Source: Halorubrum sp. Hd13 | GTDB taxonomy: Archaea > Halobacteriota > Halobacteria > Halobacteriales > Haloferacaceae | DNA: 48,041 nt | Direction of reading: 5' to 3' | Assembly (NCBI RefSeq): GCF_002252755.1 | Contig: NZ_NHOY01000126.1 | Coordinates: forward strand, 1 to 48,041 | Shown here: positions 1-48,041 of the stretch, in pieces | Position numbering within the stretch: position 1 is the first letter of the stretch | How the letters are laid out: the number at the start of each line of letters is the position of its first letter | The notes under the pieces: model-generated | Told to the model about the DNA's origin: nothing | Database searches by the model: none | The model's input: only the letters and a program-made list of their open reading frames with translations | Translations under genes and position numbers: made by a program

Positions 1-332
1 CCCCAGCCGCGAGGGCGGCGCACGCTCGCTGCGCTCCTCGGTCGCTCGTTACACTCACTCCCTGCGGTGCTTACGTCGCCTGTGCCGCCCTCGCGGCTGC
101 CCCTTTGAATCCCACCCGACCGCCCAGCGACCGCACCTCATCCCTCCCCAGCCTCGTCAGTCGCTCTCGCTCCGCTTCGGGCGACTGACTCCAGCGAGGG
201 ACCGGAGGTCCCTCTGGCAGCCGGCGCTACGCGCCGGCGACAGCGAGGCGCAACGCGCCTCTGGCAGTCGGGCGAAGCCCGACGACCTCGCGCGTGCTGC
301 TCGGCCGCGGGAGCGGCCTCGCAGGCACGCGC
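1..332. repeat. Array of perfect inverted repeats (hairpin cluster), non-coding
   Basis: Direct reading shows a 16-bp perfect inverted repeat (4-19 with 84-99), a 9-bp one (156-164 with 181-189), then four triloop hairpins in a row: 196-203/207-214, 220-227/231-238, 245-251/255-261 and 267-273/277-283. The linkers between them are short (TGGCA twice, GACAGC once). A final long hairpin has arms 290-297/325-332 and contains an inner stem 303-308/313-318. Open frames here are side effects of high G+C. The region lies beyond the 3' end of ubaA; 333-439 shows nothing recognisable. It may be a dispersed haloarchaeal intergenic element, a termination region or a structured RNA; the sequence alone does not decide. 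Confidence 0.75.
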
Positions 333-439
333 CACCGCATCGTTTGTTTATTAGCTACTATCGCCGGCTCGCTCGCTCTTTAAATACGCACCGCGGTCAG
401 CGGTCACATTGAAAAGTAGAACCGCTCCGACCGTCGGCC

Positions 440-1294
440 TCAGTCGTCCGCTTCGATCTCCGGCTCGTCGCCGCCGACATCGATGGCGCAGGAGGCGCTG
501 TAGTCGACGTCGTGGACCGACTCGATGGCGGGGTCGTCGCCGCACACCGGGCAGTCGTCCTGTTTCGGAATCTCGACCTTGTCGAACTCCATGTCGAGCG
601 CGTCGAAGAACAGCATCGAGCCGTCGAGCGACTCGCCCTCGCCGATGATGTGTTTGACCGTCTCGGTCGCCTGCAGACAGCCGACGGTGCCGGGGAGCAC
701 GCCGAGGACGCCGGCGGTCGCGCAGTTCGGGACCATCCCGGCCGGCGGCGCCTCGGGGAACAGACAGCGGTAACACGGCGAGTCGTCGTCGCCCGCGAAC
801 GTCGTCACCTGCCCCTCGAACTTGAAGATGGAGCCGTGCGAGAAGGGGACCCCGGCGAGCGTGCAGGCGTCGTTGACGAGGTACCGCGTCGCGAAGTTGT
901 CCGTGCCGTCGACGACGAAGTCGTAGCCCTCGATCAGCTCCTCGACGTTGTCCGGGGTCACCCGCAGCTCGTGCTTCCGGACGTCGATGTCGGGATTGAG
1001 CCCCTCGACGAAGTCGGCGGCGGAGTCGACCTTCTTCCGTCCCACGTCGTCGTTCCCGTGGATCACCTGGCGCTGGAGGTTCGACAGTTCGACCTCGTCG
1101 TCGTCGGCGACGCCGAGCGTCCCCACCCCGGCGGCGGCGAGGTACTGGATGATCGGCGCGCCGAGCCCACCGGCGCCGAGCACGAGCACTTCGGCGTCGA
1201 GCAGGGCCTTCTGCCCCTCGGGACCGACGTCGTCCATGATGATGTGCCTGGAGTACCGGTCGAGCTGCGTCGGATCGAGGTCGAGGTCGCTCAT
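440..1294 (-). CDS. ubaA: UbaA: E1-like SAMP/ThiS/MoaD-activating adenylyltransferase (ThiF/MoeB/HesA family)
   Basis: This 284-residue protein adenylates the C-terminal glycine of ubiquitin-like carriers (SAMPs, MoaD, ThiS). In Haloferax the single UbaA serves protein sampylation, tRNA thiolation and molybdopterin synthesis (family knowledge). Seen here: the nucleotide-binding GAGGLG at residues 40-45, the Rossmann core, the DGTDNF motif near 129-134, two Cys pairs for structural zinc (CYRC 174-177, CPVC 248-251), and Cys191 in the NCATAGVLG segment at the place of the catalytic cysteine. Its length matches MoeB-type E1s without a rhodanese tail; the separate rhodanese at 3405 may supply sulfur. 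The ATG at 1294 was chosen because the family N-terminus begins there (RYSRHI) and a TTATT promoter box sits about 27 bases upstream; an open extension to 1438 is not credible. Confidence 0.93.
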   Translation of the reverse strand: MSDLDLDPTQLDRYSRHIIMDDVGPEGQKALLDAEVLVLGAGGLGAPIIQYLAAAGVGTLGVADDDEVELSNLQRQVIHGNDDVGRKKVDSAADFVEGLNPDIDVRKHELRVTPDNVEELIEGYDFVVDGTDNFATRYLVNDACTLAGVPFSHGSIFKFEGQVTTFAGDDDSPCYRCLFPEAPPAGMVPNCATAGVLGVLPGTVGCLQATETVKHIIGEGESLDGSMLFFDALDMEFDKVEIPKQDDCPVCGDDPAIESVHDVDYSASCAIDVGGDEPEIEADD

Positions 1295-1635
1295 TTGCCG
1301 CCGCTTGTCGCTGCAAACCAATAAGACGGCCGCCCACCGGCGCGTGCTGCCGACATCTCGGAGATGCGCCCGGTTCGCACGACCGGTTGCGCATCTGGGG
1401 ACGGCCCGCGGCGCATCGGGGGACGGCCCGCAACGCATCGAGAGGACGACCGGCGGCGCACGGGGAGCCGGCCGGTACCGCGCCCGACGACGGCCTCGCT
1501 CGACTCGTCGCGGACGCGGGACCGACGGCAGACGTCCGTCGCGGGCGCGTCGCTCCGGGCTCGGCGGTCGTGTTAGACCGGGGCCACCGTTGCCGTCGGC
1601 GGGGTCCTTTTTTGACTGGGACGAGAACCGCTAAT
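1295..1635. other. Intergenic region with degenerate 22-bp tandem repeats and a near-palindrome
   Basis: This 341-base gap separates the divergent ubaA and the ubiquitin-like gene. It holds about three to four imperfect tandem copies of a 22-bp unit beginning GCGCATC: 1389-1410, 1411-1432, 1433-1455, and a weaker copy after 1456. Before them lies a near-palindrome at about 1363-1395 (GATGCGCCCGGT facing ACCGGTTGCGCATC). A T-run at about 1607-1616 fits a TATA position for a leaderless start at 1636. No convincing gene was seen. Confidence 0.6.
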
Positions 1636-1899
1636 ATGGCCACGATTAAGCTGCCGGCCGTCCTCGTCGGCGGGTCCGCGACCTCTGAGGTCGAGGTCGA
1701 AGGGGAGACCGTCAACGAACTGTTCGACAACCACGCCGACGAGCACGGCCCGGAGCTCAGAGACAGCGTGCTCGAAGACGGCGAAATAAAGGAGTTCATC
1801 AACGTCTACGTCGAGGGGACGCCCGTCGACGGCGTCGACGCCGAGGTCCCGGCAGACGCGCAGGTCCGCGTCATCCCGGCGGCGTCCGGCGGTCGGTAA
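1636..1899 (+). CDS. Ubiquitin-like small sulfur carrier (MoaD/ThiS/SAMP family) with C-terminal GGR
   Basis: This 87-residue beta-grasp protein belongs to the MoaD/ThiS/SAMP class, which carries sulfur as a C-terminal thiocarboxylate or is conjugated to proteins after activation by UbaA. Seen here: the family core ending in FINVYVEG (54-61) and the tail PAASGGR followed by a stop. The family normally ends exactly in Gly-Gly; here an Arg follows, so a protease (JAMM type) would have to expose the diglycine, or the protein is not used in this way. It sits between ubaA and a CysM-like cysteine synthase, recalling the mycobacterial CysO-CysM arrangement (known). The ATG at 1636 starts the beta-grasp strand directly and has a T-rich promoter box about 27 bases upstream. 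Which carrier role it plays is inference. Confidence 0.88.
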   Translation: MATIKLPAVLVGGSATSEVEVEGETVNELFDNHADEHGPELRDSVLEDGEIKEFINVYVEGTPVDGVDAEVPADAQVRVIPAASGGR

Positions 1900-1932
1900 C
1901 CGGTCCGTCTCTCGGTTCGCGGCGGGATTCGC

Positions 1933-2952
1933 TTATAAGTAGTCCTCCCAGAGCGGGATGTCCGCGTACTTGTCGCCGCGGTCGCACAGCATGAAGACGA
2001 CGACGTCGTCGTCGTCGAGCTCGCCCGCCGCGTCCAGGTTCGCCACGACGGCCGCGCCGCCGCCCGCCGACGTGCCCACGACGAACTGATCGTCGACGCG
2101 GAGGTGCTCGCGGACCGTCGCCTCGTCGTGCTGGCCGAGGTCGGCGATCGGCACCGGCTCGTCGAGGTAGCGCTCGCGGAGCGCCCGCGCCTGGTCGTAC
2201 GCGTCCGAGGTGGCGACGTACTCCGTCCGGTCGAGCACCGACTTGTCGTACGTCTCGGGGTGGTAGTGGTCGCCCGTCTTGAGGTATTTCAGGCCGTCGA
2301 TGGCGTGGAGCTGCTCGTCGGGCTCGAAGCCGACGATCTCCGTCGCCCCGTCGCTCAGGTCCGTCAGGCCACGGCCGGTCCCCGTGATCGTCCCGCCCGT
2401 CCCGACCCCCGCGACGAAGTGAGTCACGTCGCCGTCGGTCGCCTCGTATATCTCCCGGGCGGTCGTCCGCTCGTGGGTGCCCGGGTTGTCTGGGTTCTCG
2501 TACTGGTTCGGGCGGAAGTACGCCTCTGGGTCCGCGGCGATTATCTCCTCGCAGCGCTCGATGACGGCGTCGTAGCCGAGGTTGGCGTCGACGAAGTGGA
2601 TCTCCGCGCCCGCGTCCCGAACGGCGTCCACCTTCCCGCCGGCGGCGTTGTCGGGCATGACGATCTCGACGTCGTAGCCGCGGGCGGCCGCGAGCCGCGC
2701 CACCTCGCTGCCGGTGTTGCCCGAGGTAGGCTCGATGACGGTGACGCCGGACTCGAGGTCGCCGCGCTCCTCGGCGCCGTCCAGCATCCCCTTCGCGATC
2801 CGGGACTTGATCGACCCGCCGCCGTGGGGGGCGTCGTAGAGGTTGAACCACTCCGCCTTCGCGTACACGTCCGCGTCGGCCCCGAGGTCGAGGTCGAGCT
2901 CCACGAGGGGCGTCTCGAAGATCGTCGACTCGTCGACGACGTACTGGCTCAT
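1933..2952 (-). CDS. PLP-dependent cysteine synthase, CysM/CysK-like
   Basis: This 339-residue fold-type II PLP enzyme belongs to the O-acetylserine or O-phosphoserine sulfhydrylase family. Seen here: the PLP lysine in GSIKSR (Lys49; the usual motif is KDR), the substrate loop EPTSGNTG (about 74-81), the phosphate-binding GVGTGGTITG, and the C-terminal serine loop GTSAGGG. Length is typical. It ends 34 bases from the end of the convergent ubiquitin-like gene, so a carrier-dependent CysO-CysM pathway, in which protein thiocarboxylate donates sulfur, is plausible but unproven. The ATG at 2952 has a TTACC promoter box about 26 bases upstream and the N-terminus (STIFETPLVEL) matches the family. 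Cystathionine beta-synthase activity is an alternative. Confidence 0.9.
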   Translation of the reverse strand: MSQYVVDESTIFETPLVELDLDLGADADVYAKAEWFNLYDAPHGGGSIKSRIAKGMLDGAEERGDLESGVTVIEPTSGNTGSEVARLAAARGYDVEIVMPDNAAGGKVDAVRDAGAEIHFVDANLGYDAVIERCEEIIAADPEAYFRPNQYENPDNPGTHERTTAREIYEATDGDVTHFVAGVGTGGTITGTGRGLTDLSDGATEIVGFEPDEQLHAIDGLKYLKTGDHYHPETYDKSVLDRTEYVATSDAYDQARALRERYLDEPVPIADLGQHDEATVREHLRVDDQFVVGTSAGGGAAVVANLDAAGELDDDDVVVFMLCDRGDKYADIPLWEDYL

Positions 2953-3102
2953 AGGCCTCGTAGATCGCTCCCGGGTAAGAGTCCGACGGAAACGGCTGTC
3001 TCGGCGCCTATCGCGGTCGTGCGTCGCGATCGCCCGTCAGAGATACGGGAGAAGCCTGCCGGTCACGAAAGGCGTTACACGGCGAATCGTCTATCGAGCC
3101 GT

Positions 3103-3402
3103 ATGAGCCAACCATCGTGGGACGACGTCGTCGAGATGCCCGACGAGCTCGACGACGAGACCGCCGAGGCGCTCTTCGATGACGCGACCGAAGTACAGGA
3201 CATGACCGGCGAGGTCTGCCCGTACCCGCAGGTCGAGGCCAAGAAGGCCGTCGCGGGGCTCTCCCCCGGCGACGTGCTCGTCCAAGAGACTGACCACGTC
3301 CCGAGCACGGAGAACGTCCCGAAGGCCGTCGGCGACGACGCGACCGCGAAGGTCTGGAAGTCGGGCGACGGCCGCTACCGCATCTTCATGCGGAAGGAGT
3401 GA
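3103..3402 (+). CDS. TusA-family sulfur carrier protein
   Basis: This 99-residue protein has a TusA/SirA/YedF fold. Its diagnostic motif is CPYP with Cys39, followed by the helix QVEAKKAVAGL; this cysteine carries persulfide in the family. About 30 acidic residues precede the domain, a haloarchaeal extension. A TTACAC promoter box about 27 bases before the ATG at 3103 supports a leaderless start. The next gene, a rhodanese, begins at the stop codon, so the two are translationally coupled and probably pass sulfur between Cys39 and the rhodanese cysteine (inference). With a YeeE/YedE transporter nearby, this reproduces the common YeeE-TusA-rhodanese association. Confidence 0.92.
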   Translation: MSQPSWDDVVEMPDELDDETAEALFDDATEVQDMTGEVCPYPQVEAKKAVAGLSPGDVLVQETDHVPSTENVPKAVGDDATAKVWKSGDGRYRIFMRKE

Positions 3403-3404
3403 TC

Positions 3405-3740
3405 ATGGTCGAAGAACTCACCCCCGAGGAAGTCAACGAGCGCGTCCAGAATGGCGACATCCGCGTCATCGACACGCGACCGCAGGAACAGTACGAGCGG
3501 GGTCACATCCCGGGCGCTATCAACGTCCCGCTCGGCGACCTCCCGTCGATGGTCCCGGACATCGACTGGGACGACAGGGACGTCGTCTGCGCGTGTCCGG
3601 TCGGCCAGTCGTCGAAGCAGGCCGCGATGCTGATCAGCAGCTACGAGGGCGTCGAGGAAGACATCGTCGTCGCCAGCATGTCCGGCGGCTACGAGGAGTG
3701 GGACTTCGAGCTGGAGACCGACGCGTCCGCCGACGCGTAG
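3405..3740 (+). CDS. Single-domain rhodanese (sulfurtransferase)
   Basis: This 111-residue rhodanese has the entry motif VIDTRPQEQYERGHIPGA and an active-site loop CPVGQSS (Cys64), matching the CxxGxxS pattern that holds a persulfide. The family moves sulfane sulfur from thiosulfate or persulfides to acceptors. The ATG at 3405 was chosen over a GTG at 3399 because a near-consensus archaeal Shine-Dalgarno (GGAGTGATC) ends just before it and overlaps the tusA stop, showing coupling with tusA. Likely partners in the cell are TusA and UbaA, whose own C-terminus lacks a rhodanese domain (inference). Confidence 0.93.
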   Translation: MVEELTPEEVNERVQNGDIRVIDTRPQEQYERGHIPGAINVPLGDLPSMVPDIDWDDRDVVCACPVGQSSKQAAMLISSYEGVEEDIVVASMSGGYEEWDFELETDASADA

Positions 3741-3915
3741 TTCGCCCCGATCTGTCCGCTGACACGGAGGTCGCCCCGACCCGCCCCCCGGTTTCCGTCG
3801 GCAGCGCTCGGAGAGGGCGGCGGCGGCGGCCCGCACAGCGGTCTCTGAAACTATATGTGCGTCCGACTGTCACGTTGGCGTATCTCTTTGTACCGCAGGC
3901 CAGTTAGTGGCCCGC

Positions 3916-5046
3916 ATGGACGCCGAGAAGGCCCGCCGAGAGCTCTACGAGGTGATGAACGAGTCGCGCGAGTTCGACGAGAAGGCAGAACGAGCCCTCG
4001 CGCTCGGGAAACGGTACCTCGACGTCGAAAACGCCCACCTGACGGAGATCCACCCCGACAGCGACTACTGGGAGACGGTCGCCAGTACGGACCCGCCTGA
4101 GGGGGCGTTCCCGGCCGGACTGGTTCTCGACCTCGGGACCACCTACTGCCGGCGCGTCGTCGCTGATCGGGAGACGGTCGCGCTCCACGACGCTCCCGAA
4201 CAGGGGTGGGCCGACGACCCGGCGTTCGACGCGCACGAACTCCGCTGTTACCACGGGAGCCCCGTCGTCGTCGACGACGAGCTCTACGGGACCGTCTGCT
4301 TCGTCTCCGAGGGCGCCCGATCGCGGCCCTTCAGCGACGAGGAAACGCTGTTCGCGGAGCTGATCGCCCGGGTGCTCGAACACGAGCTGCAGCGTCGGCG
4401 CACCGCGGTCGAGATCGAGCGGCTGGACCGGTTCGCCAGCGTGCTCGCCCACGACCTGCGCAATCCGCTCGGGGTGGCGCAGGGGTACGTCGACTTCGCT
4501 CGGGAGTCGACCGGCGATCGGGACCTCGACACGGCGGCGACCGCGCTCGACCGCATGGAGGAGCTCATCGAGGACGTGCTGACGATGGTCCGACAGGGCC
4601 GGTCCGTCGAGTCGGCCGACGAGATCCGACTGGGGTCGGTGGCCGAGCGATGCTGGCGATCGGTCGTGACCGAGGAGTCCGCGCTCCGCGTCGAGTCGGA
4701 CCTGGCGATCCGGGCGGCCCCCGACCGGCTGCGGCGGCTGTTCGAGAACCTCTTTCGCAACGCGATCGAGCACGGGGGCGACGACGTCACGGTCCGGATC
4801 GGCGCGCTGCCCGACGACGCGGGGTTCTTCGTCGAGGACGACGGACCGGGCATCCCGGAGATCGAGCGCGACTCCGTCTTCGAGCGGGGGTACTCGTCGG
4901 AGTCGGAGGGGAGCGGGCTGGGGCTGGCGATCGTCGCGAGCGTCGTCTCCGCGCACGGCTGGGAGATCGCGGTCACGGACGCCCCGAACGGCGGCACTCG
5001 GTTCGAGGTCAGCGACGTCGCCGTGCTCGATCCGGTGACGGACTGA
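3916..5046 (+). CDS. Soluble GAF-domain sensor histidine kinase
   Basis: This 376-residue kinase has no membrane segment, so it acts in the cytosol. Domain order: GAF (about 20-155, with the TTYCRRVV segment typical of haloarchaeal GAFs), HisKA with phospho-acceptor His179 in LAHDLRNPL, then HATPase with the N box (NLFRNAIEHGG), G1 box (DDGPGIP) and G2 box (GSGLGLAIV). The ATG at 3916 is preferred over a GTG at 3907. A TATAT box near 3851-3857 would give a short leader. No receiver-domain partner is encoded nearby, as is common in haloarchaea. It lies between the rhodanese and the convergent transporter (29 bases between stops), so a role in sensing sulfur or redox state is possible but only from context. 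Confidence 0.92.
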   Translation: MDAEKARRELYEVMNESREFDEKAERALALGKRYLDVENAHLTEIHPDSDYWETVASTDPPEGAFPAGLVLDLGTTYCRRVVADRETVALHDAPEQGWADDPAFDAHELRCYHGSPVVVDDELYGTVCFVSEGARSRPFSDEETLFAELIARVLEHELQRRRTAVEIERLDRFASVLAHDLRNPLGVAQGYVDFARESTGDRDLDTAATALDRMEELIEDVLTMVRQGRSVESADEIRLGSVAERCWRSVVTEESALRVESDLAIRAAPDRLRRLFENLFRNAIEHGGDDVTVRIGALPDDAGFFVEDDGPGIPEIERDSVFERGYSSESEGSGLGLAIVASVVSAHGWEIAVTDAPNGGTRFEVSDVAVLDPVTD

Positions 5047-5075
5047 CCGGACCGACGGCGGATCGGCGCCGTCGG

Positions 5076-6284
5076 TCAGATCGCGCAGCCGACCTCGCGG
5101 TACATGTAGTGAGTCATGACGTAGACGCCGAGGATGATCCCCCCGCCGGCGAGGAACGAGTGCACGGAGAGCAGCGCGATCCCCGAGAAGAGGTTCGCGA
5201 TGTTGCAGCCGGCGGCGAGCCGCGAGCCGACGCCCATCAGGAGGCCGCCCGCGGCGTAGTTCGGCACGCGGTTCAGCTTCGGTTTCCGGATCCGGAAGTC
5301 GCCGGAGGCGTACGCGGCGAGGAAGGAGCCGACGACGAGCGACGCGATCATCACCATGTCGATGCTCAGGGAGATGTCGCCGTCGCGGAAGAGGATCGAG
5401 CCCCAGTACTCGACGCTCGCGACGTCGTAGCCGGTCTGCGCGAGGAGGTAGCCGGCCCAGCGCGCCTCGCTGCCGGTGATCGCCCAGTGGCCGTGCACGT
5501 AGAACCAGAGGCTCGCGACGACCGCCATCGCGACGCCCGCGGTCCGCGCGTCCCACGAGTCGCGGAGCCGGACTCTCACCGGTCGGTCGTCGCCGCGGAG
5601 GCCGCGGACGTACTCGACGGTGCCGTCGGCGATGCCACGCAGGCCGACCGAGACGGCCGAGAGCGTCCGAGAGGCGCCGAGAACGGCCTGCGCGCGTGTG
5701 TCGGCCCCCACGCCGGTCCCGCCTGAGGGGTCGTCCGGGAGCCGGCTCCGCCCCTTCACGAACGCGTACGCGACGGTGCCGGCCGCGACCGCCAGCGTCC
5801 CCGTGATCGCCGGCGAGAACGGCAGCGAGAGGTACAGCGTCCGCCCTTCGAACGGGTTCAGCGTCTGGAAGTAGTACGTCTCCGCCACGGGGAACGCGAA
5901 CGCGAAGAGGACGTACCCCACGAACATGAAGAGGAGGACGAGCCAGAACTGGAGGTACCCCTGTCCGGCCCGATAGAGGGTGCCGGACGCGCAGCCGCCG
6001 GCGAGCGTCATCCCGAGGCCGAAGACGAAGCCGCCGAACAGCGACCCCAGCCCCCACGCGGGCGTCCAGAAGCCGCGGAAGTAGCCGAACGTGGCCTGCA
6101 GGCTCCAGAACACGGTCATCACCGCGAGCCCGGCGAGCAGTCCCTTCAGCACGCGCGTGTCTTTGAACGCGACGAAGTCCCGGAACGCGCTGACGAAGCA
6201 GAACCGCGCCTTCTGTAACAGCACGCCGAACGAGAGGCCGACCGCGATCGATATCCCGACGTACGCGACGGGAGACAGTATCAT
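5076..6284 (-). CDS. YeeE/YedE family membrane transporter (thiosulfate/sulfur compound uptake)
   Basis: This 402-residue multi-pass membrane protein is formed of two related halves. In the family (YeeE/TsuA) thiosulfate is relayed through the membrane by conserved cysteines. All three expected cysteine motifs are visible: KARFCF (Cys29), AGGCASGTLYRAGQG (Cys98) and LAAGCNIANLFSG in the last quarter. A hydrophilic loop of about 100 residues rich in Gly and charged residues separates the halves. The ATG at 6284 was chosen because the first helix (ILSPVAYVGISIAVGLSFG) begins there; an upstream open extension is not hydrophobic. Divergent to the Tat lipoprotein operon and near TusA and rhodanese, it is probably the entry point for sulfur into the locus (inference). 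Confidence 0.93.
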   Translation of the reverse strand: MILSPVAYVGISIAVGLSFGVLLQKARFCFVSAFRDFVAFKDTRVLKGLLAGLAVMTVFWSLQATFGYFRGFWTPAWGLGSLFGGFVFGLGMTLAGGCASGTLYRAGQGYLQFWLVLLFMFVGYVLFAFAFPVAETYYFQTLNPFEGRTLYLSLPFSPAITGTLAVAAGTVAYAFVKGRSRLPDDPSGGTGVGADTRAQAVLGASRTLSAVSVGLRGIADGTVEYVRGLRGDDRPVRVRLRDSWDARTAGVAMAVVASLWFYVHGHWAITGSEARWAGYLLAQTGYDVASVEYWGSILFRDGDISLSIDMVMIASLVVGSFLAAYASGDFRIRKPKLNRVPNYAAGGLLMGVGSRLAAGCNIANLFSGIALLSVHSFLAGGGIILGVYVMTHYMYREVGCAI

Positions 6285-6439
6285 TACGCGGGTCGAGTGC
6301 TCCCCGGCGTAAAACGTCGCTGAAGACGGTAACGGTGCGCGATGATCAGAGGAACAAACAACATTTGCCGCTATTTGACACACGGGGCAACGAAGCGCGC
6401 CTCCGGGAGCCCTTTAGGCGCGAGCCGCGTCGTGGGGAT

Positions 6440-7819
6440 ATGAGCGACGACTGCGGATGCGGATCGAACGACTCGGCGCCGCGCGCGTCCGGCGACGCCG
6501 CGCCAGACGCGTCCGCCGACGCGGCGCCCCGTCCCGCGAAGGGGAGCGAGCTGGCGAACGACGACCGGCGCAACCCCTTCGCCGACGGGATCGACCGGCG
6601 ACGCCTCCTGCAGGCGTCGGGCGCCGTCGGCGCGACGACGGCGCTGGCCGGCTGTTCCGGCGGCGGTGGCGGCGGTGACGGCGACGAGCCCGCGCCGACG
6701 ATGTTCGTGTTCAACAACGGCGACCGAACGCTGAGCGTCATCGACACGGAGAGCGACGAGCTGCTCAACACCGCGTTCCTCGGCACGACCGCCTCCTTCC
6801 CGGCCAACCAGTACGCCACGGGCGTCGACGACGAGCACGACGTGCTCTGGCTGAACGTCTCCGGGGGCGTCCGCGCGTTCGACCAGCGCACGCTGGAGGA
6901 GCTCGCCTTCGTCGAGACCGGGTACGGCCCGAACTACCCGAACGTGACGCCCGACGGCGAGCACCTCCTGATCGCCTCCGGCGGGACGACCGGAATGGCG
7001 CCCGAGGGCGACGAGGCCCACGCTATCTTCCGCGTCGACGCGGACCGCGACAGCGACGCGTTCGGCGAGGTGACCGCCGAGATCGAGACCGGCTACGTCG
7101 GCCCCTGCGACATGACGCTGGGCCCGAACGGCGACTACGCCTTCGTCGTCGACGTCGCCGACGAGGCGGTCCGCGTGTTGAGCGTCGACCCGTTCGAGAC
7201 GGTGACGCGTGTCGACGCCGGCGAACCGGTCACCGAGGGCAACGTCCTCCCCTTCATGTGCACCGCCTCGTTCGACGGGGAGCTCCTGCTCGTCGAGAAC
7301 GGGGAGGGGACGCTCGGCGGCGACCCCGAGGTGCCCCGCGAGGGCTCCGAGAGCGTCTGGGACGTCTCCGACCCGGAGAACCCGGAGGAGATCGCGAAGG
7401 TCACCCGCGACGACGGGCTCCCGGGCGCGCCGATCACGAGCGAGGTCGCCCCGGACAACTCGGCGGCGTACCTCTTCATCCCCGGCGAGGGGGTCGGCGT
7501 CGTCGACCTGGAGGCGAACGAGTACGCGACGACGCTCGACGTCGGCGGCAGCAGCATCGCCGGCGCGTGGGGGCCGAACCGCGAGAAGCTGTACGTCCCC
7601 GTGCAGGACGCGAACCAGGTCGCCGTGATCGACCACGCGGAGCGGGAGGTCGTCGCGACCGTCGAGGCCGGCGAGGCGCCCACCGGCGCGGTCGCCGGCA
7701 CGGTCCGCCCGGAGGAGGACGCGGTGTCGAGCCTCCAGGCGTCGCTCGCCTCGCTCGGCATCGCGTTCGGCGAGATGGAGGCGTCGTGGTGCATGGACGA
7801 CCACTGCTACTGCGGGTAG
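6440..7819 (+). CDS. Tat-exported lipoprotein with beta-propeller (YVTN/cytochrome d1-like)
   Basis: This 459-residue protein has a Tat motif DRRRLLQAS (Arg53-55), a hydrophobic stretch and a lipobox LAGC (Cys72), followed by a Gly-rich linker. The rest is a seven-bladed propeller with repeats of the type VFNNGDRTLSVID and VPVQDANQVAVID. Odd points: a 52-residue acidic leader precedes the twin arginines and itself starts with CGCG, and the extreme C-terminus is Cys-rich (WCMDDHCYCG), which suggests a metal or sulfur binding site. The ATG at 6440 has a CTTTAGG box about 27 bases upstream. It is first in a packed operon with the following two genes. It acts on the outer membrane face; no ligand can be assigned from sequence. 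Confidence 0.87.
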   Translation: MSDDCGCGSNDSAPRASGDAAPDASADAAPRPAKGSELANDDRRNPFADGIDRRRLLQASGAVGATTALAGCSGGGGGGDGDEPAPTMFVFNNGDRTLSVIDTESDELLNTAFLGTTASFPANQYATGVDDEHDVLWLNVSGGVRAFDQRTLEELAFVETGYGPNYPNVTPDGEHLLIASGGTTGMAPEGDEAHAIFRVDADRDSDAFGEVTAEIETGYVGPCDMTLGPNGDYAFVVDVADEAVRVLSVDPFETVTRVDAGEPVTEGNVLPFMCTASFDGELLLVENGEGTLGGDPEVPREGSESVWDVSDPENPEEIAKVTRDDGLPGAPITSEVAPDNSAAYLFIPGEGVGVVDLEANEYATTLDVGGSSIAGAWGPNREKLYVPVQDANQVAVIDHAEREVVATVEAGEAPTGAVAGTVRPEEDAVSSLQASLASLGIAFGEMEASWCMDDHCYCG

Positions 7820-8968
7820 ATGGCCTCGGATAACGTGCGCGACGACGGTCCCGCCGACCCCGCCGAGAGCGACTCGCCCGCCGACCCCGCCGAGAGCGAC
7901 GCGGCCGGAGCAGACGAGACGAGCGGGTCCGATCCCGCGTCGACTCGCCGAGGCCTCCTCCGCGCCGCGGCGGGTGCGACGGCCGCCGGCGCGGCGAGCA
8001 CGGCCGGCTGTCTCGGGATCACCACCCCGGCCGACACCGCCGCGCAGTACGGGCTGAGCGGGAACGTCTCGCACTTCGTCGGACCGAGCTGGCTCGCCGA
8101 GAACCGGGGGGACGTCGTCGTCCTCGACGCTCGCGACCCCGAGCGCTTCCGCGAGGAGCGGATCTACGGCGCCAGGCGCGTCCCGTTCGACGCGGTCACG
8201 CGCCGAGCGTCGACCGACGCCGGACTGGTCCCGGACGTCGAGGCGATCGCCGACGCGTTCGGTGAGGTCGGGGTGTCGCCCGACGACGACGTCCTCGTCT
8301 ACGGCGCCAGCGTCGGGTCGCGAGTCACCCGGACCGCGTTCGCGCTCGTCGCCTTGGGCCACGCCGGATCGGTCCGCGTCCTCAACGGCGGCCTCTCGGG
8401 CTGGAACGGTCGGCTCGGAACGGGCTCCCGCGACCGGGTCGAGCCGACCGAGTACGAGGCCGACCCCGCCGCGTCGGCGTGGGTCACCCGCGAGTGGCTC
8501 GCCGACCGCGTCGGGACGTTCAACGGCGACGGACCGGGGCTCGTCGACGTGCGCGTCCCGGAGGCGTACCTCGGAGCGCCCGCCGCCGACGCCCTGAATC
8601 CCGACAACGACCGCCACGGACATCTCCCCGGGGCGATCGGCGTCCACTGGGTCGGCAACGTCGACGGCCGGCGGATGACGGACCCGGGCGAGCTCGTGCA
8701 GCTGTACGAGAACCGGGCGGGGCTCGACCGCTCGGGCACCGTGGTCGTCTACGGCGACGACAACGTCGACCCCACGTCCACGTGGCTGACGCTGCGGGCG
8801 ATCGGCTTCGAGGACGTGCGGCTGTACGACGGCGGGTTCGGCGAGTGGTCGAACGTCGAGGGGGACCGCGGGCGGTACCCCGTCGAGACCAAGACGAGCG
8901 CCGTGATCGAGACGGAGGGGAGCGTCGGCGGCGACGACGGCGGCGGCGACTTCTCCTGTACCGGATGA
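7820..8968 (+). CDS. Tat lipoprotein with tandem rhodanese domains lacking catalytic cysteines
   Basis: This 382-residue protein starts immediately after the previous stop. The leader has two copies of PADPAESD, a Tat motif TRRGLLRAA (Arg43-44) and lipobox TAGC (Cys64). Two rhodanese domains follow: domain 1 with VVLDARDPERFREERIYGA, domain 2 with LVDVRVPEAYLG and HLPGAIGVHW. The active-site loops read VYGASVGSR and VYGDDNVDPTS, where the family has a cysteine after VVY; both are missing. A cysteine remains only at the C-terminal FSCTG. It may bind rather than transfer sulfur, or use that terminal Cys. Thiosulfate sulfurtransferase annotation by homology would therefore be misleading about activity. 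It is part of a three-gene operon on the external face. Confidence 0.88.
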   Translation: MASDNVRDDGPADPAESDSPADPAESDAAGADETSGSDPASTRRGLLRAAAGATAAGAASTAGCLGITTPADTAAQYGLSGNVSHFVGPSWLAENRGDVVVLDARDPERFREERIYGARRVPFDAVTRRASTDAGLVPDVEAIADAFGEVGVSPDDDVLVYGASVGSRVTRTAFALVALGHAGSVRVLNGGLSGWNGRLGTGSRDRVEPTEYEADPAASAWVTREWLADRVGTFNGDGPGLVDVRVPEAYLGAPAADALNPDNDRHGHLPGAIGVHWVGNVDGRRMTDPGELVQLYENRAGLDRSGTVVVYGDDNVDPTSTWLTLRAIGFEDVRLYDGGFGEWSNVEGDRGRYPVETKTSAVIETEGSVGGDDGGGDFSCTG

Positions 8969-10029
8969 GCGAGAGCGGCTCAGACGGTCCGCCCGACCGA
9001 ATCGTCGCGGTCCCCTGCGAGGGCGACGACGCGCTCGCGCTGTTCGCGCTCGCCGACGGCGAGCCCCTCGGCGAGGTCCCGGTCGGCAGCCACCCGGTCC
9101 ACGCGACGACCCGCGGGGGACGGACGTTCGTCGCGACGATGGGCGAGCGAGCGGTCACGGCGGTCGACGCGGACGGCGCCGTCTCGCGGGTCGAGACGGG
9201 CGTGCTCGGCCCCTCGCACTTCGCGACCGCGAACGGGGAGCTGTTCGTCTCCTGTACCGCCGGCGACGCGCTCGCCGTCGTCGACCCCGAGTCGCTGACC
9301 CTCGTCGCCCGGATCGGGGTCGGCGCCGAGCCCCACGAGGTCGCCGTCTCTCAGGACGGCGATCGGCTCTACGCCGGCAGCCGCCGGGAGGGCGTCGTCG
9401 ACGTCGTCGACCCCGCGGCCCGCGAGCGACTCGGCGCCGTCGATGTCGGTCCCGACGCCCGAGTGCAGGGCGTCGCGGTCGGCCCCGAGGGCGACCGCGG
9501 CTACGCCGTGGATCAGGCGGGCGCCCGCGTCGTCGCGTTCGATACGGAGGGAGTCGACGCGCCGGGAGGGGCCGACGCGCCGGGAGGGGCCGACGCGGCG
9601 GGAGGCGCCGACGAGCCGGGCGACGCCTCCGACGCTTCCGTCCTCGGCGAGGCCGCGGTCGGCGCGGACCCGTACGACCTCGTCGTCACCGCGGACCGGG
9701 TGTTCGTCCCCGGCCGCGGCGACGGCGTCGTCCACGAGTTCGACCGCGACCTCGGGCTCGCGGCGGTCCACGAGGGGTTCGACCGGCCCGTCGACCTGCT
9801 CAGGATCGGCGGCGAGCGGTGGGTGCTCGACGCGGCCGCCGACGGCCTCCGTTCGCTTTCGGGCGCGATCGTCGACACCCCGGCGCCGGGGCTCGCCGCG
9901 ACCCGCGTCGGCGACCGGCTGGTCGTCTCGCACTACGACGACGACCGGGTCTCGCTCGTCGACGTCTCGCGGGGTCCGATATGGACGGCGGAGACGGGCG
10001 CGTACCCCTTCGGGTCCGTCGTGGTCTGA
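8965..10029 (+). CDS. Beta-propeller protein (YVTN/NHL type), no signal peptide
   Basis: This 354-residue propeller begins with an ATGA overlap on the preceding stop, showing translational coupling. Blades are visible as repeats such as LFVSCTAGDALAVVDPESLTLVARI and VGAEPHEVAVSQDGDRLYAGSR. No Tat or Sec signal is seen, so it seems cytosolic, in contrast to the first propeller of the operon. A low-complexity insertion (residues about 198-220) made of ADAPGG-like repeats comes from an 18-bp tandem repeat. Cysteines occur at VPCEG and VSCTAG. The function is unknown; partnership with the two lipoproteins is implied only by the operon. Confidence 0.82.
   Translation: MSESGSDGPPDRIVAVPCEGDDALALFALADGEPLGEVPVGSHPVHATTRGGRTFVATMGERAVTAVDADGAVSRVETGVLGPSHFATANGELFVSCTAGDALAVVDPESLTLVARIGVGAEPHEVAVSQDGDRLYAGSRREGVVDVVDPAARERLGAVDVGPDARVQGVAVGPEGDRGYAVDQAGARVVAFDTEGVDAPGGADAPGGADAAGGADEPGDASDASVLGEAAVGADPYDLVVTADRVFVPGRGDGVVHEFDRDLGLAAVHEGFDRPVDLLRIGGERWVLDAAADGLRSLSGAIVDTPAPGLAATRVGDRLVVSHYDDDRVSLVDVSRGPIWTAETGAYPFGSVVV
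9556..9627 (+). repeat. 18-bp tandem repeat inside the second propeller gene
   Basis: Four successive 18-bp units begin at 9556, 9574, 9592 and 9610; the first two are identical (starting GACGCGCCGGGAGGGGCC) and the last two diverged. They encode repeated Ala-Asp-Ala-Pro-Gly-Gly and keep the frame, so copy number could vary without breaking the gene. Confidence 0.85.
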
Positions 10030-10127
10030 GCGCGGTCCGGCGGTCGGGGCCGCGAACCGCCGTCACAGACACCGGGGAACGCTGCCGATGCCCGCGGAGC
10101 AATCAGCGGACCGCTCGACCACGCGGT

Positions 10128-10511
10128 ATGAAGGTCGCTTACGTCTTCGCGACGGCCGGACAGACCATCGACTACGTGCTCGGGGACATGATCCTCCCGC
10201 AGCTGGAGGCCGACGCGCACGGCGCCGACGTGGTCGGGATGTTCTTCTTCCACGATAACACCTACGCGCTCCGCGAGGGCGACCCGCTGGGACAGCGGCT
10301 CGCCGACGTGGCGGCCGATCGGGACATCCTCCTCATGCTTTGCGATCAGTGCGCGACCCGCCGCGGGCTCGCCGAGTTCGACCGCACCGACGAGCACGGC
10401 CGGGACCGGTACGAGCCGACGAACACGGTCGAGGGCGCGACCGTCGGCTGCTTCCCCGACCTCTACGCGGCGCTCGGCGAGGTCGGCGTCGACCACGTGA
10501 TCACGCTGTAG
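10128..10511 (+). CDS. DsrE-like small sulfur-relay protein
   Basis: This 127-residue protein opens with a DsrE/DsrF-type first strand and helix (MKVAYVFATAGQ), a flavodoxin-like small fold. Possible sulfur-carrying cysteines are Cys72 and Cys75 in LCDQCATRRG, near the place of the DsrE active cysteine, and Cys108 in VGCFPDLYAAL. Members pass persulfide to TusA-like carriers in sulfur relays (family knowledge). It follows the propeller gene by 98 bases with no clear promoter, so it is probably the last gene of the operon. The ATG at 10128 begins the fold exactly. The subfamily (classical DsrE or another DsrE-related group) cannot be fixed by eye. Confidence 0.8.
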   Translation: MKVAYVFATAGQTIDYVLGDMILPQLEADAHGADVVGMFFFHDNTYALREGDPLGQRLADVAADRDILLMLCDQCATRRGLAEFDRTDEHGRDRYEPTNTVEGATVGCFPDLYAALGEVGVDHVITL

Positions 10512-10597
10512 GCGAGGGACCGCAGGGCGAGAAGGCCGGGTCCGGAAAGACAGGGCGAGAAGGCCGGGCCCGGAAGGACGCGGGCCGAGAAGGTCCG

Positions 10598-11212
10598 CTA
10601 GATCTCGAAGTCGGGCGTGTCGAACGCGCCCTCGTCGGCCTCGACGTCGTAGCCCTCGATCGCGGTGAGCGCGACGTCGAGCGTCGTCTCCGGGTCCCAC
10701 CGTCCCGTGTTGATCGCGAGGTCGTAGATGGAGCGGTCGGAGAGGTCGATCCCGTAGTACGACTTGTACCGCTTCTCCTCTATCACCTCGCGGACCTGCA
10801 TCTCGGAGGTCATCTCCTCGCGGTCGAGCGTCCGGTCGGCGCGCACCTCGTCGGGCGCGTCGAGCCAGATCCGGACGTCGGCGCGGTTGCCGGCGATCCA
10901 GCCGGCGAGGCGCGACTCCAGGATGAACGCCTTGTTCGCGGCGCCCCACTTCTCGGCGATCCGGCGGAGCCGGCGGTCGAGCGCGCGGTCGATCTCCTCG
11001 GACTCGCCCGTCTTCGCGATGAGCTGCGAGAGGCTCATGTCGCGCTCGGCGGCGATCTCGCGGAACAGCTCCCCGCCGGAGACGTAGCCGCAGTCGAGCG
11101 CCTCCGCGAGCGCCTCGACCAGCGTCGTCGCCCCGCAGCCCGGCGGGCCGGAGACGGTGACGAACAGGTTGCGGTCGATCTCCCGCTCCGCCGTCGGCGA
11201 GGTTCCACTCAT
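10598..11212 (-). CDS. Archaeal cytidylate kinase-like NMP kinase with degenerate P-loop
   Basis: This 204-residue protein resembles archaeal CMP kinases: VTVSGPPGCG at the N-terminus, GYVSGGELFREIA, the helix [25 protein letters not shown] and a nucleoside-monophosphate binding segment VRIWLDAPDEVRADR. The P-loop reads GPPGCGATT, with Ala28 where the usual Lys stands. Some archaeal CMP kinases also lack this lysine (they have GSGTTT), so activity is not excluded. It may be a paralogue with another role. The ATG at 11212 has a GTTTATCC box about 27 bases upstream, fitting leaderless transcription. It converges on the DsrE-like gene, 86 bases between stops. Confidence 0.82.
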   Translation of the reverse strand: MSGTSPTAEREIDRNLFVTVSGPPGCGATTLVEALAEALDCGYVSGGELFREIAAERDMSLSQLIAKTGESEEIDRALDRRLRRIAEKWGAANKAFILESRLAGWIAGNRADVRIWLDAPDEVRADRTLDREEMTSEMQVREVIEEKRYKSYYGIDLSDRSIYDLAINTGRWDPETTLDVALTAIEGYDVEADEGAFDTPDFEI

Positions 11213-11511
11213 ACGTGCGGCGCCACGGACGGATCGCGGATAAACGGGGCGGTTCGCGCACCGCTGCCGGGGGCGCGTCCCGCACGCCGCCGGAAGCGGT
11301 CGGCTCCACCGACACAACGGCTCTGTTGAAATCGTCAGTGAGTGACACTCTCTGGCTGCTGTATATATAGAGAATGGATGCAGTAGACGGAAATTACGCT
11401 CACTAGGGGTGTGGCTATGCCGCTACCAACCGCAGATTGCAGAGACAAAAGACGATTAAAACATGCTATACGTTCTCCGTTCGATTTCAGATACACGAGA
11501 GGATGTCATAA

Positions 11512-11690
11512 GAAGGTAGGACTCTGGACAAACGCTGTCGGCCTCCGCATCAGTGTTGTAGGCACCCTATTGCTTTTTTGCATACGACTGACCGGTATCG
11601 GCTATACGGGACCTCGGATCGATAGCGGTGGCGTATCTCGGCCTCATTCTCCTCGGGGTATCAGTCACCGAAGTCGCACTACTGGTGTAG
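11512..11690 (+). pseudogene. Possible frameshifted remnant of a small membrane protein
   Basis: Two adjacent frames each give a membrane-like stretch: 11512-11615 reads GLRISVVGTLLLFCIRLTG, and the neighbouring frame up to the stop at 11688-11690 reads IAVAYLGLILLGVSVTEV. In the second frame a stop at 11589-11591 prevents an intact gene, so one frameshift near 11600-11620 would join them into a two-helix protein. The intact two-helix gene at 11850 lies just downstream. This could also be chance hydrophobicity in AT-rich DNA. Confidence 0.3.
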
Positions 11691-11820
11691 ACCAACCTGA
11701 TTGACACGGATTTTACAGTATCAAGATGGCCGGTTCGATAATTGAGTGACCGACCTGCGCCGTGTGTTTTCCACGGGCAGTAAACTAACAGCTAAAAGAG
11801 GTTTTTGAGCATTCAAGCGT

Positions 11821-11827
11821 ATTATAC
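11821..11827 (+). promoter_or_regulatory. TATA box for leaderless gene at 11850
   Basis: ATTATAC lies 23-29 bases before the GTG at 11850, the spacing expected for a leaderless archaeal transcript, and supports GTG 11850 as the start over the TTG at 11805. Confidence 0.5.
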
Positions 11828-11849
11828 AAAACCGGGTGTACGACTCACT

Positions 11850-12092
11850 GTGAGCGCTGTTCCAGAACCACAGTCTATCACAGACTACGTCGCAGATGGT
11901 GCACGTATCGCGGCAATCCTGCTTATTTGGGGTGTGATCGCTGCGTTTTTCAGTTACGGTGTGACCGAGTTCACAAGTTCTTTCGAGCGAGTGTTCACGC
12001 AGCTTGGTGAACTGTTGATTGTAGTGGGCTTTCTTAATGCCCTCCTCTATATGCTCTACCGTACTGTCGATTACTGGCATGAAACAGCGTGA
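11850..12092 (+). CDS. Small two-helix membrane protein, unknown
   Basis: This 80-residue protein begins at a GTG (MSAVPEPQSITDYV). Two hydrophobic helices are visible: ARIAAILLIWGVIAAFFSYG and LGELLIVVGFLNALLYMLYR, separated by a short TEFTSSFERVF loop. Composition is less acidic and the DNA less G+C-rich than the neighbours, in keeping with an accessory island. It is followed 45 bases later by a Tat lipoprotein on the same strand. I do not recognise a family; a role in the membrane with that lipoprotein is possible. Confidence 0.6.
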   Translation: MSAVPEPQSITDYVADGARIAAILLIWGVIAAFFSYGVTEFTSSFERVFTQLGELLIVVGFLNALLYMLYRTVDYWHETA

Positions 12093-12137
12093 CGACGCCA
12101 CTTACGTATCGAACGATATACCGAAAATGGATTGTGT

Positions 12138-12740
12138 ATGGAAAAACGCACACGAAACGAACCATTTCGTTCTGTTGTGAGCCCTCCCCTTTCGCGTCGA
12201 CGGTTCCTTTCGGTCTATGCGACTGGCGGTTTCGTCTCTCTCACGGGGTGTTCGACCATCGACCGGTCGGACGAGTCTGTCGACGGAGTAGTCTGGCAAA
12301 AGAAAGTCCAGGTCGAACTCACCCAGACGGAGGGATCTGTTTTGACCGATATCCTTCGATTACAGTTTGACCGCGATCGAGACGAGGTCTTCGGGGTTTT
12401 CGATCCGGAGTACGTTGATGGAGCCATTAACGATGCATCGGTTGCCGTCTCATCGGAATTGCACGATACCCTAACGACTGAGTTCGATCGAGTGAATTAC
12501 AAAATCAAACTGGGACCGGTGAACGATGCGGGTGACCACGTCCATGCGCAGGCCCATCGTACTGCGTTCAACGAACTCCCCCTTGCTGGACACGCGTCTG
12601 TCGAGAAGTTCTGGGTAGAGGAGACTGACGATCTCCGCGTGGGGTACGTTCGCCCGAAAGAGACCGAACCCCCGAGTCAGCCACCATCCACTTGTGACAT
12701 TAGTCGCTTCAACCTCGGTGCGAACTACGACAGGTACTGA
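12138..12740 (+). CDS. Tat-signal lipoprotein, unknown function
   Basis: This 200-residue protein has a clear Tat signal SRRRFLSVYATGG and a lipobox SLTGC near residue 38, so it would be exported folded and anchored in the membrane by lipid. The mature part shows no familiar motif; it contains single strands such as VVWQKKVQVELTQ and a His/Ala segment HVHAQAHRTAFNELP, and ends with a Pro-rich tail and one Cys. The ATG at 12138 is chosen over nearby TTG (12132). Lower G+C and more mixed codon use than the flanks suggest acquisition. No function is assigned. Confidence 0.75.
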   Translation: MEKRTRNEPFRSVVSPPLSRRRFLSVYATGGFVSLTGCSTIDRSDESVDGVVWQKKVQVELTQTEGSVLTDILRLQFDRDRDEVFGVFDPEYVDGAINDASVAVSSELHDTLTTEFDRVNYKIKLGPVNDAGDHVHAQAHRTAFNELPLAGHASVEKFWVEETDDLRVGYVRPKETEPPSQPPSTCDISRFNLGANYDRY

Positions 12741-12798
12741 CCGGGTGGGCTAACCCAAGACCGCCCCAGAGACTGTATCGGTGAATCACCACACCGAC

Positions 12799-12890
12799 CT
12801 ATTCGAGCCATTTCTTTCTGGTAAGGGCCCAGAGCGCCATACGCGCCCCGTAGTCAGCATAGCCTCTCCAAACGAGAAGCGACCGAAGAG
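12799..12890 (-). pseudogene. Possible C-terminal fragment of a lost gene
   Basis: On the minus strand the frame ending at 12799 reads RGYADYGARMALWALTRKKW, which looks protein-like (aromatic-rich, ending with basic residues) and unlike usual antisense shadows. There is no start and no upstream coding in the less G+C-rich part. It lies at the right edge of the accessory island, just before the helicase gene, where gene remnants are common. Evidence is weak. Confidence 0.2.
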
Positions 12891-12942
12891 TTCCACAGAA
12901 CCGACACAACCGATATGCCTCCGCGCGCCCACGTACGTGACA

Positions 12943-15774
12943 GTGAGCGAACTCACGGAACGCGGCGCGGAACGCCCCTCGGCGCGGGCGCTCCTCTGCG
13001 AGACCCTCGCCGGTAACGACTCCCCCTCCGTCGAGTTCGACCCGGAGACGGTGCCGCTCCCGGACGGCGACGTGCTCGACCGGCTCTCGCCGCCGGTCCG
13101 CCGGTGGTGGGTCTCGGAGTTCGGCGCGTACGTCGGCGAGAACGGCGGCTTCTTCACCCCGCCGCAGCGCGAGGCGATCCCCCACGTCGACGAGGGGCGG
13201 AACTGCCTCGTCGCCGCGCCGACCGGCAGCGGCAAGACGCTCGCCTCCTTCACCGCCGTGCTCGACGACCTCTTCGCCCGGGAGCGAGCCGGAGAGCTGG
13301 AGAACTCGGTCTACTGCCTGTACGTCTCGCCGCTGAAGTCGCTCGCGAACGACATCAAGCGCAACCTGGAGGTCCCGATCGAGGGGATCGCGGCGGAGAC
13401 GTGCTCCGGAGACTGGGACGGAGAGGGAGACGGGGACGGGGACGCACACGACCCCGGCGTCCGGCAGGCGATCCGCCACGGCGACACGAGCAAGGCCGAC
13501 CGGCAGGCCATGCTGGCGGAGACGCCGCACGTGCTCAACACCACGCCGGAGACGCTGGCGATCCTGCTCAACTCCCCGAAGTTCAAGGAGAAGCTCCGGA
13601 CCGTCGAGTACGTCATCGTCGACGAGATCCACTCGCTGGCGGCGAACAAGCGCGGCACCCACCTCTCCGTCTCGCTGGAGCGGCTGACGGAGCTGGCCGA
13701 CGGGTCGCCGACCCGCATCGGCTGTTCCGCGACGGTCGAGCCGCTCGACGAGGTCGCCGAGTTCCTCGTCGGCCGCGAGCGCGTCGCCGGCGGGGTCGGC
13801 GACGAGTCCGGCCTCGAACCCCGACCGTACGAGCTGGTGGACGCGCGGTTCGTCCGGGAGTTCGACCTGGAGCTTCGCACCCCGGCGGCCGACCTGATAC
13901 ACACCCCCCGGTCGGCCGTCACCGACCGCTTCTACGACGCGCTCCACGAGCTTATCGCCGACCACGAGAACACGCTGGTGTTCACGAACTCCCGCTCCGG
14001 CGCGGAACGCACCCTGCAGGAGCTCCGCGAGCGGTACGGTTACGACGAGTCGGACTCGGGCTGTCACCACGGGAGCCTCGGCGAGGGGCAACGCACTCGG
14101 ATCGAGGAGGGGCTGAAGGCGGGTGACCTGGACGTGGTCACCACGTCGACGAGCCTGGAGCTCGGGATCGACATGCCCCACCTCGACCTGGTCGTGCAGG
14201 TGGGCTCGCCGAAGTCGGTCGCGGCGCTGCTCCAGCGCGTCGGCCGCGCGGGCCACAGCCCCGGCGAGACGGTCGAGGGGCGGGTGTTCGCACTGGACCG
14301 CGACGAGCTGGTCGAGTGCGCGGCGATGCTCGCCCGCGCCGAGGACGGCTTCGTCGACCGCGTCTTCCTCCCCGAGGGCGCCTACGACGTGGCCGCCCAG
14401 CACGTGTACGGGATGGCGATAAACCGGATCCGTCCCGACCGCGAGGTCCGCGAGATCCTCCGGCGCGCCCACCCGTACCGCGACTTCGGCGAGGCCGACT
14501 ACGAGCGGCTGATGCGGTACCTCACAGCGGACTACGAGGGGCTCGCGGACCGCAACGTCTACCCGAAGGTGTGGCGCGACGAGAACGACCCGCCGGGCGG
14601 GGAGCACCACCACGAAGAACATCCCGTAGGCGAACTCCTCGTGGGGAAGCGCGGCCGGCTGGCGCGGGTGATCTACATGACGAACGTGGGGACGATCCCG
14701 GACTCGTTCAGCTGTCAGGTGCTCACGCGCGACGGGGAGCCGGTCGGGACGCTCGACGAGAGCTACCTCGACACGCTCGATCCGGGCGACGTGTTCGCGC
14801 TGGGCGGCGAGCGGTTCGCCTTCCGGTACCGCCGCGGCTCGAAGGTGTACGTCGACCGGACGAGCGAGCGCCCGACCGTCCCCTCGTGGTACTCCGAGCG
14901 GCTCCCGCTCTCCTACGACCTCGCGCGCGAGGTGCTCGCGTTCCAAGGCGAGCTGCTCGACCGGCTCCGGGACGGGGGGCCGCCCGCGGTCCGCGCGTGG
15001 CTCCGGGAGTTCCCTCTCGACGGGAGCGCGGTCCGCGCGATCACCCGGATGTACGACGAACAGGTCGCGTACGCCGGCGCCGAGAGCGTGCCCACCCCCG
15101 GGCGGCTCGTCGTCGAGGAGGAGCTCGACCGCGCCGAGTACAAGCGCCGGTTCTACGTCCACTCGAACTACGGCCGGCGGTTCAACGACGGCCTCTCGCG
15201 GCTCGTCGGGGCCCGGGTCGCGAACCGCACGGACGCGAACGTCGCGGTCGCGGTCGCCGACCGCGGCTTCTCGCTCGCGCTCCCGCTGAACCGCAAGGTC
15301 GACGTCGGCGGGATCCTCCGGGAGCTGTCCCCCGACACCGTCCGCGAGGACCTCCGGGAGGCGGTGCAGGGGACCGACCTCCTCCAGCGCTACTTCCGCA
15401 TCGACGCGGCCCGCTCGCTGCTCATCCTGAAGCGGTACAAGGGGTACGAGAAGACGGCGGCCGAACAGCAGGTGTCGGCGGAGATGCTGCTCTCGTTCGC
15501 GGAGGGGCTCGACGAGTTCGCCGTCACCGAGGAGACGTACCGCGAACTGTTGGAGGACCGGCTCGACCTCGCCGGCATCCGCGAGGTGCTCGTCGGGGTC
15601 GCCGACGGCGACGTCGATGTCGTGCACCACACCGTCGACTCGCCGGCCCCGCTCTCGTTCGGGCTCGCGACGCTCGTCGACTCCGACACGGTGCTCGCCG
15701 ACGACGAGTCGGCGGTCCTCCGGGAGTTCCACGCCCGCGTCACGGAGTCGATCGAGGACGGCGACGGCGAGTGA
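12943..15774 (+). CDS. Lhr-type ATP-dependent superfamily 2 helicase
   Basis: This 943-residue protein is a large helicase related to Lhr, a 3'-5' DNA/RNA-DNA translocase used in DNA repair (family knowledge). Seen here: Q-like motif FFTPPQREAIP (70-80), Walker A APTGSGKT (92-99), motif Ia YVSPLKSLANDIK, DEIH box (VIVDEIHSL), motif III GCSATVEPL, and in RecA domain 2 TTSTSLELGIDMP and QRVGRAGHSPGE. The C-terminal half carries the winged-helix and Lhr-specific beta-rich region. A DGDGDGDAHD acidic insertion sits near residue 170. No ATG begins in frame near the domain; the GTG at 12943 (or 12937) starts MSELTERG. An open extension to 12781 has island-like composition and is rejected. Confidence 0.92.
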   Translation: MSELTERGAERPSARALLCETLAGNDSPSVEFDPETVPLPDGDVLDRLSPPVRRWWVSEFGAYVGENGGFFTPPQREAIPHVDEGRNCLVAAPTGSGKTLASFTAVLDDLFARERAGELENSVYCLYVSPLKSLANDIKRNLEVPIEGIAAETCSGDWDGEGDGDGDAHDPGVRQAIRHGDTSKADRQAMLAETPHVLNTTPETLAILLNSPKFKEKLRTVEYVIVDEIHSLAANKRGTHLSVSLERLTELADGSPTRIGCSATVEPLDEVAEFLVGRERVAGGVGDESGLEPRPYELVDARFVREFDLELRTPAADLIHTPRSAVTDRFYDALHELIADHENTLVFTNSRSGAERTLQELRERYGYDESDSGCHHGSLGEGQRTRIEEGLKAGDLDVVTTSTSLELGIDMPHLDLVVQVGSPKSVAALLQRVGRAGHSPGETVEGRVFALDRDELVECAAMLARAEDGFVDRVFLPEGAYDVAAQHVYGMAINRIRPDREVREILRRAHPYRDFGEADYERLMRYLTADYEGLADRNVYPKVWRDENDPPGGEHHHEEHPVGELLVGKRGRLARVIYMTNVGTIPDSFSCQVLTRDGEPVGTLDESYLDTLDPGDVFALGGERFAFRYRRGSKVYVDRTSERPTVPSWYSERLPLSYDLAREVLAFQGELLDRLRDGGPPAVRAWLREFPLDGSAVRAITRMYDEQVAYAGAESVPTPGRLVVEEELDRAEYKRRFYVHSNYGRRFNDGLSRLVGARVANRTDANVAVAVADRGFSLALPLNRKVDVGGILRELSPDTVREDLREAVQGTDLLQRYFRIDAARSLLILKRYKGYEKTAAEQQVSAEMLLSFAEGLDEFAVTEETYRELLEDRLDLAGIREVLVGVADGDVDVVHHTVDSPAPLSFGLATLVDSDTVLADDESAVLREFHARVTESIEDGDGE

Positions 15775-15798
15775 GCGTCGACGTCGGAGCGCGCCCGC

Positions 15799-15987
15799 TC
15801 ACGGTCGCGGGGGCTCCGAGGGGATCACGTCCGGAAGCCCGTCGAGGATCAGCGTGGTGTAGTGGAGGGACACGGCGAGGGCGACCACCGAAAGAAGCAG
15901 GAGGAACAGCAGGATCAGTCGCTCGTCGCTCCGGACGACGGCGCGGGCGTCGCCGGCGATTTCCGAGATAGATCCGCCGATCGGCAT
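15799..15987 (-). CDS. Small single-pass membrane protein, unknown
   Basis: This 62-residue protein has one strong membrane helix (LILLFLLLLSVVALAVSL) after a short charged N-terminus (GDARAVVRSDER) and a Pro-rich tail. A TTTTACC box about 27 bases upstream of the ATG at 15987 (forward positions 16011-16020) supports a real leaderless gene. It converges on lhr with 24 bases between stops. I recognise no family. Confidence 0.7.
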   Translation of the reverse strand: MPIGGSISEIAGDARAVVRSDERLILLFLLLLSVVALAVSLHYTTLILDGLPDVIPSEPPRP

Positions 15988-16091
15988 CGCCCGCTCGTAC
16001 GCGCCCGGTACGGTAAAAGGGTCGCACGACGCGAGTCGGAACCGCGTTACACGGAGCGAGTCGGTCGGCGGTCGCCGCCGACTGCCGCCGG

Positions 16092-17075
16092 TCAGTCGCT
16101 CTCGACCGGCGGCGTCCCCGAGCGCGACAGCGGCTCGCCGTCGACCGGCTCGTCGGGGTTGGCGTCGATCGCCGCCTCGCTGAGCCCGAGCCGGGCGTCG
16201 ACGTCGGCGTCCTCGCGCACGTGGACCGTGCCGCGGTGGATCGCGATCGCGTCGGCGAGGTGGAGCCGGACGGCGTCGAGCAGCACGTCGGCCTCGAGCG
16301 GTTGCCCGCGGCGCTTGATCTCGTCGACGCCCGCGCCCGCGGGGACATCGAAGGCGCGCTGGGAGATCACGGGCCCCTGATCGAGGTCCGTCGTCACGTA
16401 GTGGGCGGTGACGCCCGCGATGCGGACGCCGGCGTCGTTCGCCTGCCGGTACGCCTCGGCGCCGGGGAACGCCGGGAGCAGCGAGGGGTGGACGTTGATG
16501 ATCCGCCCCTCGTAGCGGAAGACGACCTCGGGCGAGAGGATGCGCATGTAGCGGGCCAGCGCGATCAGGTCGACGTCATACTCGGCCAGCAGGTCGAGCA
16601 GCCGCCCCTCGTCGGTGTTGCCGTTGCCGTCGCCAACGTCGTAGAAGGGCTTGTCGTAGCGCTCCGCGAGCGAGCGGAGGTCGCCGCGGTTGCCGATGAC
16701 GACCGGGATCTCGGCCTCCTCGCCGTCTTCGGCGAGGTCGCCGTTGGCCTCCGCCTCCAGCAGCGCCTCGGGCGCGTGCGTCTCCTTCGTGACGAGCAGC
16801 GCGATCCGGCGCGCGTCCCGGTCGCTCGGGAAGCGCACCTGGATGTCGACGCCGAGCTCGCGACCGAGCTCCGCGAGGGCGCGGCGGAGCTCGCCGCGCG
16901 AGGTCTCCATCTCCGAGGCGTCCACGCGGGTCGTCATCCGGAAGACGCCCTCGCGGACCGCCTGGTCCAAGTCCTCGATGTTGATTCCCCGCTCGAACAG
17001 CAGGGAGGTGACCCGCGCGATGAGTCCGGTCTTGTCTCCTCCGACGACCGTGATCTCGGTCAGTTCGCGGGTCAT
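16092..17075 (-). CDS. purU: Formyltetrahydrofolate deformylase (PurU) / formyltransferase-like with ACT domain
   Basis: This 327-residue protein has an N-terminal ACT domain (EITVVGGDKTGLIARVTSLL) and a C-terminal formyl-transferase domain. The catalytic Asn and His are in INVHPSLLPAFPG, and the catalytic Asp in TTDLDQGPVIS. PurU hydrolyses 10-formyl-THF to formate for PurT-type purine synthesis; the related PurN formylates GAR. The ACT domain favours PurU, and purS/purQ next door agree with purine metabolism. An acidic tail of about 40 residues follows the domain. The ATG at 17075 is set by a perfect Shine-Dalgarno five bases upstream, so this gene has a leader, unlike most neighbours. A formate link to the FdhA gene at 25704 is speculative. 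Confidence 0.9.
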   Translation of the reverse strand: MTRELTEITVVGGDKTGLIARVTSLLFERGINIEDLDQAVREGVFRMTTRVDASEMETSRGELRRALAELGRELGVDIQVRFPSDRDARRIALLVTKETHAPEALLEAEANGDLAEDGEEAEIPVVIGNRGDLRSLAERYDKPFYDVGDGNGNTDEGRLLDLLAEYDVDLIALARYMRILSPEVVFRYEGRIINVHPSLLPAFPGAEAYRQANDAGVRIAGVTAHYVTTDLDQGPVISQRAFDVPAGAGVDEIKRRGQPLEADVLLDAVRLHLADAIAIHRGTVHVREDADVDARLGLSEAAIDANPDEPVDGEPLSRSGTPPVESD

Positions 17076-17080
17076 GCGAC

Positions 17081-17090
17081 GATCACCTCC
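17081..17090 (-). promoter_or_regulatory. Consensus Shine-Dalgarno of purU
   Basis: On the minus strand these bases read GGAGGTGATC, the full anti-16S complement, five bases before the purU ATG at 17073-17075. This fixes the start and implies a transcribed leader; a TATATATTGG box on the minus strand near 17183-17192 could be its promoter, giving a leader of roughly 80 bases. Confidence 0.8.
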
Positions 17091-17226
17091 GCGGGTTCGA
17101 GCGGCTGCATACACTCCGGCCAGAGCGCGGAGGGGTTTGCCCCTTTCGTTCCGCGCGGGGTCTGCCACCGGCATGATCGACCAATATATACCCACGAACA
17201 TGGATATAAGAGGCGTTCCAAAACGG

Positions 17227-17233
17227 TTTTTAC
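17227..17233 (+). promoter_or_regulatory. TATA-like box of purS
   Basis: TTTTTAC lies 23-29 bases before the purS ATG at 17256, fitting a leaderless transcript. The 180-base region between the divergent purU and purS also holds TATATA and GGATATAAG, which could serve either direction. Confidence 0.5.
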
Positions 17234-17255
17234 ACACGACTTCGCAGTATCGAGC

Positions 17256-17507
17256 ATGACGGCATACACCGCGACGGTGACGGTCCGGCTGAAGCGGGGC
17301 GTCCTCGACCCGGAGGCCGAGACCACCCAGCAGGCGTTGGAACGCCTCGGGTTCGAGCTGTCTGACCTCCGGTCGGCCGACCGCTTCGAGGTGGACCTGG
17401 ATGCGGCCGACGCCGACGAGGCCGCCGACCGCGCCGATGAGATGGCAGAGCGGCTCCTCGCGAACCCGACCATCCACGACTACGACGTCGCGGTCGCGGA
17501 GCGATGA
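17256..17507 (+). CDS. purS: Phosphoribosylformylglycinamidine synthase subunit PurS
   Basis: This 83-residue protein is the small PurS subunit that bridges PurL and PurQ in FGAM synthesis, fourth step of purine synthesis. Seen here: VTVRLKRGVLDPEAETTQQALERLGF, the family signature, and the final AERLLANPTIHDYDV. Length is typical. The TGA at 17505-17507 overlaps an ATG at 17504 that opens a 26-codon frame leading to purQ. Leaderless promoter as noted at 17227. Confidence 0.95.
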   Translation: MTAYTATVTVRLKRGVLDPEAETTQQALERLGFELSDLRSADRFEVDLDAADADEAADRADEMAERLLANPTIHDYDVAVAER

Positions 17508-17584
17508 CGGTCGCCGTCGTCGAGACGACGCCGCTCGTCACCGGCGCGGTCGTCGCGGCCGCCCACGCGGGGTGGTCGGCGTGA
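17504..17584 (+). CDS. 26-codon micro-ORF between purS and purQ (possible duplicated purQ start)
   Basis: ATG at 17504 overlaps the purS stop (ATGA), and its own TGA at 17582-17584 overlaps the GTG start of purQ (GTGA). The frame reads MTVAVVETTPLVTGAVVAAA and a few more residues. Its first 17 bases after the A (17505-17521) are identical to 17582-17598 at the start of purQ, so it looks like a 77-bp duplication or insertion that copied the purQ start. It could act only in translational coupling, or encode a micropeptide. Evidence for a functional peptide is weak; the overlap geometry is exact. Confidence 0.4.
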   Translation: MTVAVVETTPLVTGAVVAAAHAGWSA

Positions 17585-18258
17585 CGGTCGCCGTCGTCCA
17601 GTTCGGCGGCTCCAACTGCGACCGCGACGCGGTCCGTGCGCTGGAGCACCTCGGAGTCGAGGCCGAGCGCGTCTGGCACGAGGACGGTCTCCCGGCCGAC
17701 ACCGAGGGCATCGTCCTCCCCGGCGGCTTCTCGTACGGCGACTACCTCCGCGCCGGCGCGATGGCCGCCCGCGCCCCGGTCATGACCGAGGTGCGGGAGG
17801 CCGCCGCCGACGGCGTCCCCGTGATCGGCGTCTGTAACGGCGCGCAGATCGGCGCGGAGTCCGGGCTCGTCCCCGGCGCGTTCACCACCAACGCCTCCGC
17901 GCGCTTCCAGTGCGAACCGGTCCGCCTCCGCGTCGAACGCGCCGACACGCCCTGGACCGCCGCCTACGACGAGGGCGACGTGATCGAGGTCCCCATCGCG
18001 CACGGGGAGGGGCGATTCGAGATCGGCGAGGACGCCCACGCCGACCTCGTCGCCGACGACCGCGTGCTCTTCCGCTACTGCGACGCCGACGGAAACGTCA
18101 CCGACGCGGCCAACCCCAACGGCTCCACCGACAACGTCGCCGGCGTCATCGGCGAGCGGGAGACGGTCGCCGTCCTCATGCCGCATCCCGAGCGCGCCAC
18201 GCTCCCGGACCTCGGCCGGAGCACGGACGGGGCGGGGATCCTGAAGGCGTTCGCCTGA
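17581..18258 (+). CDS. purQ: Phosphoribosylformylglycinamidine synthase subunit PurQ (glutaminase)
   Basis: This 225-residue class I glutamine amidotransferase supplies ammonia to PurL. Seen here: [12 protein letters not shown] at the N-terminus, [13 protein letters not shown], the nucleophile Cys in [13 protein letters not shown] (about residue 84), and the His/Glu of the triad in VLMPHPERA. The GTG at 17581 begins [10 protein letters not shown], the family N-terminus. It is coupled to purS through the micro-ORF at 17504. PurL is not in the window. Confidence 0.95.
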
Positions 18259-18312
18259 CGAGTCCCGTCGCCACCGCCGCACCTTTTGCGCCGCGCCGAC
18301 AAATCTCCGGGT

Positions 18313-18705
18313 ATGCAGGCACGTCACATCGACCACGTCAACGTCCGGATCCCCGAGGACGGCGTCGCCGACGCCCGGGAGTTCTACGGCGAGCGGCTCG
18401 GGTTCGGCATCGAGGACGCGCTGTACGCGGCCGACGAGAAGCCCTTCTTCGACGTGCGGCTGTCGGCGACGGCGGTCGTCCACCTCTGGCCGACCGACGA
18501 GTTCGAGCCGCCGACGGCGACGAACTACGACCACGTCGCCGTCGTCGTCGAGGAGTCGATCGACGAGATCGAGGCCGAACTGGACGCGGCCGGCGTCGAG
18601 ATCGAGAAGACGCTCGACGAGCCGCTCGGCGCGACCGGGGAGGCGCCGGCGGTGTACGTCAGAGACCCGTTCGGCTACCGGGTCGAACTGAAGGCGCGGG
18701 TGTAA
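18313..18705 (+). CDS. VOC (glyoxalase/dioxygenase fold) family protein
   Basis: This 130-residue protein has two beta-alpha-beta-beta-beta units. Metal-ligand candidates are visible in order: HIDHVNVRI (first His), VVHLWP (second), NYDHVAVVV (third) and the final Glu in GYRVELKAR. This pattern fits VOC metalloenzymes such as glyoxalase I, dioxygenases or antibiotic-resistance proteins; the substrate cannot be inferred. The ATG at 18313 begins the first strand. It follows purQ by 54 bases on the same strand, with a CCTTTTGCG stretch as possible promoter. Confidence 0.85.
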
Positions 18706-18763
18706 AACCGACAGTATCGACGCTTGTACTTTTAAGAGGACACGCACGCGACGTATCAGGAGG

Positions 18764-19855
18764 ATGGACGAGGAGACGGTGACGAGATATATTGAACGCT
18801 CGCGGTCGCTCGTAGAGGAGTCCCCGCAGATGGACGAGCAGAACACCCGGGCGCGGCTGATAGATCCGTTTATAAAAGACGTACTCGGTTGGGACTTCTA
18901 TTCGACATCGATCGAGATGGAGTACTCGGTCCAGATGGGGTCGACTAAAAAGAAGGTCGACTACGCGCTATTCGCCGACGGATCTCCGGCGGTGTTCGTC
19001 GAAGCGAAAGGCTGTGACACGACTATTTCCGAGTCGCACGCTGATCAGCTCCGGAGCTACATGCGCCAAGAGTGGGTCGACTGGGGGCTTCTCACGAACG
19101 GAAAGTCATTCCTTGTCTTCCGACTCAAAAAGGACGGGGACAAGCCCGACGTGGAACTGCTTAGGCGCATCGAACTGGCCGATCTCACTGCAAACGACTG
19201 GCTGCTTGCGGCATTATCTAAAGAATCGATCCAGTCGGGCGCATCGACGGAGATATACGAGCGTGTCGAACGCCGTCGACAGGCGATTAATGCACTCTCC
19301 GACGGAAAATCGGAAATCGCCGAGGCGATCCGTAAAACCGTTATCGACCGCGTCGGCGAAGTTGTTTCACAGCCGGCGGAGTCCCTCTCGAAGACCTTTG
19401 TCGATGACCTAATCTCGGAGCTGGAAAGCGATCAAAACGACGGTCGAAACTCCGGTGGGAATTCCACGCAATCGGAAACTGCGTCAGGCGACGGTGAAGA
19501 GACCGAGACCGACGATCCGTCCGATACATACGTGGTCAAAATCGCTGATCAAACGGAATCTACCTCGTTCAGCGACGACAGTCAGGCCGACCTCATGGGA
19601 ACGGTCGTGGACCATCTCATTAGGGAACACGGACTGATCGACGCGTATGCCCCGCTTCCGTACGTTCCGGGAAAGAAAATCGCGATCCTGAACGACGAGC
19701 CGACTCATCCGTCGGGCGAAGAGATGCGGTTGTATCGTGCGGTCGGCGGCGGCTATTACGTGTATACATCGCTGAACAAGGGAGACAAGAAACGACACCT
19801 CATCGACTTCGCTGACGCGTGCGGTGTCGACATCTCTTTCGACGGCGAGTGGTAG
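18764..19855 (+). CDS. HsdR-N type (type I restriction R-subunit N-terminal-like) nuclease-fold protein, orphan
   Basis: This 363-residue protein has a start resembling the HSDR_N domain (EQNTRARLIDPFIKDVLGWD) with a PD-(D/E)XK core: Asp in KVDYALF and the E-x-K in VFVEAKGCD (about residues 64-88). A Ser/Thr/Asp-rich linker near 225-255 leads to a C-terminal domain (GGGYYVYTSLNKGDKKRHL). There is no helicase motor, HsdM or HsdS nearby. DNA is clearly less G+C-rich than the flanks, suggesting horizontal transfer. AGGAGG lies directly against the ATG and a TTTTAAGAGG box about 35 bases upstream. Likely a solitary nuclease-like defence or mobile-element protein; activity unknown. Confidence 0.8.
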   Translation: MDEETVTRYIERSRSLVEESPQMDEQNTRARLIDPFIKDVLGWDFYSTSIEMEYSVQMGSTKKKVDYALFADGSPAVFVEAKGCDTTISESHADQLRSYMRQEWVDWGLLTNGKSFLVFRLKKDGDKPDVELLRRIELADLTANDWLLAALSKESIQSGASTEIYERVERRRQAINALSDGKSEIAEAIRKTVIDRVGEVVSQPAESLSKTFVDDLISELESDQNDGRNSGGNSTQSETASGDGEETETDDPSDTYVVKIADQTESTSFSDDSQADLMGTVVDHLIREHGLIDAYAPLPYVPGKKIAILNDEPTHPSGEEMRLYRAVGGGYYVYTSLNKGDKKRHLIDFADACGVDISFDGEW

Positions 19856-19912
19856 TCCGCCCGGACCCGAACCGGTTCGTCTCCGCGAGCAACCCTCGCC
19901 CCCTTGCGGTCG

Positions 19913-19918
19913 TTTAAG
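19913..19918 (+). promoter_or_regulatory. TATA box of ilvD
   Basis: TTTAAG 24-29 bases before the ATG at 19942 is a textbook haloarchaeal core promoter for a leaderless transcript. Confidence 0.6.
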
Positions 19919-19941
19919 ACCCCCGAGCGACAGGGTCAGGT

Positions 19942-21735
19942 ATGAGCGAACAGCAGCCACGATCCGACGAGGGGGAGGCCCCTCGGCGACGCGGAGGCGA
20001 CGCGGACCGGTTCGCGGGGGAGAAGGACGAGGACCTGCGGAGCAGAGACGTGACGGAGGGCGCCGAGCGCGCCCCCCACCGCTCGATGTTCCGGGCGATG
20101 GGGTTCGACGACGAGGACCTCTCCTCGCCGCTCGTCGGCGTGCCGAACCCCGCCGCCGACATCACGCCGTGTAACGTCCACCTCGACGACGTCGCCGACG
20201 CGGCGATCGACGGGATCGACGCGGCGGGCGGGATGCCGATCGAGTTCGGAACGATCACCATCTCGGACGCCATCTCGATGGGGACGGAGGGGATGAAGGC
20301 GAGCCTGATCTCCCGCGAGGTCATCGCCGACTCGGTCGAGCTCGTCTCGTTCGGCGAGCGCGTGGACGCGCTGGTGACCGTCGCCGGCTGCGACAAGAAC
20401 CTCCCCGGCATGCTGATGGCGTCGATCCGCACGGACCTCCCCTCCGTGTTCCTCTACGGCGGCTCGATCATGCCCGGCGAACACGAGGGGCGCGACGTCA
20501 CCATCGTCCAGGTGTTCGAGGGCGTCGGCGCCTACGCCGAGGGCGACATGAGCGGCGAGGAGCTCGACGAACTGGAGCGCCACGCCTGCCCCGGCGCGGG
20601 CTCGTGCGGCGGGATGTTCACCGCCAACACGATGGCCTCCATCTCCGAGGCGCTCGGGATGGCGCCGCTCGGCTCGGCCTCCGCGCCCGCCGAGGACAAA
20701 GAGCGCTACGAGGTCGCGGAGCGGGCCGGCGAGCTGGTCTTGGACTGCATCGAGAACGACCGCCGCCCCTCCGACGTCCTCTCGCGGGAGTCGTTCGAGA
20801 ACGCGATCGCTCTCCAGACCGCCATCGGCGGTTCGACGAACGGCGTCCTCCACCTGCTCGCGCTGGCCGCCGAGGCCGACGTCGACCTCTCGATCGAGGA
20901 CTTCAACGAGATCTCGCGGCGCACGCCGAAGATCGCCGACCTCCAGCCCGGCGGGAGCCGCGTGATGAACGACCTCCACGAGGTCGGCGGCGTGCCGGTC
21001 GTGCTCCGCCGCCTCCTGGAGGCCGATCTGCTCCACGGCGACGCGATGACCGTCACCGGCCGCACCCTCGCCGAGGAGATCGCGGAACTAGAGGAGAGCG
21101 GCGCGCTCCCCGACGACTCGGAGATCGAGGCCGACTTCCTCTACACCGTGGACGAGCCGAAGGAGGAGGAGGGCGCGATCAAGATCCTCAAGGGGAACCT
21201 CGCGCCCGAGGGCTCCGTGCTGAAGGTGACCGGCGACGACGAGTTCTACCACGAGGGGCCCGCCCGCGTGTTCGAGCACGAGGAGGACGCGATGGAGTAC
21301 GTCCAGTCGGGCGCGGTCGACTCCGGCGACGTGATCGTGATCCGCAACGAGGGGCCGACCGGCGGGCCGGGGATGCGCGAGATGCTCGGCGTCACCGCCG
21401 CCGTCGTCGGCGCGGGCCACGAGGACGACGTGGCGCTCCTCACCGACGGGCGCTTCTCCGGCGCGACGCGGGGCCCGATGATCGGCCACGTCGCCCCCGA
21501 GGCGGCCGACGGCGGCCCGATCGGCCTCATCGAGGACGGCGACCACGTCACCGTCGACATCCCCGAGCGCGACCTCAGCGTCGACCTCTCCGACGAGGAG
21601 TTCGAGGAGCGCCGCGAGGCGTGGGAGGCGCCCGCGCCGCAGTACGAGGGCGGTATCCTCGCGAAGTACGCTCGCGACTTCGCCTCGGCGGCCGACGGCG
21701 CGGTGACGAACCCGCGGCTGACGCGGGACCGTTAG
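19942..21735 (+). CDS. ilvD: Dihydroxy-acid dehydratase
   Basis: This 597-residue IlvD/Edd enzyme converts dihydroxy-isovalerate or -methylvalerate to the 2-keto acids in valine, isoleucine and leucine synthesis, using an Fe-S cluster. Seen here: [11 protein letters not shown] (about 151-161), [16 protein letters not shown] (about 216-231), [16 protein letters not shown], and in the C-terminal domain [16 protein letters not shown] and [16 protein letters not shown]. Length is normal apart from an acidic haloarchaeal leader (about 30 residues). The ATG at 19942 has a TTTAAG promoter. It is monocistronic here; no other ilv/leu genes lie nearby. Confidence 0.96.
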
Positions 21736-21823
21736 GTAACCGGAGTTCGTTTGAAATAGAGGGCGAGGAAAGACCTGAGGCGCGCGGCCGTGAGAGCGGC
21801 GAGACCGGACGATTCGCCGCCGT

Positions 21824-22075
21824 CTACTCCCGTTTTCCCCCGTCAGTGTGCGCGGTCCGGACCGACTCGGCGCGCCAGACGTTGCTGCGGCGACCGGCGC
21901 GCGACAGCTCCATCTTGACGACCGAGCCGACCGGCAGGTCGGCCACCTCCTCGCGGGCGTCGTCGTCGGCGTAGTCGACGACGTGGTACGTCTCGTTGCG
22001 CGGATGTGCACGAACCGTGGTGCATTCGTGATCGTTCTGTTCGGAAATTACAGTGAAGGTGTCGTAGTTCGACAT
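21824..22075 (-). CDS. Small conserved-looking haloarchaeal protein, unknown
   Basis: This 83-residue protein reads as a small beta-rich domain: YDTFTVISEQNDHECTTVRA, then TYHVVDYADDDAREEVADLP and GSVVKMELSRAGRRSNVWR. There is no membrane segment. Single Cys16. The ATG at 22075 is supported by an ATTAAAG box about 27 bases upstream (forward 22098-22110). The regular acidic composition suggests a real native gene; I cannot name a family. It converges on ilvD, 88 bases between stops. Confidence 0.7.
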   Translation of the reverse strand: MSNYDTFTVISEQNDHECTTVRAHPRNETYHVVDYADDDAREEVADLPVGSVVKMELSRAGRRSNVWRAESVRTAHTDGGKRE

Positions 22076-22251
22076 CTTAACCCGTTATTCTTGGACATAC
22101 TACTTTAATTCTCCGTATATTCACTACGGTCGTCAATCAGGTGGTAAAACGGATATAAGGTGTATAACGCCGCAGGCGACGCGGGGAACGGAGCGGTCGG
22201 CGGTCGTCTCGGACCAGCACGCATATTTCCGCCCGCCGCCGACCCCGACGC

Positions 22252-22806
22252 ATGGAATCCAGTCGGGAGGACGAGGAGCCGGTCGGCGTGGCGCTGTTCG
22301 TCGACGGACCGAACGTGTTGCGCGAGGAGTTCGACGTCGACCTCGACGACGTCCGACGGGCGGCCGAGGCCGAGGGGCCGCTCGTGGCGACGCGGCTCTA
22401 CCTCGACGAGCACGCGACCCCGGGGCTGATACAGGCCGCGGAGGCGCGCGGGTTCGAGGTCGTGATCACGAGCGGCGACGTCGACGTGAAGCTCGCGGTC
22501 GACGCCGCCCAGTTCGCGGCCGAGAACCGGATGTCCGTCCTCGCGATCGCCTCCCGCGACACCGACTTCAAGCCCGTCGTCGAGACGGCGAACGGCTACG
22601 GGATCCGGACCCTCGCCATCGCGCCCGGCGAGTTCGGGCGGTCCGACGCCCTGCGGAACGCCGCGACCGGGTCCGTGACGCTCGACGAGGTCGGCGCGGA
22701 CGACGGGGAGGCCGGCTCGGACGGCGGCGAGCCCGGCGAACCGAACGCGGTCGAGGGGGACGCGGCGATCGGGTCGGACGCGGCCGCGGACTCCCAACCC
22801 GAGTAA
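22252..22806 (+). CDS. NYN (PIN-like) domain RNase-fold protein
   Basis: This 184-residue protein carries a NYN domain, a PIN-like metal-dependent nuclease fold related to LabA/DUF88 proteins. Acidic metal-site motifs are in order: ALFVDGPNV (about 14-22), TSGDVDVKLAVDA (about 75-87) and AIASRDTDFKPVV (about 101-113). After about residue 150 the protein is low-complexity acidic (GADDGEAGSDGGEPG). A CATATTTC box about 27 bases before the ATG at 22252 supports the start. The likely role is RNA cleavage or processing; substrate unknown. Confidence 0.88.
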   Translation: MESSREDEEPVGVALFVDGPNVLREEFDVDLDDVRRAAEAEGPLVATRLYLDEHATPGLIQAAEARGFEVVITSGDVDVKLAVDAAQFAAENRMSVLAIASRDTDFKPVVETANGYGIRTLAIAPGEFGRSDALRNAATGSVTLDEVGADDGEAGSDGGEPGEPNAVEGDAAIGSDAAADSQPE

Positions 22807-22820
22807 CGTTCGGCACCGAG

Positions 22821-23483
22821 CTACCTCCGCCCGCCGCCGCGTCCGCGACCCGCCCACCCGATCAGCACCGCGCCGAAGCCGCCCGCGATCGCCGCGGCGC
22901 CGCCGATACCGACGGCGGTCGGGAGGAGCCCGAGGCGGGCGATCGCGGCGTCGACGCCGACCCGGAACCAGCCGAGGTTCGGGACCGACACCAGCGCCTT
23001 GGCGGAGATCCACTCCTCCCGGACGACCGGGGCGATCCCCGCGCTCTGGTCGTACTCGCCGTTCGCGTCGCCGAAGGTGATGTAGCCGTCGTAGGGCGCG
23101 GGACAGCTCGCCAGGTCTGCGCAGTCGCCGTCGAGCAGCGCGGGGTCAGCGCGGTCGGTCCAGTCCTCGCCCGCGCTGACCCGGAACGCGAGCCGGTGGA
23201 GGATCGGCCGCGTCTCCCCGTCCGGGGGGTCGAACACCACCACGTCTCCCGCGCCCCCGAGCCGCGCGGGCGCGTCGGGCTCGGCGTGTCCGACCAGCCC
23301 GCGCCAGGGGAACCGCTCCGTCGCGGTGACGACCACGAGGTCGCCGCGTTCGACGGTCGGCTCCATGCTCCCGCTCTCGACGGCGACGAACGGGGGCCAC
23401 ACGCCCGCGGCCGCCGCGACGACGAGCGCCACGAGCAGGACCGCCGCGGCGGGCGCGAGGAGTTCGGAGACGTTCCGCTTCAC
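22821..23483 (-). CDS. Signal peptidase I (S26B, Sec11-like)
   Basis: This 220-residue membrane protease removes Sec signal peptides. Seen here: an N-terminal helix LAPAAAVLLVALVVAAAAG, the catalytic serine motif VESGSMEPTVERGDLV (Ser39), ILHRL with the catalytic His that archaea use in place of Lys, FGDANGEYDQS with the Asp, and a C-terminal membrane helix (AVGIGGAAAIAGGFGAVLIG) before an Arg/Gly tail. Length is typical for haloarchaea. It converges on the NYN gene with 14 bases between stops. Confidence 0.92.
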   Translation of the reverse strand: MKRNVSELLAPAAAVLLVALVVAAAAGVWPPFVAVESGSMEPTVERGDLVVVTATERFPWRGLVGHAEPDAPARLGGAGDVVVFDPPDGETRPILHRLAFRVSAGEDWTDRADPALLDGDCADLASCPAPYDGYITFGDANGEYDQSAGIAPVVREEWISAKALVSVPNLGWFRVGVDAAIARLGLLPTAVGIGGAAAIAGGFGAVLIGWAGRGRGGGRR

Positions 23484-23628
23484 GCGAGTCAGGGAGTGGG
23501 GAAGCGGCTTGAGCCTGTCGGCGCCCCCGCCCCTTCCGGCGGCGGTCGGGCGCCGAGACCCTGCGACTCCGGGCGCCGAGACCGCCCCGATGGCAAGACC
23601 TTAGGCGCGTCCCGGCGACCGTTCGGCC

Positions 23629-24810
23629 ATGACCGATCGGCTTCCACCCCTCCACGAGACCCACGAGGCGCGCCGCGCGAAGTTCACCGACTTCGGCGGC
23701 TGGCAGATGCCGGTCGAGTTCGGGTCGATCCGCGAGGAGCACGCCGCGGTCCGAGAGTCCGTCGGCGTCTTCGACGTCTCGCACATGGGCGAGATCGAGG
23801 TGTCCGGCCCGGACGCGACGGCGCTGATGAACCGCCTGACGACCAACGACGCGGCGGCGCTCGACCCGGGCGACTCGCAGTACGCGGCGATCACGGACGA
23901 GGAGGGGGTCATGCTCGACGACACCGTCGTCTACCGGCTCCCTGACGGGATCGAGGCCGGGACGGGCGCCGACGCGCTGGCCGGCATGGACCGCGACCTC
24001 GACGCCGCCGCCGGCGACCCCGCGTACCTCTTCGTCCCGAACGCGGGCCACGACGACCAGATGACCGACCGGTGGACGGAGTACCGCGACGAGGCGGGGC
24101 TCGACGCGACCGTCGCGAACGTCACCGACGACTGGGCGATGCTCGCGGTGCAGGGCCCGGACGCGGCCGACGCGGTCGACGACGCGACCCCCGCCGACCG
24201 CGTGGTCGGCCTCCCGAAGTTCGAGGCGACGGTCGCCGCGGTCGCGGGCGCCGACAGCTGGGTCGCCCGAACCGGATACACCGGGGAGGACGGGTTCGAA
24301 ATACTGTGTCCGACCGACGCGGTCGAAGGCGTCTGGTCGGCGTTCGCCGGCGAGGGCGGAGCCGAGCCGGCCGCACAGCCGTGCGGGCTCGGCGCGCGAG
24401 ACACCCTCCGGACGGAGATGGGCTACCTCCTCTCCGGGCAGGACTTCGACCCCGACGACGAGCCCCGAACCCCCTACGAGGCGCGGATCGGGTTCGTCGT
24501 GAAGCTGGACACGGAGTTCGTCGGCCGCGACGCGCTCGAGCGACAGAAGGCGGAGGGGGTCGACGAGCGGTTCGTCGGCGTCCGCCTCCTGGAGCGCGGC
24601 GTCCCCCGCGGGGGCTACGCGGTGACCGACGGCGACCTCACTCGGATCGGACACCTCACCTCCGGGACCATGAGCCCGACGCTCGACGAGCCGATCGGCC
24701 TCGGCTACCTCCACGAGAGCTACGTCGAGCCGGGGGCCGAGGTGAGCGTCGTCGTGCGCGGCGACGAGAAGCGCGCCGAGATCGTGATCCCGCCGTTCCT
24801 CGACCGGTAG
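23629..24810 (+). CDS. gcvT: Glycine cleavage system T protein (aminomethyltransferase)
   Basis: This 393-residue protein transfers the aminomethyl carbon of glycine to tetrahydrofolate. Seen here: GGWQMPVEFG, GVFDVSHMGEIEV, TRTGYTGEDGFE-like segment (VARTGYTGEDGFEILC), GLGARDTLRTEMGYLLSGQD and the C-terminal barrel GHLTSGTMSPTLDEPIGLGY. Length is typical. A CTTAGGCG box about 27 bases before the ATG at 23629 supports a leaderless start. GcvH and GcvP are not in the window. Confidence 0.93.
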   Translation: MTDRLPPLHETHEARRAKFTDFGGWQMPVEFGSIREEHAAVRESVGVFDVSHMGEIEVSGPDATALMNRLTTNDAAALDPGDSQYAAITDEEGVMLDDTVVYRLPDGIEAGTGADALAGMDRDLDAAAGDPAYLFVPNAGHDDQMTDRWTEYRDEAGLDATVANVTDDWAMLAVQGPDAADAVDDATPADRVVGLPKFEATVAAVAGADSWVARTGYTGEDGFEILCPTDAVEGVWSAFAGEGGAEPAAQPCGLGARDTLRTEMGYLLSGQDFDPDDEPRTPYEARIGFVVKLDTEFVGRDALERQKAEGVDERFVGVRLLERGVPRGGYAVTDGDLTRIGHLTSGTMSPTLDEPIGLGYLHESYVEPGAEVSVVVRGDEKRAEIVIPPFLDR

Positions 24811-24828
24811 CCGTCCGGCTACTCGCGG

Positions 24829-25473
24829 TCACCCGTCGGCGTCGCCGCCCTCGCCGCCGAACTCCTCCGCGTACACCCGCTGTATCACCATGTAGAGTCG
24901 CCAGTGGTCGACGCCGAGCCGGTCCGCCAGCGTCCGGGCCGCGTCGAGGTAGCGGTCGTACGCCGCCGGCGTCATCGGGTCCGGATACGCCGGGTCGAGG
25001 TCGGTGAGCGCCGCGACGACTCGCCACTCGCGGTCGCCGACGACGAGGAACCGGTCCGGGTCGAGGAACCAGAGCAGCGCGGAAGCGATCGCGACGTCGA
25101 CGCCGGGCAGGTCCGCGAGCGCGTCGAGGGCGCGGTGGTGGGCGGGCGCTCGCGGGTCGCCGCCCTCCTCGGGGGCCGCCTCGTCGAGCGCGTCGATCGC
25201 GTCCCACATCGCCCCGCGGAGCTCGCTCGGGTCCGCGTCCTCGACGGCCCCCTCGACCGCCCGACGCTCTTCCTGGTCGATCGCGTCGACGCGGCGCCGG
25301 AAGTACCAGCGGACGACCCACTCGACGTCCCGCCTGCCGTAGTCGCCGGCGCGGAACGCGTCCGGGAGCGTCTCGATCGACTCCGCCTCGACCGGGTGGA
25401 AGGGGGCGGTCTCGCGGTACGTCTCGACGTGCTCGTCCACGCGCGCCTCGACGTCGGCGAGTGTCGCGTCCAT
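24829..25473 (-). CDS. Conserved haloarchaeal protein, possibly helix-hairpin-helix fold
   Basis: This 214-residue protein is mostly helical. The middle segment LPGVDVAIASALLWFLDPDR followed by FLVVGDREWRVV resembles the helix-hairpin-helix and following strand/helix of HhH-GPD-fold proteins (DNA glycosylase relatives), but a catalytic Lys/Asp is not certain. The N-terminal part (DYGRRDVEWVVRWYFRRRV) recalls small conserved proteins of unknown function. The ATG at 25473 is the first one consistent with normal composition. It converges on gcvT, 18 bases apart. Function unknown. Confidence 0.7.
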   Translation of the reverse strand: MDATLADVEARVDEHVETYRETAPFHPVEAESIETLPDAFRAGDYGRRDVEWVVRWYFRRRVDAIDQEERRAVEGAVEDADPSELRGAMWDAIDALDEAAPEEGGDPRAPAHHRALDALADLPGVDVAIASALLWFLDPDRFLVVGDREWRVVAALTDLDPAYPDPMTPAAYDRYLDAARTLADRLGVDHWRLYMVIQRVYAEEFGGEGGDADG

Positions 25474-25619
25474 ACCGGCCGAACGCCGGCCGTCGACAAA
25501 ACGGTTCGGCGGGCGTTGGCGGCGAGCGTCCGGAGTGCGAGCGTGCAGCGAGGGGGCGTTGGGAGCGGGCGTCCGGAGTCCGAGTCGGCCTTCGCGGGCG
25601 CGCCGCGCCCGCTCACGAC

Positions 25620-25667
25620 GCATCACACTGTTGAAACGACCGATACACTGATGCAGGAGGCATCACA
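25620..25667. promoter_or_regulatory. Putative operator upstream of the formate dehydrogenase gene
   Basis: GCATCACA occurs twice in direct orientation, at 25620-25627 and 25660-25667, 40 bases apart (about four helical turns). The second copy also forms an inverted repeat TGATGC (25649-25654) / GCATCA (25660-25665). This lies 37-84 bases before the ATG at 25704, where a regulator would bind. Confidence 0.35.
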
Positions 25668-25703
25668 AATCGTGACATATGACTGCACGTCAGGGTGAGT
25701 ACC

Positions 25704-27851
25704 ATGTCGACTGAGGGAGACGAGGCGGTGAAAACGATCTGCCCGTACTGCGGCGTCGGGTGCGGGATCAAGGTGAACCAGGGCGACGACCCCGGCGACG
25801 TAAACTTCATGCCGTGGGGCGAGGCCCCGGTCAACGAGGGGCGCGTCTGCATCAAGGGCGGCGCGGCGACGCAGGTCGTCGACCACGAGGACCGTCTCAC
25901 GGAGCCGCTCATAAAGGAGGACGGCGAGTTCCGCGAGGCGACGTGGGAGGAGGCGTACGACCGGATCGTCTCGGAGATGGAGCGTATCCGGGACGACTAC
26001 GACCCCGACGCGATGGGCTTCTTCGGGTCCTCGAAGACGATGAACGAGGAGAACTACCTCCTCCAGAAGCTCGCGCGCCGGTACGGCACCAACAACGTCG
26101 ACAACTGCACGCGGATGTGCCACGCCTCGACGGTGTGGGCGCTCCGGACCAGCCTCGGCGCGGGTGCGATGACGAACAGCATGGAGGACCTCGAGGAGGC
26201 GGCCGACGTGTTCTGGATCCAGGGGGCGAACCCGGGCGAGCAGCACCCGATCGCCAACAGCCAGTACTTCCGGCAGGCCGTCCTGGAGGGCGCGACCGTC
26301 ATCCAGGTCGACCCCCACGCGAACAAGACGACCCGGTCGTTCGAGATCGACGAGACCGACCGGCACATGCACCTCCAGTTGAACCCGGGAGCCGACATTC
26401 CCCTGCTCAACGTCGTTCTGAAGACGATCCTCGAACGCCACGAGGAAGAGCCCGACGCGGGCTGGATCGACGAGGAGTTCATCGAGGAGCGCACCGAGGG
26501 GTTCGAGCACTTGAAAGAGACGCTCGCGGACTTCGACAAGGAGGCGGCCGCCGAGGAGGCGGGCGTCCCCCTCGAGGACATCGAGCTCGCCGCGGAGAAG
26601 TACGCGATGGCGAACAACGCCGCCATCTTCACCGGGATGGGGATGAGCCAGCACACCTGCGGCGTCGACAACGTGCAGAACGAGATCAACCTCGCGCTGA
26701 TCACGGGGAACCTCGGCCGGCCCGGGACCGGCGTCAACCCGCTCCGCGGCCAGAACAACGTCCAGGGCACGTGTGACGTCGGTGCGATGCCGAACGTCCT
26801 ACCGGGCTACCAGCTCGTCGACGACGACGAGGCCCGGAAGAGCGTCGAGGACGTTTGGGGCTTCGAGGTGCCCGACGAGCCCGGGCTCACGAACGTCGAG
26901 ATCTCCCACGAGGCGGGCCACTCCGTCCACGGCCTGTACGTCATGGGCGAGAACCCCGTCATGAGCGAACCCGACGGCAACGAGGTCGAAGAGCGGCTGA
27001 AGTCGCTGGAGTTCATGGTGGCCCAGGACATCTTCATGACCGAGACCGCGAAGTTCGCCGACGTCGTCCTGCCGGCGACGACGTGGGCGGAGCGCGGCGG
27101 CACAGTCACCAACACCGACCGCCGCGTCCAGCGGATGCGCGGCGTCGACACGGTCCACGAGAACACGAAGCACGACCTCGACATCCTGATGGAGGTCGGG
27201 AGCCGCCTCTTCAGCGAGGACGAGTTCCGCTTCGAGGACGCCGAGGCCGTCTTCGAGGAGCTCCGCCGGGTGTGTCCGAGCTACCACGGGATGACCTACG
27301 ACGCGCTCGGCGAGGAAGGGATCCAGTGGCCCTGCTACGAGGAGGGCGACGAGGGCGATCAGTACCTCTACGAGGACTCCTTCGACACGGAGAACGGCCT
27401 CGGTCAGATCGAGGGCGTCCGCCACCAGCCGCCGGCCGAGGTGCCGGACGAGGAGTACCCGCTGATCCTCACCACCGCGCGACTCGAGGAACACTACAAC
27501 ACGGGGACGATGAGCCGGCGCTCGCCGACGCTGTCGCGTCAGCACCCGGAGAACTTCGTCGACGTCCACCCGAACGACGCCGCGGAGTACGGCATCGAGG
27601 ACGGCGACGTGGTCACGCTCCGCTCCCGTCGCGGCGAGATCGAGGTGAAGGCGCAGGTGACCGAGGACATCAAGGAGGGCGTCGTCTGGACGACGCCGCA
27701 CTTCGCCGCCGCCTCGGCGAACCGCCTCACGAACGACGTGCTGGACGACCGCGCGAAGATTCCGGAGTACAAGGCCGCGGCGGCGGACATCGCGGTTACC
27801 GTGACAGACGGCGGAGAGTCCGCGGACGACGCGGAGCCCGCGGACGACTGA
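25704..27851 (+). CDS. Formate dehydrogenase alpha subunit, Cys-type, Mo/W-bis-MGD oxidoreductase
   Basis: This 715-residue enzyme of the DMSO reductase family oxidises formate (or reduces CO2) with molybdopterin. Seen here: the N-terminal [4Fe-4S] motif CPYCGVGC (Cys13-20) with the fourth Cys in RVCIKGG, the metal-ligand segment NCTRMCHAST where Cys-His is the FdhF pattern (Cys instead of selenocysteine), GANPGEQHP, GNLGRPGTGVNPLRGQNNVQG, PATTWAERGGTVTNTDRRVQ, and the C-terminal dinucleotide-binding domain. No Tat signal, so cytosolic. The ATG at 25704 is preferred over GTG 25695. Beta subunits are not adjacent. moaC and nnrD follow convergently. Assimilatory nitrate reductase is a less likely alternative. 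Confidence 0.9.
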   Translation: MSTEGDEAVKTICPYCGVGCGIKVNQGDDPGDVNFMPWGEAPVNEGRVCIKGGAATQVVDHEDRLTEPLIKEDGEFREATWEEAYDRIVSEMERIRDDYDPDAMGFFGSSKTMNEENYLLQKLARRYGTNNVDNCTRMCHASTVWALRTSLGAGAMTNSMEDLEEAADVFWIQGANPGEQHPIANSQYFRQAVLEGATVIQVDPHANKTTRSFEIDETDRHMHLQLNPGADIPLLNVVLKTILERHEEEPDAGWIDEEFIEERTEGFEHLKETLADFDKEAAAEEAGVPLEDIELAAEKYAMANNAAIFTGMGMSQHTCGVDNVQNEINLALITGNLGRPGTGVNPLRGQNNVQGTCDVGAMPNVLPGYQLVDDDEARKSVEDVWGFEVPDEPGLTNVEISHEAGHSVHGLYVMGENPVMSEPDGNEVEERLKSLEFMVAQDIFMTETAKFADVVLPATTWAERGGTVTNTDRRVQRMRGVDTVHENTKHDLDILMEVGSRLFSEDEFRFEDAEAVFEELRRVCPSYHGMTYDALGEEGIQWPCYEEGDEGDQYLYEDSFDTENGLGQIEGVRHQPPAEVPDEEYPLILTTARLEEHYNTGTMSRRSPTLSRQHPENFVDVHPNDAAEYGIEDGDVVTLRSRRGEIEVKAQVTEDIKEGVVWTTPHFAAASANRLTNDVLDDRAKIPEYKAAAADIAVTVTDGGESADDAEPADD

Positions 27852-27919
27852 CGGGACGGACCGCTCCCGTCCGCACCGGGACCGTCGCTTCCGGCCCGCC
27901 GTCGCCTCGCCCGGAGCGG

Positions 27920-28432
27920 TTACCCGTCGATCGCCCGCTTCGTCTTCTCGACGACCTCGACGTCCGCGATCCGCGTGTCGGGGTAGCCGCCGTCCGCGTC
28001 CTTCTCGGCGGCCTTCACCATGTCCCAGACCGTGTTGAGCCCGGTGGTGACGCCCTCTAGCGCCTCCATCTCACAGCCGGTCTTGCCGGTCGTCTCCACC
28101 GCGACGGTCAGCTCGATCCGGTCGTCGCCGACCGCGAAGTCGGTGTCGACGTTCGTGATCGGGATCTGGTGACACATCGGGATCGTCTCCCACGTGTGTT
28201 TGACGGCCTGCACGGCGCCGATCCGAGCTGTCGCGAGCACGTCTCCCTTCCCGACCTCGTCGGCCTCGACGGCCGCGATCGTCGAGGGCGTCAGTCGGAT
28301 CTCGCCGCGCGCGACCGCGAGGCGGCTCGTGTCCGGCTTCGCGCCGACGTCGACCATCCGGACCTCGCCGGAGTCGTCGGTGTGGGTCAGCTCGTCGGTG
28401 GCTCCGTCGGCGGGCTCGCGCTCGTCACTCAT
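27920..28432 (-). CDS. moaC: Cyclic pyranopterin monophosphate synthase MoaC
   Basis: This 170-residue enzyme makes cyclic pyranopterin phosphate, first stage of molybdenum cofactor synthesis, together with MoaA. Seen here: VGAKPDTSRLAVARG, IGAVQAVKHTWETIPMCHQIPIT (the signature), and KTGCEMEALEGVT. The start ATG at 28432 overlaps the stop of nnrD by eight bases, so the two are coupled. The neighbouring FdhA enzyme is a likely user of the cofactor. Confidence 0.95.
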   Translation of the reverse strand: MSDEREPADGATDELTHTDDSGEVRMVDVGAKPDTSRLAVARGEIRLTPSTIAAVEADEVGKGDVLATARIGAVQAVKHTWETIPMCHQIPITNVDTDFAVGDDRIELTVAVETTGKTGCEMEALEGVTTGLNTVWDMVKAAEKDADGGYPDTRIADVEVVEKTKRAIDG

Positions 28433-29897
28433 CACGCATCGCCTCGGGAAGCCGGTCGGGTAAGTCCATCGCCACGAGGCCGTTCCCGCGGGCGGCGGCC
28501 GCGGCGTCGCCGGCCCGCCCGTTGACGTACGCCCCGATCGCGGCCGCCCGGAACGGGTCGGTGACGGCCGCCAGCGCGCCGACGGTCCCGGCGAGCACGT
28601 CGCCCGTTCCGCCGACCGTCATGCCCGGGTTCCCCGTCCGGTTCAGTCGCACGGCGTCGCCGTCGCCGTCGCTGATCACGTCGACCGCGCCCTTCACGAG
28701 CAAGGTGTGACCGAGGTCGGCGGCGAACGCCCGAACGAGCGCCGCGCGCTCGTCGGGGTCGGCCGCGGTCTCGCCGCCCATCCCGACGAGTTCGCCCTGA
28801 TGGGGCGTACAGACCAGCGTCGCGTCGGTGTCGACCTCGGGGACCGCGCGGAGCGCGTCGGCGTCGACCACGGCCCGGCCGTCGTAGCCGGCGAGGAACT
28901 CGCGGACGAACTCCAGCGTGGCGTCGTCGTCGCCCAGTCCCGGCCCGAACACGACGACGTCGTTGTCGGCCGCCAACTCCGCGACGCGGTCGACGTGGGC
29001 CGGGGCGACCCGGCCGCCCGGGAGCCCGCGGACGATCAGGTCGGCCGAGTACCCCTGCACCTCGCGCGCGACGGTCTCCGGGCAGGCGACGCGCACGAGG
29101 TCGGCGCCGGCCCGGAGCGCGGCCCGCGCGGCCAGCGACGGCGCGCCGGTGTAGGGGCCGCCGCCGACGACGAGCACCTCGCCGTTCTCCCCTTTGTGCG
29201 AGTCCGGGTCGCGACCGAGCGCGAGCAGGTCGCCGGGCCCGGTGTACCGCTCCGCCGCCGCCGGGATCCCGATGTCCGCGACCGTCACCGCGGCGTCGAG
29301 CGCGCCGAGCCCAGGCTTCTCGTCGTGGAAGGTGACGACGCGGTCGGCCTCGACGCGACGGCCGGCGTCGGCCCGGCCGTCCGAACCGCCACCGGCTCCC
29401 GTCGGCTCGCCCGTGTCGGCGTCGATCCCGGAGGGGACGTCGACGGCGACGACCGTCGCGTCGCTCCCGTTCGCCAGCCGCGCCGCCGTCCGCTCGGGCT
29501 CCCGGAGCGCGCCCGTGACCCCCGTTCCGAGCATCGCGTCGACGACGACGTCGGGGTCGCCCAGCGACAGGTCCGCCGAGTCGGTGACGGTCTCGGTCGG
29601 GATCTCGGCCGCGTCGAGCGCCGCCCAGTTCTCCCGCGCGATGTCGCTGCGGATCGATTCCGGCCGGCCGAGCAGGTGCACCGTCGCGTCGTACGCGGAG
29701 AGGAACCGCGCGGCGACGAACGCGTCGCCCCCGTTGTTCCCGCGCCCGCACAGCAGCGCGACCTCGGCGCCCGAGTCGGCGACGCCCCGGACCTCGCGAG
29801 CGACCGCGTTGCCCGACGACTCCATCAGCTGCTTGCGCGGCACGCCGAGGGCGGCGGCGTTGGCGTCGACCGCGGCCATGCGTTCCGTCGATATCAT
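28425..29897 (-). CDS. nnrD: Bifunctional NAD(P)H-hydrate repair enzyme (epimerase + ADP-dependent dehydratase)
   Basis: This 490-residue fusion repairs hydrated NAD(P)H. The N-terminal half is the YjeF_N epimerase (ESSGNAVAREV, LCGRGNNGGDAFVAARFL, DAMLGTGVTG), and the C-terminal half is the ADP-dependent dehydratase (GGGPYTGAPSLAA, VVFGPGLGDDD, CTPHQGEL and NPGMTVGGTGDVLAG with the catalytic Asp). A Gly/Asp-rich linker near 165-180 separates them. The ATG at 29897 has a CTTAATCC box about 27 bases upstream. It is first of a two-gene unit with moaC. Confidence 0.94.
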   Translation of the reverse strand: MISTERMAAVDANAAALGVPRKQLMESSGNAVAREVRGVADSGAEVALLCGRGNNGGDAFVAARFLSAYDATVHLLGRPESIRSDIARENWAALDAAEIPTETVTDSADLSLGDPDVVVDAMLGTGVTGALREPERTAARLANGSDATVVAVDVPSGIDADTGEPTGAGGGSDGRADAGRRVEADRVVTFHDEKPGLGALDAAVTVADIGIPAAAERYTGPGDLLALGRDPDSHKGENGEVLVVGGGPYTGAPSLAARAALRAGADLVRVACPETVAREVQGYSADLIVRGLPGGRVAPAHVDRVAELAADNDVVVFGPGLGDDDATLEFVREFLAGYDGRAVVDADALRAVPEVDTDATLVCTPHQGELVGMGGETAADPDERAALVRAFAADLGHTLLVKGAVDVISDGDGDAVRLNRTGNPGMTVGGTGDVLAGTVGALAAVTDPFRAAAIGAYVNGRAGDAAAAARGNGLVAMDLPDRLPEAMRDE

Positions 29898-30221
29898 GCC
29901 TCTGGATCCGCGCCCCGTCGGATTAAGCGTGGGGTCGCGGCGAGGTAGCGGCGAGCGGGCGGCGAGGGGGCGGCAAGGGACGGCCGCAGGCCGGCCCCGG
30001 CGACTCGGTCGCGCTCGGAATGAAAATGTTGAAGCTTTTCGGTGGGGAATCCGGGAGACAGAACCCGTGCGACCCGCTGCACATCCAGACGCGCCGACGC
30101 GGCCCGACCGGCTCCCGTCCGCCGCGGACGCGGCGGTCGGCGGATCGGCTCGTCAGAACGTCGTCCGCACCCCTCCGCAGAGCGGTCTCCGGCGGACGAC
30201 ACGCGAACGACGGACCCTCGT
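29898..30221. other. Intergenic region without recognised gene
   Basis: These 324 bases between the divergent nnrD and the GT4 gene hold the nnrD promoter, a G-rich stretch with repeated GCGGCGAG-like units (about 29938-29976) and a less G+C-rich patch near 30018-30048. An open frame continues from the GT4 gene upstream to 30042, but it has no start fitting the family and Arg/Pro-rich composition. I see no RNA gene. Confidence 0.5.
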
Positions 30222-31256
30222 ATGAACATCGGATTCTTCACAGACAGCTACTTTCCCGGCGTCGACGGCGTCACCTACACGATCCGCGCGTGGCGGGATC
30301 GCCTGGAGGACCGGGGCCACGACGTGTTCGTCGTCTACCCGGCGAGCAGCCACGAGCCGGACGAGCGGGAGATCCCCGTGCGGTCGCTGCCGAACCCCTT
30401 CTACCGCCAGTACCGGGTTCCCGTCTACCGCCGGCTCTCCACGCTTCCCGACCTCGACGTGGTCCACTGCCACGGTCCCGCGTCGACCGGACTGATGGGA
30501 CGCCGGTACGCGAAGAAGCGCGGCGTGAAGTCGGTGTACACCCACCACACGCCGGTCGAGGACTACTTCGTTCAGGGGCTGAAGCTGGAGTCGCTCTCCG
30601 ACGTCGCCGGGCGCCTGTACGTCGCCTACGAGAACCGGTTTCTCAGCTCGTTCGACTGCGTCACCGCGTCGACGTCGCGGATCCGGCGGGACGTGGCCCC
30701 GCGAAAGCTCCCCGTCGGTATCGAGATGGAGACGTTCCGCCCCGTCGAGGACTCGCGGTTCGAGCGCGACGGGCCGACCGTCGGCTACAGCGGCCGGATG
30801 ACCCGCAACAAGAACGTCGACGAGATACTGCGGCTGGCCGAGCGGATGCCGGACGTGTCCTTCGAGCTCGTCGGAGAGGGGCCCGTCCGTGACGCCCTCG
30901 AACGCGACGCCCCGGACAACGCCCGGTTCCGCGACTTCCTCCCGCGGGAGGACCTGCCGGCGTTCTACTCCGCGCTCGACGTCTTCGCCACCGCCTCGAC
31001 CTGCGACACCCTCGGTCTCTCGACGCTGGAGGCGAACGCCTGCGGGACGCCGGTCGCCGCGGCCGACGTCTCCCCGTTCGACGAGACCATCGGCGAGGCC
31101 AACGGCGCCCGCTTCGCGTACGGCGACCGCGACGACATGGAGCGCGCGGTCAGGGACTGTCTCGACGGCGATCGGCGGACTCGGGAGGCGGTCGAGGGGT
31201 TCTCCGTGACGCGCACGATAGACGAGCTCGAGTCCATCTACGGGGTGTCCTCGTAG
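30222..31256 (+). CDS. Glycosyltransferase family 4 (GT-B, RfaB/PimA-like)
   Basis: This 344-residue protein starts with the GT-B donor/acceptor N-domain MNIGFFTDSYFPGVDGVTYT and DVVHCHGPASTGLMGRR, and has the nucleotide-sugar C-domain with GYSGRMTRNKNVDEILRLA, FELVGEGPVRD, DVFATASTCDTLGLSTLEAN and the conserved Glu there (EX7E region). Its product is probably a glycolipid or surface glycan built on the cytosolic face. The ATG at 30222 opens the first strand. It abuts the DUF2070 gene (stop and start adjacent), an operon. Confidence 0.9.
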   Translation: MNIGFFTDSYFPGVDGVTYTIRAWRDRLEDRGHDVFVVYPASSHEPDEREIPVRSLPNPFYRQYRVPVYRRLSTLPDLDVVHCHGPASTGLMGRRYAKKRGVKSVYTHHTPVEDYFVQGLKLESLSDVAGRLYVAYENRFLSSFDCVTASTSRIRRDVAPRKLPVGIEMETFRPVEDSRFERDGPTVGYSGRMTRNKNVDEILRLAERMPDVSFELVGEGPVRDALERDAPDNARFRDFLPREDLPAFYSALDVFATASTCDTLGLSTLEANACGTPVAAADVSPFDETIGEANGARFAYGDRDDMERAVRDCLDGDRRTREAVEGFSVTRTIDELESIYGVSS

Positions 31257-32906
31257 ATGGGGGCGGACAACGTCGACGTCTTCCAGCGCCTGGTGTTCAG
31301 CGTCCCGCCGCTGAAGGTGCAGATACCGGCGCTCGTCGGGCTCAGCGGCGTGTACAGCCTCCTCGCCTTCGTCGCGTTCTCGACGTTCACGCCGCTCTCC
31401 CCGGCGCCGTCCAGCGTCCTGCCGGTCGCGGTCCTCCTCTTCCTGCTCCCCTTCCTGTTCGCCGGGGAGCTGTTCCACCGGCTGCTGCCTAGCTACCCCC
31501 GGTCGTGGAGCTTCTTTCTCGCCGCCGTCAACCAGTTCGTCCTGTTCGTCTACTCGCTGGTGCTCTCCGGCGCCAACGACGTCGGGAACGTCTGGAGTAT
31601 CGTCTGGCTCCTCTTCATCACGATCTACCTGATCAACATCCTCGCGCTCGTCGTCTCGACGGGGATCGACCGCTACAAGCGGATCCTCCTCGTGTCGCTC
31701 GCGGAGCCGGCGGCGCTGATCGCGGCCTTCTACGCGTTCGCGGGCGGCGACCTCGGGTTCTCGACGTACCGTCACGTGTTCGCGTTCGCGTCGCTTTTGA
31801 TCGCGGCCGCGTTCCTCGTGTCGGTGCTCGCCCTCGTCGACTACCTCATCCGGAGCAACACGGACGTCTCCGCGTTCGCGCTCACGTCCGGGATCCTCCG
31901 CAACGACCGGGAGTCGTTGGACCTCGGCGTCGAGGCCGAGCCCGTCGTGGAGACCCTCGCGATCGACAACGGGCGACGGCTGACGCTCGCCGCCCCGTGG
32001 GTCCACCCCGGGCCGCTGGGCGGGTTCGGCGGCGGTCAGCTCAGCGGGAACGTCATCGAGGCGCTGAACGAGGGCGAGAGCCACGGCTTCTTCCTCCACG
32101 TCCCGTGCACGCACAAGGAGGACCTCTCGAACCCGACCGACGCCCGGAAGATCCTCGACGCCGTCGCCGATCCCGACGGCGTCGGTCGCGCCTCCAGGCT
32201 CGTCCACGAGGACTACGGCGAGATCGAGTTCTACGGGCGACGGATCGGCGACAAGCAGGTCGTCTACCTCCACAGCGAGGGGATCGACGACTACGACACC
32301 GGGGTGTTCATGCGGGACGTCGACGAGTCCGAGGTGCTCTTGGTCGACCTCCACAAGCACGACATCCAGGACGGACCGACGAAGGAGGTGCAGTACGGCT
32401 CCAGCGAGGCCGACCGACTGAAAGACCGCTTCGACGACTTCCGCGAACGGCTCGCCGAGGAGTCGCTCCACGGCTACGCCGCCGGGTTCGCGGTCGAGCG
32501 CACCGATCAGGACATGATCGCGGTGGTCGAGACCGTCGACGGCCAGGACGTGCTGACGATCGGGATCGACACGAACGGCGTCACGCCGGACATCCGCGAG
32601 ATGGAGGACCGCTACGGGGAGGCGTTCGACGAGGTCCTCGTGTTCTCGACGGACACCCACGCCTCGATCTACGAGCTCGCGAACATGAAACAGTCCAACG
32701 TCGACGCCCTCGAAGCGGCGATCGAGCGCGCACTCGACGACGTCTCGCCGGCGACGGTCGGGCTGGAAAGCCGGAAGACGGACCCCCTCAAGCTCCTCAA
32801 GAACGACTACAACGGGCTCGTGTTCAGCGTCAACATCCTCATCCGGCTGACGGTGATCGCGCTGCTGGCGCTGTACGCGCTGCTCGTGCTGTGGCTGTTC
32901 TTCTGA
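31257..32906 (+). CDS. DUF2070 family archaeal membrane protein
   Basis: This 549-residue protein has six or seven hydrophobic segments in the N-terminal 200 residues (ALVGLSGVYSLLAFVAFST, VAVLLFLLPFLFAGELF, SIVWLLFITIYLINILALVV and others), a large soluble central domain with APWVHPGPLGGFGGGQLSG and LHVPCTHKEDL, and one C-terminal helix (IRLTVIALLALYALLVLWLF). This architecture and the HPGP segment fit DUF2070, an archaeal family of unknown function. The ATG follows the GT4 stop without gap, so both are co-transcribed, suggesting a job in membrane glycolipid or envelope metabolism (inference). Confidence 0.85.
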   Translation: MGADNVDVFQRLVFSVPPLKVQIPALVGLSGVYSLLAFVAFSTFTPLSPAPSSVLPVAVLLFLLPFLFAGELFHRLLPSYPRSWSFFLAAVNQFVLFVYSLVLSGANDVGNVWSIVWLLFITIYLINILALVVSTGIDRYKRILLVSLAEPAALIAAFYAFAGGDLGFSTYRHVFAFASLLIAAAFLVSVLALVDYLIRSNTDVSAFALTSGILRNDRESLDLGVEAEPVVETLAIDNGRRLTLAAPWVHPGPLGGFGGGQLSGNVIEALNEGESHGFFLHVPCTHKEDLSNPTDARKILDAVADPDGVGRASRLVHEDYGEIEFYGRRIGDKQVVYLHSEGIDDYDTGVFMRDVDESEVLLVDLHKHDIQDGPTKEVQYGSSEADRLKDRFDDFRERLAEESLHGYAAGFAVERTDQDMIAVVETVDGQDVLTIGIDTNGVTPDIREMEDRYGEAFDEVLVFSTDTHASIYELANMKQSNVDALEAAIERALDDVSPATVGLESRKTDPLKLLKNDYNGLVFSVNILIRLTVIALLALYALLVLWLFF

Positions 32907-33038
32907 ACGAGCTAGACCGCGGGCGATCGTTCGGAATACGGTACGCGTCGCCGCCGTGGACGGAACCGAGGCCACAGGTCCGGAGAGACCCGACGACGGC
33001 CGCGATGGATTTAGGTTGTCTCTGACACATGTGCGCGC

Positions 33039-33503
33039 ATGACACGACTGACGGGCGAGGCGCTCGACGACGCGGCGATCGAGTCGTTTCTCGAAACGCA
33101 ATCGGTGGGGACCCTCTCGTTGGCGAAGGGGAACGAGTCCTACGCTATCCCGGTGTCGTTCACCTTCGACCCGGACGACCGAGACGTCTACTTCAGGCTC
33201 GGATACGCCCCGGGAAGCCGCAAGCGGGAGTTCATCGACGCGACGGAGCGCGCGACGTTCGTCGTCGCCGCCGAGACCGAGGCGGGCTGGAAAAGCGTCC
33301 TCGCGCGCGGCGAGCCGGAACACCGCAGCACCGTCGACGACTTAGACACTCACCGCCCGAGCGACCGCTCGGTCAGTCAGGCCGAGCGCGAGATGGAGAT
33401 CCCGTTTTATCACGTGTTCGACGCGCCGGCGGACGCGGTGTTCGCGCTCGTGCGGCTCCAAGCCGACGAGCTGACCGGCGTCGTGGAGGCCGACGGTCGC
33501 TGA
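33039..33503 (+). CDS. Pyridoxamine 5'-phosphate oxidase-family (FMN-binding split barrel) protein
   Basis: This 154-residue protein shows the split-barrel pattern: FLETQSVGTLSLAKGNESYAIPVSF, VYFRLGYAPGSRKREFI and ATFVVAAETEAGWKSVLARG. Such proteins bind FMN or F420 and reduce small molecules, or act in heme or flavin handling; the substrate is unknown. The ATG at 33039 has a GATTTAGG box about 28 bases upstream. It stands alone between the DUF2070 operon and a convergent flippase-like gene. Confidence 0.85.
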   Translation: MTRLTGEALDDAAIESFLETQSVGTLSLAKGNESYAIPVSFTFDPDDRDVYFRLGYAPGSRKREFIDATERATFVVAAETEAGWKSVLARGEPEHRSTVDDLDTHRPSDRSVSQAEREMEIPFYHVFDAPADAVFALVRLQADELTGVVEADGR

Positions 33504-33572
33504 GGGCGAGCGCAGGGACCCCCTCTCCTCTCCCACCGACGGGACGCTGGTCCGGGTCGTCGCGCGCCTCGC

Positions 33573-34586
33573 TCACCGCATCGCGTCGATCCCGAGCGCC
33601 GAGACGGAGATCCCGCCGATCAGCGTCGGGAGCCAGTAGACGGCGCCGCGGAACACGAGCACGGCGGCGGTGACGGTCGCCGCGGCGACGCCCGTGGTCG
33701 GGACGAGCAGCGCGACGAACGCCGCCTCGATCCCGCCCAGTCCGCCGGGCAGCGGCGTGGCGCCCGCGACGTACGCCAGCGGGACCGCGAACAGGGCGAC
33801 CTCCGGTGCGATGGGACTGCCGACGGCGGCGAACGCGACCGCGAGCGCGGTCGCCTGGAGCGTCCACCCCGCGAGGGAGAGCCCGACCGCGGCCGCGAGG
33901 CGCCGGGGTCTCGTGCCGACGCGCTCGATGTCCTCGAAGAAGTTGCGCAGGCGCGTCGCGAGCGCCGTCTCGACCGCGGCGGCGTCGAACCGCTGCAGCT
34001 GACCGAGGAGCCCGCCGACGGCGGCCGGGAGGCGGTCGACGAGCTCCCGACGGTAGCGCCAGCCGAGCGCGATCGCGGTCGCGATCGACGCGATCAGCGC
34101 GACGGCGACGGCGACGGCGACCTCCAGGCGCTCGCCGATGGCGGCGGTGGCGGCGTAGGCGCCGACCCCGAGGAAGACTAAGGAGATCGAGGGAACGACG
34201 TTGAGCACGTCGACGCTCGCGATGCCGACGAGCCCCGTCTCGTATCGCGAGCCGGACACCTTCGCGATGAGCGCCGCGGTGACCGGCTCGCCGCCCGCCT
34301 GTCCGAAGGGCGTGACGTTGTTCGCGAAGACGGCCCCCGCGTACACGAGGAACGACGTCGCGACCGGGAGGTCGACGTCGAGCGAGCCGAGCACCGTCCT
34401 GAGCATGAGGCTCCACGCGATCAGCCAGCAGAGCGCGAGCCCGAACGTCGCCGCGACCAGCCAGGGGTCGGACGCCAGCAGCGCGTCGACCACGCGGCCG
34501 GCGCCGACGACCGCGAACAGCACCGCGAGAATCGCGACCGCCGCGGTCCCGCCGATGACCAGTCCGCGCCGGCGGTTTCCGTCCAT
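33573..34586 (-). CDS. Flippase-like (UPF0104/LPG synthase TM-region) membrane protein
   Basis: This 337-residue protein has about eight membrane helices and the family segments NNVTPFGQAGGEPVTA and VAGATPLPGGLGGIEAAFVALL. The family includes the membrane part of lysylphosphatidylglycerol synthase and archaeal proteins tied to dolichol-linked glycan assembly (AglD C-terminal region). It lacks a fused glycosyltransferase or LPG synthase domain. The ATG at 34586 (MDGNRRRG) puts basic residues just before the first helix. It is divergent from the sulfatase-like gene and may flip or handle lipid-linked sugars (inference). Confidence 0.86.
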   Translation of the reverse strand: MDGNRRRGLVIGGTAAVAILAVLFAVVGAGRVVDALLASDPWLVAATFGLALCWLIAWSLMLRTVLGSLDVDLPVATSFLVYAGAVFANNVTPFGQAGGEPVTAALIAKVSGSRYETGLVGIASVDVLNVVPSISLVFLGVGAYAATAAIGERLEVAVAVAVALIASIATAIALGWRYRRELVDRLPAAVGGLLGQLQRFDAAAVETALATRLRNFFEDIERVGTRPRRLAAAVGLSLAGWTLQATALAVAFAAVGSPIAPEVALFAVPLAYVAGATPLPGGLGGIEAAFVALLVPTTGVAAATVTAAVLVFRGAVYWLPTLIGGISVSALGIDAMR

Positions 34587-34709
34587 ACGGTGCGGTGCGT
34601 CGGTGGCGAACTTGAAACGTCTGATCGCGACCGTCCGGCGATTCCGGGACGGCGGCCGACCGAGCACCAACAAGAATACAACCGTCGGTGGAGAAGCGTC
34701 GCGCAACCT

Positions 34710-35576
34710 ATGGAAGACCAGCGGTTCCTCGAGTCAGAGTGGGACTACTGTCTGGTCCTCGACGCGTGCCGCTACGACGTGTTCGAGGACGTGTACGACG
34801 AGTACCTCGACGGCGACCTCGAGAAGCGCTGGAGCGTCGGCTCGTCGACGCCGGAGTGGGCTTACCGGACGTTCACCGGCGACCACGACATCGCCTACTT
34901 CTCCGGCAATCCCTTCATCAACGACCTGGGAATCCCGCTGAACGAGCTGAAGTGGGGCGCGAGCTGCGACTACGAGTGGACCGCCTCCGAGCACATCAGC
35001 GACATCCACGACGTCTGGAAGACCGGGTGGGACGACGACCTCGGCACGGTCCCCCCTGAGGGGATCGCGGAGGCGTTCCGGAACAACGCCGAGGCGGTCG
35101 AGCGGGCCGACCGCACGGTGCTCCACTACATGCAGCCGCACGCCCCCTACCTTTCCCGCGGGAAGGGCCAGAAGCTCAAGCAGATACAAAAGGGTATCAG
35201 AGAGCAGGAAGCGGAGGAGGCGGCCGGCGACGACGACGACGGCGGCGGACTCCTCTCCTCGCTCAGCGACACGGTCCGGCCCAAGATCGAGAGCCGGCTC
35301 GACGACAGCGAGTTCGCGCAGAAGGCGGGGCTGTGGCTGGAGCTCGACCCGGCCGACCTCGTCACGGACGGCACGCGCGTCACCGCGCTCCGCCTCTACG
35401 AGGAGAACCTCCGGATCGCCCTCGAATCCGTCGCGGAGCTGGTCGAGGAGCTCGACGGGACCGTCGTCGTCACCGCCGACCACGGCGAGGCCTTCGGCGA
35501 GGAGGGCGTCTGGGAACACCACATCGAGACGCACATCCCACCGCTGATGGAGGTCCCGTGGCTGGAAGTGAACTGA
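34710..35576 (+). CDS. Alkaline phosphatase/sulfatase-superfamily hydrolase
   Basis: This 288-residue protein has the core motifs of the alkaline phosphatase superfamily: YCLVLDACRYDVFE at the N-terminus (metal Asp and nucleophile region), HYMQPHAPYLSRG, and VVVTADHGEAFGEEGVWEHH with metal-binding Asp/His. It is shorter than full sulfatases, and a charged linker (residues about 160-185: IREQEAEEAAGDDDDGGG) interrupts the fold. Cytosolic (no signal). Such proteins often lie in haloarchaeal surface polysaccharide clusters, where they may handle phosphate or sulfate groups. The ATG at 34710 is followed directly by family sequence. It precedes another GT4 gene. Confidence 0.85.
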   Translation: MEDQRFLESEWDYCLVLDACRYDVFEDVYDEYLDGDLEKRWSVGSSTPEWAYRTFTGDHDIAYFSGNPFINDLGIPLNELKWGASCDYEWTASEHISDIHDVWKTGWDDDLGTVPPEGIAEAFRNNAEAVERADRTVLHYMQPHAPYLSRGKGQKLKQIQKGIREQEAEEAAGDDDDGGGLLSSLSDTVRPKIESRLDDSEFAQKAGLWLELDPADLVTDGTRVTALRLYEENLRIALESVAELVEELDGTVVVTADHGEAFGEEGVWEHHIETHIPPLMEVPWLEVN

Positions 35577-35679
35577 ACGCTACGGAGCCGACGCCGGCGT
35601 CGCCCCTCGCGGTCGCGTCCGCGACCGTCGCCGACTCGACCGCCGCGGACTCGACCCCCGTCCCGTCCTCGATTCCCCG

Positions 35680-36675
35680 ATGAAGGTCAGCCACTACTTC
35701 GAGTTCGAAGACCACGTCACGGGCGGGATCCGCGAGTCGGTCGTCCACCAGCGGAAGATGCTCGACCGGGTCGGCATCGAGTACACCACGGCCCCGACCC
35801 TCGACGCCGACGTGCTCCACTGCAACCTGATGGGACCGCGCTCGGCGTGGTACGCGAAGCGCGCGAGCGACCGCGGCGTTCCGGTCGTGGCGCACACTCA
35901 CGTCACCGCGGAGGACTTCGGCGACAGCTTCCGGTTCACGAACGCGCTCGCGAAGCCGCTCCGGCCCTACCTGCGCCGGGCGTACGGGCTCGCCGACGCG
36001 CTCGTCTGCCCCTCGGAGTACAACCGCGGCGTGATCGAGGGGTACGCGGACGCCCCGACGACCGTTATCTCGAACGGCGTCGACCGCGAGAAGCTGGCGG
36101 GCTTCGAGTCGCTCGAAGCGGAGTACCGCGAGCGGTACGACCTAGAGCCGCCGACCGTCTTCCTCGTCGGCCACGTGATCAAGCGGAAGGGGTTAGAGAC
36201 GTTCGTCGATGTCGCCCGCGCGCTCCCCGACGTCGACTTCGCGTGGTTCGGGCCGCTCGACCTGTCGCTGAAGGGCCGCGAGACGACCCGGCTCATCGAG
36301 GAGTCGCCCGACAACTGCAGGTTCACGGGGTTCGTCGACGACGTCCGGGGCGCGTTCGCCGCGGGCGACGTGTTCCTGTTCCCGACCCACGAGGAGAACG
36401 AGGGGATCGCGCTGCTGGAGGCGATGACCGCCGGCAAGGCCGTCGTCGTCCGTGACATCGAGACGTTCTCGTGGCTCGACGACGGCGAGGACTGCCTCAA
36501 GGTGGACCCCGTCGACGCCGACTCCGAGACCGAGGCGTTCGCGGACGCGATACGTCGGCTCTCGGACCCCGCGCTCCGCGAGCGACTCGGGGCGAGCGCG
36601 GCCGCCCGCAGCGAGGCGTTCTCGCTCGACGCCATCGCGGAGCGGTACCGGTCGCTCTACGACGGGCTGATCTGA
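35680..36675 (+). CDS. Glycosyltransferase family 4
   Basis: This 331-residue GT-B transferase begins MKVSHYFEFEDHVTGGIRES, and shows DADVLHCNLMGPRSAW, VCPSEYNRGVIEGY, FLVGHVIKRKGLETFVDVA, FAWFGPLDLSLKG and the donor-site segment FLFPTHEENEGIALLEAMTAGKA with its conserved Glu pair. It differs clearly from the GT4 at 30222. It follows the sulfatase-like gene by 103 bases and probably builds a surface glycan; sugar donor unknown. Confidence 0.9.
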   Translation: MKVSHYFEFEDHVTGGIRESVVHQRKMLDRVGIEYTTAPTLDADVLHCNLMGPRSAWYAKRASDRGVPVVAHTHVTAEDFGDSFRFTNALAKPLRPYLRRAYGLADALVCPSEYNRGVIEGYADAPTTVISNGVDREKLAGFESLEAEYRERYDLEPPTVFLVGHVIKRKGLETFVDVARALPDVDFAWFGPLDLSLKGRETTRLIEESPDNCRFTGFVDDVRGAFAAGDVFLFPTHEENEGIALLEAMTAGKAVVVRDIETFSWLDDGEDCLKVDPVDADSETEAFADAIRRLSDPALRERLGASAAARSEAFSLDAIAERYRSLYDGLI

Positions 36676-36723
36676 GGGCCGATCGCCCGCCCTCGGGGGT
36701 TTCGGTCACTCGCCGGCAGTGTT

Positions 36724-36746
36724 GTCCAAACCGCAGTTGGTTTGAC
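36724..36746. promoter_or_regulatory. Inverted repeat upstream of proC (possible operator)
   Basis: CAAACC (36727-36732) and GGTTTG (36739-36744) form a perfect inverted repeat with a six-base spacer, extendable to GTC(C)AAACC/GGTTTGAC with one bulge. It lies 26-48 bases before the ATG at 36772, overlapping the expected promoter. Confidence 0.35.
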
Positions 36747-36771
36747 CCTGAGCGTTCTCCGTGCAGGTAAC

Positions 36772-37548
36772 ATGACACGCGTGAGCGTCATCGGCTGCGG
36801 GAACATGGGGGGTGCCCTGTTGCGCGGCCTCGCGAGAACCGACTCGTATCACCTGACGGCGATCGACCTCGACCCGGACGCGCTCGCGGCCGTCGCGGAC
36901 GCCGCGGACGAGACGACCGACGACGTGGCGGCGGCGAAAGAGGCCGACGTCGTGGTCCTCGCCGTGAAACCGGACGTCGCCGAGCACGTCCTCGCGGACC
37001 TCGACTTGGGCGCCGACCAGCAGCTCGTGACGCTGGCCGCGGGGCTCCCCCGCGAGTTCGTCGCGGAGCGGACCGCGGCGAGCGTGGTCCGGATCATGCC
37101 CAACCTCGCGGCGGAGACCGGCGACATGGCCGCGGCGGCGACGAACGAGGGCCTCACCGACGAGGTCCGCGCGATGCTCGACGACGCCGGGGAGTTCGTC
37201 GAGGTCGACGAGTCGCTGATGGACGTCTCGACCGCGGTCAACGGGAGCGGTCCCGCCTTCGCTTTCTACCTCATCGACGCGGTGAAGCGGGCCGGGATCG
37301 ACGGCGGCCTCGAGCCCGAGCAGGCGGAGACGCTCGCCGCGCAGACGTTCAAGGGCGCCGCCGAGACCGTCCTCCGGGACGACCGGAGCGTCGACGAGCT
37401 GATCGACGCCGTCTGCTCGCCGAACGGGACGACGATCGAGGGGATGGAGGTCCTCTGGGACAGCGACGCCAACGAGGCGGTGGTCGACGCCGTCGCGGCG
37501 GCCGAGGAGCGCTCGCGGGAACTGGCCGAGGCGTTCGATGACGAGTGA
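36772..37548 (+). CDS. proC: Pyrroline-5-carboxylate reductase
   Basis: This 258-residue protein reduces pyrroline-5-carboxylate to proline with NAD(P)H. Seen here: [17 protein letters not shown] (nucleotide binding), [31 protein letters not shown] and [16 protein letters not shown] with the C-terminal signature [15 protein letters not shown]. The ATG at 36772 (MTRVSVIG) begins the fold; an open extension to 36742 adds ten unlikely residues. It overlaps proB by 11 bases. Confidence 0.95.
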
Positions 37549-38428
37549 CGGCGTCGCGGTCGGGGCGGTGGACCCGGACGCCGTCGACCGCGCGCGGACC
37601 GCGGCCGCCGAGGCCGACCGCGTGGTCGTGAAGGCGGGGACCAACTCCCTCACCGACGATGACTCGCGGCTCGACCGCGTGAAGCTCGACAAGCTCGTCG
37701 CCGACGTGATGGATCTCCGCCGGCGCGGAAAGGAGGTCGTCCTCGTCTCCTCGGGCGCCGTCGGCGCCGGCATCGGTCGGCTCGGTAACGGCGGCGGGAC
37801 CGCCGCGGTCGACGTCGACATCGACCGGGGAAGCGACGTGATCGACGAGCGCCAGGCGCTGTCGACGGTCGGTCAGAGCCTCCTGATGCGCCACTACACG
37901 CAGAGCTTCGACCGCTACGACCAGCCGGTCGCGCAGATCCTCGTGACCGGGGCCGACCTCGACGCGCCCGAGCGGTTCGACAACTTCACCAACACCGTCG
38001 AGACCCTGCTCGAGTGGGGCGTCGTCCCCGTCATCAACGAGAACGACGCGGTCGCGACCGACGAGCTGCGGATCGGTGACAACGACATGCTGTCGGCGTC
38101 GGCCGCGATCGCGCTCGACGTCGACCTGCTGGTCACGCTCACCGACGTCGAGGGGGTGTACACCGGGAACCCGAAGCGCGATCCGGACGCGACCGTCATC
38201 GAGGCGGTCGGAGCGAACTACGACGCGGTCCGGGAGCTGGTCGGCGACAGCACGGCCACCGACTTCGGCGGGATACAGACGAAAGTCGAGGGCGCCCGCG
38301 ACGTGGCGGAGAGCGGCACCCCCGGAGTGATCGCCGGCTCGGCGACCCGGGACGTCTTAGAGCGGATCGCAGCCGGTAAACCGACGGGCACGCTATTCGT
38401 CCCGACAGCGGGTGAGACGAATGAGTGA
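37538..38428 (+). CDS. proB: Glutamate 5-kinase (without PUA domain)
   Basis: This 296-residue amino acid kinase phosphorylates glutamate, first step of proline synthesis. Seen here: [66 protein letters not shown] and [14 protein letters not shown]. It lacks the C-terminal PUA domain of bacterial enzymes, hence its short length. The start ATG lies within the proC end, and its stop overlaps the proA start by eight bases, so all three are translationally coupled. Confidence 0.95.
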
Positions 38429-39755
38429 GACAACGGAAATCGAGCGCGACACGGACGAGTTGGTCGAGCGGAGCCAGCGGGCCGCCCTGCGGCTCGCCAA
38501 CGCCGACGAGGCGACCCGGGACGACGCGCTCCGGGCGATCGCCGACGCGCTCCGCGCGAACGAGGCCGAGATCCTCGACGCGAACGCGCGGGACGTCGAG
38601 GCGGCCGAGGCGATGTTGGAGCGCGGCGAGTACACGCAGGCGCTCGTCGACCGCCTGAAGCTCGACGCCGCGAAGCTCGACGACATCGCCGGGATGGTCG
38701 AGTCCGTCGCCGAGCAGACCGACCCCCTCGGTCGGACGCTCGCGGCCCGCGAGCTCGACGAGGGGCTGGAGCTGTACAGGGTGTCCGTGCCGATCGGCGT
38801 GGTCGCGACCGTCTTCGAGTCGCGGCCGGACGCGCTCGTCCAGATCGCGGCCCTCGCGCTGAAGTCCGGCAACGCCGTCATCCTCAAGGGCGGCAGCGAG
38901 GCGAGCGAGTCGAACCGCGTCCTCCACCGGGTGATCCGCGAGGCGACCGCCGACCTCCCCGACGGGTGGGCGGGGCTCGTCGAGGCCCACGAGGAGGTCG
39001 ACCGCCTCCTCGAACGCGACGACGCGGTCGACTTGGTGATGCCGCGGGGGTCCTCGGAGTTCGTCTCGTACATCCAAGACAACACCCAGATCCCCGTGCT
39101 CGGCCACACGGAGGGCGTCTGTCACGTCTACGTCGACGACGACGCCGACCTGGAGATGGCCGCCGACGTCGCGTTCGACGCGAAGGTCCAGTACCCGGCG
39201 GTGTGTAACGCGGTCGAGACGCTGCTCGTGAACGAGGCGGTCGCGCCCGACCTACTCCCGGAACTGGTCGACCGCTACGAGGCCGCGAACGTCGAGCTCC
39301 GCGGTGACGCCGCCACCCGCGAGATCGTCGACGTCGGCGCGGCGACCGACGACGACTGGGACGCGGAGTACGGCGACCTCGAACTCTCGATCAAGCTCGT
39401 CGGCGACGTGTTCGGGGCGGTCGACCACGTCAACGCGCACGGCTCGAAACACACGGAGTCCATCGTCACCGAGGACCGGTCGGCAGCCGACGCGTTCATG
39501 ACCGGCATCGACGCCGCGAGCGTCTTCCACAACGCCTCGACGCGCTTCGCCGACGGCTACCGCTACGGGCTCGGCGCCGAGGTCGGCATCTCGACCGGCA
39601 AGGTCCACGCGCGCGGCCCGGTCGGGCTGGAGGGGCTCACCACCTACAAGTACTACCTGGAGGGCGACGGGCACCTCGTCGCGAGCTACAGCGGCGAAGA
39701 CGCGCTCCCGTTCTCGCACCGCGAGCTCGACGCCGAGTGGGAGTTCGGCGGCTGA
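38421..39755 (+). CDS. proA: Glutamate-5-semialdehyde dehydrogenase (gamma-glutamyl phosphate reductase)
   Basis: This 444-residue aldehyde dehydrogenase superfamily enzyme reduces gamma-glutamyl phosphate. Seen here: [53 protein letters not shown], the catalytic Cys in [16 protein letters not shown], and [15 protein letters not shown] at the C-terminus. The ATG at 38421 overlaps the proB stop (ATGAGTGA). It is last in proC-proB-proA, with a T5 run 21-25 bases after its stop. Confidence 0.96.
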
Positions 39756-39770
39756 GAGACGCGCTCACAC

Positions 39771-39782
39771 CACCGTTTTTCG
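39771..39782 (+). terminator. T-run terminator after proA
   Basis: CACCGTTTTTCG, with five T at 39776-39780, lies just after the proA stop in G+C-rich DNA, fitting archaeal U-tract termination of the pro operon. Confidence 0.35.
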
Positions 39783-39955
39783 TCGATTCTCGTTCCGTGC
39801 GTTCGCGTCCCAGTCCGCTTCGGATTCGGGCACTATTTTATATAGCGATATGCGGTTTATGGGACTGGTCTCGGACACGTTTCTGACCCCGTGTGCGAGT
39901 CGGAATTTTGGCGCACTCCGGAATCATTACCCCGCGCGCCCGCACAGCGTGGGAC

Positions 39956-40789
39956 ATGGCCGACTCCGACTGGGGCGACTGGCTGCCGCGCGCGGTCGCG
40001 GACGCCGACCCCGACACGGTTGCGCTGTGGTACTTGGGCTGTAACGGCTTCGCGATCAAGGGCAGCGAGGGCACCGTCCTCTGGATCGACCCCTACGTCG
40101 GGACGGGCGACCCGCCGCGCACGGTCCGGATGATCCCGGTGCCCTTCGACCCCGCCGACGTCGACGTGGCGGACGCGGTGCTCGCGACCCACGAACACAC
40201 CGACCACGTCCACGGCCCCTCGCAGGCGCCGATCCTCGCGAACACGGACGCGGACTTCGTCGCCCCCGGCGACTCGCTCGCGGTCGCGCGAGAGGACCAA
40301 GAGTGGACCGCACACTGGGACGTCGACGGGGAGGCGTTCCTGGAAGTGACCGAGGGCGACGAACTGCGGATCGGCGAGTTCACGGTCCACGTCGTGGCAA
40401 CGCACGACTCGGACGCCACGCACCCCGTCGGCTACGTGATCGAGCACGACGCCGGCACCGTCTTCCACGCCGGGGACAGCAAGCCCTCGGCGTCGTTTCC
40501 TGCCCTCGCCGACGAGTTCGACATCGACCTCGGGATCCTCGCGTTCGGTTCCGTCGGTAACATCGCCGACAAGGAGACCGGCGAGCCCGTCCGTACGAAG
40601 TGGTACAGCGACGAGAACGAGATCGCGAAGGCAGCGAGCGACCTCGAACTGGACCGGCTCGTCCCGACGCACTGGGACATGTGGAAGGGGCTGACCGCGG
40701 ACCCGACCGCGCTCCACGACCACGTGCGGAGCTTCGAACACCCGAACCGGCTGGAGATAGTCGAGATCGGCGACCGGATCGGCCTGTAG
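39956..40789 (+). CDS. Metallo-beta-lactamase-fold hydrolase (UlaG-like)
   Basis: This 277-residue protein has the MBL metal motif THEHTDHVHG (HxHxDH), with other ligands in VVATHDSDATHPVGY, FHAGDSKPSAS and a C-terminal PTHWDMWKG. The N-terminal WYLGCNGFAIKGSEGTVLWID is typical of UlaG-type proteins (L-ascorbate-6-phosphate lactonase relatives), a family that in archaea is mostly uncharacterised. The ATG at 39956 (MADSDWGDW) is preferred over an upstream frame to 39893. A TTTTATATAG box about 120 bases upstream seems too far, so a closer promoter is unseen. Confidence 0.87.
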   Translation: MADSDWGDWLPRAVADADPDTVALWYLGCNGFAIKGSEGTVLWIDPYVGTGDPPRTVRMIPVPFDPADVDVADAVLATHEHTDHVHGPSQAPILANTDADFVAPGDSLAVAREDQEWTAHWDVDGEAFLEVTEGDELRIGEFTVHVVATHDSDATHPVGYVIEHDAGTVFHAGDSKPSASFPALADEFDIDLGILAFGSVGNIADKETGEPVRTKWYSDENEIAKAASDLELDRLVPTHWDMWKGLTADPTALHDHVRSFEHPNRLEIVEIGDRIGL

Positions 40790-40890
40790 GCGGACCGGCC
40801 GAGACGGGCGAAACGCCTCCCCCACCCGGGGTTATCAACCCCGAAACCCGGCCCGTGGAATTTAAGCCCCTGCTCCGGGAGGGACTGATT

Positions 40891-42546
40891 ATGAGCGAAC
40901 GGACGGCAGAAGCGACGACGACCGTCGACGAGGACGGTATTCGCGTCGAGAAATCCTTCACCGACGACGCGTTCCCCGTACCCGCGGTGATGTACGAGCT
41001 CTCTTCGACCCGCGAAGAGCCCGTGCGCGTGCGCATCGTCGACCGGATCCCGGAGTCGTTCCCGATGGACCGCATCGGGTTTCACCCGGAGTACGAAAGC
41101 GAGAACTGGACGGCGTACAAGGACCACCGCGTCGAGTTCGAGCGCGTGCTCGACCCGGGAGACGAGATCGAGACCGTGTTCGGCATCCGCGACGACGATC
41201 CGGACCTCGACGGCTTCCTCGGCACGCCGGTGATCGAACACGTCCCGGTCGGCGAGGAGATCGAGGACGTCCTCGGCACCGGCGACACCGACGCCGTCAG
41301 GGAAGTCCTCTCGGGCGACCGCGCGACCCTGCCCGGCATGGAGGGGTCGGTCGCGGAGGGGGAGGGCGCGGGAGCGGCCGATTCCGACGCGGAGGCGGAC
41401 GCGGAAGCGGAGACCGTCACCGAGGCGGATCCGGAAGCGGAGACCGCCGCCGAGGCGGACGCCCCGGAACCCCGGACCGTCACCGCGGGCGGCAGCGCGG
41501 CGGTGACGATGCACGACGAGACGGGCGACGACGGAGTCGACGACACGGAGCAGGCGGCGGAGTCGAGAGCGGATGACACGACCGAGGCGAGCGACGCTGA
41601 CGAGGCGGCCGAAGCGGCCGCAGCGACAGACTCGACAGACGCCGACGACGCGACCGAAGAGTCTCCGGAATCGGACGAGTCCGCCCCCGATCCGTCGCCC
41701 GAGAGCGGTCTCGCGGCCGCGCTGGCGGCCGAGATCCGCGCCGGCGACGTCGCTGACGAGGACCTCGAGACCATCGGCGAGGAGCTCGACGTCGGCGTCC
41801 CGCGGAGCGTCGACGTCCGCATCTCGCGGCTCCAGTCGAGCGTCGCCGACATCGAGGCGTACGCGGACGCGCTCGCGGAGTTCATCGACGGCGAGGGGAC
41901 GGCCCGTGAGATCCTCGACGAGCTCGACCGAAAGGTGGAGACCGTCGAGTCGGAGATGGCGGCGCTCGACGACAGGGTCGACGCGGCCGACGCGGACCGC
42001 GATGACCTGCGCGAGACGGTCGGTCGGGTGGACGACTCCGTCGAGACCGTCTCGACGGAGGTCGACGGCGTGACCGAGCGCGTGGACGGCGTTTCCGAAC
42101 GCGTCGACGGCGTGACCGAACGCGTCGACGGGGTCGAATCGACCGTCGAGGACGTCGAAGCCAGCGTCGGCGACGTGGAGGCGACGGTCGAGGAGGTCAC
42201 CGACGACGTCTCGCGGATCGACGCGGAGACGGACGCGCTCGACGAGGCGCTCGACGACGTCGGCGACGACGTGGAGACGCTGTACGAAGAGGTCGACGAC
42301 GCCGCCGCCGCGGCAGAGGCGACGGCGGACCGCGTCGAAGACGTGGAGTCCCGGCTGGGCCGCTTCGACGAGGAGTTCGACGACCTGTGGGACGACCTCG
42401 CGGAGGTCGACACCCGGCTGACGGAGATCGAAGACCGGCTCGGCGAGGACATCGACGACGTCGAGACGGAGCTCGAATCCATCAACGACCACCTGGAGGA
42501 GCTCGAGGCGTTCCGCAAGCGGCTCAACGAGGCGTTCGGACCGTAA
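40891..42546 (+). CDS. Acidic coiled-coil protein with haloarchaeal N-terminal domain
   Basis: This 551-residue protein has three parts. Residues 1-145 are a folded domain (IRVEKSFTDDAFPVPAVMYE, FHPEYESENWTAYKDHRVEF, VLDPGDEIETVFGIRDDDPD). Residues about 145-275 are Ala/Glu/Asp low complexity. Residues about 280-551 are a long heptad coiled coil, with three near-exact seven-residue repeats DGVTERV/DGVSERV (DNA units at 42064, 42085 and 42106). TTTAAG at 40861-40866 is a good leaderless promoter for the ATG at 40891. No enzyme motif and no membrane segment. It may be a scaffolding or chromosome/cytoskeleton-associated protein; the function is unknown. Confidence 0.8.
   Translation: MSERTAEATTTVDEDGIRVEKSFTDDAFPVPAVMYELSSTREEPVRVRIVDRIPESFPMDRIGFHPEYESENWTAYKDHRVEFERVLDPGDEIETVFGIRDDDPDLDGFLGTPVIEHVPVGEEIEDVLGTGDTDAVREVLSGDRATLPGMEGSVAEGEGAGAADSDAEADAEAETVTEADPEAETAAEADAPEPRTVTAGGSAAVTMHDETGDDGVDDTEQAAESRADDTTEASDADEAAEAAAATDSTDADDATEESPESDESAPDPSPESGLAAALAAEIRAGDVADEDLETIGEELDVGVPRSVDVRISRLQSSVADIEAYADALAEFIDGEGTAREILDELDRKVETVESEMAALDDRVDAADADRDDLRETVGRVDDSVETVSTEVDGVTERVDGVSERVDGVTERVDGVESTVEDVEASVGDVEATVEEVTDDVSRIDAETDALDEALDDVGDDVETLYEEVDDAAAAAEATADRVEDVESRLGRFDEEFDDLWDDLAEVDTRLTEIEDRLGEDIDDVETELESINDHLEELEAFRKRLNEAFGP
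42064..42126 (+). repeat. 21-bp tandem repeat encoding heptads
   Basis: Three 21-bp units (42064-42084, 42085-42105, 42106-42126), each starting GACGGCGT, encode DGVTERV, DGVSERV and DGVTERV within the coiled coil; a fourth partial unit follows at 42127. Length changes by whole units would keep the heptad register. Confidence 0.85.
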
Positions 42547-42672
42547 CGGCGCCCTCTCGACCGAATTCGCTCTGTTCGTTCGTTCCGATCCCGACCGCTG
42601 TTCCCGTCGGATCGCCGTTCTCCCCCGACCGAAAGCGCAACCCGTTTTAGCCGCGGTGACGCAACTCGGGTA

Positions 42673-43578
42673 ATGAGCGAACCGGTACCGGTCGCCGTCC
42701 CGCGGAAGGGCCGGCCCCTCGAAGCGGTCCTCGAACGGATCGCGGCCGTCGGCCGCGAGGACCGGCTGGAAGGGCTCGCGGACGGCGTGAGCAACACGCT
42801 CCGCTACGAGAAGGCGATCACGAAAGGCCGCGTCGAGGCGGACGACGGCCCCTACGAGCGGCTGGCCGAGTACTCGGACCCGCACGCCGCGTCCGAGCCG
42901 GAGTTCACGCTGCTCCGCGACGACCGGGACGGGAAGCCCCGCCGCATCGTCTTCGACGCGGCGACCGTCGACCTCGGCGATGTCAGGCTGAAGCTCGTCG
43001 GCCGCGAGGAGCCGTTCCGCGCCCTCCGGACCCATGAGTTCGCGCTCGGATTCGATTCGGCGGACCTCGTGCTGGAGGAGGTCGTCGGGATCCGCCCGGA
43101 GGGGCTCGGCGAGATCGCCGACATCAACGAGCGGATCGACCCGGTCGACACCGACGTCCGCGTCGTCAACGGGCTCGGTGACACCGTGTACCACACCCTG
43201 ATGGCCCGACCGGAGCGGATCCAGCCGGGGACCGACCTCGACCGCGCGTTCCTCGCCGGCTACGAGGGGCCGCTCTGTATCTCGCCTCGGTACGAGCGGC
43301 TCGTTACCGCTGTGTTGGGGACGGACGCGCTCGACGGCGTCGAGTTCGTCTACCCGGACCCCGACGAGGAGGAAGAGGCGGGCATCGCCCGGGCTGGCGT
43401 CGGCGTCTATCTCACCGTCACCGGGTCGACCGCCCGCGATCACGGCCTCGTCGTCGGGGAACACCTCTTCCCGAGCGAGACCGTCCTGATGCGGAACGCG
43501 GTCGAAAGCGACCCGCGGGTCGAGCGCGCGATAGCTGCCCTCGACGTCGAGGACGCCGCCTCCGAGATCCGAATCTGA
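42673..43578 (+). CDS. HisG-like conserved haloarchaeal protein, unknown
   Basis: This 301-residue protein begins VPVAVPRKGRPLEAVLERI, very like the N-terminus of ATP phosphoribosyltransferase (HisG: IAVPNKGRL), and later has RYERLVTAVLG and VGVYLTVTGSTARDHGLVV, consistent with a periplasmic-binding-type fold. The typical HisG PRPP and DxGI segments are not evident, so it may be a paralogue with a different role. A GTTTTAGCC box about 28 bases before the ATG at 42673 supports the start. No his genes lie in the window. Confidence 0.65.
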   Translation: MSEPVPVAVPRKGRPLEAVLERIAAVGREDRLEGLADGVSNTLRYEKAITKGRVEADDGPYERLAEYSDPHAASEPEFTLLRDDRDGKPRRIVFDAATVDLGDVRLKLVGREEPFRALRTHEFALGFDSADLVLEEVVGIRPEGLGEIADINERIDPVDTDVRVVNGLGDTVYHTLMARPERIQPGTDLDRAFLAGYEGPLCISPRYERLVTAVLGTDALDGVEFVYPDPDEEEEAGIARAGVGVYLTVTGSTARDHGLVVGEHLFPSETVLMRNAVESDPRVERAIAALDVEDAASEIRI

Positions 43579-44087
43579 TCTCCACTGTTTCTATAGCGAT
43601 ATACGATACATCTGTTGCGGACGACCCGTGAGACGGGGCCCTCTGCTTCTTCAGTGAGGAGGCGCCAACTCTCATGCCGGGTGAGACGACGAGAGGACCC
43701 CTCAGTGTGAGGGACGGGCACTCGCTCCGGGAGCCGACCAGGGCCGGTCGACGCGGCGCTGTGCGCTTCTCAGCGGCGCGGTGGTCGCAGTGGGAATGAA
43801 AACTCGAAGGGACGCGTCTCGACGCGTAGGCCAAACCGAAAAGCGAGAGCGCGGCCTCCTGAGCGAGAGGTTCTACTCGAATTATGTTCCGCAGTATCCG
43901 GCGGTTTTGAGAACGGCCCCTATAATATATCCCATATTCTAGGACTAATAGACGATCAGTAAGTCCTAGAAACCAAGATACACACATCTTGGCGCCGCAT
44001 CGAGAGACCTATAACTCAGTATAAGTGACCTTATCCGGAATTGTGGGATAGATTGAAGTCGGCGGCCGGAGAAGCCGAATCCGAACG
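43579..44087. other. Intergenic region with several short stems, possible structured RNA, and a 10-bp inverted repeat
   Basis: Between the HisG-like gene and the DUF5805 gene lie about 510 bases. A promoter-like TATAGCGATATAC (43592-43604) is followed by stems 43625-43629/43633-43637, 43699-43704/43708-43713, 43735-43739/43746-43750 and 43812-43817/43822-43827. From about 43915 the DNA turns AT-rich (TATAATATATCCC) and includes the inverted repeat 43937-43971. Possible contents are a non-coding RNA and an integration or regulatory site. No convincing protein gene was seen. Confidence 0.5.
43937..43971. repeat. Perfect 10-bp inverted repeat upstream of DUF5805-integrase
   Basis: TTCTAGGACT (43937-43946) and AGTCCTAGAA (43962-43971) are exact reverse complements with a 15-base spacer. 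The site lies about 120 bases before the DUF5805 start in an AT-rich patch after TATAATATAT. It may be an operator for the ribbon-helix-helix-like DUF5805 protein, or a recombinase core site (inverted arms plus spacer is the classic layout). Confidence 0.8.
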
Positions 44088-44468
44088 ATGAGCGACGATC
44101 GCCGCTCGGTGAAGACGTACGTTCCCGCCGAGCAAAAGGATCGGTGGCGAGACCACGCGGACGAGCTCGGGATGTCACAGAGCGAGTTCGTCAGGACGAT
44201 GGTACAGGCCGGACGCCGCGGGTTCTCGACGGACGGTTCCGGGAAGCCGGCCGAACCCGATCCTTCCGGGTCTGACCCCGAGGGTGACGGCCTCGAAACA
44301 CGGGTGGAAGCGGCCCTCGCCGACGGGCCGCTCTCGTGGGAGGAACTCACCGAGGCGGTGGTCGGCGATTTCGAGGACCGGTTGCAGGGCGCGCTCGACG
44401 AGTTACAGGATCGCAACCGCGTTCGGTACAACGGCCGGAAGGGCGGGTACACTCTCACCGATGAGTAG
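44088..44468 (+). CDS. DUF5805-like DNA-binding protein (RHH-like N-terminus, winged-helix-like C-terminus)
   Basis: This 126-residue protein has an N-terminal part like a ribbon-helix-helix (SVKTYVPAEQKDRWRDHADELGMSQSEFVRTMVQAG), a Pro/Ser/Gly-rich linker, and a C-terminal winged-helix-like part (LSWEELTEAVVGDFEDRLQGALDELQDRNRVRY). It is found next to tyrosine recombinases in haloarchaea (family association, from memory). The stop overlaps the integrase ATG by eight bases, so they form one translation unit. It probably regulates or assists the recombinase, perhaps through the inverted repeat upstream. Confidence 0.82.
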   Translation: MSDDRRSVKTYVPAEQKDRWRDHADELGMSQSEFVRTMVQAGRRGFSTDGSGKPAEPDPSGSDPEGDGLETRVEAALADGPLSWEELTEAVVGDFEDRLQGALDELQDRNRVRYNGRKGGYTLTDE

Positions 44469-45495
44469 TGCCCGCGCGCCGGACGAGGTCTCGGACCCGG
44501 TAGGGTACTTCATCGAGGACCTCACGTATCACGGGAAGACGGAGCGCACCCGCGAGTCTTACGAGCGCGTCCTCCGTCGATTCGAGTCGTTCCTCGGCCC
44601 GGAGACGACGCCCGCGGCGGCGACGCACCGCGACTGCATGTCGTTCGTCCATTCGCTGCGCGGCGACGTGGCGGACAGCACGGTGGCGACGTACGCCGCC
44701 TACCTGCACCGGTTTTACGGATACATGACCGAGGTCGGCGTCTTCGAGGGGAACCCGATGACGCTCGTGATGGAGGAAATGGACGAGACGGTCGATAAGG
44801 ACCCCGCTCGCCGAGACATTCCCGTGCCGGTGATGCGGGAGTTCGTCGCCGAGATCCGCCATCCGCTCCATCGGGCCCTCGTCGTGACGCTTCTCAAGAC
44901 CGGGATGCGGGTCGGAGAGTGCTGTAACCTCGATCTCCGCGATCTCGCCGTCGACGACGCCGAGATCCGAGGCGAGTACGACCTCGGAACGCGTCACGTC
45001 CTCGCGGACCGCCCGAATTCGCTGTACGTGACGCCGGACGCGACCGTCGGCGAAGAGCTGAACGGCGAGGTGCGGACGGCGTCTAACAAGCGGAAGCGCG
45101 GGACGGTGATCCCCGTCGACGAGGAACTCGCCCGAACCCTGAAGCGCTGGCTGGCGATCCGCCCCGACAGCCCCTCGCCGGCGGAGCCCCTGTTCGTCGG
45201 TACGGCGGAGGGATGGGGCGAGCGGCTCGATCCGCAGGCGGTGCGACACGTCGTCGAGCGGTACGCCCGCGATGCGGGCTGGTACCGGACGGGCGGCGGC
45301 GCCGCCGAGAACGTCACGCCCCACTACTTCCGGCACTTCTTCACGACGCACCTGCGCGACAGGACCGGTGACCGCGGCGTGGTCAAATACCTGCGGGGCG
45401 ACGTCGCCGACGACGTGATCGACACTTACACGCACAACTGGGGCGATCAGGTCCGGGAGACGTACGAGGCGAACGTCTACCGACTGATGGGATAG
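44461..45495 (+). CDS. Tyrosine recombinase / XerC-D type integrase
   Basis: This 344-residue protein has a SAM-like core-binding N-domain (TRESYERVLRRFESFL, CMSFVHSLRGDVADSTVATY) and a catalytic domain. Visible catalytic residues: Arg in TGMRVGECCNL, Lys in SNKRKRGTVIPVD, His-x-x-Arg in HYFRHFFTTH, and the nucleophile Tyr in DTYTHNWGDQ. Its full length and intact tetrad suggest it works. It is the second gene of a two-gene unit with DUF5805. No tRNA or clear att duplication is visible, so it may be a resident Xer-like enzyme or the remnant of an integrated element. Confidence 0.92.
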   Translation: MSSARAPDEVSDPVGYFIEDLTYHGKTERTRESYERVLRRFESFLGPETTPAAATHRDCMSFVHSLRGDVADSTVATYAAYLHRFYGYMTEVGVFEGNPMTLVMEEMDETVDKDPARRDIPVPVMREFVAEIRHPLHRALVVTLLKTGMRVGECCNLDLRDLAVDDAEIRGEYDLGTRHVLADRPNSLYVTPDATVGEELNGEVRTASNKRKRGTVIPVDEELARTLKRWLAIRPDSPSPAEPLFVGTAEGWGERLDPQAVRHVVERYARDAGWYRTGGGAAENVTPHYFRHFFTTHLRDRTGDRGVVKYLRGDVADDVIDTYTHNWGDQVRETYEANVYRLMG

Positions 45496-45806
45496 TTTCG
45501 GGGACCGAATCGTATTTTGTTGGCTTGAAAGCAACGTGGATCGCGTCGCGAGTCGGACGCATAAATTATATGCCGCTATACGAATTTTCGCCCACGTCTG
45601 AATTCACGCTGTCCCCCCGAATCCCTCAGAGAGAACGAGAAGAGCGGCGCTCCCCGGAACGCCGATCGCACATCGTCGGTACGCGTTTCTCGATGACCGA
45701 TCGCAGGCGGAGCGAGGGCTGAGCCGCGGTCGGGGAAGCGGGACGTTACCTGAACACGTTCGGGGTATTCCCCAAGGGGGCAAAGGTCGTAGCGCGGGAC
45801 GAGCAC
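45496..45806. other. Intergenic region with AT-rich palindrome and stacked G/C palindromes
   Basis: After the integrase stop the DNA is AT-richer to about 45590 and includes GCATA/TATGC arms (45559-45563/45569-45573). The last 60 bases before the radical SAM gene hold three close inverted repeats: GAACACGTTC (45752-45761), GGGGTATTCCCC (45762-45773) and CCCCAAGGGG (45770-45779). The middle part shows nothing I can interpret. Confidence 0.55.
45752..45779. promoter_or_regulatory. Stacked palindromes upstream of the radical SAM gene (operator candidate)
   Basis: Three short inverted repeats abut or overlap in 28 bases, ending 27 bases before the ATG at 45807, where the core promoter should lie. 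A regulator bound here would block transcription of the radical SAM gene; the winged-helix protein at 46966 is a local candidate. Confidence 0.4.
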
Positions 45807-46901
45807 ATGTTCGACGACTTCGACGTTGACCGGCGTCCCTTCGTCCTGATCTGGGAGGTGACGCAGGCGTGCGGCCTCGCCTGTCGTCACTGTCGGGCGG
45901 ACGCGAAGCCGGAGCGTCACCCCGACGAGCTGACGACCGCCGAGGGGAAGCGGCTCCTCGACGACGCCGCCGAGTTCGGCGACGGCCAACTGGTCGTCCT
46001 GTCGGGGGGCGACCCGCTCGCCCGGGAGGACCTCACGGAATTGATCTCGCACGGCGACGACCTCGGCCACCGCATGACGCTTACGCCGAGCGGGACGGCG
46101 TCGCTGACCCCCGACCGCGTCGAGGCGCTCGCGGAGGCCGGCGTTCAGCGGATGGCGGTCAGCCTCGACGGCGCGACCCGAGAAAGCCACGACCGGTTCC
46201 GCGGCGAGCGGAGCTTCGGCGATACGGTGACTGCGGTCCGAGCGGCCCGGGAGGACGGGCTCCCGCTGCAGATCAACACCACCGTCTGCGCCGAGACCGT
46301 CGAGGAGCTCCCGGCGATTCGCGATCGGGTCCGTGACCTCGGCGCGGTGCTCTGGAGCGTCTTCTTCCTCGTGCCCGTGGGCCGCGGGCGGATCCTCGAC
46401 CCGATCTCCCCGGAGCGCGCGGAGGCCGTCATGGAGTGGCTCCACGACGTCGCCGAGGCGGAACGGTTCGGCGTCAAGACCACGGAGGCGCCGTTTTACC
46501 GCCGGGTCGGTCTTCAGCGCGACGGCGACGACGCCGGGGTCCGTCGACGCGGCGGCATCACGGCCGGCCGGGGGTTCGCCTTCGTCAGCCATACCGGAGA
46601 GACGTACCCGTCGGGGTTCCTCCCGAAGTCCGCGGGCAACGTCCGGGACCGGTCCGTGGTGGACATCTATCGGAACTCGGGCCTGTTCGAGTCGCTCCGG
46701 GAACCGGATCAGTTCGCGGGCAAGTGCGGCGCCTGCGAGTTCCGACGGGTCTGCGGCGGGAGCCGCTCCCGGGCGTTCGCGGCGACCGGGGACCCGACCG
46801 GAAGCGACCCGCTCTGTCCGTACGTGCCGGAGGGGTACGACGGTAAGCTACCGACGAGGCTGGAAGGCGAGAGTCGGGGCGTCACCGATGCGGCGGATTG
46901 A
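45807..46901 (+). CDS. Radical SAM/SPASM protein (heme d1/NirJ-AhbD-like group)
   Basis: This 364-residue protein has the radical SAM cluster motif CGLACRHC (Cys22, 26 and 29), LVVLSGGDPLAREDL, and VSLDGATRESHDRFRG, then a SPASM-type Cys-rich C-terminus: CGACEFRRVCGGSRSRAFA and SDPLCPY. The build matches proteins involved in heme or heme d1 synthesis (AhbD, NirJ) and a related halophile family (a TIGR04053-type group, from memory); the exact substrate is open. The ATG at 45807 (MFDDFDVDRRPFVLIWEVT) matches family N-termini. It converges on the regulator, 64 bases apart. Confidence 0.88.
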   Translation: MFDDFDVDRRPFVLIWEVTQACGLACRHCRADAKPERHPDELTTAEGKRLLDDAAEFGDGQLVVLSGGDPLAREDLTELISHGDDLGHRMTLTPSGTASLTPDRVEALAEAGVQRMAVSLDGATRESHDRFRGERSFGDTVTAVRAAREDGLPLQINTTVCAETVEELPAIRDRVRDLGAVLWSVFFLVPVGRGRILDPISPERAEAVMEWLHDVAEAERFGVKTTEAPFYRRVGLQRDGDDAGVRRRGGITAGRGFAFVSHTGETYPSGFLPKSAGNVRDRSVVDIYRNSGLFESLREPDQFAGKCGACEFRRVCGGSRSRAFAATGDPTGSDPLCPYVPEGYDGKLPTRLEGESRGVTDAAD

Positions 46902-46965
46902 GAGGGCGTATCGAGACCGCACCGTCGCCGTCTTGTTCGGCGGCGACCGCGGGCCGAACGCCCGA

Positions 46966-47769
46966 TCAGCGGTCGTCCGAATCGAGTACCCGGTGCGGGA
47001 TGTTCCTGTCGCGGAGTTTGGACGTGTGACGCGGGATCTCGTCTGTAACCGCCACCAACAGGACGTCGAGGCCGAGCATGCCGGCCTCGGCGACGCCATC
47101 GGCGGTTCCGAACCGGACGTCCGGGGTCGCGTCGCTCCGGGAAACGAGCGCGTACGCCTCCGTCCCGGCGACCGCGAGAAGCCCGCCTTCCGGGACGTGA
47201 TCCGATATCACGTCCGGATCGGGCGGGGCCTCGTCGGTGACGGTGGGCACGGGAAGCACGGAGACGGTCCCGGTGTCGTAGTCGACGACGCCCTCGAAGT
47301 CGGCGACGCCGACGGCCTCGCCCTTTTTACCGCTCGTGACAGTGACCGCGGTCGCGGTCCCGCCCGAGGGGTCGGCGTGGAGGACGCCGTCCCGCATCAC
47401 CAGTCCGACCTCGCTCCCCTCCGCCACGTTCCCGAGCGCGATGGCGGCGTCGACCTCGACGCTCCCGAGGACGTCGGAGTTCACTCGCTCGAGGTACGTC
47501 TCCAGGTCGTCGGTCCGGGAGATGAGCCAGTCGACGCCCTCCTTGGTCACCTCGTACCGGCCGCGACCCCCCTTCTCGACGTATCCGGCCTCGACGAGGT
47601 CGCGAACGTAATCGCTGACCGCCTGCGAGGTCACCCCGATCGTCTCGGCTATCTCGCCCTGACTCACGGCGGGCTGGCGGGCCGCGATCTCCACGAGCAC
47701 CTGATACCGCGTCGCGCTCCGCTTGTTCTCGAGGACGTCCGGCGATCCTCCGCCATCGGCGTCGGCCAT
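46966..47769 (-). CDS. Winged-helix (MarR-like) transcriptional regulator with C-terminal sensory domain
   Basis: This 267-residue protein has an N-terminal winged helix (RYQVLVEIAARQPAVSQGEIAETIGVTSQAVSDYVRDLVEAG then GRYEVTKEGVDWL) and a C-terminal part of about 170 residues (VVDYDTGTVSVLPVPTVTD, GGLLAVAGTEAYAL) of unknown ligand. The ATG at 47769 (MADADGGGSPDVL) follows AT-rich DNA with TTTATTTG, a plausible promoter. An open extension to 47940 is rejected because it runs through that promoter. It may control the neighbouring radical SAM gene. Confidence 0.87.
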   Translation of the reverse strand: MADADGGGSPDVLENKRSATRYQVLVEIAARQPAVSQGEIAETIGVTSQAVSDYVRDLVEAGYVEKGGRGRYEVTKEGVDWLISRTDDLETYLERVNSDVLGSVEVDAAIALGNVAEGSEVGLVMRDGVLHADPSGGTATAVTVTSGKKGEAVGVADFEGVVDYDTGTVSVLPVPTVTDEAPPDPDVISDHVPEGGLLAVAGTEAYALVSRSDATPDVRFGTADGVAEAGMLGLDVLLVAVTDEIPRHTSKLRDRNIPHRVLDSDDR

Positions 47770-47983
47770 TATCGGCTGTTCGGCGGCCGCAAATAAAGTA
47801 GTGTTGTATATCTGGCGGCCCGTTTGCGGCAGACGAGCCTGCTCGCCGATCGATGAAAACAGCGTTTCATTCGGAGGGGGTCGATCGCGTCGACCGCGGT
47901 CGCGTCGTATGGCTCGACGCCGCGTACGAGCGGGCGTCACGTCGGTCGGTCCCGACTATCAGTCAGAGATACCGGCGGCGGTC
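47770..47983. other. Intergenic region, with imperfect inverted repeat
   Basis: This stretch holds the regulator's promoter (TATATC and TTTATT on the minus strand near 47790-47812) and an imperfect inverted repeat ATGAAAAC/GTTTCAT (47853-47860/47864-47870, one bulged base). I see no gene in it. Confidence 0.4.
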
Positions 47984-48041
47984 CTACAGCGGGAGGACGC
48001 CGTCGTCGCCGTCGTCCGACCCGTCGTCGGTGGTGTCGTCG
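47984..48041 (-). CDS. C-terminus of an acidic protein, cut by the window edge
   Basis: On the minus strand the bases end in a stop at 47984-47986 (TAG) after DDGSDDGDDGVLPL. A run of Asp/Gly followed by a short hydrophobic end is typical of haloarchaeal C-termini. Only 18 codons are inside the window, so neither product nor family can be given. Confidence 0.45.
   Translation of the reverse strand, partial: DDTTDDGSDDGDDGVLPL

Follow-up and report, generated by a model that had tools for sequence, protein, structure and literature searches.

A CysO-like sulfur carrier with one residue past its Gly-Gly, linked to a second UbaA, a CysM-like synthase and a JAMM peptidase in Halorubrum

QbsE/QbsD of Pseudomonas and HcyS/HcyD of Wolinella are carrier-protease pairs in which the carrier has one or two residues past its Gly-Gly and a JAMM protease removes them; QbsE and HcyS are bacterial and serve the synthesis of thioquinolobactin or homocysteine rather than a cysteine synthase of the CysM type. 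In the mycobacterial pathway, MoeZR thiocarboxylates CysO, CysM forms a CysO-cysteine adduct, and Mec+ hydrolyses the adduct (PMC3227635). Bacterial operons that combine ThiS/MoaD, E1, JAB and cysteine synthase genes were described by Iyer et al. in 2006 (row 4c; PMC1779556). In archaea, HvJAMM1 cleaves a linear SAMP1-MoaE fusion precisely behind the C-terminal Gly of SAMP1, restoring function in cells (PMC4443979), and CsJAMM processes the SAMP precursors of Caldiarchaeum subterraneum (PMC6043591). Four-family clusters in bacteria and JAMM-processed carriers are, thus, already known. Our literature search returned no direct source on C-terminal tails of haloarchaeal ubiquitin-like proteins (Ubls). 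As far as the literature searched shows, the new elements are the haloarchaeal version of the system, its dedicated E1, the exact co-occurrence with CysM in the genus, and a lineage-specific tail spread over three Ubl families.

We analysed a stretch of 48,041 nucleotides of Halorubrum sp. Hd13 (hereafter, the window; its genome is referred to as G000), in which the following features were considered:

1-19, plus strand: left contig end, identical over 19 bases to contig C56 when the end of the latter is reversed
440-1294, minus strand: UbaA2, a second, cluster-specific E1-like adenylyltransferase of the ThiF/MoeB/UbaA family (family match, tree)
1605-1614, plus strand: conserved CCTTTT(T) box, 24-30 nt upstream of the carrier ATG
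1636-1899, plus strand: CysO-like beta-grasp sulfur carrier, 87 aa, C-terminus PAASGG-R
1888-1893, 1894-1896 and 1897-1899, plus strand: C-terminal carrier codons, namely Gly85-Gly86, Arg87 and the stop codon TAA
1894-1896, plus strand: tail residue Arg87, which masks the C-terminal Gly-Gly (conserved in the genus, codon-change count)
1933-2952, minus strand: PLP-dependent cysteine synthase of the CysM/CysK family (family match, co-occurrence with the carrier)
3103-3402, plus strand: TusA-family sulfurtransferase (family match, synteny)
3405-3740, plus strand: single-domain rhodanese (family match, synteny)
5076-6287, minus strand: YeeE/YedE-type sulfur (thiosulfate) transporter (family match; tied to the cluster by position only)
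7820-8968, plus strand: two-domain rhodanese, possibly exported (tied to the cluster by position only)

The earlier note had described the carrier as a protein with a masked Gly-Gly, ending in GGR, and both the open reading frame (1636-1899, plus strand) and its translation (87 aa, MATIKLPAVLV...VRVIPAASGGR) agree. In Pfam the carrier is assigned to ThiS (24.1 bits; cut-off 22.5), while in NCBIfam it falls near SAMP1 and archaeal MoaD, under both cut-offs, with 46.1 bits against the SAMP1 equivalog NF041918, whose 60-bit cut-off is passed by the other two Ubls of the same genome. A profile built from 15 orthologues was compared with the PDB sequences of solved structures only, and ranked CysO of Amycolatopsis (4n6e_B, E 1e-9) and of M. 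tuberculosis (3dwg_C, 2e-5) at the top, with SAMP1 (3po0, E 3e-3) behind them. The same two CysO structures came first in a Foldseek search (TM 0.82 for 4n6e_B and 0.78 for 3dwg_C) with an AlphaFold2 model of the carrier, whose mean pLDDT is 86 and whose last four residues are below 50. The carrier is nearest to CysO by sequence and by fold, not to SAMP1; its score below the cut-off and the ranking, with CysO ahead, rule out a SAMP1 orthologue. Upstream of its start codon, the CCTTTT(T) box is probably the archaeal TATA box of a leaderless transcript.

The neighbours had been read as ubaA and a CysM-like gene. Both family assignments, E1-like and cysteine-synthase-like, broadly stand, while the identification with the canonical UbaA does not, since the canonical gene of this genome lies at C39:68969-69769, which also rules out the adjacent E1 as the sole UbaA. 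Against the NCBIfam UbaA model (NF047750, cut-off 450 bits), UbaA2 scores 477 bits and the canonical copy 520 bits. Carrier-positive genomes of the genus encode a cluster E1 that is 90-100% identical to UbaA2 plus a 62-69% identical copy elsewhere; carrier-negative ones have only the canonical type (60-69%), with the exceptions of G013, in which no UbaA copy was found, and G011. All 27 carrier-positive genomes of the genus have UbaA2 and none of the 25 carrier-negative ones does; in a tree, the cluster E1s from several families are separated from the canonical copies with a support of 0.997. UbaA2 has no fused rhodanese domain; for this reason, the separate single-domain rhodanese nearby is the likely sulfur supplier. 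In the carrier-negative G011, a 70-residue C-terminal remnant of a cluster E1 (L222, C106:18602-18814) lies beside an intact JAMM gene and appears to be the fossil of a lost cluster.

CysM is found at high identity in all 27 carrier-positive genomes of the genus and in none of the 25 carrier-negative ones, as raw genome counts that ignore kinship, although in G020 it is represented only by a contig-end fragment, and G042 and G032 carry it with an interrupted reading frame. The link with the carrier persists where CysM is 72-81 kb distant or lies on a different contig, and in a draw of 392 genomes from the order, 27 of the 28 carrier-positive genomes have CysM, the exception being 64% complete. 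Conversely, G101, G105 and G106 encode a CysM of 63-69% identity with no carrier found at the cut-off used, and homologues at approximately 50% identity also occur without a carrier. Two of the latter (L177 in G324 and L179 in G283) are close to a UbaA, and a different Ubl may serve them. The active-site insertion of CysM was rejected as a carrier-docking mark because carrier-free homologues have the same insertion, which leaves no carrier-specific signature. The window's genome also encodes a serine acetyltransferase homologue, so the ordinary sulfide/O-acetylserine reaction is possible. An AlphaFold2 model of CysM built without an alignment (pLDDT 40) was unusable.

A JAMM/MPN+ protease, invoked by the earlier note for removal of the tail, is encoded in the genome, and synteny places it next to the cluster. 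Of three Prok-JAB matches, the strongest is a 142-aa protein at C56:936-1361 (minus strand), which passes the haloarchaeal desampylase cut-off (155 vs 130 bits) and has an intact E...HSH...SxxD motif, whose catalytic residues are kept in all aligned relatives. In 25 of the 27 carrier-positive genomes of the genus, JAMM lies within approximately 5 kb of the carrier, the other two, G000 and G004, having it on another contig; it is near the carrier in all 19 relatives compared and directly adjoins it in G177, G179 and G192. In relatives the genes usually run JAMM, E1, carrier, CysM, TusA, rhodanese, an order that is reshuffled outside the genus. In G000, the left end of C56, when reversed, overlaps window positions 1-19 exactly, which would place JAMM approximately 0.9 kb beyond window position 1. 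Since the core of this stretch occurs, among 248 loci, only at these two contig ends and, inverted, at window positions 84-99, and since the far side of JAMM on C56 is syntenic with G009, JAMM likely adjoins the window in its own genome. An inverted repeat at positions 1-103 (arms 4-19 and 84-99) probably caused the assembly break.

Taken with the linkage to JAMM and CysM, the closeness to CysO bears out the kinship with Mec+/CysO/CysM that had been proposed. As in M. tuberculosis, a cysteine synthase, an E1-like activator and a JAMM peptidase are linked to the carrier; unlike the CysO/CysM/Mec+/MoeZ system, the one described here is archaeal, its carrier is tailed, its JAMM is of the haloarchaeal desampylase type, and a separate rhodanese and TusA are found in place of an E1-rhodanese fusion. 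The bacterial operons of row 4c cluster the same four gene families, including in the organism abbreviated Srub, but their members are bacterial and have the E1-rhodanese fusion, and the row includes no haloarchaea. The Haloferax SAMP1/UbaA/HvJAMM1 system draws on the same superfamilies, but the Halorubrum carrier fails the SAMP1 cut-off and pairs with a second UbaA paralogue, and no tail is described for native Haloferax SAMP1. We take Srub to be the halophile Salinibacter ruber. The Caldiarchaeum precursors are likewise archaeal Ubls cut by a JAMM, but are not tied to a cysteine synthase (PMC6043591).

With moderate confidence, we propose a cysteine pathway of the CysO/CysM/Mec+ type in haloarchaea, in which the carrier is made as a one-residue precursor trimmed by JAMM. 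This reading is based on anatomy, conservation, co-occurrence, gene linkage, the intact JAMM motif and fold prediction; from these we infer tail removal, thiocarboxylation, transfer to CysM and cysteine release. Arg87 would be trimmed off the carrier by the HvJAMM1-family desampylase whose gene lies beside the cluster, UbaA2 would adenylate the exposed Gly, and sulfur from rhodanese and TusA would yield the carrier thiocarboxylate. The CysM-like enzyme would then take the thiocarboxylate and build cysteine on the carrier, and the same JAMM would probably also free the cysteine and regenerate the carrier, as Mec+ does. Because JAMM would cut after Gly-Gly in each cycle, short tails would be tolerated and could drift, which would account for an unchanging Gly-Gly followed by tails of differing sequence and length.

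We examined the carrier in 49 genomes in all, including the 27 of 52 Halorubrum genomes in which it was found, and the Gly-Gly is invariant in 49/49; the ends align on this pair instead of scattering into varied termini that lack it, the outcome that the earlier note had named as refuting its reading. Exactly one residue follows in 27/27 Halorubrum carriers (R in 25 and Q in two), an agreement among genomes that rules out a sequencing or frameshift error as the origin of Arg87. Outside the genus, the tails have 0-3 residues (R, RR, RV, QF, QA, CSP, AR, SR, TRA, QSK, Q, TGQ, G, or none), and only four of the 49 genomes (G147, G149, G177 and G179) have a bare-GG carrier. In a control phylum search, none of the 21 homologues checked from archaea other than haloarchaea has any residue past its terminal GG, so that a tail appears to be haloarchaea-specific.

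That tails differ so freely between genera, and reach up to eight residues in SAMP1-like paralogues, is what would be expected of a roleless leftover, trimmed by JAMM or any carboxypeptidase and kept by stop-codon drift. This explanation is compatible with the proposed pathway, and we regard it as a tentative possibility. Against it, changes were counted on the tree of the neighbouring E1 gene for 28 sequences (the genus plus one Haloquadratum), with none at position 1 of the tail codon, two (both R to Q) at its position 2, and a mean of 4.9 (median 4) at the 36 fourfold sites of the carrier gene; this test is weak, as it concerns one codon and 31% of the sites have two or fewer changes. Additionally, nine of the 28 tail codons (seven CGA and two CAG) are one C-to-T transition away from a bare GG, and none of the sequences has lost its tail. 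These counts suggest weak constraint on the tail within the genus, although a single codon is no proof.

Masked Gly-Gly ends are widespread in haloarchaeal Ubls, and three Ubl families are tailed in the window's genome. Its SAMP1-like protein ends in GG-SIGR (L112, C16:36252) and its MoaD-like protein in GG-A; thus, the statement that SAMP and MoaD proteins end in free GG fails in Halorubrum. Across the genus, SAMP1-like tails (L193-L212) include AVGR, SVGR, AADR, LADR, ALGRESDR and others; they mostly have four residues, are often R-final, and are absent in several genomes. In three genomes (L094 in G003, L099 in G001 and L090 in G155), the MoaD-like Ubl continues for approximately 110-135 residues past PPVAGG, an extension with no Pfam match and with its own AGG end; cleavage would be required to free the internal Gly-Gly.

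The earlier note had read the carrier as processing-controlled, that is, the Arg tail would be a deliberate lock and the abundance or activity of JAMM would set the timing of carrier activation. A tail held at one residue (R or Q) in the genus, with fewer changes than most fourfold sites, would suit such a switch, as would the tailing of three Ubl families in one genome and the adjacency of JAMM. Nevertheless, all four genomes with tail-less carriers keep a JAMM near the carrier, tails vary freely among relatives, and Prok-JAB matches occur in 69/70 genomes tested, including carrier-negative ones of the genus. The family as a whole can dispense with the tail; a regulatory role for it, while possible, finds no support here, and we consider a lock of this kind unlikely. 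The near-universal Prok-JAB matches also rule out JAMM as an exclusive partner of the carrier, and its presence without the carrier implies that it is not exclusive to the cysteine pathway. Its retention beside tail-less carriers calls for another job, the obvious one being a Mec+-like release of cysteine from the carrier. Therefore, within the proposed pathway, constitutive maturation with a Mec+-like release step fits better than a switch.

The membership of JAMM in the desampylase family, together with the double role of Haloferax SAMP1 as sulfur carrier and protein modifier (PMC4443979), would also agree with a SAMP-like tag attached to lysines, for which UbaA2 would be the E1 and JAMM the desampylase, with CysM linked to it as a regulated, tagged target. 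We find this quite improbable, since the carrier is nearest to CysO, stays under the SAMP1 cut-off and occurs, in the genus, in exactly the same genomes as a biosynthetic enzyme. That the mature carrier keeps its Arg and is never activated, acting only as a structural partner of CysM, is very hard to reconcile with the invariant Gly-Gly in 49 genomes and with a dedicated E1 that co-occurs exactly in the genus.

More speculatively, and with considerable doubt, haloarchaea may have evolved eukaryote-style precursor tails independently on several Ubl families, with a single desampylase JAMM that must license both the transfer of sulfur and the tagging of proteins ahead of any E1 and that also releases cysteine, as both gatekeeper and recycler. 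Through the cysteine pathway proposed above, haloarchaea would probably make cysteine by way of a carrier protein, served by a second, dedicated E1 that is hidden in current annotation as "ubaA". Where Ubl precursor processing came from, and what it is for, can be tested in organisms with genetics, with Haloferax as host, and work on sampylation that presumes a free Gly-Gly should take precursors into account.

Further along the window, the YeeE/YedE-type transporter probably imports sulfur and, together with the further rhodanese at 7820-8968, suggests thiosulfate as the sulfur source. By eye, the N-terminal region of this rhodanese resembles an export signal, and sulfur transport genes adjoin it.
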